From Flavobacterium sp. WC2421 (GTDB taxonomy: Bacteria; Bacteroidota; Bacteroidia; Flavobacteriales; Flavobacteriaceae), in NCBI RefSeq assembly GCF_040822115.1, contig NZ_CP162004.1, positions 1,178,001 through 1,242,000 on the forward strand: a stretch of 64,000 bases of DNA. Direction: 5' to 3'. Each line of letters opens with the position of its first letter. Position 1 is the stretch's first letter. Under the pieces are notes generated by a model. The model worked only from the letters and a program-made list of their open reading frames with translations. It ran no database searches and was not told where the DNA came from. A program made the position numbers and the translations under genes. Of the stretch, positions 1 to 64,000 are shown one piece after another.

Positions 1-113
1 GCGGGGTGAGTAGGACCTAAATTTAGAATTGAAAGCTCGCTTCCATCTTCGTTTAGCTTCTCTTTTATTATTTTAGCATATCGATGCTCTGGTGGTAATA
101 ATAGTTCTGACAT
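1..113 (-). CDS. nuoD: NADH-quinone oxidoreductase subunit D, N-terminal fragment
   Basis: The first 37 codons of a gene that runs off the left edge. The reading starts at the ATG complementary to 111-113 and ends in the family's N-terminal signature LNLGPTHP. NuoD is the 49-kDa-type subunit of the peripheral arm of complex I and helps form the quinone site. It follows nuoC by 32 nt in the usual nuoA-B-C-D order, so it is the fourth gene of the operon. Function is assigned from this short signature plus gene order. The rest cannot be assessed here. Confidence 0.9.
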   Translation of the reverse strand, partial: MSELLLPPEHRYAKIIKEKLNEDGSELSILNLGPTHP

Positions 114-145
114 TTATAGAATGTGAAAAATTATATATTCTGTTT

Positions 146-667
146 TTAGCAATTGTCTATTGTTCTACCGAAAAAACGGTCGTCTTTATCGGTTCTTCCG
201 CCGTCTTCCATTGGGAACTCTTTTCGCATTGGAAAAGAAATCATCTCATCCATATTTAAAATACGTTTCAATTGAGGGTGACCAATAAAGTTAACTCCAT
301 AAAAATCATACGTTTCTCTTTCCATCCAATTGGAGCTTAAGAAAATGTTTGATATTGTTTTTATTTCTGGTTTTTCACCATTAATAAAGGCCTTAATTTT
401 TATGCGTTTGTTTTCGTACCAATTGTGCATATGATATACAATTGCAAACTGTCTGTCTACTTCGTTATCTGGATAATGAATACCACATAAATCAGTTAAA
501 AAGTGAAAACGCAATATAGGGTCATTTTTCAAAAAAAGGATCACTGCCGTTATTTTGTCGGAAGCTACTTCTAATGAAAACACATCTCTTTCTTGATTAA
601 AATTGAAGACCGTAGCACCAAATGTCTCTGTCAATTTATCCTGAATTTCTATTGTTTCTAAAGCCAT
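146..667 (-). CDS. nuoC: NADH-quinone oxidoreductase subunit C
   Basis: A 173-residue protein of the 30-kDa complex I subunit family, part of the peripheral arm that carries electrons from NADH towards quinone at the inner membrane. The signature around WMERETYDFYGVNFIGHPQL, followed by RILNMDE and the PMRKEFP tail, is typical of NuoC. The length suits a stand-alone NuoC rather than a NuoCD fusion, and nuoD begins separately just downstream. The gap to nuoB is only 4 nt, consistent with cotranscription from the promoter upstream of nuoA. Confidence 0.95.
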   Translation of the reverse strand: MALETIEIQDKLTETFGATVFNFNQERDVFSLEVASDKITAVILFLKNDPILRFHFLTDLCGIHYPDNEVDRQFAIVYHMHNWYENKRIKIKAFINGEKPEIKTISNIFLSSNWMERETYDFYGVNFIGHPQLKRILNMDEMISFPMRKEFPMEDGGRTDKDDRFFGRTIDNC

Positions 668-671
668 TTTG

Positions 672-1220
672 TTATTTGATATTATAAGAAGCCAATAATT
701 CTTGGTATTCTGGAGAACTTCTTCTTCTTACAGATTCTGTTCTAACTAATTCTTGTAATTTCATTACTCCATCTACTATTTGCTCTGGTCTTGGCGGACA
801 TCCAGGAACATATACATCTACAGGGATTACTTTGTCTATACCTTGTAATACAGAATACGTATCAAAAATTCCTCCTGAAGAAGCACAAGCACCAACAGCA
901 ATTACCCAGCGAGGTTCTGCCATTTGCTCGTATACCTGACGTAAAATTGGAGCCATTTTTTTAGAAATAGTTCCCATTACCATTAACATATCTGCTTGAC
1001 GAGGAGAAAAACTAACGCGTTCAGATCCAAATCGTGCTAAATCATAATGTGATGCCATAGTAGCCATAAATTCAATTCCACAACATGAAGTTGCAAAAGG
1101 CAATGGCCAAAGTGAATTGGCGCGAGCCATTCCTACTACATCATTCAGTTTTGTAGCGAAGAATCCTTCTCCTACAACACCTTCTGGCGGGGCAACCATT
1201 TTTATATTCGAATCGCTCAT
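672..1220 (-). CDS. nuoB: NADH-quinone oxidoreductase subunit B
   Basis: A 182-residue PSST-type subunit that holds the terminal 4Fe-4S cluster (N2) and hands electrons to quinone. Candidate cluster ligands are all present: the adjacent Cys46-Cys47 in the CCGIEF motif, Cys112 in GACASSGG, and Cys141 in PGCPPRPE. The protein looks complete and functional. It sits between nuoA (64 nt upstream) and nuoC (4 nt downstream). Confidence 0.97.
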
Positions 1221-1284
1221 TTTTTATTTTTTTGAATTATATATTAGAAATATAGAATTGAAATTCAATATTTAAAATTATTCT

Positions 1285-1650
1285 TTATTCCCAAACTAAC
1301 GCTTTCTTTTTGATGATATAGAAAAATCCAACCAATAGTAAAAGCATGAAAATTACCATTTTCACCATTCCTTCCATTCCTAGTTCTTTGAAGTTAATTG
1401 CCCATGGATACAGGAAAATTACTTCCACATCAAATAGAACAAATAATATCGCGACTAGAAAGTATTTAACAGAGAAAGGAATACGTGCATTACCAACGGA
1501 TTCAACGCCACATTCAAAGTTTTTGTCTTTGATTTCTGACTTTCTTTTTGGTCCTAATTTGCCAGAAACGATAATGGTTCCTACTACAAATCCTACAGCA
1601 AGTATAAACTGTATTAAAATGGGAATATAATTTAGTTGATCAGATTGCAT
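1285..1650 (-). CDS. nuoA: NADH-quinone oxidoreductase subunit A
   Basis: A 121-residue membrane subunit of complex I and the first gene of the nuo operon. Three hydrophobic segments are visible (about residues 9-29, 60-83 and 95-114). The conserved loop after the first helix includes the KNFECGVES stretch, and the RIPFSVKYFLVAILFVLFDVE region is characteristic of NuoA. NuoA packs near the quinone chamber. A good promoter match lies about 30 nt upstream of the start, so transcription of nuoABCD probably begins here. Confidence 0.95.
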   Translation of the reverse strand: MQSDQLNYIPILIQFILAVGFVVGTIIVSGKLGPKRKSEIKDKNFECGVESVGNARIPFSVKYFLVAILFVLFDVEVIFLYPWAINFKELGMEGMVKMVIFMLLLLVGFFYIIKKKALVWE

Positions 1651-1681
1651 AATTATTATTTTTAGGTACTAAAATAAGTGA

Positions 1682-1712
1682 CAAAGATAGGTTTCAAGGA
1701 ATTAAAACACAA
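1682..1712 (-). promoter_or_regulatory. Predicted promoter of the nuo operon
   Basis: Read on the minus strand: TTG at 1712-1710, a 20-nt spacer, then TATCTTTG at 1689-1682. This matches the Bacteroidota sigma-ABfr consensus (TTG, 17-23 nt, TAnnTTTG) at both elements. Transcription would start near 1676, giving a leader of roughly 25 nt before nuoA. Confidence 0.7.
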
Positions 1713-1804
1713 GTTAATGAATGAAATTAGTTTATTTGAAAATGTGTTTTTTAATTAATTTTTAATGATTATAAATAGTAGTGTATTTCGGTTTGAGTAT
1801 AATC

Positions 1805-1842
1805 AAAAAAAAACGCTTCGAAATAAATCGAAACGTTTTTAA
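1805..1842 (-). terminator. Rho-independent terminator after the cold-shock gene
   Basis: Thirteen-base arms at 1809-1821 and 1828-1840 pair around a 6-nt loop. On the minus strand the single mismatch becomes a G-U pair and a run of T follows, so this fits termination of the cold-shock gene, whose stop lies about 30 nt upstream. Confidence 0.75.
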
Positions 1843-1870
1843 ACATTCGTAGGCAAAAAATAATTTTTGC

Positions 1871-2065
1871 TTAGATAACTGCTACTTTCGCAGCAACTTT
1901 TCCTTTTCTTCCTTCTTCTTCTTCATAGCTAACTCTGTCACCTTCGCGTAATTCTTCCGCGTTGATTCCTGAAGCGTGAACAAAAATGTCTTTTCCTGTT
2001 TCTTCGTCTGTAATGAATCCGTAACCTTTTGACTCATTGAAAAATTTAACTGTACCTGTACGCAT
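1871..2065 (-). CDS. Cold-shock domain protein (CspA family)
   Basis: A 64-residue single cold-shock domain that binds single-stranded RNA or DNA and is expected to act as an RNA chaperone in the cytoplasm. Both nucleic-acid-binding motifs are visible: RNP1 as KGYGFI (about residues 13-18) and RNP2 as DIFVHAS (about 26-32). The N-terminus GTVKFFN is also typical. The gene is monocistronic: TATATTTG lies about 30 nt upstream on the minus strand and a terminator follows. Which paralogue it is, and whether it is cold-induced, cannot be told from sequence. Confidence 0.95.
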   Translation of the reverse strand: MRTGTVKFFNESKGYGFITDEETGKDIFVHASGINAEELREGDRVSYEEEEGRKGKVAAKVAVI

Positions 2066-2094
2066 TGTAATAGTAATAATAATTTATAATGAGG

Positions 2095-2102
2095 CAAATA
2101 TA
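2095..2102 (-). promoter_or_regulatory. -7 promoter element of the cold-shock gene
   Basis: TATATTTG on the minus strand fits TAnnTTTG. The nearest upstream TTG is 25 nt away, slightly long for this class, so only the -7 element is called. The leader would be about 25 nt. Confidence 0.5.
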
Positions 2103-2196
2103 ATATATAATATAATACGAATACTATCAATGTCATTTTTTTTATTAAAATAATTGATATTCAACGTTTTCCAACAAATAGTACCGACTAAATACC

Positions 2197-3942
2197 TTAG
2201 CTTAATTTGATGTGTAGTTCTTTTAATTGTGTTTCGTCAATAGGAGACGGCGCATCAATCATCACATCTCTACCTGAATTGTTTTTAGGGAAAGCAATGA
2301 AGTCACGTATTGTTTCTTGACCTCCTAAGATAGCAACTAATCGATCTAATCCAAAAGCTAATCCTCCGTGTGGCGGGGCTCCAAACTGGAATGCGTCCAT
2401 TAGGAATCCAAATTGTGCTTTGGCTTCATCCTCAGTAAATCCTAAATATTTAAACATTAATTGTTGTGTTGCTTTATCATGGATACGTATAGAACCTCCT
2501 CCAATTTCATTTCCATTCAAAACCATGTCATATGCATTGGCACGAACTTTTCCTGGATTGGTTTCTAATAAGTGCATGTCTTCTGGTTTTGGTGAAGTAA
2601 AGGGGTGATGCATAGCATGATAACGTCCTGATTCTTCATCAAATTCCAATAATGGGAAATCAACAACCCATAATGGTGCAAATTCTGCAGGATTTCTTAG
2701 ACCTAATCGTGTAGCTAGTTCCATACGCAAGGCACTTAGTTGCGCTCTTGTTTTGTCAGCAGGACCAGATAGTACAAAGATCATATCTCCAGCTTGCGCT
2801 CCTGTAGTTTTTGCCCAATTGGATAAATCAGCTTGGTCATAAAATTTATCTACAGATGATTTATAAGTCCCATCTTCGTTACATTTCACATAAACCATTC
2901 CTGAAGCACCAACTTGTGGACGCTTTACCCATTCGATTAATGCGTCAATTTCTTTTCTGGTGTAGTTTCCAGCTCCTGGAACGGCGATTCCGACAACTAA
3001 TTCAGCAGCATTGAAAACCGGGAATTCCTTGCTTTTAGCTACTTCGTTTAATTGTCCAAACTCCATTCCAAAACGGATATCTGGTTTGTCATTCCCGTAG
3101 GTTTTCATGGCATGTTCATACGTCATACGAGGAAATTTATCTACTTCAATTCCTTTTATTTCTTTTAGTAAATGACGGGTAAGTCCTTCAAAAACATTTA
3201 AAATGTCTTCTTGTTCTACAAATGCCATTTCGCAATCGATTTGTGTGAATTCTGGCTGTCTGTCCGCACGTAAATCTTCATCACGGAAACATTTCACGAT
3301 TTGGAAATATTTGTCCATTCCACCTACCATCAATAATTGTTTGAAGGTTTGTGGGGATTGAGGTAAAGCATAGAATTGTCCTTCATTCATTCGAGAAGGT
3401 ACAACAAAATCTCTAGCTCCCTCTGGTGTTGATTTAATTAGGTATGGAGTTTCTACTTCACAAAAATCCAAGTCAGAAAGATATTTTCGAACTTCCATGG
3501 CTACTTTATGACGAAAAAGCAAACTGTTTTTTACAGGATTTCTTCTTATATCAAGGTATCGGTATTTCATTCGAATGTCTTCACCACCATCTGTTTCATC
3601 TTCAATAGTGAAAGGTGGTGTTAAGGCGGCGTTCAAAATGTTTAGTTCAGTAACTAAAATTTCAATTTCTCCTGTAGCAATGTTTTTGTTTTTGGCTTCA
3701 CGTTCGATAACCGTTCCTTTAACTTGAATTACAAATTCACGTCCAAGAGTTTTTGCTAGTTCAAATACCGTTTTCTCAGTACGACCTTCGTCAAAAATTA
3801 ATTGTGTAATACCATAACGATCTCTTAAATCAACCCAATTCATAAATCCTTTGTCACGAGATTTTTGAACCCAACCAGCTAAAGTTACTTCAGTATTTAT
3901 ATGTGAGGCATTTAATTCGCCACAATTATGACTTCTATACAT
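2197..3942 (-). CDS. aspS: Aspartyl-tRNA synthetase
   Basis: A 581-residue class II synthetase that charges tRNA-Asp with aspartate in the cytoplasm. The N-terminal anticodon-binding OB fold (about residues 1-105, [10 protein letters not shown]) is followed by the class II core. Motif 2 is seen as [16 protein letters not shown] and motif 3 as [10 protein letters not shown]. The bacterial GAD insertion fills the middle, and the length matches the bacterial type. The region just after the stop, towards the cold-shock gene, shows no strong terminator. I cannot tell from sequence whether it is discriminating or also charges tRNA-Asn. Confidence 0.97.
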
Positions 3943-3989
3943 TATTACAATTTTATATTATTTCAACAGTAGGCCATTTGACCCAGCTG

Positions 3990-3997
3990 CAAATTTA
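3990..3997 (-). promoter_or_regulatory. -7 promoter element of aspS
   Basis: TAAATTTG on the minus strand, about 48 nt upstream of the aspS start, fits TAnnTTTG. No TTG lies at the ideal spacing, so confidence is modest. Confidence 0.45.
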
Positions 3998-4136
3998 GGA
4001 CTAATTATGAACAATGAATTGAGAAATTAGATTTTTTAGTAATTCTAAGTTAATATATTTTCAATTTCCAATGTTAAGCTTTCGTCCAATGTTACTAAAT
4101 TGTTATCAAATAGTTTTTTAATTGTAAATACATCGT

Positions 4137-4144
4137 TATATTTG
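4137..4144 (+). promoter_or_regulatory. -7 promoter element upstream of the MORN-like gene
   Basis: TATATTTG, 28 nt before the ATG at 4172, fits TAnnTTTG. No well-spaced TTG was found. Confidence 0.5.
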
Positions 4145-4171
4145 TGGAGATAACAATTAAAACCTTATACG

Positions 4172-4519
4172 ATGAAAAAATATATAATGATTGCAGCCGT
4201 GTTAATTTCAGGTATGATATTCGCACAAAATAAAGAACCAAAATTAGAAGCTGTTGGAAATATGGTGAAAGTTACTTATCACCATGAAAATGGACAAGTA
4301 CAACAAGAAGGATTTTATAAAAACGGAAAATTGCAAGGACAATGGGTTTCTTTTGATGCCAATGGGAATAAATTAGCAGTTGCTGAATACGATAAAGGAC
4401 AAAAAGTTGGTAAATGGTTTTACTGGAATGATTCCGTTCTAAGTGAAGTTGATTATTCGGATAATAGAGTTGCTTCTGTTAAAAACTGGAAAAAAGATAA
4501 TTTAGTTAACGTTGATTAA
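4172..4519 (+). CDS. Small exported protein with MORN-like repeats (YwqK-type)
   Basis: A 115-residue protein with a clear signal peptide (MKKYIMIAAVLISGMIFAQ), so it should be exported. The mature part holds about three MORN-like units of the form NGQVQQEGFYKNGKLQGQW, then FDANGNKLAVAEYDKGQKVGKWFYW, then DSVLSEVDYSDNRV. Databases often name such proteins 'toxin-antitoxin system YwqK family antitoxin', but nothing here suggests a toxin partner: neighbours are aspS and an RND operon on the other strand. It has its own promoter and terminator. The molecular role is unknown. Confidence 0.75.
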   Translation: MKKYIMIAAVLISGMIFAQNKEPKLEAVGNMVKVTYHHENGQVQQEGFYKNGKLQGQWVSFDANGNKLAVAEYDKGQKVGKWFYWNDSVLSEVDYSDNRVASVKNWKKDNLVNVD

Positions 4520-4538
4520 TTAAAAAATATAATTCAAT

Positions 4539-4571
4539 AAAAAGGCTTTCAGTTTATGAAAGCCTTTTTTT
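4539..4571 (+). terminator. Rho-independent terminator
   Basis: Perfect 11-bp arms (AAAGGCTTTCA at 4541-4551 and its complement at 4557-4567) with a 5-nt loop and a T run. It closes the MORN-like gene. Confidence 0.85.
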
Positions 4572-4745
4572 ATGCCCGAACAATGGAGCAATCGATTTTG
4601 AAGTTTAGAAAATAGTATTAGACATAATTTCGACTTAGTAGTTAGTAATTGTAGAACTCAGATGAATGTACAATTATCATTCAATTGCGGTTTTGTATGT
4701 GTTTTAAATGTATCAGACTTTTTTGCTTTCTAGGATTTTAGTATA

Positions 4746-4778
4746 AAAAAACCTGTCCAAATTAATGAACAGGTTTTT
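4746..4778 (-). terminator. Terminator of the RND efflux operon
   Basis: Ten-base arms AAAAACCTGT (4746-4755) and ACAGGTTTTT (4769-4778) flank a 13-nt loop. It lies 25 nt beyond the stop of the permease gene and supplies a T run on the minus strand. Confidence 0.75.
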
Positions 4779-4802
4779 AGAATTATAAATTAAATTAAGG
4801 TA

Positions 4803-7800
4803 TTACAGTGTATGTTTTGGATTAAATCCATCTTCACTCAATTCTTTATGCTCATAGTCAGCAACCATTTCTGCTTCGTAATCTATTTTTTCTCCTTTAC
4901 TGAACTTAGCAATTATTTTTTCCATGATTTCATAAATCACAGGAACTACGATTAGCGTAAGAAAAAGAGAACTGATCAGTCCACCAATGATTACCCAAGC
5001 TAAACCATTTTTCCATCCTGCACCTGCACCAGAAGCTAATGCAATTGGGAACATTCCGAAAACCATTGCAATGGTCGTCATCAAAATGGGACGAAGTCGT
5101 GCATGATTGGCCTGAATTAATGCTGTTCTTATTGTTTCACCAGCAGCTCTTCGCTGGTTGGTATAATCGACAAGCATAATCGCATTTTTACAAACTAATC
5201 CTATTAACATAATGATACCAAGAATGGTAAATATATTCAATGTATTGTTAGTCAATGCTAGGGCTAGTAGAGCTCCAATAAACGATAAGGGAATTGCAAA
5301 CAATACAACAAACGGATGTGCAAAGCTATCATATAAACCAACCATAATAAGATAAACCAGTATAATAGCTGCTAATAAAGCAATACCTAATGTTCCAAAA
5401 CCTTCACTTTGGTTCTCTTGATCACCACCCCAAATGTAATTTACACCTACAGGTTTTTCTAATTTATCTAGTTTTACTTGCCATTCAGCTACAATAGTAC
5501 CAGCAGGAACTCCTACATTTTGTCCTTGAACGGTAACAGATGCTGTTTTATCTCTACGTTCTAATTGACTAGGACCAGAACCTTCACTAATAGTTGCAAA
5601 TTGTGATAGTTTAATTTGTTGACCCGCATTATTGATAAAAATTAGGTTACTAACATCTGTAATACTTTTTCGATCAAAAGCATTGTATTTAATATTGATA
5701 TCGTATTCATATTCTCCTGCTCTAAATTTACCATCAGTATTACCGCTATATGCAGTTTGCATTGTCATACCAACGGTTTGAAGAGTTAGTCCTAATGCGC
5801 TCATTTTATCGCGATCTACTTGAACATTGATTTCAGGATTTCCATCCTCAACAGTCAATTTGATCTCAGTTGTACCAGGAATAGTGCGCAATTCAGCTTC
5901 TGCTAATTTAGCAAACTTCATGGCACTTTCTACTGAAGGTCCCGTAACAATTAATCCAAGTGTTGCATTTTCAGCTGTTCCTAAAATACCAACTGGAACG
6001 GTTTTTACTTTTGCTCCAACTAATACTTTTTCCAATTTGCGTTTGATTTTCGCGGCATAAACTGATGCTCCATCTGTACGCTCTTTTTGGTCAATCATTT
6101 TTACATCAATCTCCGATTTATAAGCAGTGGCCTGTGAAGCACCCATTCCCTCACTTGTTTGTCCAACTGTTGTAATTTGGCTATAAACATATTGTTCTTT
6201 TTTCAAAAATGCTTCTGCTTTTTGGGTCATGAAATTAGTTTGTTCTAATGACGCATCTTTAGGCATTTCAATTTGAACTAAAAACTCACCACTATCTGAT
6301 GCTGCAAAAAACTCACCACCAATAAATCCTGCAGGAATTAGTGCAATAGAACTAAAAAATATTAATAGAACAATTGCTAATGTAGTTTTGTAATGATCCA
6401 AACACCAAGTTAGTAAACCTGAAATCCAGTTGATAAAACGTGTTAAATAGCTTTCGAAACCAAGAATAATTCTTCCAAACAAGTTTTTACCTTCAATATG
6501 CTCTAATTTTCCAAAACGAGAAGACAACCAAGGGATAATGGTAAAGGAAGCCAAAAGGGAAAGTAATGTTGAGATAATCACGGTCACACAAAATTGTGTA
6601 ATGATATTAGAAACCAGACCAGAACTCATTGCAATTGGTAAAAACACCACCACAATTACTAAAGTAATCGAAGTTACTGTTCCACCAATTTCAGCTGTAC
6701 CGTCATAGGAAGCTCGAATTCTATTTTTACCCATTTCCATGTGACGGTAAATGTTTTCTAACACCACAATTGCATCATCAACTAATATACCAACAACGAG
6801 TGATAGTCCTAATAAACTCATTAAGTTTAACGTATATCCTAAAAGGTAAATTCCTATAAAGGTTGCAATTAATGAAGCAGGTATTGAAACCATTACAATT
6901 AATGAGTTACGAATACTGTGCAGGAAAAACAACATTACAAAGGCTACCAAGATAACCGCAATTAATAAATCATGAAGTACAGAATCTGCTGCTTCTAAAG
7001 TATATATTGTACTGTCTTTAGCTATTTCTAGTTTTACATCATTCGTTTTATAATCTTTTTCTAATTGGTTGATACTCTTAACCAATTCTTCACTTACTGC
7101 AACTGCATTGGCATCAGATTGTTTTATTACTTGTAAAATAATTGCACTTTTTTGGTCTACACGAGATATTTTTTCAGCAATTTTCTGTGCATCTTGAACA
7201 TCAGCGATGTCTTTTAATCTAATTTGAATTCCACCATTTGAAGAAACCACAAGATTTCTTAATTCTTCAACACTTTTATATTTTCCAGCAAGACGAATTA
7301 ATATTTTTTGTTCCCGTGTTTGTATGTTTCCTGTTGGGAAATCCAGGTTGGAAGTTAAAATAGTTTGCTGTACTTGGGGAATGGAAAGACCATAACCTTG
7401 CATTTTAACGGCATCCAAATTCACTTGAATTTCACGTTCTTGACCACCCACAATATTTACTTGTGCTACACCAGTAACACGAGATAATACAGGAGCTATT
7501 TTTTTATCAATCAAATCATAAAAAGCGGCTTCATCCATTTTTCCATTAGCACCAATAGTCATAATTGGTAAATCACTTAATGAGAATTTAGAAAGCGATG
7601 GTGCTTTAGCATCATCTGGTAAATCACTTATTATGGCATTTATTTTACGCTGTGCGTCGTTCATCGAAATATCGACATCGGCATTTGAATTCAAAGAGAT
7701 CGATACAATTGACAAACTTTCGTATGATTTAGAATCAATTTTTTTGATATTTTCTAAAGAAGCAATTGCATCTTCAATTTTTTTAGTTACTGTGTTTTCT

Positions 7801-7976
7801 ACCTCACTTGGAGAAGCTCCAGGATATATTGTTGAAACAGTAATTACGTTTTGTTCGAATTTAGGAATCAATTCGTAGCCCAATTGGCTATAGCTAAAGA
7901 GTCCACCTAGGATTAGAATCGTAAATAATACGATTACTAACGAGGGACGTTTTATGGATATTTCTGCTAATTTCAT
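4803..7976 (-). CDS. RND efflux transporter, inner-membrane permease (AcrB/HAE1 type)
   Basis: A 1057-residue proton-driven pump of the AcrB family, last gene of the operon. The first membrane helix follows the KLAEISIKRP start. The helix-4 region carries the proton-relay aspartates in VVGILVDDAIVVLENIYRHME, and the helix-10 lysine appears in LVCKNAIMLVDYTNQRR. Two large periplasmic loops separate the two membrane halves, as expected. With the adaptor (58 nt upstream) and TolC-like channel it should form a tripartite exporter for drugs or other hydrophobic compounds. The substrate cannot be read from sequence. Regulation by the operon's TetR protein is likely. Confidence 0.95.
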   Translation of the reverse strand: MKLAEISIKRPSLVIVLFTILILGGLFSYSQLGYELIPKFEQNVITVSTIYPGASPSEVENTVTKKIEDAIASLENIKKIDSKSYESLSIVSISLNSNADVDISMNDAQRKINAIISDLPDDAKAPSLSKFSLSDLPIMTIGANGKMDEAAFYDLIDKKIAPVLSRVTGVAQVNIVGGQEREIQVNLDAVKMQGYGLSIPQVQQTILTSNLDFPTGNIQTREQKILIRLAGKYKSVEELRNLVVSSNGGIQIRLKDIADVQDAQKIAEKISRVDQKSAIILQVIKQSDANAVAVSEELVKSINQLEKDYKTNDVKLEIAKDSTIYTLEAADSVLHDLLIAVILVAFVMLFFLHSIRNSLIVMVSIPASLIATFIGIYLLGYTLNLMSLLGLSLVVGILVDDAIVVLENIYRHMEMGKNRIRASYDGTAEIGGTVTSITLVIVVVFLPIAMSSGLVSNIITQFCVTVIISTLLSLLASFTIIPWLSSRFGKLEHIEGKNLFGRIILGFESYLTRFINWISGLLTWCLDHYKTTLAIVLLIFFSSIALIPAGFIGGEFFAASDSGEFLVQIEMPKDASLEQTNFMTQKAEAFLKKEQYVYSQITTVGQTSEGMGASQATAYKSEIDVKMIDQKERTDGASVYAAKIKRKLEKVLVGAKVKTVPVGILGTAENATLGLIVTGPSVESAMKFAKLAEAELRTIPGTTEIKLTVEDGNPEINVQVDRDKMSALGLTLQTVGMTMQTAYSGNTDGKFRAGEYEYDINIKYNAFDRKSITDVSNLIFINNAGQQIKLSQFATISEGSGPSQLERRDKTASVTVQGQNVGVPAGTIVAEWQVKLDKLEKPVGVNYIWGGDQENQSEGFGTLGIALLAAIILVYLIMVGLYDSFAHPFVVLFAIPLSFIGALLALALTNNTLNIFTILGIIMLIGLVCKNAIMLVDYTNQRRAAGETIRTALIQANHARLRPILMTTIAMVFGMFPIALASGAGAGWKNGLAWVIIGGLISSLFLTLIVVPVIYEIMEKIIAKFSKGEKIDYEAEMVADYEHKELSEDGFNPKHTL

Positions 7977-8033
7977 ATTTTTTTAGTTGTAAGTCGTGAA
8001 ATGGATTTTAAAATTTAAAATTCATTTTTTAAA

Positions 8034-9095
8034 TTATTTTATGATCTCCACTTTATTGCCGTCTTGTAGATTGATTTGTCCAGTTACAATAACATTTTCA
8101 CCATCTGACAACCCATTTATGATTTCTACTTTGTCTCCTAAAATTCTTCCAGCAGTAACGGTTTTTAGTTTGGCGATTCCATTTTCAGCTACAAAAACTT
8201 GATTGCTACTCACACTTCCTACAAAAGCATTTCTAGGAACGGTCATCATAGATTGTTTTTGTTGTTTTGAAGCAAATTCAGCAGTTCCATACATACCAGC
8301 TTTTAAATCATTGTTGGAATTATTTGCTATTTCTATTTCTACTGGAAAACTTAAACTTGAATCTGCTTTTGGTGCGATAAAAGTTATTTTACCAGAAAAG
8401 GTAACGTCAGGGTAAACACTAGCTGTAACGTTTACTGCATTTCCTAGCTTTAAACTAGCAACTTGGCTTTCGTTTACGGATACTTTTAGTTTTAATTTAG
8501 ATACATTTACAATTTCAAACATTTGAGTTGCAGCTCCTAATACTGAACCTGGTTCAATGTATTTTTTGTTTACAATTCCATTTATAGTTGACTTGATGTT
8601 TGTGTCTCCAATATTTACTTTGGCTTGCTGTAATCTTGACTTAGAAGTTACTAAACTTAGTTTTGCTTGATCCAATTGTTGTTTGGTAACACCACCAGTT
8701 TTATAAGCATTTTCAAAACGATTGTAATCCGTTACTGCATTTTGGTATGCTGCCTCAGCAGTTTGTAAATCAGCATTTATTGATTCGCTTCGTACAATAG
8801 CTAATGTTTGACCTATTCTAACGCTTGAACCTTCATCCACAAGTACTCTAACAACTCTTCCTGGTTTTTCGGCAGAGAAGTTTAATTCTTGAAATGGTTC
8901 AAAACTACCATTTACAGAAAAATCCAAAGAAATTTCTTCTGTTTTTACAGGGTTTATTTTTACGGTAACACTAGCGTTTTTTTCTGCAACAATAGCAGTT
9001 TTTGCTTCGTTCTCTTTTTTATTACTTGTTAAAGTATATGCTATAAGTCCTAAAGCAGCTATAATTACTATTCCGATTAGTATGTTTTTTTTCAT
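8034..9095 (-). CDS. RND efflux periplasmic adaptor (membrane fusion protein)
   Basis: A 353-residue HlyD/AcrA-type adaptor linking the inner-membrane pump to the outer-membrane channel. It begins with an uncleaved anchor or signal (about residues 5-22), followed by a half-lipoyl motif (GRVVRVLVDEGSSVRIGQTL), a short alpha-hairpin (TAEAAYQNAVTDYNRFENAY), the second half-lipoyl, a beta-barrel and a membrane-proximal domain. No lipobox cysteine is seen, unlike AcrA. It lies 5 nt after the tolC-like gene and 57 nt before the permease gene. Confidence 0.93.
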   Translation of the reverse strand: MKKNILIGIVIIAALGLIAYTLTSNKKENEAKTAIVAEKNASVTVKINPVKTEEISLDFSVNGSFEPFQELNFSAEKPGRVVRVLVDEGSSVRIGQTLAIVRSESINADLQTAEAAYQNAVTDYNRFENAYKTGGVTKQQLDQAKLSLVTSKSRLQQAKVNIGDTNIKSTINGIVNKKYIEPGSVLGAATQMFEIVNVSKLKLKVSVNESQVASLKLGNAVNVTASVYPDVTFSGKITFIAPKADSSLSFPVEIEIANNSNNDLKAGMYGTAEFASKQQKQSMMTVPRNAFVGSVSSNQVFVAENGIAKLKTVTAGRILGDKVEIINGLSDGENVIVTGQINLQDGNKVEIIK

Positions 9096-9100
9096 TTTTA

Positions 9101-10444
9101 TTAGTTATTTATAAGTGTTTTTAGTTCTCCTTTTGATTTGATTAATTGTATTTCTGCTAGTTTATAATCTAATATTGCAGCTGTATAGTTATTTTGTGCT
9201 TCAGTAAATGCATTTTCTGCGTCCAGTAGATCTGTTAAAGAAGCTAAACCTTGAACATAATTGTTTTTAGTATTACTTAAAACTTCTTTTGCCAATTGCG
9301 CATTTGCTTTTTGATTTTGAATAGTTATCATACTGTTGTCTATTTGTGTTTTGGCATTAGCATAATCCAGATCAAGAGACAATTTTGTATCCTTTAAATC
9401 TTCTTGTAAAGATCGAAGTTCCACATCTGCTTTTCTTATTTTTGATCGGGTTTCAAAACCTGAAAAAATTGGTACTTTTAAATTCAATCCCACGGAAGAG
9501 AAATCAGACCAATATACACCGTCAGTAGGTTTTCCTCCCCAAGGCATTTTTGGTCCTTGTCCGATGTAGTTATATCCCGCTGTAAGAGATAGTGTTGGGT
9601 AGAGACCTGCTATTACTGACTTTTTTTGAAATTCTAGTAATTGCTCTTGCTTTTTCATTAACAAAAACTCAGTTCGAGTCTCTGTGTTTGGAGTTTCAGT
9701 AAATGATTGGGGACTTACTTCAAATGCAGCTTGGGGAATTTCAATTTTAGTCTCAATTGGCATTCCCATATAAAATTTTAAGGCATTTTCTTGAATTTGT
9801 ACGGCATTCAAAACTTGTTGACGTTGTGTATTTATGTTTGAAATTTTCACCAATATCCTGTCTAAATCAATTTTCTTAGCGAGTCCGTTATCAAATTGTC
9901 CTTTAATAATATTCTTTACTTTAGTTGTATTTATAAAAGTGCTGTCAAGTACATTTAAATTTTGTCTTTGTACATATACTTGATAATAGTTATTAGCTAC
10001 GCGTTCAATAACTTGTTCTTCTGTTAATTGTTCATTAATTTGGTAGAATTCTCGAGTTGATTTGGCAGCTTTTAATCCAGTAAATACGGACTGATCAAAT
10101 AAATTTTGTGTCAAGGAAAGTCCGGCTGTTGAGCTCCATTTTTGTCCAAAATTTGCTTTTATTGTTTGTCCAGGTGTACCTCCAAAAGATCCTGCATCTA
10201 AAAATGTAGTTTGAAGAATTGGATTGTAAGTAAGCCCTCCATTAGCGGATATTTGTGGTAAAGCTCTAGCGCGTACTTCTTGAATTTGGTATTCGCTATT
10301 TTCAACTTTTAATTTCGCTTTTTTTGCATCTGCTTTGTTTTCTAATGCATAAGTTATTGCATCTTTTAGCGTTAGCGATTTAATTTCTTGCGATTTTGCT
10401 GTAATGGCAAAAGTTAAGAATGTTAATATGATTATTTTTCTCAT
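9101..10444 (-). CDS. TolC-family outer-membrane efflux channel
   Basis: A 447-residue outer-membrane factor. A signal peptide (MRKIIILTFLTFAITAKSQ) is followed by two repeats of long amphipathic helices and short strands. The start of the mature chain (SLTLKDAITYALENKADAKKAKLKVENS) and the second repeat near LLDAENAFTEAQNNYTAAILDYKLAE are typical. Its ATG overlaps the stop of tetR by one base (TAATG), implying translational coupling. It would be the exit duct for the RND pump encoded downstream. Confidence 0.93.
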   Translation of the reverse strand: MRKIIILTFLTFAITAKSQEIKSLTLKDAITYALENKADAKKAKLKVENSEYQIQEVRARALPQISANGGLTYNPILQTTFLDAGSFGGTPGQTIKANFGQKWSSTAGLSLTQNLFDQSVFTGLKAAKSTREFYQINEQLTEEQVIERVANNYYQVYVQRQNLNVLDSTFINTTKVKNIIKGQFDNGLAKKIDLDRILVKISNINTQRQQVLNAVQIQENALKFYMGMPIETKIEIPQAAFEVSPQSFTETPNTETRTEFLLMKKQEQLLEFQKKSVIAGLYPTLSLTAGYNYIGQGPKMPWGGKPTDGVYWSDFSSVGLNLKVPIFSGFETRSKIRKADVELRSLQEDLKDTKLSLDLDYANAKTQIDNSMITIQNQKANAQLAKEVLSNTKNNYVQGLASLTDLLDAENAFTEAQNNYTAAILDYKLAEIQLIKSKGELKTLINN

Positions 10445-11046
10445 TATATTTCTGGGTTAAGTAAGTGTTTTTCTAGTTCAATAAGTCCTTCTTGAGTAGC
10501 CATGGCTCTGGTGTGGTATTCTAATATTTCAAGCTCTATTTTTTGACCTTCTTTTTCTGAGCTAATGCTTCCTTTGATACTAAAAATGAGGTTGTAATAA
10601 AATTTTGTATAGTTTTCAGTATCAATATTTTTTCGATATAAACCTTGTTTAATTCCGTCCTCTATGTTTTTTCTAAAAACGGCATTGCACTCATTTATTT
10701 CTCTATCTATTACTTTTTCATATATTTCTGGATAATGTTTTTTCAATTGATAGACAGGCGAGGTGTCGGATGACTTAAACATTTCTTTAAACATTTTTCT
10801 AATTTCAAAGTTTTCTTCAATTGCGTTGTAATTATTCGAAATTATTTGATCGATAATCTGATGTACTTCTTTATGAATGGCATTTGTGCTTTCTTCAATC
10901 AGTAACTCTTTATTACAAAAATACTTGTAGATTGTTTTTTTTGAAATACACATTTCTCCAGCAATATCATCCATTGTGATGCTCTTAAAACCTAGTTTTA
11001 AAAACATTTCACTTGCTTTTTTTATTATTTTCTCTTTCATGTTCAT
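10444..11046 (-). CDS. TetR/AcrR-family transcriptional regulator
   Basis: A 200-residue repressor-type protein. The N-terminal helix-turn-helix covers about residues 5-50 (FLKLGFKSITMDDIAGEM, then CISKKTIYKYFCNKELL); the variable C-terminal ligand domain gives no hint of the inducer. It is encoded between yceI (7 nt upstream) and the TolC gene (1-nt overlap), so it is cotranscribed with the pump it probably controls. A perfect 20-bp inverted repeat in the operon's promoter region (11710-11729) is the natural candidate operator. Binding is inferred, not shown. Confidence 0.93.
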   Translation of the reverse strand: MNMKEKIIKKASEMFLKLGFKSITMDDIAGEMCISKKTIYKYFCNKELLIEESTNAIHKEVHQIIDQIISNNYNAIEENFEIRKMFKEMFKSSDTSPVYQLKKHYPEIYEKVIDREINECNAVFRKNIEDGIKQGLYRKNIDTENYTKFYYNLIFSIKGSISSEKEGQKIELEILEYHTRAMATQEGLIELEKHLLNPEI

Positions 11047-11053
11047 TTACTTT

Positions 11054-11668
11054 TTACACTGAAAACTCTAAATTGGCAATCAGCTTTATATCTTGCCCCA
11101 TCGCTATACCTCCATTGTGATTGTAAGAGTTCGAGCTTAATTTAAAATCTTTTCGTTGTATTTGACCAACCACTTCAAAAACAGCTTTTTCGATACCGTT
11201 ATAAGTTTTTATACCTATAAATTCAGCATCTAGTTCAACTATTTTTGTTATATTATTGATTGTTAATTCTCCTTTTAGAAAATTAATATTGTTGTTTATT
11301 TTTTGAAAAGATGTAGATCTAAAATGGATGTATGGGAACTCATTGATATCTAGAAAATCATTTAGTTGTAAATGAGTGTCCATTTGCTCCAGTTTTGTAT
11401 CCTTGTTGTTTACATCTAAACAAAATTCAATAGATGCATCTTCAATTGCATTTTCATGAATGTCGATGTGTCCTTTGAACTTATTAATAGATCCGGCTAT
11501 ATATGCAATTATTGAATGTCTTGCTTTTATTAAAACGTCAGATTGATTTGAATCAATAGTCCATTTTGTTGCTGATAGTGGTAGAGTAGTATTCATAACT
11601 TTAAATCCTAGTGTTGATTTCGAGGGCAAATGTAATATGGAAACTTTGAATACCGAAATAGTTTCCAT
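11054..11668 (-). CDS. YceI-family lipocalin-like protein
   Basis: Up to 204 residues. The YceI fold starts at WTIDSNQSDVLIKARHSI and runs to the end (DIKLIANLEFSV); known members bind isoprenoid chains or other amphiphiles. The first 24 residues have no clear signal peptide, and a second Met at about residue 25 (MNTTLPLSATKWTID, near 11596) may be the real start, which would make a cytoplasmic form. It is the first gene of the RND operon and diverges from a polyprenyl synthetase, a suggestive pairing given the isoprenoid binding known for this family. That link is inference. Confidence 0.85.
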   Translation of the reverse strand: METISVFKVSILHLPSKSTLGFKVMNTTLPLSATKWTIDSNQSDVLIKARHSIIAYIAGSINKFKGHIDIHENAIEDASIEFCLDVNNKDTKLEQMDTHLQLNDFLDINEFPYIHFRSTSFQKINNNINFLKGELTINNITKIVELDAEFIGIKTYNGIEKAVFEVVGQIQRKDFKLSSNSYNHNGGIAMGQDIKLIANLEFSV

Positions 11669-11709
11669 TGTTTTTTCATTTTTTTAACGTTTCATTAACA
11701 AAAGGAGTT

Positions 11710-11729
11710 TGCATTCAATTGTGAATGCA
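11710..11729. promoter_or_regulatory. Perfect palindrome, candidate TetR operator
   Basis: TGCATTCAATTGTGAATGCA has 8-bp perfect arms around a central ATTG. It lies in the 86-bp divergent region between the yceI-tetR-RND operon and the polyprenyl synthetase. It falls between a TTG at 11709-11711 and a TAAATTAG at 11731-11738, which are 19 nt apart and form an imperfect plus-strand promoter. On the minus strand it lies just upstream of a weak -7-like TCCTTTTG at 11706-11699. A repressor bound here could affect both directions. Confidence 0.55.
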
Positions 11730-11754
11730 GTAAATTAGCCAAAAATTACTTTTT

Positions 11755-12729
11755 ATGCATGCCATTTTTCAGTACCAAGATTTTTTTATAAATTTCCTAC
11801 AAAAACAGTCAATAACTAAAGAGCCAAAGAATCTTTACGATCCTATTACCTATATTTTAGGCCTAGGAGGAAAAAGAATGCGACCGGTATTAACGCTAAT
11901 GGCAACAGAAGTTTTTAATGCCGATTATGAAAAAGCCCTTCCTGCAGCTATGGCTGTTGAAGTTTTTCATAATTTTTCCTTAGTTCATGATGATATTATG
12001 GATGATGCTCCTTTACGACGTGGTAAAGTAACAGTACATGAAAAATGGGATATTAATACTGGTATTTTATCCGGTGATGCAATGCTTATTTTGGCCTATC
12101 AATATTTTGAGCAATATGAACCAACCGTTTTTAGAGACTTAGCAAAGTTGTTTAGTAAAACGGCTCTTGAAGTTTGTGAAGGGCAACAATGGGATGTGGA
12201 TTTTGAAACACGTACTGATGTTACTATTCCGGAATACCTCAAAATGATTGAGTATAAAACGGCTGTTCTTGTTGCTGCTGCAATGAAAATGGGCGCTATA
12301 GTTGCTCAAACCTCAGATGAAAATGCAAACTTGATATATGAATTTGGATTAAATTTGGGACTGGCTTTTCAGTTGCAAGATGATTATCTAGATGCTTTTG
12401 GAGATCCGGAGACTTTTGGAAAACAAGTGGGTGGAGATATTATCGAAAATAAAAAAACGTATTTGTACTTGAAAGCAATTTCTTTTTCTTCTAAAGAGGA
12501 TCGCGATAAATTGATGGCTTTGTTTTCAACTCAACCAGATGAGTATGTAGAAAAAGTCAATCATGCAAAAGATATTTTTAATAAATCTGGTGCATCAAAA
12601 GCAACTCAAGATGCTATTCAAGAATATACTTTTAAGGCTTTTGATACATTAGAAAAAATGAATATCACTGCCGATAAAAAAGCAATCTTAAAGAGCTTTG
12701 GTGAAAACTTAATGGATAGGAAGGTCTAG
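11755..12729 (+). CDS. Polyprenyl diphosphate synthase (FPP/GGPP synthase family)
   Basis: A 324-residue all-alpha prenyltransferase that condenses isopentenyl diphosphate with allylic diphosphates. The first aspartate-rich motif is DDIMDDAPLRRG, and the second is DDYLDAFGD. The GGKRMRP motif near residues 36-42 binds diphosphate. Chain length depends on residues before the first motif, which here read EVFHNFSLVHDD, and I do not call it from sequence. The product could feed menaquinone, carotenoid or undecaprenyl pathways. It is transcribed away from the yceI-RND operon and shares its promoter region. Confidence 0.93.
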   Translation: MHAIFQYQDFFINFLQKQSITKEPKNLYDPITYILGLGGKRMRPVLTLMATEVFNADYEKALPAAMAVEVFHNFSLVHDDIMDDAPLRRGKVTVHEKWDINTGILSGDAMLILAYQYFEQYEPTVFRDLAKLFSKTALEVCEGQQWDVDFETRTDVTIPEYLKMIEYKTAVLVAAAMKMGAIVAQTSDENANLIYEFGLNLGLAFQLQDDYLDAFGDPETFGKQVGGDIIENKKTYLYLKAISFSSKEDRDKLMALFSTQPDEYVEKVNHAKDIFNKSGASKATQDAIQEYTFKAFDTLEKMNITADKKAILKSFGENLMDRKV

Positions 12730-12785
12730 TGCGTAACTAGTACTGTTGAAAGAATTCAATGAATCGCAAATACAAATCACTTTAG

Positions 12786-13139
12786 ATGTTTATAGCTCCA
12801 CAAAATACCGATTTATTGTTATCTGAGGCCGAAGGGGAATCATTGTATCTTAAGTTAATTGAACAAATTAATAAGGATTTTAATTTGGCAAATGAAGGAA
12901 TTGATTTCCCAATGAGTATCTCACCTAATGAATTGAAAATTCAAATGCATGAAAAAATCTATAGATTGATTCAGTATAAATTTGCCGAATATCTGAATCT
13001 TCTTTATATTATTGATGTGTCTGAAGAAGAGATAAAAAGATTAGATGGTTCAGATCTAGTTGCGCTTGCGGAACAGGTTTCTTTTTTAGTTTTAAAAAGA
13101 GAATGGCAAAAAGTGTGGTTTAGGAATAAGTTTAGTTAA
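12786..13139 (+). CDS. Conserved hypothetical protein
   Basis: A 117-residue soluble protein of no family I recognise. It is acidic and mostly helical in appearance, with no signal peptide or membrane segment (SEAEGESLYLKLIEQINKDF; EEIKRLDGSDLVALAEQVSF). It follows the polyprenyl synthetase by 56 nt in the same orientation and may be cotranscribed. It converges on the barrel-protein gene, with only 6 nt between stops. Base and codon use resemble its neighbours, so I take it as real. Confidence 0.7.
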   Translation: MFIAPQNTDLLLSEAEGESLYLKLIEQINKDFNLANEGIDFPMSISPNELKIQMHEKIYRLIQYKFAEYLNLLYIIDVSEEEIKRLDGSDLVALAEQVSFLVLKREWQKVWFRNKFS

Positions 13140-13145
13140 TCTCTT

Positions 13146-13688
13146 TTAGAAATACACCCTCACAAAAGGCATGAAAGCATCACTATAGACGCTTTTGTTG
13201 TCTTGTAATACATTGTAACGTGCTCCAATAGTTACGTTTCCAGCTCGATAACCCGCTCCTAAAAATAAACCAGTATTCCAGTAATCTTGAGAATTACTAT
13301 TAGAACCGTCTAAATTTACATTGACACGTAATTCTTCTAATTCTACTGAGAGTTGAATTTGATTGATAGGATTGAATAAGGCTATAATACTGCCACCGTA
13401 CAAATGGGAGGCGTAATAATCTCGCTGTTTTACATATGTATATTGTGCGCCCAATCCCAAAGCTACATATTCATTAAAATTGTAAATCGCACTAGGTGCT
13501 ATAGAAATATCAGTATAACCAGATCCAAAACCTAAACCAAGGCCACCACCAAATTGTACATGATTCCAAAAATCACTTCTTGATTTACTAGTAGAAGGTT
13601 GTTGTTGAGCAATTAAATTATTGCAAACAAATAAGATAATGGTAAGTGAAATTGATTTTGAAACCCTCATAAAGGCACTTTTTTTCAT
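13146..13688 (-). CDS. Outer-membrane beta-barrel protein
   Basis: A 180-residue exported protein. A signal peptide ends near residue 27 (CNNLIAQ). The mature chain is built of alternating hydrophobic strands rich in Gly and aromatics (QFGGGLGLGFGSGYTDISI, YVALGLGAQYTYV, GLFLGAGYRAGNVTIGARYN) and ends in RVYF, the terminal aromatic expected of an outer-membrane barrel. Homologues beside sucA are, as I recall, sometimes labelled 'alpha-ketoglutarate decarboxylase'; nothing in this sequence supports an enzyme. It diverges from sucA. Role unknown. Confidence 0.75.
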   Translation of the reverse strand: MKKSAFMRVSKSISLTIILFVCNNLIAQQQPSTSKSRSDFWNHVQFGGGLGLGFGSGYTDISIAPSAIYNFNEYVALGLGAQYTYVKQRDYYASHLYGGSIIALFNPINQIQLSVELEELRVNVNLDGSNSNSQDYWNTGLFLGAGYRAGNVTIGARYNVLQDNKSVYSDAFMPFVRVYF

Positions 13689-13760
13689 AAGTATCTAGTT
13701 TTTTAACATTTTAATAGATAAAATGTATTTAAAAGTAAATGTAAATTTAGTTGATTATTG

Positions 13761-13768
13761 TACTTTTG
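13761..13768 (+). promoter_or_regulatory. -7 promoter element of sucA
   Basis: TACTTTTG fits TAnnTTTG and lies 38 nt before the sucA ATG. No TTG occurs at ideal spacing upstream. Confidence 0.5.
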
Positions 13769-13806
13769 CCAAACTATTTTAACAAAAAGTATATTCAATA
13801 AATATT

Positions 13807-16581
13807 ATGGATAGGTTTTCATTTTTAAACGCAGCACATACAGAATTTTTTGCACAATTATACGATCAGTACTTAGAGAATCCAGATAGCGTTGAGCCAA
13901 GTTGGAGAAGTTTTTTTCAAGGTTTTGACTTTGGAATGGAAACTTATAACGGTGAAAATCCAGTTCAGCATATAATCAGTGAAACTTCAGGCAACGTTGA
14001 CTATTCTCAAATTTCTGAAAAACTTCAAAAAGAGTTTAATGTTTTGAAATTAGTTGAAGGATATCGTTCTCGTGGACATTTGTTCACCAAAACTAATCCA
14101 GTAAGAGACAGAAGAACATTTGAGCCAACACTTGAGATTACTAATTTTGGTCTTTCAACTGCAGATTTAAATACTGTTTTTGATGCGGCAAAAGTAATAG
14201 GTATAGCTCCTTGTACATTAACAGATATAATAAAACATTTAGATAACATTTACTGTCAACACATTGGTGTGGAGTATATGTATATTAGAAAACCAGAGAT
14301 TATTCAATGGATTCAAGATAAACTAACTGTAAACGACAATCAGCCTAATTTCTCTGCAGACGAAAAGAAATCAATTTTAAATAAATTGAATCAGGCCGTT
14401 TCTTTTGAAAATTTCTTACATACTAAATATGTAGGACAAAAACGATTTTCACTAGAAGGGGGTGAGTCTATTATTCCTGCACTTGACGCTTTAATCGAAA
14501 GAGCAGCCGAAAAAGGAGTGGAGCAGTTTGTAATGGGAATGGCACACCGTGGCCGTTTGAATGTTTTAGCAAATATATTTGGGAAGTCTACTCAAGATAT
14601 CTTCGGAGAATTTGACGGGAAAGATTACGATCAAGAATATTTTGATGGGGATGTTAAGTACCACTTAGGACTCACTGCTGATAAGATCACGAGCACAGGT
14701 AAAAAAATCAATATTAATTTGGCTCCAAATCCTTCTCACCTTGAAACAGTAGGTGCGGTAATTGAAGGAATTACAAGAGCAAAACAAGATAAATATTTTC
14801 CAAATGATTTTTCTAAAGTATTACCAATCGCCGTTCACGGTGATGCTGCGATTGCAGGACAAGGGATACTTTACGAAATTGTGCAAATGGCACAGTTAGA
14901 TGGATACAAAACAGGTGGAACCATACATATTGTAATTAACAATCAAGTTGGGTTTACTACAAATTATTTAGATGCTCGTTCGTCAACTTATTGTACGGAT
15001 GTGGCCAAAGTAACATTGTCACCAGTATTACACGTAAATGCAGATGATCCTGAAGCGGTAGTTCATGCTATTGATTTTGCTTTGGATTTCAGAATGCAAT
15101 TTGGTCGTGATGTATTTATTGATTTATTAGGATATAGAAAATACGGTCATAATGAAGGTGATGAACCTCGTTTTACACAACCCGTATTGTATAAAATTAT
15201 AGCGAAGCATAAAAACCCAAGGGATCTTTACGCAGAGAAATTATTAGCAGATGGTGTTATTGATTCTAATTTTGTAAAAGGACTAGAAGTTGAGTACAAA
15301 TCTAGAATGGAAGAGAATTTGGAAGCATCTCGTAAAAAAGATTTGACCATTATAACTCCATTTATGAGAAATGAATGGTTAGGTTTTGAGCAAGTTACCG
15401 ATAAACAAATGTTGCAAAATGTTGAAACTTCTTATTCAAAAGAAGGTTTGACTCAAGTAGCAAATGCAGTTTGTAATTTACCTTCTGATAAAAAATTCAT
15501 CAGCAAAATCCAAAAACTAATCAACGACAGAAAAACGATGTTTTTCGAAACGAATAAATTAGATTGGGGAATGGCGGAACATTTAGCTTATGGCTCGTTA
15601 TTGCAAGAAGGATATGATGTACGTATTTCTGGGCAAGACGTAGAAAGAGGAACTTTTTCTCACCGTCATGCCGTAGTAAAAGTGGAAGATTCTGAAGAAG
15701 AGGTAACATTAATCAATAGCTTAGAAGGTAAAAAAGGAAATTTTAATATCTTTAATTCTCTTTTATCTGAATACGGAGTGCTGGGATTTGATTATGGTTA
15801 TGCTTTAGCAAATCCTAATACGTTGACTATTTGGGAAGCTCAATTTGGAGATTTCAGCAATGGAGCTCAAATCATGATTGACCAATACATCTCTTGTGGA
15901 GAAGATAAATGGAATAATCAAAACGGTATCGTGTTGTTATTGCCACATGGATATGAAGGGCAAGGAGCTGAGCATTCATCAGGAAGAATGGAGCGTTACT
16001 TACAGCTTTGTGCAAGACAAAATATGTTTGTGGCCGACTGTACCACTCCAGCGAATTTCTTTCACTTGCTAAGAAGACAAATGAAAACAAAATTCCGTAA
16101 ACCATTAATTGTGTTTACACCTAAGAGTTTATTGCGTGACCCAAGATGTGTATCTACCATCGAAGAGTTAGAAAACGGAAGTTTCCAAGAAACAATAGAT
16201 GATGAAACAGTAAATAAAGCAGATGTGAAAACATTGGTTTTCTGTACGGGTAAATTCTATTATGACATTACTGCCGAAAGAGAAAATAATGGTCGTAAAG
16301 ATGTGGCAGTGGTAAGAATCGAACAATTATTTCCGCTTCCAGTAGAACAATTAAAAGCGATTATTGCACTATATCCTAATGCCGATGATTATGTTTGGGC
16401 ACAAGAAGAACCAAAAAACATGGGAGCTTACAGCTTTATGTTGATGAACTTCAACTTGGTAAAATGGAGATTAGCTTCGTTAAAAGCATATTCAGCATCA
16501 GCATCAGGAAGTTACACAAGAGCAAAACGTCGTCAGGCCGATGCTATAAAAATGGTTTTTGATAAAAATTTATTCAATTAG
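13807..16581 (+). CDS. sucA: 2-oxoglutarate dehydrogenase E1 component
   Basis: A 924-residue thiamine-diphosphate enzyme that decarboxylates 2-oxoglutarate in the TCA cycle and transfers the succinyl group to the E2 lipoyl arm. The family's N-terminal segment is present (FLNAAHTEFFAQLYDQYLEN), as are the FSLEGGESIIPAL start of the catalytic core, the ThDP/Mg region GDAAIAGQG ... NNQVGFTT, and the C-terminal transketolase-like domain (HGYEGQGAEHSSGRMERYLQ). Length is normal. sucB follows 182 nt downstream, with a structured repeat element starting 2 nt after the sucA stop. Confidence 0.97.
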   Translation: MDRFSFLNAAHTEFFAQLYDQYLENPDSVEPSWRSFFQGFDFGMETYNGENPVQHIISETSGNVDYSQISEKLQKEFNVLKLVEGYRSRGHLFTKTNPVRDRRTFEPTLEITNFGLSTADLNTVFDAAKVIGIAPCTLTDIIKHLDNIYCQHIGVEYMYIRKPEIIQWIQDKLTVNDNQPNFSADEKKSILNKLNQAVSFENFLHTKYVGQKRFSLEGGESIIPALDALIERAAEKGVEQFVMGMAHRGRLNVLANIFGKSTQDIFGEFDGKDYDQEYFDGDVKYHLGLTADKITSTGKKININLAPNPSHLETVGAVIEGITRAKQDKYFPNDFSKVLPIAVHGDAAIAGQGILYEIVQMAQLDGYKTGGTIHIVINNQVGFTTNYLDARSSTYCTDVAKVTLSPVLHVNADDPEAVVHAIDFALDFRMQFGRDVFIDLLGYRKYGHNEGDEPRFTQPVLYKIIAKHKNPRDLYAEKLLADGVIDSNFVKGLEVEYKSRMEENLEASRKKDLTIITPFMRNEWLGFEQVTDKQMLQNVETSYSKEGLTQVANAVCNLPSDKKFISKIQKLINDRKTMFFETNKLDWGMAEHLAYGSLLQEGYDVRISGQDVERGTFSHRHAVVKVEDSEEEVTLINSLEGKKGNFNIFNSLLSEYGVLGFDYGYALANPNTLTIWEAQFGDFSNGAQIMIDQYISCGEDKWNNQNGIVLLLPHGYEGQGAEHSSGRMERYLQLCARQNMFVADCTTPANFFHLLRRQMKTKFRKPLIVFTPKSLLRDPRCVSTIEELENGSFQETIDDETVNKADVKTLVFCTGKFYYDITAERENNGRKDVAVVRIEQLFPLPVEQLKAIIALYPNADDYVWAQEEPKNMGAYSFMLMNFNLVKWRLASLKAYSASASGSYTRAKRRQADAIKMVFDKNLFN

Positions 16582-16582
16582 A

Positions 16583-16683
16583 AGCTATTTCCTGCTGTAC
16601 GCTGTATCTTTCTTGTCCAGAACTTGTTTCTGGATCCTGAACTAAATTTAGGACAAGAAAGGATGCCGCTACCATCAGGGCTA
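16583..16683 (+). repeat. Structured dispersed element, copy 1 (sucA-sucB spacer)
   Basis: The left block AGCTATTTCCTGCTGT plus CGCTGTA and the right block GATGCCGCTACCATCAGGG almost match copy 2 at 34026-34130. Between them a perfect 10-bp stem is formed by TTTCTTGTCC (16609-16618) and GGACAAGAAA (16651-16660). GTATC/GATGC extend it, and CCTG/CAGG pair outside it. In copy 2 the same stem is TCCCGAT/ATCGGGA: the bases change but pairing holds. The element starts 2 nt after the sucA stop, on the coding strand. It may belong to a known Flavobacteria RNA motif such as Flavo-1, from memory and untested. Confidence 0.7.
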
Positions 16684-16763
16684 AAAAATAAAACAAACAA
16701 TAAACAGTAGTTGTTTCAATAACAACTCAAACAATAAAATTCATAATTTAAAAATTATACAAG

Positions 16764-17981
16764 ATGATTTTAGAAATGAAAGTCCCATCACCAGGGGAAT
16801 CTATAAAAGAAGTTGAAATTGCAACTTGGTTAGTAAAAGACGGAGATTATGTAGAGAAAGACCAAGCAATCGCTGAGGTTGATTCGGACAAAGCAACTCT
16901 TGAATTACCTGCGGAAGCTAGTGGAATTATCACATTAAAAGCAGAAGAAGGTGATGCAGTAGCAGTAGGGGCAGTAGTTTGTTTAATTGATACTGCGGCA
17001 GCAAAACCATCTGGTTCAGCTCCTGCACCAGCAGCAGCTCCAGTTGCCGAAGCGCCAAAAGCAGCTCCAGCTCCAGTAGCAGCAGCTCCAGCAGCGACAT
17101 ATGCTTCAGGAACGCCTTCTCCAGCAGCAAGAAAAATATTAGACGAAAAAAATATAGCTCCAACAACTGTAACAGGAACTGGTAAAGACGGAAGAATAAC
17201 TAAAGATGATGCTGTAAATGCAGTACCATCAATGGGAACTCCCACAGGAGGAAGCCGTGGAAGTGAGCGCACTAAATTATCAATGTTGCGTCGTAAAGTA
17301 GCGGAGCGTTTAGTTGCTGCCAAAAATGAAACGGCTATGTTAACTACTTTCAACGAAGTAAACATGACGCCAATCAACTTGATCCGTAATCAATATAAAG
17401 ATGAGTTCAAGGCAAAACACGCTGGTGTAGGTCTTGGGTATATGTCTTTCTTCACAAAAGCAGTAACAAGAGCATTAAAATTATATCCAGATGTGAATTC
17501 TATGATGGATGGTGATTATAAAATTGCTTATGATTTCTGTGATATTTCTATCGCAGTATCTGGACCAAAAGGATTAATGGTTCCTGTTGTTCGTAATGCT
17601 GAGAATTTAACGTTCCGTGGTGTTGAAGCGGATATCAAAAGATTAGCAATTAGAGCACGCGATGGACAAATTACTGTTGATGATATGACTGGTGGAACAT
17701 TTACTATTACTAATGGTGGTGTATTTGGGTCTATGTTGTCTACACCTATTATCAATCCTCCTCAATCTGGAATTCTTGGAATGCACAACATTATCGAGCG
17801 TCCTATTGCAGTAAATGGGAAAGTAGAAATTCACCCAATGATGTATGTAGCACTTTCATATGACCACAGAATTATTGATGGTCGTGAGTCTGTTGGTTTC
17901 TTAGTAGCTGTAAAAGAAGCTTTAGAAAACCCAATGGAATTATTGTTAGACAACAATCCTAAAAGAGCTTTTGAACTATAA
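16764..17981 (+). CDS. sucB: 2-oxoglutarate dehydrogenase E2 component (dihydrolipoyl succinyltransferase)
   Basis: A 405-residue E2 enzyme that takes the succinyl group from SucA and passes it to CoA. One lipoyl domain (residues 1-77) carries the attachment lysine Lys43 in [10 protein letters not shown]. An Ala/Pro-rich linker (about 78-112), the E3/E1-binding domain (about 115-153, [13 protein letters not shown]) and the catalytic domain (about 175-405) follow. The catalytic motif is SYDHRIIDG, with His368 and Asp372. The gene ends just before a strong bidirectional terminator. Confidence 0.97.
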
Positions 17982-18000
17982 TTTACTAGTTTGAAATTTT

Positions 18001-18039
18001 AAAAAAAACTGCCTCAATAATTGAGGCAGTTTTTTTTTT
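18001..18039. terminator. Bidirectional terminator between sucB and the retropepsin-like gene
   Basis: Perfect 13-bp arms (18005-18017 and 18021-18033) around a 3-nt loop, with A and T runs on both sides. It can serve sucB on the plus strand and the convergent gene at 18042-18479. Confidence 0.9.
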
Positions 18040-18041
18040 AA

Positions 18042-18479
18042 TTATAGTAAATACAAACAATGGTTGTAATAATCTACAATTGCTTTTCCTTTCATCAATA
18101 CATCGGCGCCAATGATACCATGTACTGGTTTTGATTTATGCTGAATTAATGCTTCATTGACATGAGACAAATCAAAAATCACCAAATTGAATTCAACATC
18201 TTTCCAGAAGCCCAATTGTAGCGTATTATTCGAAGCCATCTGTGTTTGCATTCCTGTAGCTCCTGCTCCTGAAGCCAATGTTTTTGAGTCCTCAGCTTCG
18301 ACTTGAAATAAGGTTACACTTTCAAATCCAATGCAACTATTGGAAGCTCCCGTATCCAAAATAAAATTTCCTTTAACACCATTAATTCTTGCCTTTAATA
18401 AAAGATGTTGTGTTTTAGTAATTTTAAATTTAATTTTTTTATATTTTTCCTTTTTTAAGACTTCGTGGAGGTTTTTCAT
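18042..18479 (-). CDS. Retropepsin-like aspartic protease domain protein
   Basis: A 145-residue protein with the single-lobe aspartic protease signature: the catalytic motif ILDTGASNSCIG (about residues 40-51) and the downstream HGIIGADVLMKGKAIVDY, which matches the second conserved segment of clan AA retropepsins. Such proteins act as homodimers. There is no signal peptide or membrane segment, so it should be cytoplasmic. The Lys-rich N-terminus may be disordered. Substrate unknown. It converges on sucB. Confidence 0.8.
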   Translation of the reverse strand: MKNLHEVLKKEKYKKIKFKITKTQHLLLKARINGVKGNFILDTGASNSCIGFESVTLFQVEAEDSKTLASGAGATGMQTQMASNNTLQLGFWKDVEFNLVIFDLSHVNEALIQHKSKPVHGIIGADVLMKGKAIVDYYNHCLYLL

Positions 18480-18496
18480 AGTTTGAAACTGATATT

Positions 18497-18504
18497 CAAA
18501 AGTA
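18497..18504 (-). promoter_or_regulatory. -7 promoter element of the retropepsin-like gene
   Basis: TACTTTTG on the minus strand, 18 nt upstream of the ATG, fits TAnnTTTG and implies a very short leader. Confidence 0.45.
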
Positions 18505-18547
18505 ATCTAAATTACCAAGAATCTAAAAAAACAACAATTCAAAATAG

Positions 18548-18555
18548 TAACTTTG
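18548..18555 (+). promoter_or_regulatory. -7 promoter element of the tatD group
   Basis: TAACTTTG fits TAnnTTTG and lies 18 nt before the tatD ATG, implying a leader of about 12 nt. Confidence 0.5.
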
Positions 18556-18573
18556 CATTTTTAAATTAATAAA

Positions 18574-19341
18574 ATGATACTAACGGATACGCATACCCAT
18601 TTATATTCAGAAGAATTTGATCAAGATCGAGACGAGATGATACAAAGAGCTATTGAAGCTGGTGTTAGTCGTTTTTTTATTCCTGCCATAGATTCTAGTT
18701 GTACAAATGCAATGTATGAGTTAGAAAAGAAACATCCCGATCATGTTTTCTTGATGATGGGATTGCATCCTACCTATGTGAAAGAGAATTATCTGGAAGA
18801 ATTACAACACGTAGAAGAAGAATTAGCCAAAAGGAAGTTTTATGCTATAGGAGAAATTGGAATTGATTTGTTTTGGGATAAAACCCATTTAAAGGAGCAG
18901 CAAGACGCTTTTAGTAAACAAATTCAATTGGCTAAAAAATACAGGTTACCCATTGTGATTCACTGCCGAGATGCTTTTGATGAAGTTTTTGAAGTTTTAG
19001 AACAAGAAAAAGGAGATGATTTGTTTGGAATTTTTCATTGTTTTACGGGAACGCAAGAACAAGCTTTACAAGCTATTTCGTATAATATGAAACTAGGAAT
19101 AGGTGGGGTTGCGACTTTTAAAAATGGGAAAATAGATCAGTTTTTGAAACAAATTGATTTAAAAAATATTGTGTTAGAAACAGATTCTCCTTATTTAGCC
19201 CCTATTCCTTATAGAGGAAAACGAAATGAAAGTAGTTATTTGTTAAATGTAGCTGATAAATTATCTCAGATATATGAATCTCCGATAGAAGTTATTGCTG
19301 CAATAACAACTGAAAATTCTAAAGCAATTTTCGGTATTTAA
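18574..19341 (+). CDS. tatD: TatD-family metal-dependent hydrolase (DNase)
   Basis: A 255-residue TIM-barrel hydrolase of the TatD family, known as metal-dependent 3'-5' exonucleases in DNA quality control. Metal ligands are all visible: DTHTHL at the N-terminus, the GEIGID motif, HCRDAFDE, HCFTG and ETDSPYLAP. Family length is normal. It opens a plus-strand run with the acyltransferase (60 nt downstream) and ansA. Exact substrate among TatD paralogues (TatD, YcfH, YjjV) cannot be told. Confidence 0.93.
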   Translation: MILTDTHTHLYSEEFDQDRDEMIQRAIEAGVSRFFIPAIDSSCTNAMYELEKKHPDHVFLMMGLHPTYVKENYLEELQHVEEELAKRKFYAIGEIGIDLFWDKTHLKEQQDAFSKQIQLAKKYRLPIVIHCRDAFDEVFEVLEQEKGDDLFGIFHCFTGTQEQALQAISYNMKLGIGGVATFKNGKIDQFLKQIDLKNIVLETDSPYLAPIPYRGKRNESSYLLNVADKLSQIYESPIEVIAAITTENSKAIFGI

Positions 19342-19401
19342 AGCTAAATTCGCTATAAATTGATATTTTTTTTGTTCATTTGCCCACTTAAAATTACCAA
19401 A

Positions 19402-20529
19402 ATGCAAAAATTTGACGCTATTCGGCCATTTTATGATTCCGAAATTAATGATGCCATTCTAGATGTAGTGAATCATCCTATGATGAAAGCTATGATGAAT
19501 TTTACTTTCCCTTATTCAGAAGATGAGGTTTGGAAAGAACAGCTTAGAAAAACACATTCTATTCGTGATTTTCAATGTAATTTTATCTATCATACGATAC
19601 AAAAAGTTTTAGAAAAAAGTTCTGACGGATTGACGACTTCTGGTTTTGAAAAATTAGACAAAGGAGAGTCTTATTTGTTTATTTCTAATCATAGAGATAT
19701 CCTTTTGGATACGACCCTGCTAAATGTTGCATTATTTGAACATGGATTGGTAATGACAGCTTCGGCAATTGGAGATAATCTGGTTAAGAAAGATTTCTTA
19801 AATACGTTAGCTAAACTAAATCGTAATTTTTTGGTTCAAAGAGGGTTGACACCAAGGGAAATGTTACTAAGCTCCAAAACACTTTCTGAATATATTGGCC
19901 ACTTGTTGCAACATGAAAACCGTTCTGTTTGGATTGCGCAAAGAGAAGGTAGAACAAAAGATGGGAATGACGAGACAAATCCAGGTGTTTTGAAAATGCT
20001 CGGAATGGGTTCTGATGAGTCAAATTTAATGGATTATTTTAAAAAAATAAAAATTGTTCCCGTTTCTATTTCTTACGAATACGATCCAACGGATGTTTTA
20101 AAAATTCCGCAATTAATGGCTGAGGCCAATAACGAAGTTTATATTAAGGAAAAAAACGAAGACTTCATGACGCTTCTTAGTGGAGTAATGGGTCAAAAGA
20201 AGCGAATCCATATCCATATTGGTGACGTTCTTGATAAAGAAATTGATGGTATTAAAAATGAATTTGAAAATTCAAATAAGCAAATACAAGCTTTAGCTCA
20301 AGTTATTGATGATGCAATACTTCGCAATTATAAGCTTTGGCCTACCAATTTCATTGCGTATGATATTTTGAATAAAACGAATACTTATTCTCATTTATAT
20401 ACTGAAAATGAAAAATCACTCTTTGAACGTAGGCTGGAGATGAGAATTGATGCTGAAAACCCAGTTGCTTTACAAGGTATTTTGGATATGTATGCTAATC
20501 CAGTTGTTAATCAATTAAAACACATTTAA
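19402..20529 (+). CDS. Glycerol-phosphate acyltransferase-like protein (PlsC/PlsB family)
   Basis: A 375-residue protein of the lysophospholipid acyltransferase family. The active-site block reads YLFISNHRDILLDTTLL. The spacing is H-x5-D rather than the usual H-x4-D, a departure worth noting. The substrate-binding block follows as SVWIAQREGRTKDG. I start at the Met of MQKFDAIRPF; an upstream in-frame Met at 19360 would add 14 hydrophobic residues and run into sequence just after tatD. Its stop overlaps the ansA start (TAATG), indicating coupling. Acceptor lipid unknown. Confidence 0.8.
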   Translation: MQKFDAIRPFYDSEINDAILDVVNHPMMKAMMNFTFPYSEDEVWKEQLRKTHSIRDFQCNFIYHTIQKVLEKSSDGLTTSGFEKLDKGESYLFISNHRDILLDTTLLNVALFEHGLVMTASAIGDNLVKKDFLNTLAKLNRNFLVQRGLTPREMLLSSKTLSEYIGHLLQHENRSVWIAQREGRTKDGNDETNPGVLKMLGMGSDESNLMDYFKKIKIVPVSISYEYDPTDVLKIPQLMAEANNEVYIKEKNEDFMTLLSGVMGQKKRIHIHIGDVLDKEIDGIKNEFENSNKQIQALAQVIDDAILRNYKLWPTNFIAYDILNKTNTYSHLYTENEKSLFERRLEMRIDAENPVALQGILDMYANPVVNQLKHI

Positions 20530-21557
20530 TGAATACAAAAGCTAGGATTTTATTGATATATACTGGTGGTACAATCGGGATGAGTAAAGATTTTGAAACT
20601 GGCGCACTTAAGGCGTTTAATTTCAGTAAATTATTGAAAAACATACCTGAATTGAAACAATTAGATTGTGCAATTGAAACCTATTCTTTTGAAGATCCAA
20701 TAGATTCATCCAATATGAATCCAGAACAGTGGTGTAATATTGGTTCTGTCATTGAAGAAAATTATGCCTCATTTGATGGTTTTGTAGTTTTACATGGGTC
20801 AGATACGATGTCCTACTCAGCATCTGCATTGAGTTTTATGCTAGAGAATTTGTCTAAGCCAGTCATTTTTACAGGCTCTCAGTTGCCTATAGGTGATTTG
20901 CGTACAGATGCCAAAGAAAATTTAATTACCGCTATTCAAATCGCTTCTTTATTGGAAAATGGTAAGCCCGTTATTCAGGAAGTTTGTTTGTATTTTGAAT
21001 ATAAATTATACCGAGGAAACCGTACAACTAAAATTAATGCGGAACATTTTAGAGCCTTTACATCTCCTAATTATCCTGAATTAGTGGAGTCAGGAGTACA
21101 TTTAAAATTATATCCTGAATTGTTTCTTTCAGAAATCAGCGACAAGCCTTTGCAGCTTCATAAAAAAATGGATAATAATGTGGCTATTGTCAAAATGTTC
21201 CCAGGAATGAGTGAAACAGTTTTGTCAGGTATTTTATCAATAAAAGATTTAAAAGGAATTATTTTAGAGACCTATGGTTCAGGAAATGCTCCTACCGAAG
21301 ATTGGTTTTTAAACCTAATGCGCAAAGCAATTTTAGACGGAATACACATTGTTAATGTTACTCAATGTTCGGGCGGAAGCGTGAATATGGGACAATATGA
21401 AACAAGTACCGTTTTAAAAGAAATAGGTGTTATTTCTGGTAAAGACATTACCACTGAGGCTGCAATCACAAAATTAATGTACCTATTAGGACATGATATT
21501 GCGCCAAATGCTTTTAAAACAGTTTTTGAAACCTCTTTGAGAGGAGAAATTGCATAA
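20529..21557 (+). CDS. ansA: L-asparaginase, type I (cytoplasmic)
   Basis: A 342-residue asparaginase that hydrolyses asparagine to aspartate and ammonia. The first active-site motif is IYTGGTIGMS with the nucleophile Thr12; the second is VLHGSDTMSYSAS. Lack of a signal peptide indicates the cytoplasmic, type I enzyme. The start codon overlaps the stop of the acyltransferase gene. tRNA-Ser follows about 60 nt after the stop. Confidence 0.95.
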   Translation: MNTKARILLIYTGGTIGMSKDFETGALKAFNFSKLLKNIPELKQLDCAIETYSFEDPIDSSNMNPEQWCNIGSVIEENYASFDGFVVLHGSDTMSYSASALSFMLENLSKPVIFTGSQLPIGDLRTDAKENLITAIQIASLLENGKPVIQEVCLYFEYKLYRGNRTTKINAEHFRAFTSPNYPELVESGVHLKLYPELFLSEISDKPLQLHKKMDNNVAIVKMFPGMSETVLSGILSIKDLKGIILETYGSGNAPTEDWFLNLMRKAILDGIHIVNVTQCSGGSVNMGQYETSTVLKEIGVISGKDITTEAAITKLMYLLGHDIAPNAFKTVFETSLRGEIA

Positions 21558-21617
21558 TAAATTGATTTTGCTTTTCTAACTCATTTTTTTTCATGTTATT
21601 TGCAGCCTCAAATAAAA

Positions 21618-21704
21618 AGAGAGGTGTCCGAGTGGCTGAAGGAGCTAGCCTGGAAAGCTAGTATGTGGGTAACTGCATCGTGGGTTCGAATCCCATCCTC
21701 TCTG
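21618..21704 (+). tRNA. tRNA-Ser (anticodon GGA)
   Basis: An 87-nt class II tRNA. Acceptor arms AGAGAGG (21618-21624) and CCTCTCT (21697-21703) pair fully. The anticodon stem CTAGC/GCTAG encloses the loop CTGGAAA with anticodon GGA at 21652-21654, which reads UCC and UCU. A long variable arm typical of tRNA-Ser and the GTTCGAATC T-loop follow. The 3' CCA is not encoded: the discriminator G is followed by CAA. A terminator follows at 21716. Confidence 0.97.
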
Positions 21705-21715
21705 CAAAATTATTT

Positions 21716-21742
21716 ATGCTTCCTAAAAGGGAAGCATTTTTT
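21716..21742 (+). terminator. Terminator after tRNA-Ser
   Basis: ATGCTTCC (21716-21723) pairs with GGAAGCAT (21730-21737) around a 6-nt loop and is followed by T residues. Confidence 0.75.
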
Positions 21743-22281
21743 GTTTTATAGCTTTTATAACCTATTTTTCGTATGCGTTTAAAGGCAAAAAGGAATTTGG
21801 AAAGCATAAACGATTATTTCTTTGGGAAATACTCTCCTTACGATGCTACCTAATTAATCACTTCCTTTCAACAATAAGAACAGACTTTCTTTTTAGAAGC
21901 TTTTTTGCTTAAATTTTTAAACTTTCCAAAACGGACAAATAATGTATTTTGCTAATAAAAAATTGCTAATAAACAATCTTTATTTTTTGATTTTTGTTTT
22001 GCGTATTTCTGAGTGTGGAATGTTTGTTTATTCTTTAAAACCTGTACCTCTTTATTTAATTTTTTTAAAGTTTTAGTGATTATTTTGAGCCAATTATGAA
22101 GTCAAGATTTCTTTTGTTAGGATTGTAGTATGTCTTGTAGTTGTATAAAATTAAAATATAAGAAAAAACACATTTAAAATGATAAAAGATGTATTTAATC
22201 GATTTAATTTGTTGTTTAAACGGATTATTCCGTAGATTTAACTAACAAAAAAATTGAATACTAACGAATAATAATTTACTA
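21743..22281. other. Long A+T-rich intergenic stretch with no gene seen
   Basis: About 540 nt between the tRNA-Ser terminator and the microprotein. I see no ORF with coding character, no further tRNA and no repeat shared with elsewhere in the window. It may hold the promoter and leader of the microprotein, but I find no clean TAnnTTTG match close to its start (TTAATTTG at 22204-22211 is one base off). Confidence 0.5.
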
Positions 22282-22386
22282 ATGAAAATGGAAAATAAAA
22301 AAAACGAGATGTTTTTATACATAGGAAGCTTTTTTGTTATGGCAGCTAGTCTTTCCATAGGTGTATTAATTTTGATGGTTTTTTAA
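22282..22386 (+). CDS. Predicted 34-residue single-pass membrane microprotein
   Basis: An ATG at 22282 opens 34 codons ending in TAA. The first ten residues are charged (MKMENKKNEM); the rest is one hydrophobic helix of about 24 residues (FLYIGSFFVMAASLSIGVLI, then LMVF), fitting a small inner-membrane protein with its N-terminus inside. It stands alone in a 900-nt region and is followed about 105 nt later by a perfect hairpin. I do not recognise a family. Being short and A+T-rich, it could be chance, but the charge-then-helix layout and clean stop argue for a real product. Confidence 0.5.
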   Translation: MKMENKKNEMFLYIGSFFVMAASLSIGVLILMVF

Positions 22387-22493
22387 TTTATATCGGTATC
22401 AGGGTATGCGGTTTTTTGAATTAAAAAAACGGCTGCAACAAGATATTACGAATTGATAAATTAAAAGAATTGTACTGAGTTTTATAATTCTAC

Positions 22494-22531
22494 GCAAATA
22501 CCCCACTAAATATATTTAGTGGGGTATTTGC
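22494..22531. terminator. Perfect 38-nt inverted repeat, probable terminator
   Basis: GCAAATACCCCACTAAA (22494-22510) and its exact complement (22515-22531) flank a central TATA. This makes a 17-bp stem with a minimal loop. There is no long T run after it, so it is either a weak bidirectional terminator for the microprotein transcript or a protein-binding palindrome. Confidence 0.55.
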
Positions 22532-22590
22532 ATTTATATAAATGACAGTTTTTTTTAAAAACATTAGGTAGCATAAACCTGTCAAAATCC

Positions 22591-22598
22591 TATATTTG
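22591..22598 (+). promoter_or_regulatory. -7 promoter element of the barrel-protein gene
   Basis: TATATTTG fits TAnnTTTG. Transcription would begin near 22605, leaving a short leader before the ATG at 22641. Confidence 0.5.
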
Positions 22599-22640
22599 TA
22601 CTGCTATAAAGAATAGCAATAGTTGAGAATATATTTAATT

Positions 22641-23384
22641 ATGATTATGGAAATGTCATCAAACAAAAATAAGACTATGCGATTTTTTTTAAGTTGTTTC
22701 CTTTTAATTCCCTTTTTTAATGCTTTTTCGCAAGAAGAAAGTGTGCCGTTAGCGGAAAAAGCACCAACTAAGATTGATTCTTTATATAGAGAAGATCAGT
22801 TTTATTTTGGCTTTACATACAACACTTTACAACAAAAGCCTGCTGGGTTATCTCAAAAAAAATTCTCAACAGGACTTTCTTTGGGGTTTCTTAGGGATAT
22901 GCCTATAAATAAAGACAGAACCGTTGCAATTGCATCTGGATTGGGTTTTTCATACAATAATTACAATCAAAATGTAGCAATTTCAGGAACGAATCAATTG
23001 CCGGTTTATGACATAATCGATTCTAAAGCAACATATAGTAAAAATAAATTCACCCAGCTATTAATAGACCTACCTGTTGAGTTTCGATGGAGAACCTCTA
23101 CATATGAGAGCCATAAGTTTTGGAGAATTTATGGAGGAGTTAAGTTTAGTTATTTAATTTATGACAAATCTGTTTTTAGTGATGGTGATGGAAAAACGAC
23201 CATTACAGGAAATAAAGATTTTAATAAATTTTTATATGGATTGTATGTGTCTTCGGGCTACAATACAATAAATGTTTATGCTTATTATGGTTTAAACTCA
23301 ATTTTCAAAAAAACGGCTCAAATTAATGGGGAGCAACTAGGTATTAAATCACTTAATATTGGAGTTATTTTTTACATTCTATAG
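22641..23384 (+). CDS. Outer-membrane beta-barrel protein (PorT-like)
   Basis: Up to 247 residues from the first ATG; ATGs at 22647, 22653 and 22677 are also possible, and the last gives the cleanest signal peptide (RFFLSCFLLIPFFNAFSQ). The mature part has repeated amphipathic strands and resembles the PorT family of small barrels, one of which serves type IX secretion. There is no type IX gene nearby, so I do not call it SprT/PorT itself. The gene overlaps the convergent membrane-protein gene by 6 nt at their 3' ends. Confidence 0.7.
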   Translation: MIMEMSSNKNKTMRFFLSCFLLIPFFNAFSQEESVPLAEKAPTKIDSLYREDQFYFGFTYNTLQQKPAGLSQKKFSTGLSLGFLRDMPINKDRTVAIASGLGFSYNNYNQNVAISGTNQLPVYDIIDSKATYSKNKFTQLLIDLPVEFRWRTSTYESHKFWRIYGGVKFSYLIYDKSVFSDGDGKTTITGNKDFNKFLYGLYVSSGYNTINVYAYYGLNSIFKKTAQINGEQLGIKSLNIGVIFYIL

Positions 23385-23984
23385 CCATAAGTACATTAGC
23401 AATACTTGAGGAAGTGCACCTATTAAAAAGCCAATAATTAATTCTTTAACGGTATGTGCGTTCATTTCTAATCGGGATGAAGCTATAAAACCGTTCATCA
23501 GAATTAAAAATAGTATCGAAAAAATATTTTGTGTTTGAAAGTGTAAATTTAAACCCAATACAAAAAATGTCAAAGCACTTATTCCAATCATATGCAGGCT
23601 TACTTTCATTTTAGCAAATAAAAGAAGCAACGCTATTAGAGTACTTAATAAAGCCCCCAAAAAGAAAAAATGCAATTCTGGATAACGTTCGATTGTGATG
23701 TTGGTGCGAACCAAAAAAATGATTAAAAAACATTGAAGTACTAATGGAATTTTACGTTCAGAGAGAAGCGGCGCCATTGCCGAACTGATTTTCCCTGTTG
23801 AGCGCAACCCCCAGAAGAACAAAATCGGAAGGAACACGGTGATTATTACAACTTGTAGTAAAACTAAATATTTTTCTTTATTTAAAAAGTAAGAATTATT
23901 TGAAAAAAGATAGAACAAGGTGGCGTAAACAGGAATAAAAATCGGGTGCAAGATATAAGAAAATAGGGGAAGGATTTTTTTCAA
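23379..23984 (-). CDS. Integral membrane protein, degenerate PAP2-like
   Basis: A 201-residue protein with about six hydrophobic helices. The segment KVSLHMIGISAL and the later SRLEMNAHTVKELIIGFLIG sit where the second and third motifs of PAP2 lipid phosphatases would be (PSGH and SRxxxxxHxxxD), but several catalytic positions differ: SLHM in place of SGH, and E in place of D. It may be a PAP2-superfamily member that has lost or changed its activity. Its stop overlaps the convergent gene by 6 nt. Function unknown. Confidence 0.65.
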   Translation of the reverse strand: MKKILPLFSYILHPIFIPVYATLFYLFSNNSYFLNKEKYLVLLQVVIITVFLPILFFWGLRSTGKISSAMAPLLSERKIPLVLQCFLIIFLVRTNITIERYPELHFFFLGALLSTLIALLLLFAKMKVSLHMIGISALTFFVLGLNLHFQTQNIFSILFLILMNGFIASSRLEMNAHTVKELIIGFLIGALPQVLLMYLWL

Positions 23985-24190
23985 GACTTCTATATTTGGT
24001 TAGCGTAGCAAAGATAAGAAATCTAGTAAAATAGGAAATCAAATCTACTCTAGAATTGATAATGATTTTAATTTAAGAGGAATTTGAATGAAATTGTTGT
24101 AAAGTGAATACTAGCATTATAAAAAGAAGTCTTATTTTTGAGGGAGATTAACCAATCCGTAAAAACATACGTTTAAAACGTTAGCTATAA

Positions 24191-26635
24191 ATGAGTATAT
24201 TAATAAAAAACATAATACCAATTCTTGAAGCCAAATGGTTTGGCACTGATTCGGATGCTGCAGTGGATACGGTTTCTATTGATAGTCGATCCTTGCAAAA
24301 TAGTTCACAAACTTTGTTTTTTGCGTTAATAGGGCCTAATAATGATGCACATTTGTATATTAAAGAGTTGATTGCTATTGGTGTTCATAATTTTGTTGTG
24401 AATTATATTCCTGAGGGTTGTGAGAGTAAAGCTAATTTTTTGGTTGTCAAAAATACTTTGGATGCTTTGCAACAATTTGCGTCTTATTACCGCAATTTAT
24501 TTCATTTTCCAGTTATTGGTTTAACAGGCAGTAATGGAAAAACAATTGTAAAAGAATGGCTCAATTTTTTATTAAGTCCCGATTTTAATATTATTCGGAG
24601 TCCTAAAAGTTATAACTCACAGGTGGGTGTGCCTTTGTCTGTAATTGCTATTAATGAAAAACATAATTTAGGGGTTTTTGAAGCAGGGATTTCCACTGTG
24701 GATGAAATGGGAAAACTTGAAAAGGTAATTCGACCTACAATAGGAATTTTGACAAATATTGGTTCTTCGCATGATGAAGGGTTTCAAAATTTAGAGGAAA
24801 AAATAAAGGAAAAACTAACACTCTTTAAAAGGGCTGAAGTTGTTATTTATCAAAAGAATAGTTTAGTTGATAACTATATTCTACCAACATCAAAAAAGTT
24901 CAATTGGAGTTTTGAAAATGAAGATGTAGATGTTTTTGTATTTAAAAAAGAAATAAAAAGCGAAAGCATAATATTGTATTATAAGTACAAAGGGAATCAG
25001 TTTACATTAGAAATTCCTTTTCTAGATAGCGCATCCATTGAGAATGCTGTGTGCTGTTTAATGACCCTGTTATATTTCAATTATGACAACGAAACAATTC
25101 AGGCAAGAATGTTATTACTTTATCCTGTAGAAATGCGGTTGAAAGTAAAAAACGGAATCAACAATTGTAGTATTATTGATGATAGTTACAGTTCGGATTT
25201 TCAATCTTTAAAAATAGCATTGGATTTCTTGGAGAGTCAAAAACAATTCCAAAAGAAAACGATAATTCTATCGGATATTTTTCAAAGTGGGTTGGCCAAT
25301 GAGGAGTTATATTCCCGAGTTGCCACCTTAATTGTTTCCAATAATATCAATCGAATTATTGGAATTGGAGAAACTATATCAGCATTTAAAGATAAATTTG
25401 CCAATTGCATTACGTATAAAAATACAGCTGAATTTATTGCTGATTTTGAAAATCTTGAATTTGCAAATGAAACGATTTTGATCAAAGGAGCACGTTCTTT
25501 TCAATTTGAAGAAATCGTTCAATTATTAGAAGAGAAAACGCACGAAACAGTTTTAGAAATTAACCTAAATGCCATTAGTTACAATCTCAATTTCTTTAAG
25601 TCCAAGCTGAAACCCAAAGTGAAAATCATGGTTATGGTAAAAGCTTTTGGTTATGGAAATGGAGGTCTTGAAATTGCTAAACTGTTAGAACATCATAAAG
25701 TGGATTACCTGGGTGTGGCTTTCGCTGATGAAGGTATCTCATTGAAAAACGGAGGAATTCATTTGCCTATTATGGTTTTAAATCCTGAGAATACGAGTTT
25801 TTCAGCTATTATACAGCATCAGTTGGAGCCCGAGATTTATTGTCTAAAAGGGTTGCATGCATTTCTAAAAATTGCTAATCAAAAAAAATTAAAACAGTTT
25901 CCTATTCATATTAAATTAGATACAGGAATGCATCGTTTAGGGTTTGAAGAAGACACAATTGCCGAAATGATCGCTACTCTAAAAGGGAATAATACGGTTG
26001 TAATAAAAAGTATTTTATCGCATCTTGCTACAAGTGATGACCCGATGCATCGAGATTTTGCACTTTCGCAAATTAGTTTGTTTGATAGATTGTCATCTAA
26101 AATAATAGGAGAATTAGCAATCAATCCCATTCGACATATTTTGAATACTTCGGGAATAAGTAATTTTCCCGATTCTCAATTTAATATGGTGCGCTTAGGA
26201 ATAGGACTTTACGGTGTTTCTAATGATCCATCGGAACAAAAGTATTTGGAAAATGTGGGAACATTAAAGTCGGTTATTTCACAAATTAGAACTATTTCTG
26301 TAGGAGAAAGTGTAGGGTATGGACGGAAATTCATGGCAACTAAAACTACTAAAGTCGCAACAATCCCTATTGGTTATGCTGATGGTATTTCAAGAGCTTG
26401 GGGAAATGAATTAGGATATGTTACCATAAAGGAACATACAGCTATGATTTTAGGAAGTGTTTGTATGGATATGTTAATGGTAGATGTAACGAATATTGAA
26501 TGTACTGAAGGAGATTCTGTTGTTATTTTTGGAGAAAATCCTACGGTATCTTATATAGCAAAAATGCTTCATACCATTCCTTATGAAATTCTTACAAGTA
26601 TATCCCAAAGGGTAAAACGCGTTTTTTATCGCTGA
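24191..26635 (+). CDS. murF-alr: Bifunctional UDP-MurNAc-tripeptide:D-Ala-D-Ala ligase / alanine racemase
   Basis: An 814-residue fusion. The N-terminal half (about 1-450) is MurF: the ATP-binding loop is GLTGSNGKTIVKEW, and the ligase core ends near LLEEKTHETV. The C-terminal half (about 455-814) is a fold-type III PLP alanine racemase: the PLP lysine sits in MVKAFGYGNGG, and the catalytic tyrosine region is GYGRKF. One chain thus makes D-alanine and adds D-Ala-D-Ala to the peptidoglycan precursor. This fusion is typical of Bacteroidota. No frameshift is seen between halves. Confidence 0.95.
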   Translation: MSILIKNIIPILEAKWFGTDSDAAVDTVSIDSRSLQNSSQTLFFALIGPNNDAHLYIKELIAIGVHNFVVNYIPEGCESKANFLVVKNTLDALQQFASYYRNLFHFPVIGLTGSNGKTIVKEWLNFLLSPDFNIIRSPKSYNSQVGVPLSVIAINEKHNLGVFEAGISTVDEMGKLEKVIRPTIGILTNIGSSHDEGFQNLEEKIKEKLTLFKRAEVVIYQKNSLVDNYILPTSKKFNWSFENEDVDVFVFKKEIKSESIILYYKYKGNQFTLEIPFLDSASIENAVCCLMTLLYFNYDNETIQARMLLLYPVEMRLKVKNGINNCSIIDDSYSSDFQSLKIALDFLESQKQFQKKTIILSDIFQSGLANEELYSRVATLIVSNNINRIIGIGETISAFKDKFANCITYKNTAEFIADFENLEFANETILIKGARSFQFEEIVQLLEEKTHETVLEINLNAISYNLNFFKSKLKPKVKIMVMVKAFGYGNGGLEIAKLLEHHKVDYLGVAFADEGISLKNGGIHLPIMVLNPENTSFSAIIQHQLEPEIYCLKGLHAFLKIANQKKLKQFPIHIKLDTGMHRLGFEEDTIAEMIATLKGNNTVVIKSILSHLATSDDPMHRDFALSQISLFDRLSSKIIGELAINPIRHILNTSGISNFPDSQFNMVRLGIGLYGVSNDPSEQKYLENVGTLKSVISQIRTISVGESVGYGRKFMATKTTKVATIPIGYADGISRAWGNELGYVTIKEHTAMILGSVCMDMLMVDVTNIECTEGDSVVIFGENPTVSYIAKMLHTIPYEILTSISQRVKRVFYR

Positions 26636-26723
26636 TATAGTGTAATTTTAACACGAAATTTCAATTCATGTTAATTATTTATTAATTTAGCACTAAATAA
26701 GTCTAATTTTTAAAAAAAAAGGT

Positions 26724-27140
26724 ATGGGATTTTTCAGTGATTTTAAGGCATCTTTAATGAAAGGTGATGTGTTAAGTTTAGCAACTGCTGTAGTTATCGG
26801 TGGTGCATTTGGTAAAATTGTAGGTTCTGCGGTTGATGATGTTATTATGCCAATCGTGGGTTTAATAACAGGTGGAATTGATTTTACTACTAAATTCATA
26901 ACATTAGATGGAAATAGTTATGCTGATTTAGCTGCTGCAAAAACAGCAGGGGCTGCTGTAATAACGTATGGTAATTTAGTACAAGCAACAATTAATTTTG
27001 TTATTATTGCTTTGTTTGTTTTTGTCATTTTAAGAGCTGCTGAGAAAGCTAAAAAGAAGGAAGAAGTTGTAGTTGCTGCACCTGCGGGACCAACTCAAGA
27101 AGAGTTGCTTACTCAAATCAGAGATTTGCTAAAAAAATAA
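26724..27140 (+). CDS. mscL: Large-conductance mechanosensitive channel
   Basis: A 138-residue channel that opens under membrane tension to release solutes on osmotic downshock. The N-terminal amphipathic helix and first membrane helix ([20 protein letters not shown]) and the second helix ([19 protein letters not shown]) are both clear. The cytoplasmic helix near the C-terminus ([13 protein letters not shown]) is the family's signature. Length is normal. It stands alone, with a terminator 25 nt after the stop. Confidence 0.96.
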
Positions 27141-27164
27141 TACCGCTACACTTTATATTCTAAC

Positions 27165-27199
27165 TAAACCGCTTCTTAATTGAGGCGGTTTTTCTTTTT
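27165..27199 (+). terminator. Terminator after mscL
   Basis: AAACCGCTTC (27166-27175) pairs with GAGGCGGTTT (27182-27191), with one G-U, and a T-rich tract follows. Confidence 0.8.
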
Positions 27200-27293
27200 T
27201 TTAGCTTTAAATGAAGTAGTTCCTTCCTAAGGAAACTATAAAAACATACAAAATGTTTTATTTGTAACATTTTGTTATTTTTTGTGAACACTC

Positions 27294-27323
27294 TTGTTTT
27301 GATTTGAATATTACTTACTTTTG
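27294..27323 (+). promoter_or_regulatory. Predicted promoter of asd
   Basis: TTG (27294-27296), a 19-nt spacer and TACTTTTG (27316-27323) give an exact Bacteroidota promoter match. The leader before the ATG at 27360 would be about 30 nt. Confidence 0.75.
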
Positions 27324-27359
27324 TACTTCAAAATTAATGTTCAATAATAAAAATATAAG

Positions 27360-28349
27360 ATGAGAATAGCAGTTGTAGGCGCTACTGGAATGGTGGGCGA
27401 AGTAATGTTAAAAGTTTTGGCTGAAAGAAATTTCCCGGTTACTGAATTAATTCCTGTTGCTTCTGAAAGATCAGTTGGGAAAGAAATTGAATACAAAGGA
27501 AAAAAATATAAAGTAGTTGGAATGCAAACTGCCGTAGACATGAAAGCTGATATTGCTTTGTTTTCTGCAGGTGGAGATACATCTTTAGAGTGGGCTCCAA
27601 AATTTGCTGCGGCCGGAACAACAGTTATTGATAATTCATCTGCTTGGAGAATGGATCCTTCTAAGAAATTAATTGTTCCTGAAATCAACGCTTCATCTTT
27701 AACAAAAGAAGATAAAATTATAGCAAACCCAAACTGTTCGACTATTCAAATGGTTTTGGTTTTAGCACCATTACATAGAAAATACAACATCAAGCGTGTA
27801 ATTGTTTCTACGTATCAGTCTATCACTGGAACTGGAGTTAAGGCAGTACAACAATTAGAAAATGAATATGCAGGTGTGCAAGGGGAGATGGCTTACAAAT
27901 ATCCAATTCATAGAAATGCTATTCCTCAATGTGATTCATTCGAAGAAAATGGATATACTAAAGAAGAGATGAAATTGGTTCGTGAGACTCAAAAAATTCT
28001 TGATGATAAAACCATTGCGGTTACAGCAACTGCTGTTCGTGTGCCTATTGTAGGTGGTCACAGTGAAGCGGTAAATGTGGAATTCTCTAATGATTTTGTG
28101 GTTTCGGATATTCAAAACATTTTGCACCATACTGATGGAGTAGTGGTTCAAGATAACAATGATACATACACGTACCCAATGCCAATGTACGCACAGGGTA
28201 AAGATGAAGTTTTTGTAGGTAGAATACGTCGTGATGAAAGTCAAGCTAATACATTAAACATGTGGATTGTTGCTGATAATTTACGTAAAGGTGCTGCTAC
28301 AAATACAATACAAATTGCTGAATATCTTATTGCTGCCAAATTGGTGTAA
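27360..28349 (+). CDS. asd: Aspartate-semialdehyde dehydrogenase
   Basis: A 329-residue NADP-dependent enzyme that makes aspartate semialdehyde for lysine, diaminopimelate, threonine and methionine synthesis. The nucleotide-binding loop is VVGATGMVGEVML at the start, and the catalytic cysteine is in NPNCSTIQM. The C-terminal segment with GKDEVFVGRIRRD is typical of the bacterial family. It has its own promoter and terminator and is probably monocistronic. Confidence 0.96.
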   Translation: MRIAVVGATGMVGEVMLKVLAERNFPVTELIPVASERSVGKEIEYKGKKYKVVGMQTAVDMKADIALFSAGGDTSLEWAPKFAAAGTTVIDNSSAWRMDPSKKLIVPEINASSLTKEDKIIANPNCSTIQMVLVLAPLHRKYNIKRVIVSTYQSITGTGVKAVQQLENEYAGVQGEMAYKYPIHRNAIPQCDSFEENGYTKEEMKLVRETQKILDDKTIAVTATAVRVPIVGGHSEAVNVEFSNDFVVSDIQNILHHTDGVVVQDNNDTYTYPMPMYAQGKDEVFVGRIRRDESQANTLNMWIVADNLRKGAATNTIQIAEYLIAAKLV

Positions 28350-28369
28350 TACGTAATAATCTATTATTT

Positions 28370-28429
28370 TAAACCATCTAAGTTAATAATTCTTTATGTT
28401 TTGTTAATTTAGATGGTTTTCTTTTTTTT
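28370..28429 (+). terminator. Terminator after asd
   Basis: Sixteen-base arms at 28371-28386 and 28404-28419 pair with a single G-U and are followed by a T tract. Confidence 0.8.
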
Positions 28430-28436
28430 GTTTTCC

Positions 28437-28444
28437 TACATTTG
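28437..28444 (+). promoter_or_regulatory. -7 promoter element of the His-rich protein gene
   Basis: TACATTTG lies only 6 nt before the ATG at 28451, so the transcript would be nearly leaderless. It also overlaps the upstream in-frame TTG at 28442, arguing against that earlier start. Confidence 0.55.
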
Positions 28445-28450
28445 TACCGT

Positions 28451-28801
28451 ATGAAAAAGAAAAAACTCTTACTAAGTCTTTCTTTAGCGTTGATAGTGTT
28501 GTTTTCGATACTCTTTCAATCGCTTCATACCTACGAACATTTTGTAAAGCAATTTTCGCAAACAGAATGCCATCACAAATACAATGTTACCCATACCGAA
28601 ATAACACACCAACATCATAATTTTGATGATTGTAAAGTATGTCATTTTACATTTGGTTCCTATGTTTCTCCGCTACAGTTTTATTACACACTACACTCTA
28701 ATTACCAGTCGCTTCCTTATTTTTTTGAAAATGGTGAGACTGTTATTTCCTTTTCAGGAAGCTTATACTCCCATCGTGGTCCCCCAACTTTAATTGTTTA
28801 A
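28451..28801 (+). CDS. Small exported His/Cys-rich protein, possible metal binder
   Basis: A 116-residue protein with an N-terminal signal or anchor (KKKKLLLSLSLALIVLFSIL). The mature part is rich in His (11 in all) and has three Cys clustered as ECHHKYNVTHTEITHQHH and DDCKVCHF, an arrangement that could hold Zn, Cu or Ni. The C-terminus ends HRGPPTLIV, as in small proteins often found beside metal-related TonB receptors. A TonB-dependent receptor follows. I infer metal binding or sensing at the envelope; no family is assigned with confidence. Confidence 0.7.
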   Translation: MKKKKLLLSLSLALIVLFSILFQSLHTYEHFVKQFSQTECHHKYNVTHTEITHQHHNFDDCKVCHFTFGSYVSPLQFYYTLHSNYQSLPYFFENGETVISFSGSLYSHRGPPTLIV

Positions 28802-29022
28802 ACTGCTCTGTTATTTAAACTAAAAGATAATTTTAAATCATTAAGCTCTAAATTGAGTGATTCAATTCGTGATAAACGATTTCAATCCTTAGTTTTTAGA
28901 CTATTTGGGTTTTTATGAATTGCCTTTGTTTTAAATCGCATTATAATTTCAAATACAATTAAAAACAATCTCACGCATGGAGTGCTGTTACTTTGGCACC
29001 CATGAGAATACAATCATTTTCA

Positions 29023-31233
29023 ATGAAAAAAATTATAATTACGCTATTGTTAGGGTTTTCGGCTCTGCTACAAGCGCAAAATACAGTATCAGGTACCGTT
29101 TTAAATTTGGCAAATCAGCCTATAAAAGGAGTTTCTGTTTCTGCTCCAGAATTGCATAAAGGAACCACAACAGATGCAAATGGAAAATACAGTTTAACAA
29201 ACCTTCCTAATGGGGATTTAAAACTGGACTTTACCTTCGTCGGTTTCACTACTCAAAATAAAACCATTCAAAAAGTACAAAAAGAGAATACACTAGATGT
29301 CATCTTAGAAGAAAGTATTTTTCAAATGGATGAGGTAATTGTTTCTACTGCTTTCAATAAATTGCAGTCGCAAAACGTGATGAAAGTAGAGCATGAGAGT
29401 ATGAAGTCATTGCAACAAAAAGGAACGTCTACCTTGATCGAAGGATTAGCTACGATACCAGGAGTTTCGCAAGTTTCAACAGGAACATCTATCGGGAAAC
29501 CGGTGATTCGTGGTTTGAGTGGCAATCGTGTTTTAGTATATTCTCAAGGAGTCCGTATGGAAAATCAACAATTTGGAGACGAACATGGTTTAGGATTAAA
29601 CGACGCGGGAGTAGAAAGTGTTGAGGTGATAAAAGGGCCTGCTTCCTTATTATATGGTTCGGATGCGCTAGGAGGTGTTTTGTATTTCAACCCAGAGAAA
29701 TTTGCCGACGCTAATACGTTCAAAGCTAATTTTAGCCAAAAATTATTTTCTAATACTTTAGGAAGTAATTCATCTCTTGGATTAAAAACATCCACAGACA
29801 ACTGGAAATTTCTAGCTCGTGGGAGTTACAATACGCATTCAGATTACCGTATTTCTGGTGGTGATCGAGTGACAAATACGCGTTACAATGAAACCGATTT
29901 CAAAACAGGAATTGGATATAGTAATGCAAAGTTTTCTAGTGTGTTGCGTTACAACTTCAATAAACTGGATTTGGGAATTCCTGAAGATGGAATAGCAGCT
30001 CAATCTTCGAGCAAAAAGACGGGTTTTCCTAGACAAGGAGTTTTTAATAATTTACTGAGTTTAAACTCTATTTTCTACTTCAAAGATTCAAAACTGGATG
30101 TCGATTTAGGATACATCGCAAATGATCGTTCAGAGTTTGTAGATAGTAATGTGGCCGGTTTACATATGAAACTGAAAACCTTTAATTACGATGCAAAATA
30201 CCATTTGCCTAAAATGGGCAAACTAGAATCAATTGTGGGAATTCAAGGAATGCATCAAACGAATACCAATTTCGGAAATGAATATTTAATTCCTGATGCT
30301 ACAACGAATGATTTTGGTGTTTTTGGTACCGCTAATTATGAATGGGGGAACAATAGTGCAGTTCAAGCAGGTTTGCGATTTGATAACAGACAAATTTCAA
30401 GTGTCGAACACGGAACTGTTGGTCAAGAGGGGTATTTCAAAGCGGTTGATAAATCATTTGACAGCTTTAATGCTTCGTTAGGATATAAAACAAACTTAGC
30501 CGATGATTTTACTTTAAGATTAAATCTAGCTTCTGGATTTAGAGCGCCTAACTTGGCTGAACTTACTTCAAATGGGATTCATGAAGGAACCAATCGTTAC
30601 GAAATAGGAAATAGCGATTTAAAAACGGAACAAAACGTACAAACGGATTTGAACTTGGAATACAAGGCCGATCACTTTGAGTTTTTTGTCAACGGGTTTT
30701 ACAACCACATCAACAATTATATTTATACTTCACCTACAGGAACCATGTTGTCAAACACGGACGTATTTAATTATATTCAAAATAATGCGAAACTGTATGG
30801 AGGAGAAATTGGGTTGCATTTTCACCCACATCCTTTAGATTGGTTGCATTACGAAACCAGTTTTGAAACCGTTACAGGAAAGAAACAAAACGGAGACTAT
30901 TTACCGTTAATTCCTGCGAATAACTGGAGCAATACCCTGAAAGGAGAATTCAAAATCAAAGAGTGGCTTGAAGATGGATTTGCTACTTTTAATGTCAATA
31001 CCACTTTAAATCAAAGTAATGTAAGCGGTTTTGAAACTAAGTCCAATGGGTATACATCAATAAACTTAGGCCTTGGTGGAACAGTGAAATTAGGAAAAAC
31101 GGTTTTTGATGTCAATTTAAATGCAAATAACCTTTTAGACAAAAGATACATTGCTCATTTATCAAGATTAAAAAATGATGGTGTTCCTAATATAGGAAGA
31201 AACATCGTGCTTGGGGTGAACTTCGGCTTGTAG
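29023..31233 (+). CDS. TonB-dependent outer-membrane receptor
   Basis: About 736 residues from the ATG that begins the signal peptide (MKKIIITLLLGFSALLQAQ); an earlier ATG at 29002 would add 7 residues. A carboxypeptidase-like regulatory domain (about 20-105, VSGTVLNLANQPIKGVSVSA) precedes the plug (about 115-230, GNRVLVYSQGVRMENQQFG) and a 22-strand-type barrel ending in NFGL. It is a high-affinity importer energised by TonB. The His-rich gene upstream hints at a metal or metallophore substrate; that is inference. The plug and barrel look intact. Confidence 0.93.
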   Translation: MKKIIITLLLGFSALLQAQNTVSGTVLNLANQPIKGVSVSAPELHKGTTTDANGKYSLTNLPNGDLKLDFTFVGFTTQNKTIQKVQKENTLDVILEESIFQMDEVIVSTAFNKLQSQNVMKVEHESMKSLQQKGTSTLIEGLATIPGVSQVSTGTSIGKPVIRGLSGNRVLVYSQGVRMENQQFGDEHGLGLNDAGVESVEVIKGPASLLYGSDALGGVLYFNPEKFADANTFKANFSQKLFSNTLGSNSSLGLKTSTDNWKFLARGSYNTHSDYRISGGDRVTNTRYNETDFKTGIGYSNAKFSSVLRYNFNKLDLGIPEDGIAAQSSSKKTGFPRQGVFNNLLSLNSIFYFKDSKLDVDLGYIANDRSEFVDSNVAGLHMKLKTFNYDAKYHLPKMGKLESIVGIQGMHQTNTNFGNEYLIPDATTNDFGVFGTANYEWGNNSAVQAGLRFDNRQISSVEHGTVGQEGYFKAVDKSFDSFNASLGYKTNLADDFTLRLNLASGFRAPNLAELTSNGIHEGTNRYEIGNSDLKTEQNVQTDLNLEYKADHFEFFVNGFYNHINNYIYTSPTGTMLSNTDVFNYIQNNAKLYGGEIGLHFHPHPLDWLHYETSFETVTGKKQNGDYLPLIPANNWSNTLKGEFKIKEWLEDGFATFNVNTTLNQSNVSGFETKSNGYTSINLGLGGTVKLGKTVFDVNLNANNLLDKRYIAHLSRLKNDGVPNIGRNIVLGVNFGL

Positions 31234-31880
31234 TTTTTACAGTCTAAAGCTTTTTAAACATATAGGTCATTTAAGCTTTTTAAACCATTAAGGGATTAAG
31301 TTTCATTAAGTATTTATAACCATTTAAGGCTTTTAAGGTCATATAAGTTATTAGCTTAATTTTCTTAATTTCTTAATGGTTTTTGTAAATCTGCTTGTAG
31401 TTTTTGTTTCACAAAGAGCCGCAGAATAACCGCAAAGTCTCGCTGAGGCTTTTTAACCTATAAGTCATATAAGTTTTTTAGTTGTTTGTTTCGCAAAGAA
31501 TCACAAAGTAAACTCAAAGTCCCGCTGAGCTTCATTTTCTTAATTCCTTAATGGTTTAATAACAAAATCTTTGTGATTCTCTGTGAAACAATCTTCTCTC
31601 ACAATCTAATAAGAAAAGCGTATCTGAGTTGTATGTTTAAGATAGCGATTGTTTGAAATACTTTTTACACAAAGCTTATATGGCCTTAGATACTTTATAT
31701 GGTTTGTTTTTTATTGCTTTGCGACTCCAGTTAAAATACTTTTCAACACAATCAGCTAAAAAAAACTTATATGACTTATATGCTTTAAAAAAAACAAGCC
31801 CAAAACGGTCAAAAAACGTATCTGACTTATCTCTTTATATTTTGATTGTCTATTTTTGTTTTAACCAATTCCTTTTTTTA
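31234..31880. repeat. Mosaic of decayed dispersed repeats
   Basis: A 647-nt non-coding stretch made of related units. One family (CTTAATTTCTTAATGGTTT) occurs at 31365-31383 and 31537-31555, with an inverted copy at 31281-31300. Another (GTCATATAAGTT) occurs at 31338-31349 and 31464-31475, with an inverted form near 31764-31779. A third, GTTTCGCAAAGAATCACAAAG (31488-31508), has an inverted partner at 31569-31589 matching 19 of 21, and a looser direct copy near 31407-31437. No ORF here looks real. Confidence 0.7.
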
Positions 31881-34001
31881 ATGAAAAAACTACTCTTTAT
31901 AATGGCAATACTTCCAACAATAACAACTTTTGGACAAAACAACAATCCAATCCAATACCCTAAAACTCCAAAGGGAACAGTTGTCGACCAGTATTTTGAT
32001 ACAGTTGTCAATGATCCGTATCGTTGGCTAGAAGACGACCGCTCTACGGAAACCGCAGCCTGGGTAAAAGCACAAAACGAAGTCACTTACGGCTACCTAA
32101 GCCAAATTCCTTTTCGAGAAGCACTAAAAAACCGAATGGAAAAACTATGGAATTATGAAAAAATAGGTGCGCCATCCATAGAAGGGAAATTTACCTATTA
32201 TTCTAAAAATAACGGACTGCAAAACCAGTCGGTGGTGTATCGCAAAGACGCCTCGGGTATTGAAGAAGTTTTCCTAGATCCAAATACTTTTTCCAAAGAT
32301 GGAACGACTTCTCTAGGCGGAATGGATTTTTCCAAAGACGGTTCTATAGTAGCCTATGCGATATCCGAAGGAGGAAGCGACTGGCGAAAAGTAATTATTA
32401 TGGATGCTTTGTCCAAAAAAGTAATTGAAGACACCCTTGTCGATGTCAAATTTAGTGGCATTTCATGGCTTGGAAACAAAGGGTTTTATTACTCTAGTTA
32501 CGAAAAACCAAAAGGAAGCGAACTCTCGGCCAAAACCGACCAACATAAACTCTATTTTCATAAACTAGGAACCGCTCAAAAAAAGGATAGAATCATCTTT
32601 GGTGAAGACCAAAAACGAAGATATGTAGGCGGTTATGTGACCGAAGACGATAATTTCTTAGTCATCACAGCGGCCAATTCGACTTATGGAAATGAATTGT
32701 ACGTCAAAGATTTAAGAAAGGCTAATAGTCCTATTGTGACACTTGTTGATAATTTCAATAGTGATAATACCATTCTTGACAATCAAGGAAGTAAACTCTT
32801 TATCGTTACCGATTGGAAAGCACCCAATAAACGCGTGGTAGCGGTAGATATAAAAAATCCAACACAAGAAAACTGGAACGATTTTATCCCCGAGACTCAG
32901 GATGTTTTATTTCCATCAACAGGAGGCGGATGCATTTTTGCAAATTACATGAAAGATGCCGTATCAGTAGTGCAGCAGTACGATTACAATGGCAAAAAGA
33001 TGCGTGAAATCCAGTTGCCGGGACTGGGAACAGCAGGAGGTTTTGGCGGAAAGATAAACGACAAAACACTCTATTATTCATTTACAAACTACACAACGCC
33101 AGGAACCATTTTCTCATTTGAACCCAAATCAGGAAAATCAGCGGTGTATGCCAAGCCAAAAGTAGATTTCAACAGCGACGATTACGAGTCAAAACAAGTA
33201 TTTTATTCGTCGAAAGATGGAACCCAAATCCCCATGATTATCACTTACAAAAAAGGATTAAAACAAAACGGACAAAACCCAACCATGCTTTACGGTTACG
33301 GAGGATTCAATGTGAGTTTAACGCCTAGTTTTAGTATTGCCAATGCCGTTTGGATGGAAAACGGAGGTGTTTTTGCTGTTCCTAACTTGCGTGGAGGAGG
33401 AGAATACGGTAAAAAATGGCACGATGCCGGAACCAAAATGCATAAACAAAACGTCTTTGATGACTTCATCGCTGCAGCTGAATATCTAATTGACCAACAG
33501 TACACCTCTCCAAACTTTCTTGCCGTTCGTGGTGGGTCAAATGGAGGTTTGCTAGTAGGAGCCACCATGACCCAGCGTCCTGATTTGATGAAAGTCGCTT
33601 TGCCGGCCGTGGGCGTTATGGACATGTTGCGCTACCATACCTTTACGGCAGGAGCGGGCTGGGCTTACGATTACGGAACCGCGCAGGACAGCAAAGAAAT
33701 GTTCGAATACATCAAAGGGTACTCACCAGTGCACAACGTAAAAGCAGGCACACACTATCCCGCGACGATGGTCACTACGGGCGATCATGATGACCGAGTG
33801 GTGCCAGCACACAGCTTTAAGTTTGCTGCCGAGTTGCAAGAAAAACAAGCGGGAAGCAACCCAACCTTAATTCGCATTGATGTCAAAGCGGGTCACGGCG
33901 CAGGAAAATCGGTGGCGGCAACCATTCAGGAAAACGTCGATATCCAAGCCTTTACCTTATACAACATGGGCATCACCCAATTGCAAAAAGAAGACAACTA
34001 A
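31881..34001 (+). CDS. Prolyl oligopeptidase (S9A family)
   Basis: A 706-residue exported serine peptidase with a signal peptide ([18 protein letters not shown]). A seven-bladed propeller domain (about 80-440) is followed by the alpha/beta hydrolase domain. The catalytic triad is Ser553 in RGGSNGGLL, Asp637/638 in GDHDDRVVP and His672 in KAGHGAGKS, at positions close to those of mammalian prolyl oligopeptidase. It cleaves short peptides after proline. An in-frame extension back to 31653 runs through repeats and is rejected. Parts of the 3' half are strikingly G+C-rich for this genome. Confidence 0.94.
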
Positions 34002-34025
34002 GATTTGCATTTCATTTATTTTTAG

Positions 34026-34130
34026 GAGCTTTTTCCTGCTGTCCGCTGTATTCCCGATAAATAAAAACTACGGCTTGAAAAAAGCCTTGTTTTTCTAAAT
34101 CGGGAGATGCCGCTCCCATCAGGGCTAGGG
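34026..34130 (+). repeat. Structured dispersed element, copy 2 (downstream of prolyl oligopeptidase)
   Basis: Starts 24 nt after the peptidase stop, same strand, ahead of the terminator at 34159. The outer blocks TTTCCTGCTGTCCGCTGTA and GATGCCGCTCCCATCAGGG match copy 1 except at single positions. The inner stem is TCCCGAT (34052-34058) with ATCGGGA (34099-34105), different in sequence from copy 1 but still paired. Inside it, AAAAAC-TAC-GGCTT and AAGCC-TT-GTTTTT form a second hairpin. Position suggests a 3'-UTR RNA element. Confidence 0.7.
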
Positions 34131-34158
34131 ACAAAGAGGAATTAACAACTTTATTTTC

Positions 34159-34191
34159 ATAAAACGCTATTCGAAAGAGTAGCGTTTTTTT
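34159..34191 (+). terminator. Terminator of the prolyl oligopeptidase transcript
   Basis: AAAACGCTA (34161-34169) pairs with TAGCGTTTT (34180-34188), followed by a T run. It places the structured element inside the 3' untranslated region. Confidence 0.8.
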
Positions 34192-34550
34192 GTTACTAGT
34201 CATCAAGTTCTCTTTGTCATCTCGAAGCAAGAGAGATCACATAAAGAAAATAGAAAAGGATAATAAGATTGATTCTTTCCTTGCAATGGCGAGAAACGGA
34301 GTCGCTTTACGTTTTGACAAAAATAACTCTGACAAACTACAACCACCAAATCCCTGCCCGTTATTTAATTACTTGAACTACAATAGATAACAGTCTGTAA
34401 ATAGGGCTTGTTTTAAACTTTTTTAGTATCTTTAATATCCTAATAATGAAAGTTTAGTTGCTATAATAAGGCAAATAACACACTGTATTTAAAAGACTTT
34501 TTACCACGATATTTAAAAGCCTCACTTATTTTTATTTTAAAAATGAAGCT
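34192..34550. other. Intergenic stretch with a dispersed-repeat fragment
   Basis: No gene seen. GTCATCTCGAAGCAAGAGAG at about 34216-34235 resembles the 'GTCATTTCGA...GAAATC' short dispersed repeats I recall from Flavobacterium genomes; only this fragment is visible. The last 150 nt are plain A+T-rich sequence before the GH130-type gene. Confidence 0.4.
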
Positions 34551-36017
34551 ATGAGAGTTGCTGTTACCCGAAAAAATGTAAAATTCACCCCAGATTCCAG
34601 TAGAGTGGTGGCTCGCTATTTTATGAATGGCGAGCAGCGAACCCGCGATATGGTAAGTCATATCATGGTGTTAGACGAAAAACAAGTCATTCATACACTG
34701 GAACACACACTGCGTGAGTTTGCTAGACGACACCGTAATATTTCACGTATATTCTTCAAGCATTGTGAAAACATTCGTGGCATCATTGAAGAAATGCAAA
34801 TCAACTATGACGGCATTTCTGAGGAACGAAAAATGCTCATTGGTTCGTACTGCACTATGGAATACGCCATCGAATCGGCTGCTTTTTTCAATCCTTCCAT
34901 GATGGAGGATTTCGATCAGTCTTTTCTGGGAAAACAGGAAAAGCGGGTTATTATTTCTTTTAGGGCCACAGGTGAAGGCCATATTTCTTCGGTCGTTTTT
35001 AGGAGAGGAATTCTCGATAAAAACAACGACCTCCAAATGATGAAGATAGGTGCTAATATCGATAAGGCCGAGATTGTACACAAATCCTTGTTTGACAAAA
35101 ATAGATTTGTCAAGAAATTAGCCGAGATGAATACGCCCGATAAATACACGGCCATGATATTGCAAGACATGCCCGAGAAATTTGGATATGAAATCATAAA
35201 AAACGCCATCAATAAGGTACTAGATGATCCATCTATAAGCCAAGATCAGCGCAGCGCATTGGAAGAAATCATCTGGTTGGCAGATTCTTTTTATGACATA
35301 CAATTCAAGCACGACTCTGATATCACGGAACGGGTTATATTTCCCATTTCAGACTCTGAAAGCCGGGGTATTGAAGATGCCCGTTTTGTACGATTCTTTG
35401 ACGATGGCACATCCCACAAGATTTTTGGAACCTATACAGCCTACAATGGCCACGTGATTATGCCAAAACTCATTTCAACCGAAGACTTTTATTCCTTTCA
35501 TATCATGCCTTTGTATGGAGAAGGGGCAAAAAATAAAAATCTGGCGATGTTCCCTAGAAAAATAAAAGGCAAGTACGCCATGCTTTCTAGAATCGATGGG
35601 GTCAATAATTACCTCATGTATTCAGACAGACCTACGGAATGGAATAATCCTTTGCTCATCCAGCAACCCCGATATCCTTGGGAATTCACACAAATAGGAA
35701 ACTGTGGTTCTCCCATCTGGACCGCCGAAGGTTGGCTAATAATCACTCACGGAGTAGGCGCCATGAGACGCTATTGTCTGGGCGCTTCCTTGTTTGATCT
35801 TGACGATCCTTCAAAGGAAATTGGCCGACTGGCCGAGCCCTTACTTGCCCCACTAGAAGACGAGCGAGAAGGTTATGTGCCAAATGTGGTTTATTCCTGC
35901 GGTTCCATTATCCATAACAACAACCTCATATTGCCTTATGCCGTATCTGACTATTCCTCCACTTATGGAGTGGTTGACATGGTAGAATTACTCGATGCCC
36001 TAAAAAAGAGTAAATAA
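34551..36017 (+). CDS. Glycoside hydrolase family 130-type protein
   Basis: A 488-residue protein resembling GH130 enzymes, which phosphorolyse or hydrolyse beta-mannosides. The five-bladed propeller part (about 210-488) contains GIEDARFVRFFDDG, equivalent to the family's EDPR motif with the catalytic Asp, and later NYLMYSDRPTEW and FTQIGNCGSPIWTAEGWLII. The N-terminal 200 residues form a helical region seen in some subfamilies. There is no signal peptide, so it acts in the cytoplasm. Donor sugar and phosphorylase versus hydrolase activity are not decidable here. No polysaccharide-utilisation genes flank it. Confidence 0.8.
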   Translation: MRVAVTRKNVKFTPDSSRVVARYFMNGEQRTRDMVSHIMVLDEKQVIHTLEHTLREFARRHRNISRIFFKHCENIRGIIEEMQINYDGISEERKMLIGSYCTMEYAIESAAFFNPSMMEDFDQSFLGKQEKRVIISFRATGEGHISSVVFRRGILDKNNDLQMMKIGANIDKAEIVHKSLFDKNRFVKKLAEMNTPDKYTAMILQDMPEKFGYEIIKNAINKVLDDPSISQDQRSALEEIIWLADSFYDIQFKHDSDITERVIFPISDSESRGIEDARFVRFFDDGTSHKIFGTYTAYNGHVIMPKLISTEDFYSFHIMPLYGEGAKNKNLAMFPRKIKGKYAMLSRIDGVNNYLMYSDRPTEWNNPLLIQQPRYPWEFTQIGNCGSPIWTAEGWLIITHGVGAMRRYCLGASLFDLDDPSKEIGRLAEPLLAPLEDEREGYVPNVVYSCGSIIHNNNLILPYAVSDYSSTYGVVDMVELLDALKKSK

Positions 36018-36090
36018 TAAAACCAAGAAACCCCTTTTTTGTTTGGAACTATTTAGTGCCTTCCATCACAAGCCTTCACAAAAACAAAAA

Positions 36091-37692
36091 TTAATCCGTA
36101 AACAACAATTCAGCAAGTTTTTCATCATGAGCATAGATGTCGTCATAAAAATGTACCAGCCCTTCCCGATCCACCCAAGCGGTAAAATAGCCTATGTAAA
36201 CAGGGATTTTGGTCTTGAGGTTGTAGGTTTTTTCGACCCCTCGATTCATGGCTTCGTCAATTTTTTCTATAGGCCAGTTGGTATCTCCTTCGAGTACCAT
36301 AATCGCCAAATCACGAGGTCGTGCCACACGAATGCATCCGTGACTAAAAGCCCTTGTGTCTTGTTCAAACAAACTTTTGGACGGCGTATCGTGCATATAA
36401 ATAATATGTGAATTAGGGAATACAAACTTCACCTTCCCCAAGGCGTTTTGCTCTCCGGGTCGCTGCCTTACGCGGTTGCCAACCCATTCCATATCGTTTT
36501 TAGCGAGATAGTTGGAATTCTTGGCAATAGCGGGTAAAATCTCTTTTCTTAAAATACTAGGTGGCACGTTCCAATACGGACTAAAAATAATTTGACTCAT
36601 CTGTCCACTAAAAACCGCGGTTTTATTCATGGACTTTCCCACCACTACTTTGGAGAGCAATGCAAGCTTGCCGTCCTTGAAAAAAGTAAGGGTAAAAGCA
36701 GGAATATTCACGATAATGTAGCGGTTGTTTTGAGTTAAGCTAGGGGAAATCCATCGGCAGCGCTCCATATTAATCATAATGGTTTTAATGCGTTCACTCA
36801 CGGTAACATTCATTTCTTTGATGTGTTTGGGCAGTAGGACAGAGTCAGTGGTAAAAACATTGCGTTCTTTGTATTTCAAAATACCAGTTAGGAGCTCATT
36901 GTCAAACACGTTTTTTTGAGAATCTGTTTTTAAATCCCCACTTATAAAAAGCCGTTTCCTAATTTGGAGCACCACAGCCGAGGTGTCGCCTAGTTGCAAT
37001 GATTTCATTTTTTTGGGAATTTCAATGGGATTCCATCCTCCTTTTTTTTCAATGTTTCGGTAGTTTTGGAGCGCTTCTTTTAATAAATAATATTGCCCTA
37101 AAACCCCTTTGTTTGGTTTGTTGATCAGTGCAGGATCTTGTAATAATGAATCCAAGCGGTTCACATAGGATTGTTTTTTTCGAGGCAAGTACCAACCCAG
37201 TTCCGTACTTTTCTGGATGTCCAATCCTTTGAATACATTGTCAGCATAAAAAAAATATAGTGTGGACAGTAAGAGCTCTACCTCTAAGTTTGATTTGTTC
37301 ATTTTCTCTTCATCCTGAAAAATGTCGCGCAACTCTTGTTGATACGGAACCTTTATGCGCACCCCTTCTTGATCCAAGTTGTTGATTTTGTTATACAATA
37401 AATCAGCAAACTCGTTGATGCCTTTGCTGTCGTACCATAAATAGTGAAACTGGTGTTTACTATAGAGTTCCATCACCTCTGGCTTGAGGAAATTGAATTT
37501 GGAATATTTTTTAAAAAAAGGAGCAATCAGCGTACTATCAAATGGGGTAAGTGGAAAAGCAGGGATTCTTTGGTATTTGACAGCTAGGTTTAGTAACAAC
37601 ACTTTTTTAGTGGTGGCCTTTGACTCATTGGTCATACCCAACAAAAAAAAGAACCCAGCAAAAAAAAAGAATGAAATAGGGAAGCGTTTCAT
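36091..37692 (-). CDS. L,D-transpeptidase (YcbB type), paralogue 1
   Basis: A 533-residue exported enzyme that makes 3-3 cross-links or attaches proteins to peptidoglycan. A signal peptide (about 1-26, ending SKA) is followed by a helical scaffold region (HQFHYLWYDSKGINEFADLL), a peptidoglycan-binding-like segment (LQLGDTSAVVLQIRKRLFIS) and the YkuD catalytic domain. The catalytic motif is HDTPSKSLF ... FSHGCIR with Cys453. It is the nearest of three paralogues on this strand and converges on the GH130-type gene. Confidence 0.92.
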   Translation of the reverse strand: MKRFPISFFFFAGFFFLLGMTNESKATTKKVLLLNLAVKYQRIPAFPLTPFDSTLIAPFFKKYSKFNFLKPEVMELYSKHQFHYLWYDSKGINEFADLLYNKINNLDQEGVRIKVPYQQELRDIFQDEEKMNKSNLEVELLLSTLYFFYADNVFKGLDIQKSTELGWYLPRKKQSYVNRLDSLLQDPALINKPNKGVLGQYYLLKEALQNYRNIEKKGGWNPIEIPKKMKSLQLGDTSAVVLQIRKRLFISGDLKTDSQKNVFDNELLTGILKYKERNVFTTDSVLLPKHIKEMNVTVSERIKTIMINMERCRWISPSLTQNNRYIIVNIPAFTLTFFKDGKLALLSKVVVGKSMNKTAVFSGQMSQIIFSPYWNVPPSILRKEILPAIAKNSNYLAKNDMEWVGNRVRQRPGEQNALGKVKFVFPNSHIIYMHDTPSKSLFEQDTRAFSHGCIRVARPRDLAIMVLEGDTNWPIEKIDEAMNRGVEKTYNLKTKIPVYIGYFTAWVDREGLVHFYDDIYAHDEKLAELLFTD

Positions 37693-37777
37693 GTTGTTAC
37701 TATTTGATAATCAGTTATAAAGATACAAAAAAGGGAGATGAATATAGGGTTCTGATTCCTTATTAACAGTAGGTGTT

Positions 37778-39388
37778 TTAGTCTAAATTAGAGTCAAATA
37801 GCAGTTCGGCTAGTTGATTGTCTTTGAAATAAATATCAAAATAAAAATTAATTTCTCCCGCTTCGTTTACCCAAGCAGTAAAATAGCCAATATGAATGGG
37901 AATTGGTTTTTTTAGAACACAGGTGGTTTCAACTCCACTATTCATGGCTTCATTTATTTTTTCTAACGGCCAGTCCGGATAATCTGCCAAAATCAAATAG
38001 GCTAATTCTTTGGCTTTTTGCATATTAATGCAACCGTGACTGAATCGAGGAAAATCATAATTAAAATTGAGTTTGTAAGGAGTGTCATGTAGATAGATGC
38101 TATAGGTATTAGGAAAAACAAACTTGACGACTCCCAATGCATTGTCAGGTCCTGGTCTTTGTCTGAGACTTTTTTTGTTCCATTCAAAATGGTGCCTGGT
38201 CATATAAGTTGAATCTTTTTCCATAGCAGGTTTTATCTCGTTGTCGAGAATGCTTTGGGGAACATTCCAATAGGGACTAAAAACCACACGGCTTATACTA
38301 GAACTGAAAAGTACCGTTTCCATTAGGTTGAAGCCCACGAAGACTTTAGAAACTAAAATATTTTGACCGTTTTTTTTATAGATTAAAGTAAACGACGGAA
38401 TGTTTATAATAATAAATTCGTCCGCTTTTGCTAATTTGGGAGGAATCCATCGACAGCGTTCCATATTAACCATAATGGTTTTTATGTAGTGTTCGATGGG
38501 GAGGTTCATGCGGTTGAGGTGTTGGGAACCTATGGGATAATCGGGTTTGTAACCATTTCTTTTTTTGAAATTCAGTATTCCTGCCATCAGTTCGGCATCA
38601 TAGATATTGCTTTTAGAATCGGTATTCAAATCTCCCATAACAAGCAATCGATGCCTGATTTGAGCAATAGTTTTTGAACTGTCGCCCGGCTGGAATTCTT
38701 TAACTCCAGATTCGGTTTCAATGGGTGTCCATTCGCTATTTTTTTCAATTTGGCGGTACTGCTTCAAGGCATCTCGCAGTTTGTAATATTGCCCAAAAAG
38801 TTGTTTTTCATTTTTATCTAACAATTGCGGACGGGTTAATAACGAATCCAGTAGCGTTTTATAGGAAACATTTTTTTGGGGTAAAAACCAGCCCGTTTCA
38901 TGAATTTTTTGGCTGTCGATACCATGAAATACTTTTTTAGCATAATAGATATATAGTGTGGACAGTAGCAGCTCTTTTTCGGTCTTTGTAATTTCAATTG
39001 CTGATTCCGTATTAAAAATAGAATGAATTTTATCTTTGTAAGCCAAGTTGAACTTCAATCCCTCATTCTCAAGTTGGTTGACTTTCGAATATAATACATT
39101 CGCAAATTCAATAAGCTGCTTATCATCATACCAAATGGATTTGTAGTTTCGGTTTTTGTACAAAAGAATCACATCTGATCGGTATTTTTTTAAATTGGAA
39201 TAGGTATTAAAAAAACGGTTGAGAGTAATCAAGTCAATAGTAACGAGGGAATTGTTGGTAGTAATTTCCTTAGAGTTAGAAATGCAATACAAAGCTTTGT
39301 CCGTGACATTTTTTGTTGTATCACGGTGAATTGCGGCATCAGCATAGTCCGATAATAAAACGATAAGGAACCAAAAAAAAGGTCTCAT
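37778..39388 (-). CDS. L,D-transpeptidase (YcbB type), paralogue 2 with SHGCIN motif
   Basis: A 536-residue paralogue with the same layout: signal peptide (FFWFLIVLLSDYADA), scaffold (YKSIWYDDKQLIEFANVL), peptidoglycan-binding-like segment and YkuD domain. The active-site motif reads FSHGCIN, so the Arg after Cys453-Ile454 is replaced by Asn455. Asn at this place is known from other L,D-transpeptidases (mycobacterial type), so activity is likely retained. It lies 85 nt upstream of paralogue 1 in transcription order. Confidence 0.9.
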   Translation of the reverse strand: MRPFFWFLIVLLSDYADAAIHRDTTKNVTDKALYCISNSKEITTNNSLVTIDLITLNRFFNTYSNLKKYRSDVILLYKNRNYKSIWYDDKQLIEFANVLYSKVNQLENEGLKFNLAYKDKIHSIFNTESAIEITKTEKELLLSTLYIYYAKKVFHGIDSQKIHETGWFLPQKNVSYKTLLDSLLTRPQLLDKNEKQLFGQYYKLRDALKQYRQIEKNSEWTPIETESGVKEFQPGDSSKTIAQIRHRLLVMGDLNTDSKSNIYDAELMAGILNFKKRNGYKPDYPIGSQHLNRMNLPIEHYIKTIMVNMERCRWIPPKLAKADEFIIINIPSFTLIYKKNGQNILVSKVFVGFNLMETVLFSSSISRVVFSPYWNVPQSILDNEIKPAMEKDSTYMTRHHFEWNKKSLRQRPGPDNALGVVKFVFPNTYSIYLHDTPYKLNFNYDFPRFSHGCINMQKAKELAYLILADYPDWPLEKINEAMNSGVETTCVLKKPIPIHIGYFTAWVNEAGEINFYFDIYFKDNQLAELLFDSNLD

Positions 39389-39546
39389 GGCAAAAACGTT
39401 TCTTAAAGTTAAGAAAAGTATTGGGAATTTGAAAGTGTATTAGGATGGAATTAACGGTAGGATTGTTTTTTGGTTTTTTATTCGAAAATCTTGCTTTCTT
39501 TTCATAATGTTTTATTAATTGCTTCGTTTTTTGAGGGAATTAACCT

Positions 39547-39554
39547 TAGTTTTG
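39547..39554 (+). promoter_or_regulatory. -7 promoter element of the HPF/RaiA-like gene
   Basis: TAGTTTTG fits TAnnTTTG and lies 27 nt before the ATG at 39582. It also lies downstream of the TTG at 39519, arguing against that start. Confidence 0.5.
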
Positions 39555-39581
39555 AAAGACAATCTTAAAATATTTAATACT

Positions 39582-39896
39582 ATGAAAATACAGATTAACA
39601 CAGACAAAAATGTAGAAGGACACGATAGACAAGAAGCTTATTTTTCTACTGAATTAGCAAAATCACTATCTCGTTTTGATGATAAAATTACACGTATAGA
39701 AGTTCATTTTACGGATGAAAATGGAGAAAAAGTGGGAACTCATGATAAAAAATGTCTTATAGAAGCACGTCCTGCAGGAATGCAACCTTTAGTAGTTTCA
39801 GATTATGCTGATGTTACTGAGAAAGCATTTCATGGTGCTCTAGACAAAATGAAAAAGATCCTAACTACTGCTTTTGAAAAACAAAAGGCACACTAA
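39582..39896 (+). CDS. HPF/RaiA-family ribosome-associated protein
   Basis: A 104-residue short-form member of the family that binds the small ribosomal subunit and slows translation or forms hibernating ribosomes. The start MKIQINTDKNVEGHDRQEAY, the central RIEVHFTDENGEK and the ending ALDKMKKILTTAFEKQK are typical of the fold. Many family members are longer, so this may be a paralogue of the main hibernation factor. It sits on the plus strand between two minus-strand transpeptidase genes, with its own promoter and terminator. Confidence 0.82.
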   Translation: MKIQINTDKNVEGHDRQEAYFSTELAKSLSRFDDKITRIEVHFTDENGEKVGTHDKKCLIEARPAGMQPLVVSDYADVTEKAFHGALDKMKKILTTAFEKQKAH

Positions 39897-39928
39897 AAAA
39901 AATTAAGGGTTAAAATATATATTCAAAA

Positions 39929-39980
39929 AAAATGACACTTCCTTTTCAATAAGGAGTGTCATTTTTTTTTTTTTTTTTTT
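39929..39980. terminator. Terminator between the HPF-like gene and transpeptidase 3
   Basis: AATGACACTTCCTT (39931-39944) pairs with AAGGAGTGTCATT (39951-39963), leaving one mismatch or bulge, and is followed by 19 T residues. A run of A on the other side lets it work for the convergent transpeptidase gene as well. Confidence 0.85.
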
Positions 39981-40001
39981 GACTCTAAAAAAGTAAAGGT
40001 T

Positions 40002-41573
40002 TTATTTTACAAATAACAAAGAAGCTAAGGCTTCGTCTCTTTTATACACATCGTCATAAAAGTGAACCGTATTGTCCTCATCTACCCAAGCGGTAAAATA
40101 ACCAATGTAAACAGGAATTTTATTTTTTAGTGTGTACCAAGATTCTACTCCGCTGTTCATTGCCTCTTCAATTTTTGCAGCATCCCATTTTGTATCGTTT
40201 CTAAGAATCGTTTCGGCTAGTAAATTAGGGTTTTGTATGCGAATACATCCATGGCTAAAGGCTCTATCCTCACGATTAAACAAACTTTTTGAAGGCGTAT
40301 CATGCAGGTAGATGTCATTAGAATTAGGGAATAAAAACTTGATGAGTCCCAATGAGTTTTTTGGACCTGGTTTTTGTCGGACACTATTGTTGTGCCATTC
40401 CATATTGTGTTCTGTAAGGTAGTTTTCGTTTTTCTCAATCCCAGGAAGGATTTCTTTATCAAGAATACTTTTGGGAACATTCCAGTACGGACTAAAGACG
40501 ATGTATTTCATAGGTGCACTAAAAATGACCGTTTTATTCAGTGCTTTCCCTACAACAGCCTTTAATCGTAGCGCCGGTTTTCCATCAATAAAATAACTTA
40601 GTTGATAGGAAGGAATATTGATGGCAATAAATTCTTTGGCTTTAAAGATGTCATTCGAAATCCAACGGCAACGCTCCATATTGATAGTAAGGGTCTTTAT
40701 GCGTTCTGCTACAGAAATATTCAGTTCTTTAATGTGTTTTTGTAAAATAATGGTGCTGGCAAAAGTGCCCATTCTTTTTTTATATTTTAAGACGGCTTTA
40801 GATAATTCTTTATCGTAAACAGCACTTTTAGAATCAGTTGTGATATCGCCAGAAATAAATAGACGCTGCCTTATTTGGGCGATGACTTTGGCGCTGTCGC
40901 CTACTTTATAAGAAGTAACGGTAGAATCTATTGAAATCGTTTTCCAGCCTCCCTTTTTTTCCATTTCGCGGTATTTTTTTAATACCTTTTTTAATAGAAA
41001 ATATTGGGCAATTAGCCCTTTTTCATTCTTGTTGATTAATCCAGGATTGGTTAATAGGGAATCTAAATAATTGACATACGATTGTTTTTTTCGAGGTAGA
41101 TGCCATTCCATTTCTGTAGATTTTGTGGCGTCGAGTCCATGGTAAACAGTGTTGGTGTAATAGAAATACAAGGCGGAGTTTAATAACTCGGTTTCTAAAT
41201 TTGGCTTTTTCGAGTTCGTGGGATTGACGTAAATTAAATCTACTTCTTCTTTATATGGAACTGAATTTTCAATTCCTTCCTCTTCGAGAGTGTTGATTTT
41301 ATTATGCAACAGATTACCAAATTCATTGACGCCACTTTTGTCATACCAAATATAATGGTACTGGTGTTTGCGATATAGTTGTAGTACTTCGGCTTGGTAG
41401 TCTTTCAGTTTAGGGTGTTTCTCAAAAAAAGTTTGTACTAATGTGCTGTCAAAAGGAGAGGCAAGGTCATCCGTAATAATAGCAATGGATTTGTATTCTT
41501 TTTTCTTGCAGGATAGGATTGTAAGGAAAAGAATAGAAACCATAAGGGCAAATGAAAAGAATAACTTTCTCAT
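40002..41573 (-). CDS. L,D-transpeptidase (YcbB type), paralogue 3, lipoprotein
   Basis: A 523-residue paralogue of the two preceding enzymes, but with a lipoprotein signal (LFLTILSCKKKEYKS), so it is predicted to be lipid-anchored. The scaffold (HQYHYIWYDKSGVNEFGNLL), the peptidoglycan-binding-like segment and the YkuD domain are present. The motif is HDTPSKSLF ... FSHGCIR with Cys443. It is closer to paralogue 1 than to paralogue 2 in the motifs I compared. The HPF-like gene separates it from the other two. Confidence 0.92.
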   Translation of the reverse strand: MRKLFFSFALMVSILFLTILSCKKKEYKSIAIITDDLASPFDSTLVQTFFEKHPKLKDYQAEVLQLYRKHQYHYIWYDKSGVNEFGNLLHNKINTLEEEGIENSVPYKEEVDLIYVNPTNSKKPNLETELLNSALYFYYTNTVYHGLDATKSTEMEWHLPRKKQSYVNYLDSLLTNPGLINKNEKGLIAQYFLLKKVLKKYREMEKKGGWKTISIDSTVTSYKVGDSAKVIAQIRQRLFISGDITTDSKSAVYDKELSKAVLKYKKRMGTFASTIILQKHIKELNISVAERIKTLTINMERCRWISNDIFKAKEFIAINIPSYQLSYFIDGKPALRLKAVVGKALNKTVIFSAPMKYIVFSPYWNVPKSILDKEILPGIEKNENYLTEHNMEWHNNSVRQKPGPKNSLGLIKFLFPNSNDIYLHDTPSKSLFNREDRAFSHGCIRIQNPNLLAETILRNDTKWDAAKIEEAMNSGVESWYTLKNKIPVYIGYFTAWVDEDNTVHFYDDVYKRDEALASLLFVK

Positions 41574-41744
41574 ACTTGGGGACTTTCTTGATAATAGGAT
41601 GCCGTAAAAATAAGTAAAATTGTATTCATTTGAAGTTGCTATTAGCGCATTAAGGACTAATATCCAAAAATTATATAAGAATGGTCACTTATGTCAGTTT
41701 TGATTAATAGCTATTATTTTTTCCACAGTTAAATTAGATATTCC

Positions 41745-41752
41745 TATTTTTG
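41745..41752 (+). promoter_or_regulatory. -7 promoter element of the NTF2-like gene
   Basis: TATTTTTG fits TAnnTTTG and lies 18 nt before the ATG at 41771. It overlaps the in-frame TTG at 41750, which is therefore unlikely to be the start. Confidence 0.5.
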
Positions 41753-41770
41753 ATAAAAATCAAATTTGTT

Positions 41771-42289
41771 ATGAAAAATACAATGGTACTATTTTTAAGT
41801 TTTTTATTGTTTGCGTCTTTTACAACAAACAGTCCAAGTCAAAATAAAGAGAAAGACAAAATTAATTGGATGCTGAATTCATGGCATAAAGCTGCTGCTG
41901 ATGCAAAATATGACTCTTATTTTAGTATGATGACTGCTGACGCCATTTTTATTGGCACAGATGCTACCGAGAATTGGAATAAAGCTGATTTTAAAGTGTG
42001 GGCAAAACCTTTTTTTGATTCAAGGAAGACGTGGAATTTTACGATGTTGGAACGCCATATTTATTTTGATGAAACGGGTAAAACAGCTTGGTTTGATGAA
42101 TTACTGAATACACAAATGAGAATTTGCCGCGGTTCAGGTGTTTTAGTCAAAATAGGAACGGAATGGAAAATAAAACAGTATGTTTTGTCTATGACTATTC
42201 CAAATGATGATGTTGATGCTGTAATTAAAATAAAAGCACCTATTGAAGATGGATTAATTAAAAAGATATTGGAAAAAGGAAGTAAATAG
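41771..42289 (+). CDS. Exported NTF2-like (SnoaL-like) protein
   Basis: A 172-residue protein with a signal peptide (NTMVLFLSFLLFASFTTNS) and an NTF2-like fold from about residue 30: a helical start (KDKINWMLNSWHKAAADAKY), then MMTADAIFIGTDATENW, then strands (WNFTMLERHIYF; WKIKQYVLSMTIP). Such domains bind small molecules or act as unspecialised hydrolases; no catalytic assignment is possible. It stands alone between transpeptidase 3 and the ammonium transporter gene. Confidence 0.8.
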   Translation: MKNTMVLFLSFLLFASFTTNSPSQNKEKDKINWMLNSWHKAAADAKYDSYFSMMTADAIFIGTDATENWNKADFKVWAKPFFDSRKTWNFTMLERHIYFDETGKTAWFDELLNTQMRICRGSGVLVKIGTEWKIKQYVLSMTIPNDDVDAVIKIKAPIEDGLIKKILEKGSK

Positions 42290-42464
42290 ACTCTTTTAAA
42301 TTGGATGTGAATTTAATTTAAACATAATTCTCAAAAAAGGGCTCAAATTACGGTCGTAAAATCAAGTACTCGTATTGAACGGTACTATAAATTATTAATT
42401 TGACTTAAATCAATTCTTGCTCCCCTCTTTAGCTCCGTTTTTTTAATAAAATTCAATTTTTTTT

Positions 42465-42472
42465 TACCTTTG
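42465..42472 (+). promoter_or_regulatory. -7 promoter element of the ammonium transporter gene
   Basis: TACCTTTG fits TAnnTTTG and lies 32 nt before the ATG at 42505. Confidence 0.5.
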
Positions 42473-42504
42473 CCCCCTATTTTGAAAGGGTAAATTAAAT
42501 TAAA

Positions 42505-43869
42505 ATGAAAATTGAGAAACGCTGGGTTATTTCGTTTATAATTATAAGTATTGTTTGTATTTCTGGAGTTTTATGGCCAGCAGTAACCGAAAAGAATCCT
42601 GTTCTATTGCAATTTGGAACTATGGATCAAATTGTTCCAGCTGATGTTGCTTGGATGTTAACGTCCTGTTGTTTGGTTTTAATCATGACTCCTGGATTGT
42701 CTTTTTTTTATGGAGGAATGGTAGGAAAGAAGAATGTAATATCGACCATGTTGCAAAGTTTTATTTGTTTGGGAGTTGTTACGTTGTTATGGGTTGTTGT
42801 GGGATTTAGCTTGGCTTTTGGTGAACCTATGGGAATACATATAGGGACTGGTTTTTATAGTTTTGTAGGGAATCCTACTACTTTTGCCTTTATGGATTAT
42901 GTGGGTATTTTACCTCATAAAGAAATAGCTACTACGGTCCCTTTTATGTTGTATGCTTTGTTTCAAATGAAGTTTGCAGTAATTGCACCTGCAATTATTA
43001 CAGGTTCGTTTGCGGAGCGGGTTCGTTTTATCTCGTATCTACTTTTCATATGTTTGTTTACGCTGTTTATTTATGCTCCATTGTGTCATGCGGTTTGGTA
43101 TCCTACTGGAATTTTGGGTTCGTTTTTTGGAGTTAAAGATTTTGCGGGAGGAACGGTTGTACATATGAGTGCAGGGTTTGCTGCACTAGCAGGAGTAATT
43201 GTTTTAGGTAAAAGAAACAATAGCAATCATGTACCTACCAATATTCCTTTTGTATTATTAGGAACGGGAATGCTGTGGTTTGGTTGGATTGGTTTTAATG
43301 CAGGTTCTTCCTTAGAAGCCAATGGAGTTGCAGCAATGGCTTTTGCAACGACTACCACAGCCTCTGCAGCAGCCATGCTAACTTGGATTTTCTTTGATCG
43401 AATTAATGGTAGAAAAGTTTCGGCATTGGGTGCTTGCATTGGTGCGGTCGTTGGTTTGGTTTCCATTACGCCAGCAGCTGGTTATGTATCAGTTCCAGAG
43501 AGTATGTTTTTTGGATTTATTGCAGCGATAGTTTCTAATTTTGTGGTGCATGCTAAATTTCTAAATAGAATTGATGATACCTTAGATGTATTTGCTTGTC
43601 ATGGTGTTGGGGGAATTATGGGAATGATTCTTACTGCTATTTTTGCTCATGGTGAAGAGGCTAGTTTACTTCATGGCGGTTGGGGTGTTTTTGGGCATCA
43701 CATGGTGGCTTTAGTACTGGTGTCAATTTTTACTTTTTTTGGTGCGTATATTTTATTCAAAATTACCAATAGAATTATTCCGATGCGTGTTTCTGAGGAA
43801 TCAGAAATTATAGGTTTGGATTTATCGCAACATGACGAAACCTTGTTTCCAATTGAATGCACTGAATAA
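42505..43869 (+). CDS. amtB: Ammonium transporter (Amt family)
   Basis: A 454-residue polytopic transporter with about eleven helices. The signature MTPGLSFFYGGMVGKKNVIS is near residues 60-80, the first pore histidine lies in PLCHAVWYPTGILGS and the second in FACHGVGGIMGMIL. An N-terminal hydrophobic segment precedes the signature helix. The short C-terminal tail (SEESEIIGLDLSQHDE) is the part that normally meets the PII protein. Unusually for many bacteria, no glnK/glnB gene adjoins it here. Confidence 0.94.
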   Translation: MKIEKRWVISFIIISIVCISGVLWPAVTEKNPVLLQFGTMDQIVPADVAWMLTSCCLVLIMTPGLSFFYGGMVGKKNVISTMLQSFICLGVVTLLWVVVGFSLAFGEPMGIHIGTGFYSFVGNPTTFAFMDYVGILPHKEIATTVPFMLYALFQMKFAVIAPAIITGSFAERVRFISYLLFICLFTLFIYAPLCHAVWYPTGILGSFFGVKDFAGGTVVHMSAGFAALAGVIVLGKRNNSNHVPTNIPFVLLGTGMLWFGWIGFNAGSSLEANGVAAMAFATTTTASAAAMLTWIFFDRINGRKVSALGACIGAVVGLVSITPAAGYVSVPESMFFGFIAAIVSNFVVHAKFLNRIDDTLDVFACHGVGGIMGMILTAIFAHGEEASLLHGGWGVFGHHMVALVLVSIFTFFGAYILFKITNRIIPMRVSEESEIIGLDLSQHDETLFPIECTE

Positions 43870-43993
43870 CTGATTAATTTTTTGCAAATAGTAGTCTAAG
43901 AAGTCAAAAACGTATCGAAGAGTTTTATTAAGAAATCCGAGTTAGTCAAATTAAAAAATTTGCTATCATGTCCTTCGGTCTTATATATTTCCT

Positions 43994-44001
43994 TAATTTT
44001 G
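43994..44001 (+). promoter_or_regulatory. -7 promoter element of trmB
   Basis: TAATTTTG fits TAnnTTTG and lies 19 nt before the GTG start at 44021, giving a short leader. Confidence 0.5.
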
Positions 44002-44020
44002 CGCAAATATTCAAAAAATC

Positions 44021-44698
44021 GTGGGAAGCAAAAATAAGTTAAAGAGATTCAAGGAAAACGAAACATTTACAAATGTTTTTCAACCAACAAGGGAAGAGGT
44101 AGTAGGAGATTTGTTTCCTTTAAAGGGGAACTGGAATACTGAATTCTTCAAGAATGACAATCCTTTAGTGCTGGAATTAGGTTGTGGTAAAGGAGAATAT
44201 TCCGTTGGACTAGCAGAAAGATATCCAAATAAAAATTTCGTTGGAATTGATATTAAAGGAGCTCGTTTTTGGCGTGGTGCTAAAACGGCTGTAGAAACTG
44301 GGTTGCATAATGTGGCGTTCATTCGTACACAAATAGAACTAATCAATCATATTTTTGCCGAAAATGAAGTAGATGAAATTTGGATTACTTTTCCAGATCC
44401 ACAAATAAAATACAAGAGAACAAAACACCGTATGACGAATTCGGAGTTTTTGCAATTGTATAAAAAAATACTTAAAAAAGACGGTGTTGTCAACTTGAAA
44501 ACGGATAGTGAATTTATGCATGGATACACACTCGGTTTGCTACATGGAGAAGGGCACGAAGTATTGTATGCCAATCATAATGTGTATGTAAATGAGGGAA
44601 GTCCAGAGGAAGTTACTGCTTTTCAGACCTTTTACGAAAAACAATATTTGGAAGTTAACAAAGCAATTACGTATATTCGATTTAAAATTAAAGAATAA
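44021..44698 (+). CDS. trmB: tRNA (guanine(46)-N7)-methyltransferase
   Basis: A 225-residue SAM-dependent enzyme that methylates G46 in the tRNA variable loop. The SAM-binding loop is LELGCGKGEYSVGLA, and the family motif WITFPDPQIKYKRTKHRM is complete. The start is GTG, giving the typical MGSKNKLKRF N-terminus; no ATG lies nearby in frame, and the promoter leaves little room upstream. lysE-like and ATL genes follow on the same strand. Confidence 0.95.
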   Translation: MGSKNKLKRFKENETFTNVFQPTREEVVGDLFPLKGNWNTEFFKNDNPLVLELGCGKGEYSVGLAERYPNKNFVGIDIKGARFWRGAKTAVETGLHNVAFIRTQIELINHIFAENEVDEIWITFPDPQIKYKRTKHRMTNSEFLQLYKKILKKDGVVNLKTDSEFMHGYTLGLLHGEGHEVLYANHNVYVNEGSPEEVTAFQTFYEKQYLEVNKAITYIRFKIKE

Positions 44699-44753
44699 TA
44701 ATACGTTTTTTGCCGGAATAGGTAACCCATTTTGAATGTTTGACAACCAATAA

Positions 44754-45392
44754 ATGAATTTTATTTTACCCTTATTTTTAGGATTTATTACAGCAGTTAT
44801 AGGGATTATTCCGCCTGGATTAATCAATATGACGGCTGCCAAAGTGAATCTAAAAGAGGGAAGAAGAAATGCCTATTGGTTTGTTCTTGGGGCTATAATT
44901 ATCATTTTTTTTCAAGCCTATCTAGCGATTCTATTTGCTACTATTATAAATATACGCCCAGATATTGTCATTTTGTTCCGAGAAATTGGGTTTGGTATAT
45001 TTGGCGCTTTAACGGTTTATTTTTTATGGATAGCCAAAAAACCAAAAATCAAGAAAGCTAAAATTGACAAGAAAAGTAAAAAGAAACGTTTCTTTTTAGG
45101 GATGTTATTATCTGCTTTGAACTTTTTTCCCATTCCTTATTACGTTTTTATCAGTATTACATTGGCATCTTACGGTCTTTTTACCTTTGATACGCTTACT
45201 ATTTTTACCTTTGTCAGTGGTGTAGTTTTGGGCTCTGCTTTTGTTTTTTACTGTTATATTCGTTTCTTTCAAAACATTGAAAATAAGGCGGATTATCTGT
45301 TAAAAAATATGAACACGATCATTGGTAGTATTACTGGTGTTATTTCTATCATTACCTTGTTTAATATTATACGATTTTATTTAGAAAAATAA
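44754..45392 (+). CDS. LysE-family amino-acid exporter
   Basis: A 212-residue inner-membrane protein with about six helices and a basic cytoplasmic loop (KPKIKKAKIDKKSKKKR, about residues 97-113). The N-terminal FITAVIGIIPPGLINMTAAK corresponds to the LysE/RhtB signature. It is expected to export an amino acid or similar compound. The substrate is unknown. It lies 55 nt after trmB and 42 nt before the ATL gene, so the three may share a transcript. Confidence 0.85.
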   Translation: MNFILPLFLGFITAVIGIIPPGLINMTAAKVNLKEGRRNAYWFVLGAIIIIFFQAYLAILFATIINIRPDIVILFREIGFGIFGALTVYFLWIAKKPKIKKAKIDKKSKKKRFFLGMLLSALNFFPIPYYVFISITLASYGLFTFDTLTIFTFVSGVVLGSAFVFYCYIRFFQNIENKADYLLKNMNTIIGSITGVISIITLFNIIRFYLEK

Positions 45393-45434
45393 AGAAAGAA
45401 CCTAAAAGTACCTTTCTTATTACCCCATAAAGTC

Positions 45435-45761
45435 ATGTCAAACGATAATTTTTTTGAACGTGTTTATGCTGTTGCTAGACTTATTCCTTATGGGAGAGTA
45501 ACCTCTTATGGTGCTATCGCAAAAGCATTGGGCACAGCTCGTTCAGCAAGAATGGTGGGATGGGCCATGAATGCGTCGCACAATATAGAGGATGTACCTG
45601 CGCATAGAGTGGTGAATAGAAAAGGATTGCTTACCGGGAAATTCCATTTTGACGGTACTAATCTCATGCAGCAGTTGTTAGAAAGCGAAGGGATTCAAGT
45701 AATCGACAATCAAATCATCGAGTTCGAAAAACATTTTTGGGAGCCCGAGGTCCTAAAATAG
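45435..45761 (+). CDS. Alkyltransferase-like protein (MGMT family, no active-site Cys)
   Basis: A 108-residue protein with the DNA-binding fold of O6-alkylguanine transferases: GRVTSYGAIAKALGTARSARMVGWAMN. The active-site PCHRV of true transferases reads PAHRVV here, so Cys is replaced by Ala. It should bind O6-alkylguanine without repairing it and may hand the lesion to nucleotide excision repair, as known for ATL proteins. Size matches the single-domain ATL type. Confidence 0.9.
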   Translation: MSNDNFFERVYAVARLIPYGRVTSYGAIAKALGTARSARMVGWAMNASHNIEDVPAHRVVNRKGLLTGKFHFDGTNLMQQLLESEGIQVIDNQIIEFEKHFWEPEVLK

Positions 45762-45876
45762 TTAGGATTGTTTCATTTTTCTTTCGAGAAATGGTGTTTT
45801 TTAAATCCATAACTACAGTTAATCTGCGCATCAATAAATGCAATACAAAAACCTTTAGAATAAGAACTTAATCTGT

Positions 45877-45884
45877 TATCTTTG
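45877..45884 (+). promoter_or_regulatory. -7 promoter element of the Mrp gene
   Basis: TATCTTTG fits TAnnTTTG. The leader to the ATG at 45956 would be about 65 nt. Confidence 0.5.
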
Positions 45885-45955
45885 TAATCTGAAATCAGTT
45901 TAAATAAAGATAATATTCGGGTGCTAAAACGCCTTTGGAAAACAATAAACTAAAA

Positions 45956-47083
45956 ATGAAATTAGACAGGAAAGATATTCTGAAAGCTTTAGAAACAATT
46001 ACTATAGCTGGAGAAGGAAAAAACATGGTGGAAAGTGGAGCAATAGCAAATGTAATCACTTTTGGCGATGAGGTAGTAGTGGATTTAGTTTTACATACAC
46101 CTGCAATGCATATAAAAAAACGTGCTGAAGACGACATCAAAAAAGCAATTCTTGAATTGGTATCTGCTGAAGCAAAAATAAAAATCAACAGTAAAGTAGA
46201 GGTTCCAGACAAACCTGAGATAAAAGGAAAAATGATTCCTGGAATAAAAAATATTATTGGAGTAGCTTCTGGTAAAGGGGGAGTAGGAAAATCTACTGTT
46301 ACGGCAAATTTGGCTGTTTCTTTGGCCAAAATGGGGTTCTCTGTTGGTATCCTTGATGCTGATATTTACGGACCGTCTATGCCAATCATGTTTGATGTAG
46401 AAAACGAAAAACCAATTTCGGTTACCATTGACGGGAAATCAAAAATGAAACCAGTAGAAAGTTACGAAGTAAAAATACTTTCTATAGGATTTTTTACGGC
46501 ACCAAGTCAAGCAGTAATCTGGAGAGGTCCTATGGCTTCAAAAGCATTAAACCAAATGATCTTTGATGCTGATTGGGGAGAATTGGATTTCATGTTAATC
46601 GATTTACCTCCAGGAACAGGAGATGTACACCTTTCTATTGTGCAATCATTGCCTATTACAGGAGTGGTGATCGTAAGTACACCACAAGCTGTAGCTTTGG
46701 CTGATGCTAAAAAAGGAGTTTCCATGTTCATGTCTGAAGCAATAAATGTCCCAGTATTGGGTATCGTGGAGAACATGGCGTATTTCACACCTGAAGAACT
46801 TCCTGAAAATAAATACTATATCTTTGGTAAAGAAGGAGCTAAAAACCTTGCTGCCGATTTAGAAGTGCCTTTCCTTGGAGAAGTGCCTATCGTACAATCG
46901 ATTCGCGAAGCGGGTGATTACGGTCGTCCTGCTGCCATGCAAACAGGATCGTTAATTGAGTCTGTTTTTCAAGAAATAACACGTAATGTAGTTCAAGAAG
47001 TAGTGAGTAGAAATGAAAATTTACCAGCTACTGAAGCAGTTAAAATTACGACTATGGCAGGTTGTTCTGCAGTAAAAAAATAA
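45956..47083 (+). CDS. mrp: Mrp/NBP35-type Fe-S carrier ATPase
   Basis: A 375-residue protein. An N-terminal MIP18/DUF59 domain (about 1-85) precedes a P-loop ATPase with Walker A GKGGVGKST at residues 106-114 and the LIDLPPGTGD motif. It is thought to carry Fe-S clusters to target proteins. The CxxC pair that holds the cluster in E. coli Mrp is not visible: the region after the EN(M) motif reads AYFTPEELPENKYYIFGKEG. One Cys near the C-terminus (MAGCSAVKK) remains. I start at the ATG; a TTG at 45935 would add 7 residues. nifU-like and ferredoxin genes follow. Confidence 0.9.
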   Translation: MKLDRKDILKALETITIAGEGKNMVESGAIANVITFGDEVVVDLVLHTPAMHIKKRAEDDIKKAILELVSAEAKIKINSKVEVPDKPEIKGKMIPGIKNIIGVASGKGGVGKSTVTANLAVSLAKMGFSVGILDADIYGPSMPIMFDVENEKPISVTIDGKSKMKPVESYEVKILSIGFFTAPSQAVIWRGPMASKALNQMIFDADWGELDFMLIDLPPGTGDVHLSIVQSLPITGVVIVSTPQAVALADAKKGVSMFMSEAINVPVLGIVENMAYFTPEELPENKYYIFGKEGAKNLAADLEVPFLGEVPIVQSIREAGDYGRPAAMQTGSLIESVFQEITRNVVQEVVSRNENLPATEAVKITTMAGCSAVKK

Positions 47084-47136
47084 AAAATTAGACTATTTGA
47101 AATGATTTCTAATCTTTCAATCTTTAAATAAAGAAA

Positions 47137-47376
47137 ATGACAACAGAAGAATTAACAATAGAAGTTCAAAAAGCACTCGAAGAAATTAGACCTTTTTTGA
47201 ATTCAGATGGTGGCGACATAACATTGATTTCCATAGAGGAAGACAAACATGTCAAAGTTAGACTGGAAGGAGCTTGCACCAGCTGTAGTGTAAACCAAAT
47301 GACGCTTAGAGCAGGAGTGGAAACGACCATCAAGAAGTTTGCGCCCCAAATTGAAACTGTTGTCAATATCCTATAA
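47137..47376 (+). CDS. NifU-like Fe-S scaffold/carrier protein
   Basis: A 79-residue protein consisting of the NifU C-terminal domain. The CTSCSVNQMTL motif supplies the CxxC that binds a 4Fe-4S cluster. The N-terminus EVQKALEEIRPFLNSDGGDI is standard. It follows the Mrp gene by 53 nt, and the two probably cooperate in cluster delivery. A 16-bp hairpin terminator comes 19 nt after the stop. Confidence 0.93.
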   Translation: MTTEELTIEVQKALEEIRPFLNSDGGDITLISIEEDKHVKVRLEGACTSCSVNQMTLRAGVETTIKKFAPQIETVVNIL

Positions 47377-47394
47377 TTTTGTTGGGCATGTCCC

Positions 47395-47447
47395 TTTTCA
47401 TAAAAAAGGCTAATCCACTTTGTGTTGATAGGCCTTTTTTATGAAAA
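47395..47447 (+). terminator. Terminator after the NifU-like gene
   Basis: A perfect 16-bp stem: TTTTCATAAAAAAGGC (47395-47410) and its complement (47432-47447), with a 21-nt loop. The T run is within the second arm. The downstream ferredoxin gene then needs its own promoter, which I cannot identify. Confidence 0.65.
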
Positions 47448-47547
47448 CGGTCGGGCTATACGCACTACTTTGGTAGCTTGCTTCTATCCCTCATGCAAAC
47501 CCTATAACACACAACTAACTAACTAACTTATAACTCATAATTTGTTT

Positions 47548-47865
47548 ATGGATGTATTAATAAAAATCAAAGATAGAGAAGGAGTAGTGCATGACCTGCA
47601 AGCTCCTACTGATATGGCCATGAATATCATGGAACTGTGTAAAGCATACGAACTTCCAGTAGAAGGAACTTGTGGCGGAATGGCCATGTGTGCCTCATGT
47701 CAATGTTATGTTCTTAATGACGTTGCCTTGCCAGAAATGGGAGATGATGAAGAAGCGATGTTATCTGAAGCGTTCTATGTAAAACCAAACAGCCGTTTGG
47801 GTTGTCAAATCCCAATCACTGAAAGTCTTGAAGGTTTAGAACTGGAGTTGGCTCCAGAAAGTTAA
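47548..47865 (+). CDS. 2Fe-2S ferredoxin (adrenodoxin type)
   Basis: A 105-residue electron carrier. The cluster ligands are Cys42, Cys48 and Cys51 in TCGGMAMCASCQC and Cys86 in LGCQIPIT, the C-x5-C-x2-C plus C pattern of the adrenodoxin group, which often serves Fe-S assembly. That fits the Mrp and NifU-like neighbours. The start is the ATG at 47548; an in-frame TTG two codons earlier is not needed. The spacer before it holds a short CTAA/ACTA microrepeat. Confidence 0.93.
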   Translation: MDVLIKIKDREGVVHDLQAPTDMAMNIMELCKAYELPVEGTCGGMAMCASCQCYVLNDVALPEMGDDEEAMLSEAFYVKPNSRLGCQIPITESLEGLELELAPES

Positions 47866-47866
47866 T

Positions 47867-47896
47867 ATAAAGTCCCGATAGCATCGGGACTTTTTT
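47867..47896. terminator. Terminator after the ferredoxin gene
   Basis: AAAGTCCCGAT (47869-47879) pairs with ATCGGGACTTT (47883-47893) around a 3-nt loop, followed by T. It abuts the stop of the convergent lipoprotein gene. Confidence 0.85.
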
Positions 47897-48629
47897 ATTT
47901 TTTAATGGCAGTAATTGCTTTAGGTAAAATACGTTCTACAAATTTAGAATAAGCGAGCTGAGATGGATGTAGTCCGTCTTGTGCTACAAGATTGGGATCG
48001 GTTAATCCTTCTCGAGTGATGTCAGTAATGTTGATGAACTCAATCCCATTGTCGATGCAATACTTTTTTGCAAAAGCATTGTAGGCGTCGATTTCAGTTG
48101 AAATCCGACCTTGATTGCCTGTTTGTTGACCAAACGGAGTGTAAGCATAATCCGGTATAGAAACCACGATCACCTTTCCTTTGTCACCTTTTGCGAAAGC
48201 AATAGCTTTAGTTACTAATTCGGGAAACTCCTTTTCATACAAAGCAAAAGACCTGTTTTGATATTGATTGTTTACGCCAATTAATAGTGTAACTAAATCA
48301 TACGTTGAAGGAGGATTCTGAGAATCAATTGCCGAAAGTAAATTGGAAGTAGTCCAGCCCGTTTGTGCGATAATCGTTAATGGGTAAGTATTAGTTGGAT
48401 TTGTATTGCCCAAGCTTTTCTTGAGTTGTTCTGGAAATCGACAACTTTCACATACGCTTTGCCCTATTGTGTAACTGTCGCCAAGGGCTAAATAGCTATA
48501 GGATTTTCCTTCTGTTTGTGAGGAAGGGGTTGCTATTGGTGTTGTTTCTGTGATAACAGCTTCGGTGCTGCAACTTGCTGCGAAAAGAAGGGGTAGAAAC
48601 AGAACTAGTATTAGAATTTTGTTTTTCAT
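47895..48629 (-). CDS. SGNH/GDSL-type hydrolase lipoprotein
   Basis: A 244-residue lipid-anchored hydrolase. The lipobox is in LLFAASCSTEA (Cys20). Block I is YLALGDSYTIGQSV with the nucleophilic Ser, block III is LLIGVNNQYQNRS with the Asn, and the catalytic Asp-His lie in QDGLHPSQLAYSKF. This resembles the lysophospholipase/arylesterase branch of SGNH hydrolases. The true ester is unknown. It converges on the ferredoxin gene. Confidence 0.9.
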   Translation of the reverse strand: MKNKILILVLFLPLLFAASCSTEAVITETTPIATPSSQTEGKSYSYLALGDSYTIGQSVCESCRFPEQLKKSLGNTNPTNTYPLTIIAQTGWTTSNLLSAIDSQNPPSTYDLVTLLIGVNNQYQNRSFALYEKEFPELVTKAIAFAKGDKGKVIVVSIPDYAYTPFGQQTGNQGRISTEIDAYNAFAKKYCIDNGIEFINITDITREGLTDPNLVAQDGLHPSQLAYSKFVERILPKAITAIKK

Positions 48630-48699
48630 TAGTTTGAAAATTGGGATTAAATCAATTCTAATACTAGTTACGTTGTTCTGCTTTTATTGGTTTTAAATT

Positions 48700-49482
48700 T
48701 TAAGCCATTTCTACTTTCATCGTAATTGTTTCTTCTATGGCATCCCATAGACCGATTCTCTTTTCTAAAGCCAGTATTGATACTTCTTCTACATCGGCCC
48801 ATTTTTGAGGATCGTCACCACAAAGTTCGGTAATCATTTTCATCGCCATTGGTCCGTGCTCATCGGCGTCTAATTCGATATGTCTTTCAAAATAATAAAT
48901 CAATTTGCTTAGATCAGTGTCTGGGAAATTAGTTTGAAAGTTTTTTAAGATTACGGTAAACATATTTGGAATCAAATCTTCTCTACCAAAAGTAAAAGCG
49001 GCAGCAATTTCATGTGGTTTTCCTTCTTCAATAACACGAAATGTAAAGTCGAGAAATGCTTTGATATTAGGATGTAAGTTGCTTGTTTTTATCGCGACAA
49101 AAATGTTTTGTAAGGAATTTAACTCAGTTAAAAAATTGTCAATTTCCATTGTATTGGCGCCACAATCTTTCATGGCTTCTATGTACATTTCGTAATGACT
49201 TTGTCTGCGACCATCTAACGTCAAATCAGATTCTTCGGCAAGTACAATTTCATTAATTAAATATCTTGTTTCAGGATTTGGTGTGGCAAACCAAGGCGTA
49301 GTAGTACAGGTTAACTTGGATTGTAATGCTTTTAATAAGGACATAAAATCCCAAACAGCAAAGACATGGTTTTCTAAGAAACAATGTAAGTCAGTAATTG
49401 TTTTTACTTTCTCGTATAACGGGTGTTGTAATAATATTTTTTTTTGAGGTGTAATTGTGTCCTCGATATGCTGAATATTCAT
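48700..49482 (-). CDS. DUF3050 protein (heme-oxygenase-like fold)
   Basis: A 260-residue protein of the DUF3050 family, predicted to share the all-helical heme-oxygenase-like fold. The start NIQHIEDTITPQKKILLQHP and the stretches DLHCFLENHVFAVWDFMSLL and LIYYFERHIELDADEHGPMA supply His and acidic residues placed as in di-metal or heme-binding members of that fold. The biochemical role is undefined. I use the ATG at 49482; an in-frame ATG at 49527 lies inside the terminator of the preceding gene. Confidence 0.85.
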   Translation of the reverse strand: MNIQHIEDTITPQKKILLQHPLYEKVKTITDLHCFLENHVFAVWDFMSLLKALQSKLTCTTTPWFATPNPETRYLINEIVLAEESDLTLDGRRQSHYEMYIEAMKDCGANTMEIDNFLTELNSLQNIFVAIKTSNLHPNIKAFLDFTFRVIEEGKPHEIAAAFTFGREDLIPNMFTVILKNFQTNFPDTDLSKLIYYFERHIELDADEHGPMAMKMITELCGDDPQKWADVEEVSILALEKRIGLWDAIEETITMKVEMA

Positions 49483-49508
49483 AAAATTTATTTTGGGTGT
49501 AAATATAA

Positions 49509-49536
49509 AAAAGCTTCTTGTTTCCAAGAAGCTTTT
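49509..49536 (-). terminator. Terminator after the acyl-CoA dehydrogenase gene
   Basis: AAAAGCTTCTTG (49509-49520) pairs perfectly with its complement at 49525-49536 around TTTC. On the minus strand it lies about 40 nt past the dehydrogenase stop. Confidence 0.8.
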
Positions 49537-49573
49537 GCTATCAATTTTATAAATACTTTAATAGTTTTTCACA

Positions 49574-50752
49574 TTATTTAAATGCTGGAATTCCAGTAAT
49601 ATCCATTCCTGTTATCAATAAATGAATGTCATGTGTTCCTTCGTAAGTAATTACTGATTCTAAGTTCATCATGTGTCGCATGATGGAATATTCTCCAGTA
49701 ATTCCCATTCCGCCAAGAATTTGTCTAGCTTCACGAGCTATGTGAATAGCCATGTCTACATTGTTTCTTTTAGCCATTGAGATTTGAGCTGTAGTTGCTC
49801 TTCCTTCATTTCTTAAAACACCCAATCTCCAAGTCAATAATTGCGCTTTTGTGATTTCAGTAATCATCTCGGCCAATTTTTTTTGTTGCAATTGAGTTCC
49901 AGCAATTGGTTTGTCAAATTGTATTCTTTCTTTGGCATAACGCAAAGCCGTATCATAACAATCCATTGCAGCACCAATAGCACCCCAGGCAATACCATAG
50001 CGAGCAGAATCTAAACAACCAAGTGGGGCTCCCAATCCAGATTTGTTGGGTAATAAATTAGCTTTAGGAACTTTTACATTATCAAATATTAATTCACCAG
50101 TAGCTGATGCACGTAGTGACCATTTGTTATGTGTTTCAGGAGTAGTAAATCCTTCCATTCCGCGTTCAACTATTAATCCATGTATTCTTCCTTCTTCACT
50201 TTTTGCCCAAACAATGGCAATGTCTGCAAAAGGGGCATTAGAAATCCACATTTTGGCACCATTTAATAAATAATGGTCTCCCATATCTTTAAAGTTGGTG
50301 ATCATGCTTCCGGGGTCAGATCCATAATTAGGTTCTGTCAATCCAAAACACCCAATGAATTCACCAGTAGCTAATTTTGGAAGGTATTTCATTCTTTGTT
50401 CTTCGTTTCCGTATTTCCAAATAGGGTACATAACTAAAGAGGATTGAACTGATGAAGTAGAGCGTACTCCTGAATCACCTCGTTCTATTTCTTGCATGAT
50501 TAATCCGTATGATATTTGGTCTAAACCTGCTCCACCATATTCCACAGGGATGTAAGGGCCAAAACCACCAATTTCACCTAAACCTTTTACGATTTGTTTT
50601 GGAAATTCCGCTCTTTGCGCATATTCTTCAATAATAGGAGAAACTTCTTTTTTTACCCATGCACGTGCAGAATCACGGACTAGTTTATGTTCTTCTGTCA
50701 ATAAATCGTCTAATAAGTAATAATCTGGCGCTTGAAATAAATCTGGTTTCAT
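49574..50752 (-). CDS. Acyl-CoA dehydrogenase, glutaryl-CoA dehydrogenase-like
   Basis: A 392-residue flavoprotein of the acyl-CoA dehydrogenase family. The FAD/substrate stretch GCFGLTEPNYGSDPGSM and the C-terminal catalytic base Glu371 in TYEGTHDIHLL are present. The EPNYGSDPGSM and ITGIPAF regions resemble glutaryl-CoA dehydrogenases, which oxidise and decarboxylate glutaryl-CoA in lysine and tryptophan breakdown. The specific substrate remains a prediction. It is flanked by its own promoter element and terminator. Confidence 0.88.
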   Translation of the reverse strand: MKPDLFQAPDYYLLDDLLTEEHKLVRDSARAWVKKEVSPIIEEYAQRAEFPKQIVKGLGEIGGFGPYIPVEYGGAGLDQISYGLIMQEIERGDSGVRSTSSVQSSLVMYPIWKYGNEEQRMKYLPKLATGEFIGCFGLTEPNYGSDPGSMITNFKDMGDHYLLNGAKMWISNAPFADIAIVWAKSEEGRIHGLIVERGMEGFTTPETHNKWSLRASATGELIFDNVKVPKANLLPNKSGLGAPLGCLDSARYGIAWGAIGAAMDCYDTALRYAKERIQFDKPIAGTQLQQKKLAEMITEITKAQLLTWRLGVLRNEGRATTAQISMAKRNNVDMAIHIAREARQILGGMGITGEYSIMRHMMNLESVITYEGTHDIHLLITGMDITGIPAFK

Positions 50753-50842
50753 AGGTAGCTTTTATTTGTTTAGTAATTAAATAGCGTTTGGGTACCTTTT
50801 GTAATTCTTTTTTAGAATGGATCAAATGGTAATTTTAAAAAA

Positions 50843-50850
50843 CAAATTTA
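50843..50850 (-). promoter_or_regulatory. -7 promoter element of the acyl-CoA dehydrogenase gene
   Basis: TAAATTTG on the minus strand fits TAnnTTTG; a TTG lies 15 nt further upstream, a little close. The leader would be about 85 nt. Confidence 0.45.
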
Positions 50851-51029
50851 CGCAAAGAAATATAACAAAACCATTATAAATTGTTATATTTTTATATTTG
50901 AATAAAAAAACTATCCTATATAACATTTTATAGTATTGGAATGGTAAGAATTTGAAAAAACAACAAGTTAAAAGCATTTTATGAATAAGAAAAACTAACT
51001 TTTGTAATGGAGAAAAACGAGGTTTTGAA

Positions 51030-51743
51030 TCACATCTTCAAATAAAACTCCTTTGTTAATTCAATGTATTCAGGTGTATATATATGTCTGGCTGTTTCAA
51101 TGATTAATTCATCGATAGGAAAATCAGAAATTTCGTTTCGTGTAAAAGCCATCAAACTGCGTTTAACTTCTGTAGTAGGTGTTCCTTTGACACGGGTGAT
51201 TTTCATAGGATACAATTCGCTTTCTTTGGCTAAAGCCAAAAAATGAGCTTCTTCTTTAAAAGGAATGATGATAGATAAAATTCCGTTTTCAGAAAGTAAT
51301 AAGTCGGCTGCTTCTATTAAATCTTCAAAAGGCATCGCATCTTGAAAGCGTGCTTTATCTCTTTGGTCAGTTTCGGTTTTATAATCTTCACTATAAAAGG
51401 GAGGATTGGAAACGATTAAATCATATTCGTCTTCCGGTTCTTCTATGAATTCATCTAAGCCAGCATGAAAACAGAATAAGCGATCGCTCCAAGGGGAGTT
51501 TTCAAAATTATCAACCGATTGTTCATAGGCTTCTTCGTCAATTTCCAAAGCGTCAATCTGTTCTGCTTGACTTCTTTGTGCCAGCATTAAGGCAATTACA
51601 CCTGTTCCTGTTCCAATGTCTAAAATGCTAAAGGGATTGTTTTCAATTGAAGTCCAGGCGCCCAGTAAAACTCCATCGGTGCCAATTTTCATGGCGCAAC
51701 GGTCTTGTTCAAGAGAGAATTGTTTGAATTGGAATGTAGACAT
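51030..51743 (-). CDS. trmN6: tRNA1(Val) (adenine(37)-N6)-methyltransferase
   Basis: A 237-residue SAM-dependent enzyme of the YfiC/TrmN6 type. The N-terminal FKQFSLEQDRCAMKIGTDGV is typical, the SAM loop is ILDIGTGTGVIALML and the N6-adenine signature is SNPPFYSEDYK. It should methylate A37 of tRNA-Val. It follows rimM by 55 nt on the same strand, forming an rpsP-rimM-trmN6 run concerned with translation. Confidence 0.92.
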   Translation of the reverse strand: MSTFQFKQFSLEQDRCAMKIGTDGVLLGAWTSIENNPFSILDIGTGTGVIALMLAQRSQAEQIDALEIDEEAYEQSVDNFENSPWSDRLFCFHAGLDEFIEEPEDEYDLIVSNPPFYSEDYKTETDQRDKARFQDAMPFEDLIEAADLLLSENGILSIIIPFKEEAHFLALAKESELYPMKITRVKGTPTTEVKRSLMAFTRNEISDFPIDELIIETARHIYTPEYIELTKEFYLKM

Positions 51744-51798
51744 AAAGAGTTTAGTTTTTTTTGATTAAACGATTAAACAACTAACCGATTGAATCTGT

Positions 51799-52323
51799 CT
51801 ATAAATACATTTCGATCAAACCTTCAGGAAGGTCCATGATGACTTTTTTATTCTCACGATCAATTTTTACAAGAAAATGATCAATCATAGGAATGAGAAT
51901 TTCTACATCACCTTTGAGAACTTCAAATAAAGGTTGAGCAGTAGTATCGTTTATGGATTGGATGTCTCCAACATAGCCTAAGCGTTTGTCTTCCACTTCA
52001 AAACCAATTACTTCATGGAAATAGAATTTATTACCGGTAAGTTTTGGCAACATTTTCAAAGGAAGGTATAGGTCATTTCCTAATAAGGCTTCCGCTTCTT
52101 CTTCTGTATTTACATCTTCAAAACGAATTCTAAGAAAATCGTTTTTGTGTAGTGAGCTATTTTCAATAAAAAAAGGAACCAAGTGTTTGTTGCATTCAAC
52201 AAACACTGATTCCAAGTTTTCGTATAACTCAGGTTCATCCGTGTCTAAATAGGCAAGAACTTCCCCTTTGAAACTAAATTTTTTAGCGATTTTACCTAAG
52301 TAGAAACAATCTTCTTTACGCAT
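51799..52323 (-). CDS. rimM: Ribosome maturation factor RimM
   Basis: A 174-residue assembly factor for the 30S subunit head, known to bind S19. The N-terminal beta-barrel domain (YLGKIAKKFSFKGEVLAYLD) and the C-terminal PRC-barrel (FYFHEVIGFEVEDKRLGYVG) are both present. It is encoded 14 nt after rpsP, the usual arrangement of rpsP and rimM. Confidence 0.96.
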   Translation of the reverse strand: MRKEDCFYLGKIAKKFSFKGEVLAYLDTDEPELYENLESVFVECNKHLVPFFIENSSLHKNDFLRIRFEDVNTEEEAEALLGNDLYLPLKMLPKLTGNKFYFHEVIGFEVEDKRLGYVGDIQSINDTTAQPLFEVLKGDVEILIPMIDHFLVKIDRENKKVIMDLPEGLIEMYL

Positions 52324-52337
52324 CGTCGCTTATAAAA

Positions 52338-52895
52338 TTATGCTTGAGTTTCTTCGTTGTTTTCTTCAGCAGCAGGAGCTTCTTCTTCAGTTGAAGCTTC
52401 AACTTCTTCAGCAACTGGATTTGCAGCAGCAATTGCGTCAGCTTCTGCTTGTGCAGCTGCAGCTAAACGTTTTGCATTTACATCTTGTTCTGCTTTGAAA
52501 GCTTTTGCTTTAACATCAGCTTGTGCTTTAGTTAAACCATCTTTCTTAGCATCAACAGTTCCGTTTTTTGCTTCTAACCAAGTAGCTAATTTTGCATCAG
52601 CTTGTTCTTGAGTTAAGGCACCTTTACGAATACCACCATCAAGGTGATGTTTCAATAAAGCTCCTTTGTAAGAAAGAATTGCTTTAGCAGTATCAGTTGG
52701 TTGTGCACCATTGTGCAACCATTTCACTGCGCTATCAAGGTTTAAGTCGATAGTTGCTGGGTTTGTGTTTGGATTGTAAGTACCGATTTTCTCTAAGTAT
52801 TTACCATCTCTTTTTGAGCGTGCATCTGCAGCTACAACCCAGTAAAAAGGTTTTCCTTTTTTACCGTGTCTTTGTAATCTAATTTTTACTGACAT
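52338..52895 (-). CDS. rpsP: 30S ribosomal protein S16 with long C-terminal extension
   Basis: A 185-residue S16. The core is the first 80 or so residues (VKIRLQRHGKKGKPFYWVVA, then DARSKRDGKYLEKIGTYNP). Most bacterial S16 proteins end near there. Here about 100 further residues follow, first Lys/Ala-rich (about 95-155), then strongly acidic (EEVEASTEEEAPAAEENNEE). The tail is probably helical and then disordered. It heads the rpsP-rimM-trmN6 run. Confidence 0.95.
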   Translation of the reverse strand: MSVKIRLQRHGKKGKPFYWVVAADARSKRDGKYLEKIGTYNPNTNPATIDLNLDSAVKWLHNGAQPTDTAKAILSYKGALLKHHLDGGIRKGALTQEQADAKLATWLEAKNGTVDAKKDGLTKAQADVKAKAFKAEQDVNAKRLAAAAQAEADAIAAANPVAEEVEASTEEEAPAAEENNEETQA

Positions 52896-52946
52896 AATCT
52901 TGTATGATTAAATTTTGAGGTACTCGACCTCTGTTAATTAAGGGTG

Positions 52947-52954
52947 CAAAGATA
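52947..52954 (-). promoter_or_regulatory. -7 promoter element of rpsP
   Basis: TATCTTTG on the minus strand, about 52 nt upstream of the rpsP start, fits TAnnTTTG. Confidence 0.5.
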
Positions 52955-53066
52955 TTAAATTTATTTGAAATAACTAATAGGTTGTTATTATTATGAAAGA
53001 GAATGCTTTAGGTCTTTTTTAATGGTTTTTTTGGCTCCTAATTCTGTTTTTTAATGTATAATGTTA

Positions 53067-53074
53067 TACTTTTG
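53067..53074 (+). promoter_or_regulatory. -7 promoter element of the lipoprotein gene
   Basis: TACTTTTG lies 21 nt before the ATG at 53095 and fits TAnnTTTG. Confidence 0.5.
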
Positions 53075-53094
53075 TTTGTTTAAAGACGCATTTT

Positions 53095-53574
53095 ATGAAA
53101 AAACATTTTCTGTTTATTATCGTGCTATTTTCCGTTATATCTTGTCAAGAAGATATAAGGTTTAATAATCCTTCTTTTCAAGGAGTAAAAGACAACGTTT
53201 TTTGGCGTGCTATCCAAACGAAAGCATCGTTAGGCGCTAATGGGTCTTTGATTATTGAAGCTTACTCTGGAAATGAAGTTGTTACTTTTAAAACAACATC
53301 TAAGTTGCCTCAAACTTACCTTTTAGGAACTAGTTCTTCTAAAACGGCTACTTATGTCTTAACAGATAGTAATGGGTCTATTACGTTTGCCACTGGTTCT
53401 GGAATTGGTGACGGTCAAATTAAGATTACCGAATATGATGCTGTAAGTAATACCGTTTCGGGGACTTTTAAATTCAATGCGGAAAATATATACAATAATC
53501 CGTTGGCTGGACCAGTTTTAAATTTCCAACAAGGAGTTTTTTATAAGATACCTATAACTACAACAGTCCAGTAG
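53095..53574 (+). CDS. Predicted lipoprotein (DUF6252-like)
   Basis: A 159-residue protein with a lipoprotein signal (HFLFIIVLFSVISCQED; lipobox Cys17 followed by acidic residues). The mature part is strand-rich: WRAIQTKASLGANGSLIIEA, then SSKTATYVLTDSNGSITF, then SGTFKFNAEN. This pattern resembles the DUF6252 family of Bacteroidota lipoproteins. It is expected at the outer membrane. Function is unknown. It has its own promoter element and lies 156 nt before the RNA-binding protein gene. Confidence 0.75.
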   Translation: MKKHFLFIIVLFSVISCQEDIRFNNPSFQGVKDNVFWRAIQTKASLGANGSLIIEAYSGNEVVTFKTTSKLPQTYLLGTSSSKTATYVLTDSNGSITFATGSGIGDGQIKITEYDAVSNTVSGTFKFNAENIYNNPLAGPVLNFQQGVFYKIPITTTVQ

Positions 53575-53675
53575 GAGTAGTGGGAGGTTAATTTTAACAT
53601 ACACTTTAGGGTTTAGTTTTAGTAGTTTGTTTCTTTTTTAAATCAAAATAAAAACATAAATAAGCTAATTTATAG

Positions 53676-53704
53676 TTGTTTAGAAAAAAATTAGACTACA
53701 TTTG
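53676..53704 (+). promoter_or_regulatory. Predicted promoter of the RRM protein gene
   Basis: TTG (53676-53678), an 18-nt spacer and TACATTTG (53697-53704) match both elements of the Bacteroidota consensus. Confidence 0.65.
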
Positions 53705-53729
53705 TTGCAATTATTATAAATAAGTACAT

Positions 53730-54089
53730 ATGAATATTTTTGTTGGAAGCCTTCCATTCAGTATTGAGGAAGCAGATTTAAGAGAGTCTTTCGAGGCTTA
53801 CGGAGCAGTTGATTCAGTTAAAATCATTACTGATAAATTTACTGGAAGAAGTAAAGGATTTGGTTTTGTTGAAATGACAAATGATGATGAAGCTCAAAAA
53901 GCGATTGACGAATTGAACGGAGCTACTGTTCAAGGACGTGCTATTGTGGTTAACAAATCTGAGCCAAAACCAGAAGGAGAAAGAAGAAGTTTTAATAACA
54001 ACCGTGGTGGAGGTGACTCTCGTGGTGGTTATGGTGGAAACAGCCGTGGTGGAGATAACCGTGGTGGTGGAAACAGAGGAGGATATTAA
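53730..54089 (+). CDS. Glycine-rich RNA-binding protein (RRM domain)
   Basis: A 119-residue protein. One RRM fills about residues 1-80, with RNP2 as IFVGSL and RNP1 as KGFGFVEM, both with aromatic RNA-contacting residues. The tail (about 85-119) is rich in Gly, Arg and Asn (RGG-like units such as NRGGGDSRGGYGGNSRGG). Such proteins in Bacteroidota are thought to act as global RNA-binding proteins. It has a promoter and strong terminator of its own. Its RNA targets cannot be predicted here. Confidence 0.93.
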   Translation: MNIFVGSLPFSIEEADLRESFEAYGAVDSVKIITDKFTGRSKGFGFVEMTNDDEAQKAIDELNGATVQGRAIVVNKSEPKPEGERRSFNNNRGGGDSRGGYGGNSRGGDNRGGGNRGGY

Positions 54090-54111
54090 TATTCTTTTTA
54101 ACAACTATAAA

Positions 54112-54145
54112 AAAAGGGGACAATTTACATTGTCCCCTTTTTTGT
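54112..54145 (+). terminator. Terminator after the RRM protein gene
   Basis: AAAGGGGACAAT (54113-54124) pairs perfectly with ATTGTCCCCTTT (54129-54140) around TTAC, then T. Confidence 0.9.
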
Positions 54146-54152
54146 TTGATAT

Positions 54153-54194
54153 ATTCCTTTTAGAGATGCACTACAGTGTATCTCTAAAAGGAAT
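54153..54194. terminator. Near-perfect 42-nt inverted repeat after leuB
   Basis: Two 20-nt arms (54153-54172 and 54175-54194) pair throughout, with one G-U, around a 2-nt centre. It begins 9 nt beyond the leuB stop on the minus strand. There is no clear T run, so it may be a transcript-end stabiliser or terminator for leuB, or a repeat. Confidence 0.55.
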
Positions 54195-54202
54195 TATTAT
54201 TT

Positions 54203-55264
54203 TTATAGATTAGCGACTAACCAATCTCCAACATCACTTGTTTTATATGCTGTAGCTCCTTTTGGTGCTAAATCTTCGGTAACGATTCCTTGTTCCAATG
54301 ATTTATTAACTACAGCTCTAATCGCTTCCGCTTCTTCTTTTAAACCAAAAGCATCTTCAAACATCATTGCTGCCGATAATATGGTTGCTAATGGATTTGC
54401 TATATTTAATCCAGTAGCTTGCGGGTAAGACCCGTGAATTGGTTCGTATAGCGAAGTATGTTCTCCTACTGATGCAGATGGCATTAATCCCATAGATCCT
54501 GAAATTACAGATGCTTCATCAGTTAAAATATCTCCAAATAAATTCTCAGTAATCAATACGTCATACGAATTTGGCCATTGTACCAAACGCATTGCAACAG
54601 CATCAACAAATTCATAGCTAACAGTTACTTCAGGATAATCTTTTTCCATAGCTTGCACTGTTTCTCTCCATAAACGAGAAGTCTCTAGAACATTAGCTTT
54701 GTCAACGCAACACAATTTTTTTGTGCGTGTCATTGCTAATTCAAAACCTTTTTTTGCCAAACGTTGTACTTCTGCTCTTGTGTAAACACAGTTATCAAAA
54801 GCGGTTTCTCCACCGTCTCTTCTTCCTTTTTCTCCAAAGTAGATTCCTCCGGTTAATTCTCTTAAGAAAACCAAATCAGTTCCTTCAATACGTTCTCTTT
54901 TTAAAGGAGAATTGTCAATTAGAGAAGGGAAAGTGAAAGTAGGGCGAACATTAGCAAATAAACCTAGTTTTTTACGCATCAACAATAATCCTTGTTCTGG
55001 TCTAACTGGTGCAGAAGGATCATTATCGTATTTTGGGTGACCAATAGCTCCAAATAAAACGGCATCAGCAGCCATACATATTTCATGTGTTTCATCTGGA
55101 TAAGGAACTCCAACAGCATCAATTGCACAGGCTCCAGTAAGAGCTGGTGTCCAAGTGATTTCATGGTTGAATTTTTTTGCAATGGCATCCGAAACTTTTA
55201 CAGCTTCATTGATTACTTCAGGTCCAATTCCGTCTCCTGCCAAAAGTGCGATAGTATATTTCAT
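54203..55264 (-). CDS. leuB: 3-isopropylmalate dehydrogenase
   Basis: A 353-residue NAD-dependent enzyme that oxidises 3-isopropylmalate to the precursor of leucine. The substrate motif YEPIHGSYPQATGLNIANPL and the early IALLAGDGIGPEV are typical. The length is normal. It is the last gene of the leucine cluster, 53 nt after the leuA-like gene. Confidence 0.96.
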   Translation of the reverse strand: MKYTIALLAGDGIGPEVINEAVKVSDAIAKKFNHEITWTPALTGACAIDAVGVPYPDETHEICMAADAVLFGAIGHPKYDNDPSAPVRPEQGLLLMRKKLGLFANVRPTFTFPSLIDNSPLKRERIEGTDLVFLRELTGGIYFGEKGRRDGGETAFDNCVYTRAEVQRLAKKGFELAMTRTKKLCCVDKANVLETSRLWRETVQAMEKDYPEVTVSYEFVDAVAMRLVQWPNSYDVLITENLFGDILTDEASVISGSMGLMPSASVGEHTSLYEPIHGSYPQATGLNIANPLATILSAAMMFEDAFGLKEEAEAIRAVVNKSLEQGIVTEDLAPKGATAYKTSDVGDWLVANL

Positions 55265-55317
55265 TATGATATTTTTTTATTACTGATTCTTTCTTTTTTT
55301 TTTGTAAAAATAGTGCT

Positions 55318-56841
55318 TTAGTTGGTAACTACGTTAAGCATTTTTTGAGTTGCTATAATTGCAGCAACAGTTTGATCGGAGTCTAGTCCTCTCGTTTTAA
55401 ACTCTTTTCCATTGTTGGTCCAAGTGATAATGGTTTCACACAAAGCATCTGAGCTACTACCAGGAGGGATACGTACTGCATAATCAATCAGCTTTGGTAA
55501 AACCAATTTTTTGCTAGTATATATTTTCGCTAATGCATTCATAAAAGCGTCAAACTGTCCGTCACCTTGTGCATGTTCTTCGATTATTTCGCCATCAATT
55601 TTCAAGCACAATGTAGTTGAGGGGCGCATACCTTTGGCGTGTGACAGTAAATAAGATTCTACCGAAATTTTTTCTTCATAGGAATGACTGTCCAGTACAT
55701 CCGAAATGATATAAGGCAAATCTTCTTTGGTTACCGTTTCTTTTTTATCACCTAGTTCAATGATTCGTTGTGTAACTAGTTTTAAATCTTCTTGGTTTAA
55801 TTTCAGTCCTAATTCTTGAAGGTTTTTTTCAATATTGGCTTTTCCAGAAGTTTTTCCTAGCGCATATTGCCTTTTTCTCCCGAAACGTTCAGGAAGTAAA
55901 TCATTAAAATAGAGATTGTTTTTATTGTCTCCATCGGCATGGATGCCCGCGGTTTGTGTAAAAACATTATCTCCTACAATAGGTTTGTTAGCAGGAATTC
56001 GATATCCAGTGAAGGTCTCTACTAATTTACTCACAGAGTATAAAGAAGATTCTTTTACGCCAATTTCTATTTGAGGTAAAAAGTCATTAATAACTGCAAC
56101 GGTACTTTCAAGCGGTGCATTTCCAGCACGTTCTCCCATTCCGTTTACCGTTACGTGTAGCCCTTGAATTCCAGCTTTTACCGCTTCCATAACATTGGCA
56201 ATACTTAAATCATAATCGTTATGAGCGTGAAAATCAAAATGGGTATTTGGGTATCTTGCTATGATTTTTGAAATAAATTCAAAAGTTTCTGAAGGAATTA
56301 AAACTCCTAAAGTATCGGGTAATAAGACTCTTTTGATAGGTTGTTTAGTCAAAAAGTCTAAATATTGAAATACATATTCGGGTGAATTACGCATTCCATT
56401 ACTCCAGTCTTCTAAATAAACATTTGTTTCAATATTATTTGCTGAGGCTAAAGTTATTGCTGTTGCAATTTCGGAAAAATGTTGTTCGGGAGTTTTTTTT
56501 AATTGATGTGTCAAATGATTCAATGAGCCTTTGGTCAATAAATTTTGAACTTTGGCTCCTGCTTTTTTCATCCATTCAATTGATAATCCGCCGTCTACAA
56601 AAGTCAAAACTTCTATGCGGTCCGTATACCCTTTTTCTTTGGACCAAGCCATAATGCCTTTTACGCCTTGAAATTCTCCTTCGCTTACTCGAGCAGAAGC
56701 AATTTCTATTCGATCAATATTTAATTCTTCCAGTAATAATTGGGCAATGGTTAGTTTTTCTGCGGCAGAAAAAGATACTCCTGAGGTTTGTTCACCATCG
56801 CGGAGTGTCGTATCCATTATTTCAATTTTTCTTTTTTCCAT
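55318..56841 (-). CDS. leuA: 2-isopropylmalate synthase-type enzyme (LeuA family)
   Basis: A 507-residue enzyme with a TIM-barrel lyase domain (about 1-280) and a C-terminal LeuA-type regulatory domain (about 370-505). Metal and catalytic motifs are TTLRDGEQTSGV, HAHNDYDLSIAN and NGMGERAGNAPLE. Its place between leuB and leuCD suggests it condenses 2-ketoisovalerate with acetyl-CoA. Citramalate or homocitrate synthase activity in the same superfamily cannot be excluded from sequence, so the symbol is a best guess. The regulatory domain implies feedback inhibition by the end product. Confidence 0.8.
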   Translation of the reverse strand: MEKRKIEIMDTTLRDGEQTSGVSFSAAEKLTIAQLLLEELNIDRIEIASARVSEGEFQGVKGIMAWSKEKGYTDRIEVLTFVDGGLSIEWMKKAGAKVQNLLTKGSLNHLTHQLKKTPEQHFSEIATAITLASANNIETNVYLEDWSNGMRNSPEYVFQYLDFLTKQPIKRVLLPDTLGVLIPSETFEFISKIIARYPNTHFDFHAHNDYDLSIANVMEAVKAGIQGLHVTVNGMGERAGNAPLESTVAVINDFLPQIEIGVKESSLYSVSKLVETFTGYRIPANKPIVGDNVFTQTAGIHADGDNKNNLYFNDLLPERFGRKRQYALGKTSGKANIEKNLQELGLKLNQEDLKLVTQRIIELGDKKETVTKEDLPYIISDVLDSHSYEEKISVESYLLSHAKGMRPSTTLCLKIDGEIIEEHAQGDGQFDAFMNALAKIYTSKKLVLPKLIDYAVRIPPGSSSDALCETIITWTNNGKEFKTRGLDSDQTVAAIIATQKMLNVVTN

Positions 56842-56872
56842 ATTCCTGTTCTAAATTCCTTTTAAAGGAAAA

Positions 56873-57676
56873 TTATTGTTGTGGTGATTGGTTTTTTCCT
56901 CTCACCTCATTTAATTTCATTGTCATCGAAATCGCTTCTGTTTCTATCCAATTATTATATTCTTCAATGGCTTTCAATCGCAAATTATTGTCTAAATAAC
57001 CTTCTTCTACCATTTGTGTTGAGCCTGCCACTTTTGACCAAATACTTATTTTCGATTTAAAATTGGAATCTTCTTTATTGTAAAACTCATCTGAGTTAAT
57101 TTTTTCAATCGAATGAAAACCCACTTCTTTAAATAAATTAGGTAAATCTTCTGCAATTCTGTTATTCATTCCAGCATCTGCTCTCCATTTTAAGAACGTA
57201 TTGTAAAATGTTTGCATACTTTCTGGTGGGGATGGATTCCATATCATATTTATGTGGTCATAATCAAGAATCGAAATTTGTCCGTTTGACTTTAATAATG
57301 ATTTCATTTTTATCAAAGCTTCTTTTGGATTGCTCAACCATTGTAATGTTCTGGCTGAAACAATTAAATCAAATTTTTCATTTGGATGGAAATCAAATAA
57401 ATCAACATGAATAAGTTCTAGATTTACGCTATTACCATACGATTTTTTGCCACTTAAAATAAAATTTTCTGTATTGTCGATTCCTGTTATTTTTCCTTTT
57501 GGTCCTATAATATTGGCAATATCCTTCGAAATTGTACCTGTCCCGCAACCTACATCTAAAACCTTCATCCCAGGTTTCAAAATTTGAATCAAGTGCCTGT
57601 AATCTTTTTTTAGACTTCTATTATCAAATATTTTATTAGCTTCTTCGTCTCTTTGTATGTGTTTGTTAGCTTTCAT
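56873..57676 (-). CDS. Class I SAM-dependent methyltransferase inside the leucine cluster
   Basis: A 267-residue methyltransferase. The SAM loop is VLDVGCGTGTISKDIA, followed by GKITGIDNTENFI and the acidic LIVSARTLQWLSNP segment. It resembles generic small-molecule methyltransferases, and I cannot name its substrate. It lies between leuD and the leuA-like gene on the same strand, 31 nt upstream of the latter, and after the hairpin that follows leuD. It is not a known leucine enzyme and may be an insertion that now drives or follows the leuA-leuB pair. Confidence 0.85.
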   Translation of the reverse strand: MKANKHIQRDEEANKIFDNRSLKKDYRHLIQILKPGMKVLDVGCGTGTISKDIANIIGPKGKITGIDNTENFILSGKKSYGNSVNLELIHVDLFDFHPNEKFDLIVSARTLQWLSNPKEALIKMKSLLKSNGQISILDYDHINMIWNPSPPESMQTFYNTFLKWRADAGMNNRIAEDLPNLFKEVGFHSIEKINSDEFYNKEDSNFKSKISIWSKVAGSTQMVEEGYLDNNLRLKAIEEYNNWIETEAISMTMKLNEVRGKNQSPQQ

Positions 57677-57750
57677 TTATAATTGAATTATTTAAATTTA
57701 TTTTTTGTCGAATAATTTTAAACAATTATACTGATTTGCTTAATTTAGAA

Positions 57751-57783
57751 AGACCCGACAGCTTTTAAAAATCTGTCAGGTCT
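57751..57783 (-). terminator. Hairpin after leuD
   Basis: AGACCCGACAG (57751-57761) pairs with CTGTCAGGTCT (57773-57783), with one G-U on one strand. It lies about 22 nt past the leuD stop on the minus strand. Similar CTGTCAGGT hairpins are common dispersed repeats in this group, as I recall, so it could be a repeat serving as a terminator. Confidence 0.6.
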
Positions 57784-57804
57784 AAATATACTGAACTCGA
57801 TTTT

Positions 57805-58401
57805 TTAGTATGGCAGTTTATCTGCAAAACCTACTATTTCTGGTTTGATATTTTGTAAATAATCAATATCATCAAAACCATTGATCATATTGTTCTTTTT
57901 GTATCCATTAATATCAAAAGATTCTTTTTCTCCAGTAGCTTTCAAAGTAATCGTTTGCTCCTGCAAGTTGATTTCTAATTCTGTTTTTGGATCCGCTTCA
58001 ATTGCTTTGAAGATTGCATCAGCAAATTGAGGGCTCACTTGAACAGGTAAAACACCAATATTCAAACAGTTTCCTTTGAAGATATCTGCAAAGAACGAAG
58101 AAACTACTGCGCGAAATCCATAATCGTAAACCGCCCAAGCAGCGTGCTCACGTGATGAACCTGAACCAAAGTTTTTCCCTCCTACCAAGATTTTTCCTGA
58201 GTAAGTTGAGTCGTTCAAAACGAAATCTGCTTTTGGAGTATCGTCTCCGTTGTATCTCCAGTCTCTGAAGAGATTGTCTCCAAAGGCTTCACGTTTAGTA
58301 GCTTTCAAGAAACGAGCAGGGATGATTTGATCTGTATCTACGTTTTCTATAGGTAGTGGCACTGCACTACTGGTAAGGATGTTAAATTTATCGTATGCCA
58401 T
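57805..58401 (-). CDS. leuD: 3-isopropylmalate dehydratase small subunit
   Basis: A 198-residue swivel-domain subunit that, with LeuC, isomerises 2-isopropylmalate to 3-isopropylmalate. The conserved NFGSGSSREHAAWAV and PIENVDTDQIIPARFL are present. Length is normal. It lies 182 nt after leuC; the spacer holds short A+T-rich repeats rather than a clear regulatory site. Confidence 0.96.
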   Translation of the reverse strand: MAYDKFNILTSSAVPLPIENVDTDQIIPARFLKATKREAFGDNLFRDWRYNGDDTPKADFVLNDSTYSGKILVGGKNFGSGSSREHAAWAVYDYGFRAVVSSFFADIFKGNCLNIGVLPVQVSPQFADAIFKAIEADPKTELEINLQEQTITLKATGEKESFDINGYKKNNMINGFDDIDYLQNIKPEIVGFADKLPY

Positions 58402-58583
58402 TTTTTGTAATTTTAGATTTTAGAATTCATATTTTAGATTCTCTTTTGAAAGACTAAATTGATATTCCAAAATGTTTTTTATTAATCATGTAAATCATTT
58501 TTCGATTGAAGATTTTAGGTCGTAATTCAGTAAAAGCTATTCGTTAGCGAAATCTAAAATCTAAAATCTGCATTCTGAAATTT
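58402..58583. repeat. leuC-leuD spacer with short inverted repeats
   Basis: TTTTAGATTTTAGAATTC near 58412-58429 and AAATCTAAAATCTAAAATCT near 58552-58571 are inverted versions of the same unit, about 130 nt apart. They could fold the spacer into one long hairpin. No coding sequence is visible. Confidence 0.5.
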
Positions 58584-59978
58584 TTAAAACAAATCTCTAG
58601 GATCTGTTAATTTTCCAGTAACTGCCGCTGCTGCTGCCATGATTGGTGAAGCTAACAGAGTTCTTGAACCTGGACCTTGACGCCCTTCGAAGTTTCTGTT
58701 TGAAGTACTTACCGCGTATTTTCCTGCGGGTACTTTGTCATCATTCATTGCTAAACAAGCAGAACATCCTGGTTGACGCAGTACAAAACCAGCTTCAGTA
58801 AGAATGTCTAATAATCCTTCTTCTTTGATTTGTGCTTCGACAACGTGAGATCCTGGAACCAACCAAGCTGTTACGTTATCTGCTTTTTTACGTCCTTTTA
58901 CAATTTCTGTAAAAGCTCTAAAATCTTCAATACGACCATTTGTACAACTACCTAAGAAAACAAAGTCAATAGGTTTTCCTATCATTACATCATCCTCTTC
59001 AAAGCCCATGTAGGCTAATGATTTTTTATAGGTTTCAGCTCCACCTTGAACTTGACTAGCATTTGGGATACTTTTAGAAATACCAATTCCCATACCTGGA
59101 TTAGTTCCATAAGTAATCATTGGTTCGATATCTGCTGCGTCGATGTTTAATTCGGCGTCAAAAATAGCATCCGCATCTGTTTTTAATGTTTTCCAGTATT
59201 CAACTGCTTTTGTCCAAGCTTCTCCTTTTGGCGCATATAATCTACCTTCAAGGAAATCGAATGTTTTTTGGTCTGGAGCAATCATACCACCACGAGCACC
59301 CATTTCGATACTTAAATTACAAACTGTCATACGACCTTCCATAGACATGTCTTCGAAAACGTTTCCGGCATATTCAGCAAAATAACCTGTTCCTCCAGAA
59401 GTTGTCAATTGAGAAATGATATAAAGTGCTACGTCTTTTGGACCTACACCTTTACTCAAAGTTCCGTTTACGTTGATACGCATTTTCTTTGGTTTTGGCT
59501 GCATAATACATTGAGTAGCCATAACCATTTCTACCTCAGAAGTTCCGATTCCAAAAGCAATCGCTCCAAAAGCTCCATGAGTAGAAGTGTGTGAATCTCC
59601 ACAAACAATGGTAGCACCAGGTAAAGTAATTCCGTTTTCAGGACCAACTACGTGAACGATTCCGTTTTTTTGATGACCTAGTCCCCAGTGTGAAATTCCA
59701 TATTCAGCAGCGTTATCCTCTAATGCTTTCAACTGATTTGCTGATAAAGCATCTTCAACTGGTAAATGTTGGTTTATTGTTGGTGTATTGTGATCGGCAG
59801 TAGCAAAAGTGCGCTCTGGATATAAAACTTTAATTCCTCTTTCTTTTAAACCTAAAAAAGCAACAGGACTAGTCACTTCATGAATGAAATGACGGTCAAT
59901 AAAAAACACGTCTGGTCCATCCTCAATTTTACGCACCACGTGCGAATCCCATACTTTGTCAAATAATGTAGTACTCAT
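58584..59978 (-). CDS. leuC: 3-isopropylmalate dehydratase large subunit
   Basis: A 464-residue aconitase-superfamily subunit. The three Cys ligands of the 4Fe-4S cluster appear in [13 protein letters not shown] and in [10 protein letters not shown]. The early signature [14 protein letters not shown] and the [16 protein letters not shown] motif are intact. It is the first gene of the leucine cluster and has an exact promoter match about 70 nt upstream. Confidence 0.96.
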
Positions 59979-60653
59979 TTTTAATATTTTTTAAGTGTAT
60001 TTCTTTAGTTCCAATCAAGTTAACTTTCTAAAATTGTAAACATGGAGAGCAAATTTAATAAAACAATTAAAGTTGTCAATTTCGATTCTTCATTATATAC
60101 GATACCCAAACTGTTTTTACGGTTGCTTACCACTTCCTTTTATCTATTTGGTGTTTTGTAAACTGTTTTTATTTTTATTTTAATTTTCTTTCGCAGATGG
60201 TTTAAAAAAGAGGTAACGGGATTTTAAAGTTTTGATGATTTAATGCCTAAAACACTAAAAGCAAACTTTTTTATGATTAAAAAACTAATATTTAGGTATT
60301 TTTGTATCGAATAATCAATGATTGTTTGTTTTTTATTTTTGGAGTAGACCTCTTTTTATTTGATTTTTAGTAGAATTAAAATTGCTTTTTCGACTGGATT
60401 GTATTTGTTTTTTTTAAGTAAATACTACGACATCCAAAAAAATGGCAGTGCAATTTTTTGTGACTTTGCCCTTCCTTTTTTGAGTTTAGCAGTATTGAAA
60501 TTGAATTTAATTTACGAATTGTGAAGAGCAATAAGATTTTTATAGTAGCGTTCTTTTGTTGATAACTTGCGTTAGTTTTTACTTAAAAAAACAACTAAAT
60601 TTGACATTCATTTTTTGTAATTCACACAAATTGCAATCACCTCATTTACAGCT
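59979..60653. other. Intergenic region between leuC and dnaE
   Basis: About 675 nt of A+T-rich sequence. Apart from the leuC promoter at its left end I see no gene, RNA, repeat or hairpin of note. I find no clean promoter match for dnaE. Confidence 0.6.
60050..60079 (-). promoter_or_regulatory. Predicted promoter of the leucine operon
   Basis: On the minus strand, TTG at 60079-60077, a 19-nt spacer and TAAATTTG at 60057-60050 match the Bacteroidota promoter exactly. The leader to leuC would be about 65 nt; it contains a 7-codon ORF with one Leu codon, which does not look like an attenuator peptide. Confidence 0.75.
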
Positions 60654-63600
60654 ATGTATTTAATATTCGATACGGAGACCACAGGATTACCAAAGCGTTG
60701 GGATGCCCCTATAACCGATACAAACAACTGGCCTCGATGTATACAAATCGCTTGGCAGCTGCATGACGATATGGGAAAACTCATCGAGCATCAAGATTAT
60801 TTGGTCAAGCCCGAAGGTTTTAATATTCCGTATGATGCAGAACGAATTCATGGAATTTCTACCGAATTGGCTCAGGAAAACGGGATTTCTTTAGCTGAAG
60901 TTTTAGAGAAGTTCAATGAAGCGTTAGGTAAAGCTAAATTTATTGTAGGTCAGAACTTAGGTTTTGACGTCAACATTATGGGTTGTGAGTTCCATCGTTT
61001 AGGAGTTGAAAGTCCAATGGCTTCCATGCCTGTCCTTGATACTTGTACGGAAGTGACTGCAAAATTACTGGAACTCCCAGGAGGTCGTGGGGGACGTTTC
61101 AAGTTGCCAACGCTAACCGAATTACATCAGTATTTATTCAATAGGCCTTTCTCTGAAGCGCACAACGCTACTGCCGATGTAGAGGCAACTACCCGATGTT
61201 TCTTTGAATTGATTAGAAGAGAAAGTTTTACTAAGGAAAAACTAGATGTTCCAGCTGGTTATTTTCAGGATTTTCAATCAAAGAATCCAAGGGAAATTCA
61301 GCTTATTGGGTTAAAACATATTAATTTAAAAGAAGCTTCAGATAAAATTCGCCAACAGTTTGGTGAAAAAGAAGTAGCTACTCTTTCTAAACAAGAACTT
61401 ACTGAGAATAAAAAAGTACTTGTAGATACTGACTTTGTACATTTGCACAATCACACCCAGTTTTCGGTTTTACAATCAACTATTAGTATTGCCCAACTAG
61501 TTAAAGCGGCTGCGCAACAAAAAATGCCAGCTGTCGCGATGACGGATCATGCGAATTTAATGGGAGCTTTTCACTTTGTTAGAGATGTTTTAAATCATAA
61601 TAAAGCAGCTGAAGCTAAGAATGCAACTTTAATTGCTGATGGTGAAGAACCAACTGAGGTTCCTATGAAACCAATTGTGGGTTGCGAGTTTTTTGTATGT
61701 GAAGATCACAAAGATAAGTCTCGAAAAGACAATGGATACCAAATAGTACTTTTGGCGAAGACAAAAAAAGGGTATCATAACTTGGCTAAAATGTCTTCAA
61801 TCGCGTATACTGAAGGTTTTTATTATGTTCCCAGAATTGATAAAAAAGTCATTCAGCAGTACAAAGAAGATGTCATAGTCTTGTCGGGAAATTTGTATGG
61901 AGAGATACCAAATAAAGTTTTAAATCTTGGTGAAAACCAAGCTGAAGAAGCCTTATTGTGGTGGAAAGAAGAATTCAAAGATGATTTCTATATTGAGGTA
62001 ATGCGTCACAATCAAGAAGATGAAAATAGGGTGAATACCACTTTAATTTCTTTGGCCAGAAAACATGATGTGAAAATTGTAGCGACAAATAATACCTTTT
62101 ATATTGATAAGGCCAATGCTAATGCGCACGATATTTTACTTTGTGTGCGAGATGGTGAAAAACAAACTACACCTATAGGTCGTGGTCGGGGTTATCGTTT
62201 TGGGTTACCCAACCAAGAATACTATTTCAAGACCGGTGAGGAGATGAAAAAACTCTTTACCGACTTGCCAGAATCGATTTCGAATCTAACTGAAATTGTT
62301 GATAAAATCGAAATTTACAATCTGGCACGGGAAGTTTTGCTGCCTAAGTTTGAAATCCCAGTAGAATTTAATGTTCCTGAAGATGCAGTAGATGGTGGAG
62401 TTCGAGGGGAAAATGCGTATTTAAGACATCTTACTTACGAAGGAGCTAATAGACGATACCCAGAAATCACGGAAGAGGTAAGGGAGCGTTTGGATTTTGA
62501 ATTATTAACTATTTCAAATTCAGGTTATCCAGGTTATTTCTTGATTGTACAAGATTTAATTGCCGAAGCGAGAAGAATGGGGGTTTCTGTAGGTCCTGGA
62601 CGTGGATCTGCAGCGGGATCAGTGGTGGCGTATTGTTTAAAAATCACCAATATTGACCCTTTAAAATACAACCTGCTTTTTGAGCGTTTCTTGAATCCCG
62701 ATCGTGTGTCATTACCCGATATTGATATCGATTTTGATGATGAAGGACGTAGCAGTGTGATGGATTATGTGATTCGAAAATACGGGTCAAAACAGGTAGC
62801 GCAAATTATTACTTACGGAAAAATGGCAACCAAATCAGCGATACGTGATACGGCTCGTGTATTGGATTTGCCTTTGTTTGAAGCGGATAAAATTGCAAAA
62901 CTAATTCCTGGGATGATGCCATCCAAATGGAATTTAGCACGATTCCTGAATGAGGATGAGGCGCTTATTAAAAAAGCGGTTCGCCCTGAAGAATATGATA
63001 AAATAAAAGAACTAATTGAGCTGGCTGGGGAAGATGGATTAGGTGGTGAGACGATTCAGCAAGCCAAAGTGTTAGAAGGAAATCTTAGAAATACAGGGAT
63101 TCACGCCTGTGGTGTAATTATTACGCCTAGTGATATTACCGATTTTGTGCCTGTAGCTACGGCCAAAGATTCCGATTTATATGTAACCCAATTTGACAAC
63201 TCCGTTGTTGAAACTGCTGGTTTGTTAAAGATGGACTTCTTGGGTTTGAAAACCCTGACCTTAATAAAAGACACGGTTAAACTAGTTAAATATAGAAGTA
63301 ATATCGATTTGAATCCGGACGAGTTTCCAATTGATGATTTGAAAACGTACGAGCTTTTTCAACGTGGAGAAACGGTAGGGATATTTCAATATGAGAGTCC
63401 TGGAATGCAGAAATACATGAAGGAATTGAAACCGACAGTTTTCCCCGATTTGATTGCCATGAATGCACTCTATCGTCCTGGACCAATTGCTTATATTCCA
63501 AGTTTTGTTAAAAGGAAAAATGGAGAAGAAGAGATTATTTATGATCTTGATGCTTGTGAGGAACTGTTGAAAGATACTTACGGGATTACAGTTTACCAAG

Positions 63601-64000
63601 AGCAGGTAATGCTTTTGTCTCAAAAATTAGCCGACTTCTCCAAGGGTGATGCTGACGTTTTACGTAAAGCAATGGGAAAAAAGCAAAAGGATGTATTGGA
63701 TAAAATGAAGCCTAAATTTATTAATCAGGCTGCAGCCAAAGGGCATGCCGAAGATAAATTAGAAAAAATATGGAAAGACTGGGAAGCCTTTGCGGAATAT
63801 GCCTTTAATAAATCACACTCCACTTGTTATGCATGGATTGCGTATCAAACGGCCTATTTAAAAGCGAATTATCCGGCTGAATACATGGCAGCAGTACTCT
63901 CGAATAACATGAGTGATATCAAGCAAGTTTCGTTTTTTATGGAGGAATGTAAACGTATGGGCTTAGAAGTTTTAGGTCCAGATGTCAATGAATCGTACTA
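60654..64000 (+). CDS. dnaE: DNA polymerase III alpha subunit with N-terminal exonuclease domain, 5' part
   Basis: An open reading frame of 1115 codons from the ATG at 60654 that runs off the right edge. Residues 1-190 are a DEDD 3'-5' exonuclease domain: YLIFDTETTGLP, FIVGQNLGFDVNIM and HNATADVEATTR. A PHP domain starts at residue 261 (FVHLHNHTQFSVLQ) and keeps the expected His residues. The polymerase core follows, with the catalytic aspartates in PDIDIDFDDEGR (residues 688-699). The last residues (LGPDVNES) match the finger/thumb end of DnaE; C-terminal domains lie beyond the window. The exonuclease fusion would give the replicase its own proofreading. Confidence 0.95.
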   Translation, partial: MYLIFDTETTGLPKRWDAPITDTNNWPRCIQIAWQLHDDMGKLIEHQDYLVKPEGFNIPYDAERIHGISTELAQENGISLAEVLEKFNEALGKAKFIVGQNLGFDVNIMGCEFHRLGVESPMASMPVLDTCTEVTAKLLELPGGRGGRFKLPTLTELHQYLFNRPFSEAHNATADVEATTRCFFELIRRESFTKEKLDVPAGYFQDFQSKNPREIQLIGLKHINLKEASDKIRQQFGEKEVATLSKQELTENKKVLVDTDFVHLHNHTQFSVLQSTISIAQLVKAAAQQKMPAVAMTDHANLMGAFHFVRDVLNHNKAAEAKNATLIADGEEPTEVPMKPIVGCEFFVCEDHKDKSRKDNGYQIVLLAKTKKGYHNLAKMSSIAYTEGFYYVPRIDKKVIQQYKEDVIVLSGNLYGEIPNKVLNLGENQAEEALLWWKEEFKDDFYIEVMRHNQEDENRVNTTLISLARKHDVKIVATNNTFYIDKANANAHDILLCVRDGEKQTTPIGRGRGYRFGLPNQEYYFKTGEEMKKLFTDLPESISNLTEIVDKIEIYNLAREVLLPKFEIPVEFNVPEDAVDGGVRGENAYLRHLTYEGANRRYPEITEEVRERLDFELLTISNSGYPGYFLIVQDLIAEARRMGVSVGPGRGSAAGSVVAYCLKITNIDPLKYNLLFERFLNPDRVSLPDIDIDFDDEGRSSVMDYVIRKYGSKQVAQIITYGKMATKSAIRDTARVLDLPLFEADKIAKLIPGMMPSKWNLARFLNEDEALIKKAVRPEEYDKIKELIELAGEDGLGGETIQQAKVLEGNLRNTGIHACGVIITPSDITDFVPVATAKDSDLYVTQFDNSVVETAGLLKMDFLGLKTLTLIKDTVKLVKYRSNIDLNPDEFPIDDLKTYELFQRGETVGIFQYESPGMQKYMKELKPTVFPDLIAMNALYRPGPIAYIPSFVKRKNGEEEIIYDLDACEELLKDTYGITVYQEQVMLLSQKLADFSKGDADVLRKAMGKKQKDVLDKMKPKFINQAAAKGHAEDKLEKIWKDWEAFAEYAFNKSHSTCYAWIAYQTAYLKANYPAEYMAAVLSNNMSDIKQVSFFMEECKRMGLEVLGPDVNESY

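Follow-up and report, generated by a model that had tools for sequence, protein, structure and literature searches.

Two elements in the window (the whole stretch of DNA that was analysed, 64,000 nucleotides of Flavobacterium sp. WC2421) raise the question of how an inner stem can change completely from one copy to the next and still be paired. The initial annotation had described one element between sucA and sucB and a second further downstream, with common outer blocks and unrelated, paired inner stems, and the letters confirm both at these places. Its guess of Flavo-1 was also right. In a search with the Rfam model RF01705, both copies matched on the minus strand over the full length of the model (1-76 of 76) and above the Rfam gathering score of 42 bits, and the E-values of 7.5e-14 (copy 1) and 3.8e-7 (copy 2) exclude chance for the family match. 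The features are listed below by window position, with the limits of each copy as read by eye and the Rfam span in brackets.

13807..16581, plus strand: sucA (2-oxoglutarate dehydrogenase E1), upstream of copy 1 (NCBIfam NF006914, 1208 bits)
16583..16682 (Rfam 16584-16686), minus strand: Flavo-1 copy 1, AGC...GCT, in the sucA-sucB gap (RF01705, 71.9 bits)
16583..16607, no strand assigned: copy 1 left shell, AGC...GTAT on the plus strand (letters and parse)
16608..16661, no strand assigned: copy 1 exchangeable core hairpin, 54 nt, CTTTCTTGTCC...GGACAAGAAAG (letters; other cores at the orthologous site in relatives G044 and G150)
16662..16682, no strand assigned: copy 1 right shell, its first base the bulged G (letters and parse)
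16764..17981, plus strand: sucB (E2 succinyltransferase), downstream of copy 1 (NCBIfam TIGR01347, 474 bits)
31653..34001, plus strand: ORF resembling oligopeptidases, upstream of copy 2 (oligopeptidase B is the top NCBIfam match, below the cut-off)
34027..34126 (Rfam 34028-34130), minus strand: Flavo-1 copy 2, after the 782-aa peptidase-like ORF (RF01705, 47.6 bits)
34027..34051, no strand assigned: copy 2 left shell (letters and parse)
34052..34105, no strand assigned: copy 2 core hairpin, 54 nt, TCCCGAT...ACTACGG...ATCGGGA (a type found in 12/111 own copies)
34106..34126, no strand assigned: copy 2 right shell, its first base the bulged G (letters and parse)
34161..34191, plus strand: terminator-like hairpin with a T run, downstream of copy 2 (letters)

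Copy 1 begins 1 nt past the sucA stop codon (ORF end 16581), and 81 nt separate its end from the sucB start (16764). Its 54-nt core is bigger than the stem quoted in the initial annotation and contains two smaller hairpins on the plus strand. In RNA folding against 200 shuffles, 0/200 were as good as copy 1 on the minus and plus strands alike; for copy 2, 2/200 were as good on the minus strand and 0/200 on the plus strand. The terminator-like hairpin at 34161..34191 is present in relatives with and without Flavo-1 (e.g., G044 and G025). Parts of window positions 34106-34250, which cover the right end of copy 2 and this hairpin, match several places over about 2 kb of the corresponding region in G044 (G044:C1:1129391-1131078). 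Elsewhere in the window, an S16-Flavobacteria ribosomal protein leader was matched on the minus strand at 52907-52938 (37.2 bits, cut-off 35.7, E = 1.1), upstream of a same-strand ORF (52338-52895).

The initial annotation had made its reading depend on further copies in related genomes and on inner arms that pair. Flavo-1 was detected at E <= 0.01 in 15 of 21 genomes (own genome included), with 7 to 110 matches apiece, and, under stricter filters across the order, in 90/296 genomes and 25/90 genera at E <= 1e-5. Matches at E <= 1 number 114 in the own genome (G000), and 102 of them exceed the Rfam cut-off (best 150 of 1147 candidates scored); they are scattered across the 3.83-Mb contig with no cassette array. 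The nearest named relative by SucB is Flavobacterium frigoris (97%), and the closest relative compared is G044, with SucB 99% identical and 82 matches at E <= 0.01. For further analysis, 111 own copies (the 3 weakest were left out) and 70 G044 copies were extracted. Overlap with ORFs of at least 80 aa was absent for 109/111 own copies, with 2 overlapping, and was seen for 3/70 G044 copies. The orientation of flanking genes relative to the window strand was ++ for 40, -- for 30, -+ for 22 and +- for 15 own copies (n = 111; 4 lacked one neighbour in the stretch), and the G044 set was more biased (n = 70; ++ 33, -- 14, -+ 14, +- 6; 3 lacked one neighbour).

The extracted copies follow two outer types. 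Type A reads, in window orientation, AGC, 2-6 nt, CC-N1-G-C-T-N2-loop-N4-N5-loop-(A)AT-core-G-AT-loop-N5'-N4'-loop-N2'-A-T-C-N1'-GGGCT. Type B has a different outer part, GTCGGGCT...ATCCCTCACGC, with a side hairpin as read here. A pattern rule assigned 85 own copies to type A and 26 to type B (n = 111). The core stem opens after AT, with the bulged G opposite, and the copies repeatedly show one C.T mismatch and two internal loops of three bases. Among the 98 own copies that could be parsed (13/111 could not, nor could 13/70 from G044), N2 formed a Watson-Crick pair in 93, and every pair type was represented (AT 53, GC 21, TA 15, CG 4); N4 was so paired in 90, N5 in 85 and N1 in 88, the last being misread by the parse in type B copies. 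Core pairs were Watson-Crick at 942/966 positions in these copies and at 513/531 in 57 parsed G044 copies, so the inner arms do pair. Of the 98 cores, 95 were distinct.

How the cores came to differ was examined at flank-matched sites in G000 and G044. From the 70 G044 copies, 48 sites were matched, 30 through both flanks and 18 through one, with a median flank identity of 81.8%. This number is a lower bound, as L018, L027, L059, L070 and L181 also hold a G044 element that is unpaired here and flanks were matched in one orientation; 3 inverted matches exceeded 400 bp, with their own copies outside the 48 pairs. The outer type was identical at 48/48 sites (41 A, 7 B by rule). Core identity, in contrast to shell identity, was close to that of random pairs. 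It reached 0.75 or more in 12/44 measurable pairs, compared with 11.5% of random pairs, and averaged 0.56 in matched versus 0.50 in random pairs; 4/48 pairs had no measurable core, and cores of unparsed copies were taken by a fallback rule that included some shell bases. Shell identity was 0.83 in matched (37 pairs) versus 0.71 in random pairs. Therefore, cores are almost randomised, while shells keep site identity.

The distribution of individual cores is as follows. In the sucA-sucB gap of three close genomes the insertion point is common, and the cores are unrelated: 54 nt in G000, CCACGC...GCGTGG in G044 and CTTTTTCTTTTT...AAAAAG in G150. The CCACGC core occurs in 13/70 G044 copies versus 3/111 own copies, and the ACTACGG core of copy 2 in 12/111 own copies versus 0/70 in G044. 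The exact ACTACGG pattern has 10 occurrences in G000, 10/10 of them inside Flavo-1 matches, and this core is found in both outer types (type B shells at L197 and L198). One 29-nt core is common to four own copies. Most matched sites keep position and outer type between species, and cores are replaced as blocks by cores found at other places in the same genome. The complete stem change between the window copies is best read as mainly whole-core replacement, not point-by-point compensation. As the core was exchanged as a block, the "compensatory change" of the initial annotation misdescribes these two copies.

Stepwise compensation does occur as well, at some sites. At the copy 2 site, four relatives share a GTGGCGAA...CCGCCAC-type core with outer stems CTCTC (G044), CTCTT (G150), TTCTT (G121) and CTGTT (G053), and the partner arm fits in 3/4, with a C.A mispair in G044. 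In the sucA-sucB elements, N1, N2, N4 and N5 were Watson-Crick in 17/17 parsed (16 distinct, as the L101 and L203 gaps are identical), with two or three pair types each; this count leaves out L113 and L229, whose gaps hold no element. Part of the apparent core turnover could consist of several small changes rather than one exchange.

A stricter parse, in which 28/48 pairs were usable and 22 of these were replaced type A pairs, found N1 changed in 7, N2 in 10, N4 in 7 and N5 in 10, compared with shuffled-pair expectations of 12.3, 13.3, 9.9 and 13.2. Replacement peaks in the core and falls off towards the outside, a gradient such as gene conversion would give. A sharp exchange boundary between N1 and N2, suggested by a first parse (N1 changed in 7/26 versus 17.2 expected), was dropped because that parse misreads N1 in type B and the stricter one gave a gradient only. 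The core motif CCTGAACTTGTTTCAGG was considered as an independent dispersed REP and rejected; it has 4 own-genome places (at most 1 mismatch), 3 of them inside two Flavo-1 copies.

Flavo-1 is also gained and lost between relatives. The sucA-sucB gap holds an element in 8/77 loci with sucA adjacent in a first locus set (80 extracted; gaps viewed to 330 nt) and in 13/29 in a second (30 extracted; gaps viewed to 260 nt), which also has one decayed element (L207) and one remnant (L227). Gaps without Flavo-1 include palindromic GTTTAAAGTTTAAGG repeats (L102-L106, L110-L112) and short reading frames (L108, L210, L214, L124, L206, L208, L211, L216, L218). As such gaps often hold an AT-rich palindromic repeat or small genes, this one seems to be a general insertion site. 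The 18 relatives read at the copy 2 site comprise 10 with clear elements, one decayed (G027), one with a remnant-like piece (G059) and 6 with none. Among the relatives without the element, G025 has the terminator-like hairpin in place. A terminator role for Flavo-1 was considered and rejected, as this separate hairpin lies downstream of the copy 2 site in relatives with and without the element. G044 lacks the element at the L089, L002, L041, L186 and L190 sites; at L089 its gap is 0, and the G000 element is flanked by TTATTTT on either side. A AAAGTTCAYTGAACTCC-like repeat is inserted in the Flavo-1 left arm, just before ATC, in L196 (own genome) and L221 (G005), and L187, L200 and L295 end in a piece related to it. 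In L316, the G044 counterpart of L027, the right arm forms a perfect inverted repeat with all internal loops lost, as template switching would give.

We lean towards reading the copies as Flavo-1 in the form of a dispersed intergenic hairpin repeat, with a site-inherited shell, a swappable core and the Rfam strand acting as single-stranded DNA, and consider this rather probable. The outer shell would be inherited at each site, the middle helix would keep its mismatched loops while its pairs covary freely, and the apical core hairpin could have almost any sequence. The Rfam strand may work as single-stranded DNA, for example during replication or repair, and a putative protein might read the folded strand by shape, through fixed loops and any paired core. 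Cores would then move between copies via gene-conversion-like recombination or hairpin template switching, and any effect on sucA or sucB would be a by-product.

Mispairs indicate which strand folds. In G000 and G044 together, the window strand has 41 A.C versus 4 G.T mispairs, and 18 versus 3 in the cores alone (binomial P = 0.0015); L042, L250, L245, L069 and L268 (misparsed or odd) were left out of the count. An A.C on the window strand is a G.U or G.T on the Rfam strand. Sorted by neighbouring genes, the A.C:G.T counts were 14:1 for copies with both genes on the window strand, 11:1 for those with both on the opposite strand and 6:1 for each of the two mixed arrangements. Replication classes were assigned from GC skew of the extracted loci only (window strand leading-like in 70/111 own and 38/70 G044 copies), and the counts for the two were 14:2 and 11:2 in G000 and 5:0 and 11:0 in G044. 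Further genomes were counted over the variable pairs and cores together. The top-scoring copies of two further genomes gave 16:2 in G010 (cores 13:1; 34/35 copies parsed) and 11:1 in G004 (cores 10:0; 33/35 parsed), although all copies were found with a model that favours G.U on the Rfam strand, which may inflate the bias, especially in these two. No bias was observed in G016 (1:1; cores 0 A.C and 1 G.T; 15/30 copies parsed). Mispair tolerance singles out the Rfam (minus) strand as the folding one, independent of host-gene or replication direction. A cis-acting mRNA structure is expected to track transcription direction, and the mispair bias does not, which argues against a cis role in mRNA.

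The Bacteroidetes-type promoter motif, taken as TAnnTTTG with spacing 2-3, was found in the 80 nt upstream on the Rfam strand of 23/181 copies and was not enriched compared with the other flanks and strands (27, 33 and 36/181). Given a folding strand that ignores gene and replication direction and the lack of promoter enrichment, we favour a hairpin that acts at the DNA level, in the way of REP or attC sites, over a regulatory part of the sucAB mRNA. The same two observations favour single-stranded DNA over RNA. However, low-level antisense RNA of the Rfam strand would leave the same mispair mark, as would deamination of the exposed strand. Of the alternatives in the initial annotation, a structured RNA or a mobile hairpin repeat, the data suit a dispersed hairpin repeat better than a structured mRNA segment: copies in the own genome show almost no preferred orientation to genes, and wobbles are tolerated on one fixed strand regardless of gene direction.

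The alternative that survives best is that Flavo-1 is a structured noncoding RNA transcribed from the Rfam strand of each copy, with selection on the RNA keeping the pairing, and we regard it as unlikely. Rfam lists Flavo-1 (RF01705) as an sRNA gene, and the table of the 2010 study marks it as probably RNA ("y") and as not cis-regulatory (PMC2864571); covarying pairs and G.U-type tolerance on the Rfam strand fit as well. On the other hand, about 100 copies occur in a genome and their cores are individual (95/98 distinct), the upstream promoter motif is not enriched, and G.U-type pairs are scarce, with 18 A.C on the window strand in the counted cores. Furthermore, PMC9723704 describes F. psychrophilum hits as sense or antisense indistinctly, many of them outside transcribed regions.

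Flavo-1 copies could also be sockets of single-stranded DNA at which a putative hairpin-reading recombinase of Flavobacteria swaps apical cassettes among about 100 chromosomal sites while the outer arms are kept, in the manner of attC without integrons. This is a doubtful proposal, to which we give less credence than to an RNA. Searches for Y1 transposases and integron integrases in 21 genomes tied no recombinase or transposase to Flavo-1, a point against the main reading too. No genome (0/21) had an integron integrase over the NCBIfam TIGR02249 cut-off, and weak matches also occurred in all 14 controls. One tyrosine recombinase frame outside the window (G000:C1:2617911-2618714) is partly like integron integrases (pieces of 120 and 102 bits, cut-off 265); the Flavo-1 copy at 2619762 is about 1 kb away.

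Movement of a REP-type element by a Y1 (RAYT) transposase is very unlikely. In its favour are the high copy number, the imperfect intergenic hairpins with a single folding strand and 3 weak Y1 matches in the own genome, but Y1 transposases do not follow Flavo-1 copy number in the 21 genomes. Four of these, G004 (102 matches), G011 (47), G012 (12) and G013 (15), have Flavo-1 with no Y1 match at E <= 0.001, and G018 has 3 Y1 matches and no Flavo-1. Among 33 Y1 matches listed, 10 loci were examined, and Flavo-1 lay within about 1.5 kb of 0/10. The target-site duplication of a classical MITE (DDE transposase) gave no signal over the copies: the longest flank repeat averaged 6.0 versus 5.89 (sd 0.09) for shuffled flanks (118/181 copies usable), with TTATTTT on both sides at one site, L089.

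No more probable is a role in the host mRNA, as a hairpin that regulates or stabilises it and that might, for example, set the sucA:sucB ratio. Copy 1 does lie between two same-strand genes of one complex, and copy 2 between a stop codon and a terminator-like hairpin. However, gene orientation in the own genome is nearly indifferent, mispair tolerance ignores transcription direction, and in many relatives the sucA-sucB gap either lacks the element or contains other insertions. It is hardly credible that palindrome-making mutation (template switching) produced the pairing incidentally and that no function is selected. The nearly perfect palindromes of the cores and the now perfect inverted repeat in the G044 counterpart of L027 would fit, but parsed copies keep mismatched loops rather than smoothing them out, a strand bias would be unexpected and the same cores recur in different shells.

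Overall, the family is known and was rightly guessed, and the stems are best taken to differ through exchange of whole core hairpins, in a dispersed repeat of which one strand folds. Covariation is a main ground for calls such as the Rfam treatment of Flavo-1 as an sRNA. If whole paired cores move as DNA blocks, covariation in Flavo-1, and perhaps in other high-copy families, overstates RNA function. Sorting mispair bias by host-gene direction is a simple test of the folding strand, and the matched sites form a set for measuring hairpin exchange. An account of Flavo-1 as a recombining DNA repeat was not found in the openly licensed literature searched.

Compared with known systems, the copies agree with Rfam Flavo-1 in whole-model matches over the gathering score and differ from the sRNA-gene view in being a dispersed repeat with an exchangeable core, no promoter enrichment and a folding strand independent of gene direction. 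Like ERIC and BOX, they are intergenic palindromes in both orientations, and BOX is modular; we know of no exchange of an apical hairpin within a kept outer shell in either. Integron attC sites likewise have a conserved basal part with unpaired bases, a variable terminal structure and one folded strand that is used, whereas Flavo-1 occurs as single dispersed copies, with no cassettes seen and no integrase over the cut-off in the 21 genomes. With REP/REPIN elements and their RAYT (TnpA-REP), Flavo-1 shares high-copy intergenic imperfect hairpins and a population of variants within the genome, and may share recognition as a single strand, the mispair bias of 41 to 4 marking one strand. However, Flavo-1 has no Y1 gene association, and REPs conserve the hairpin itself, whereas in Flavo-1 the outer arms stay and the core changes.
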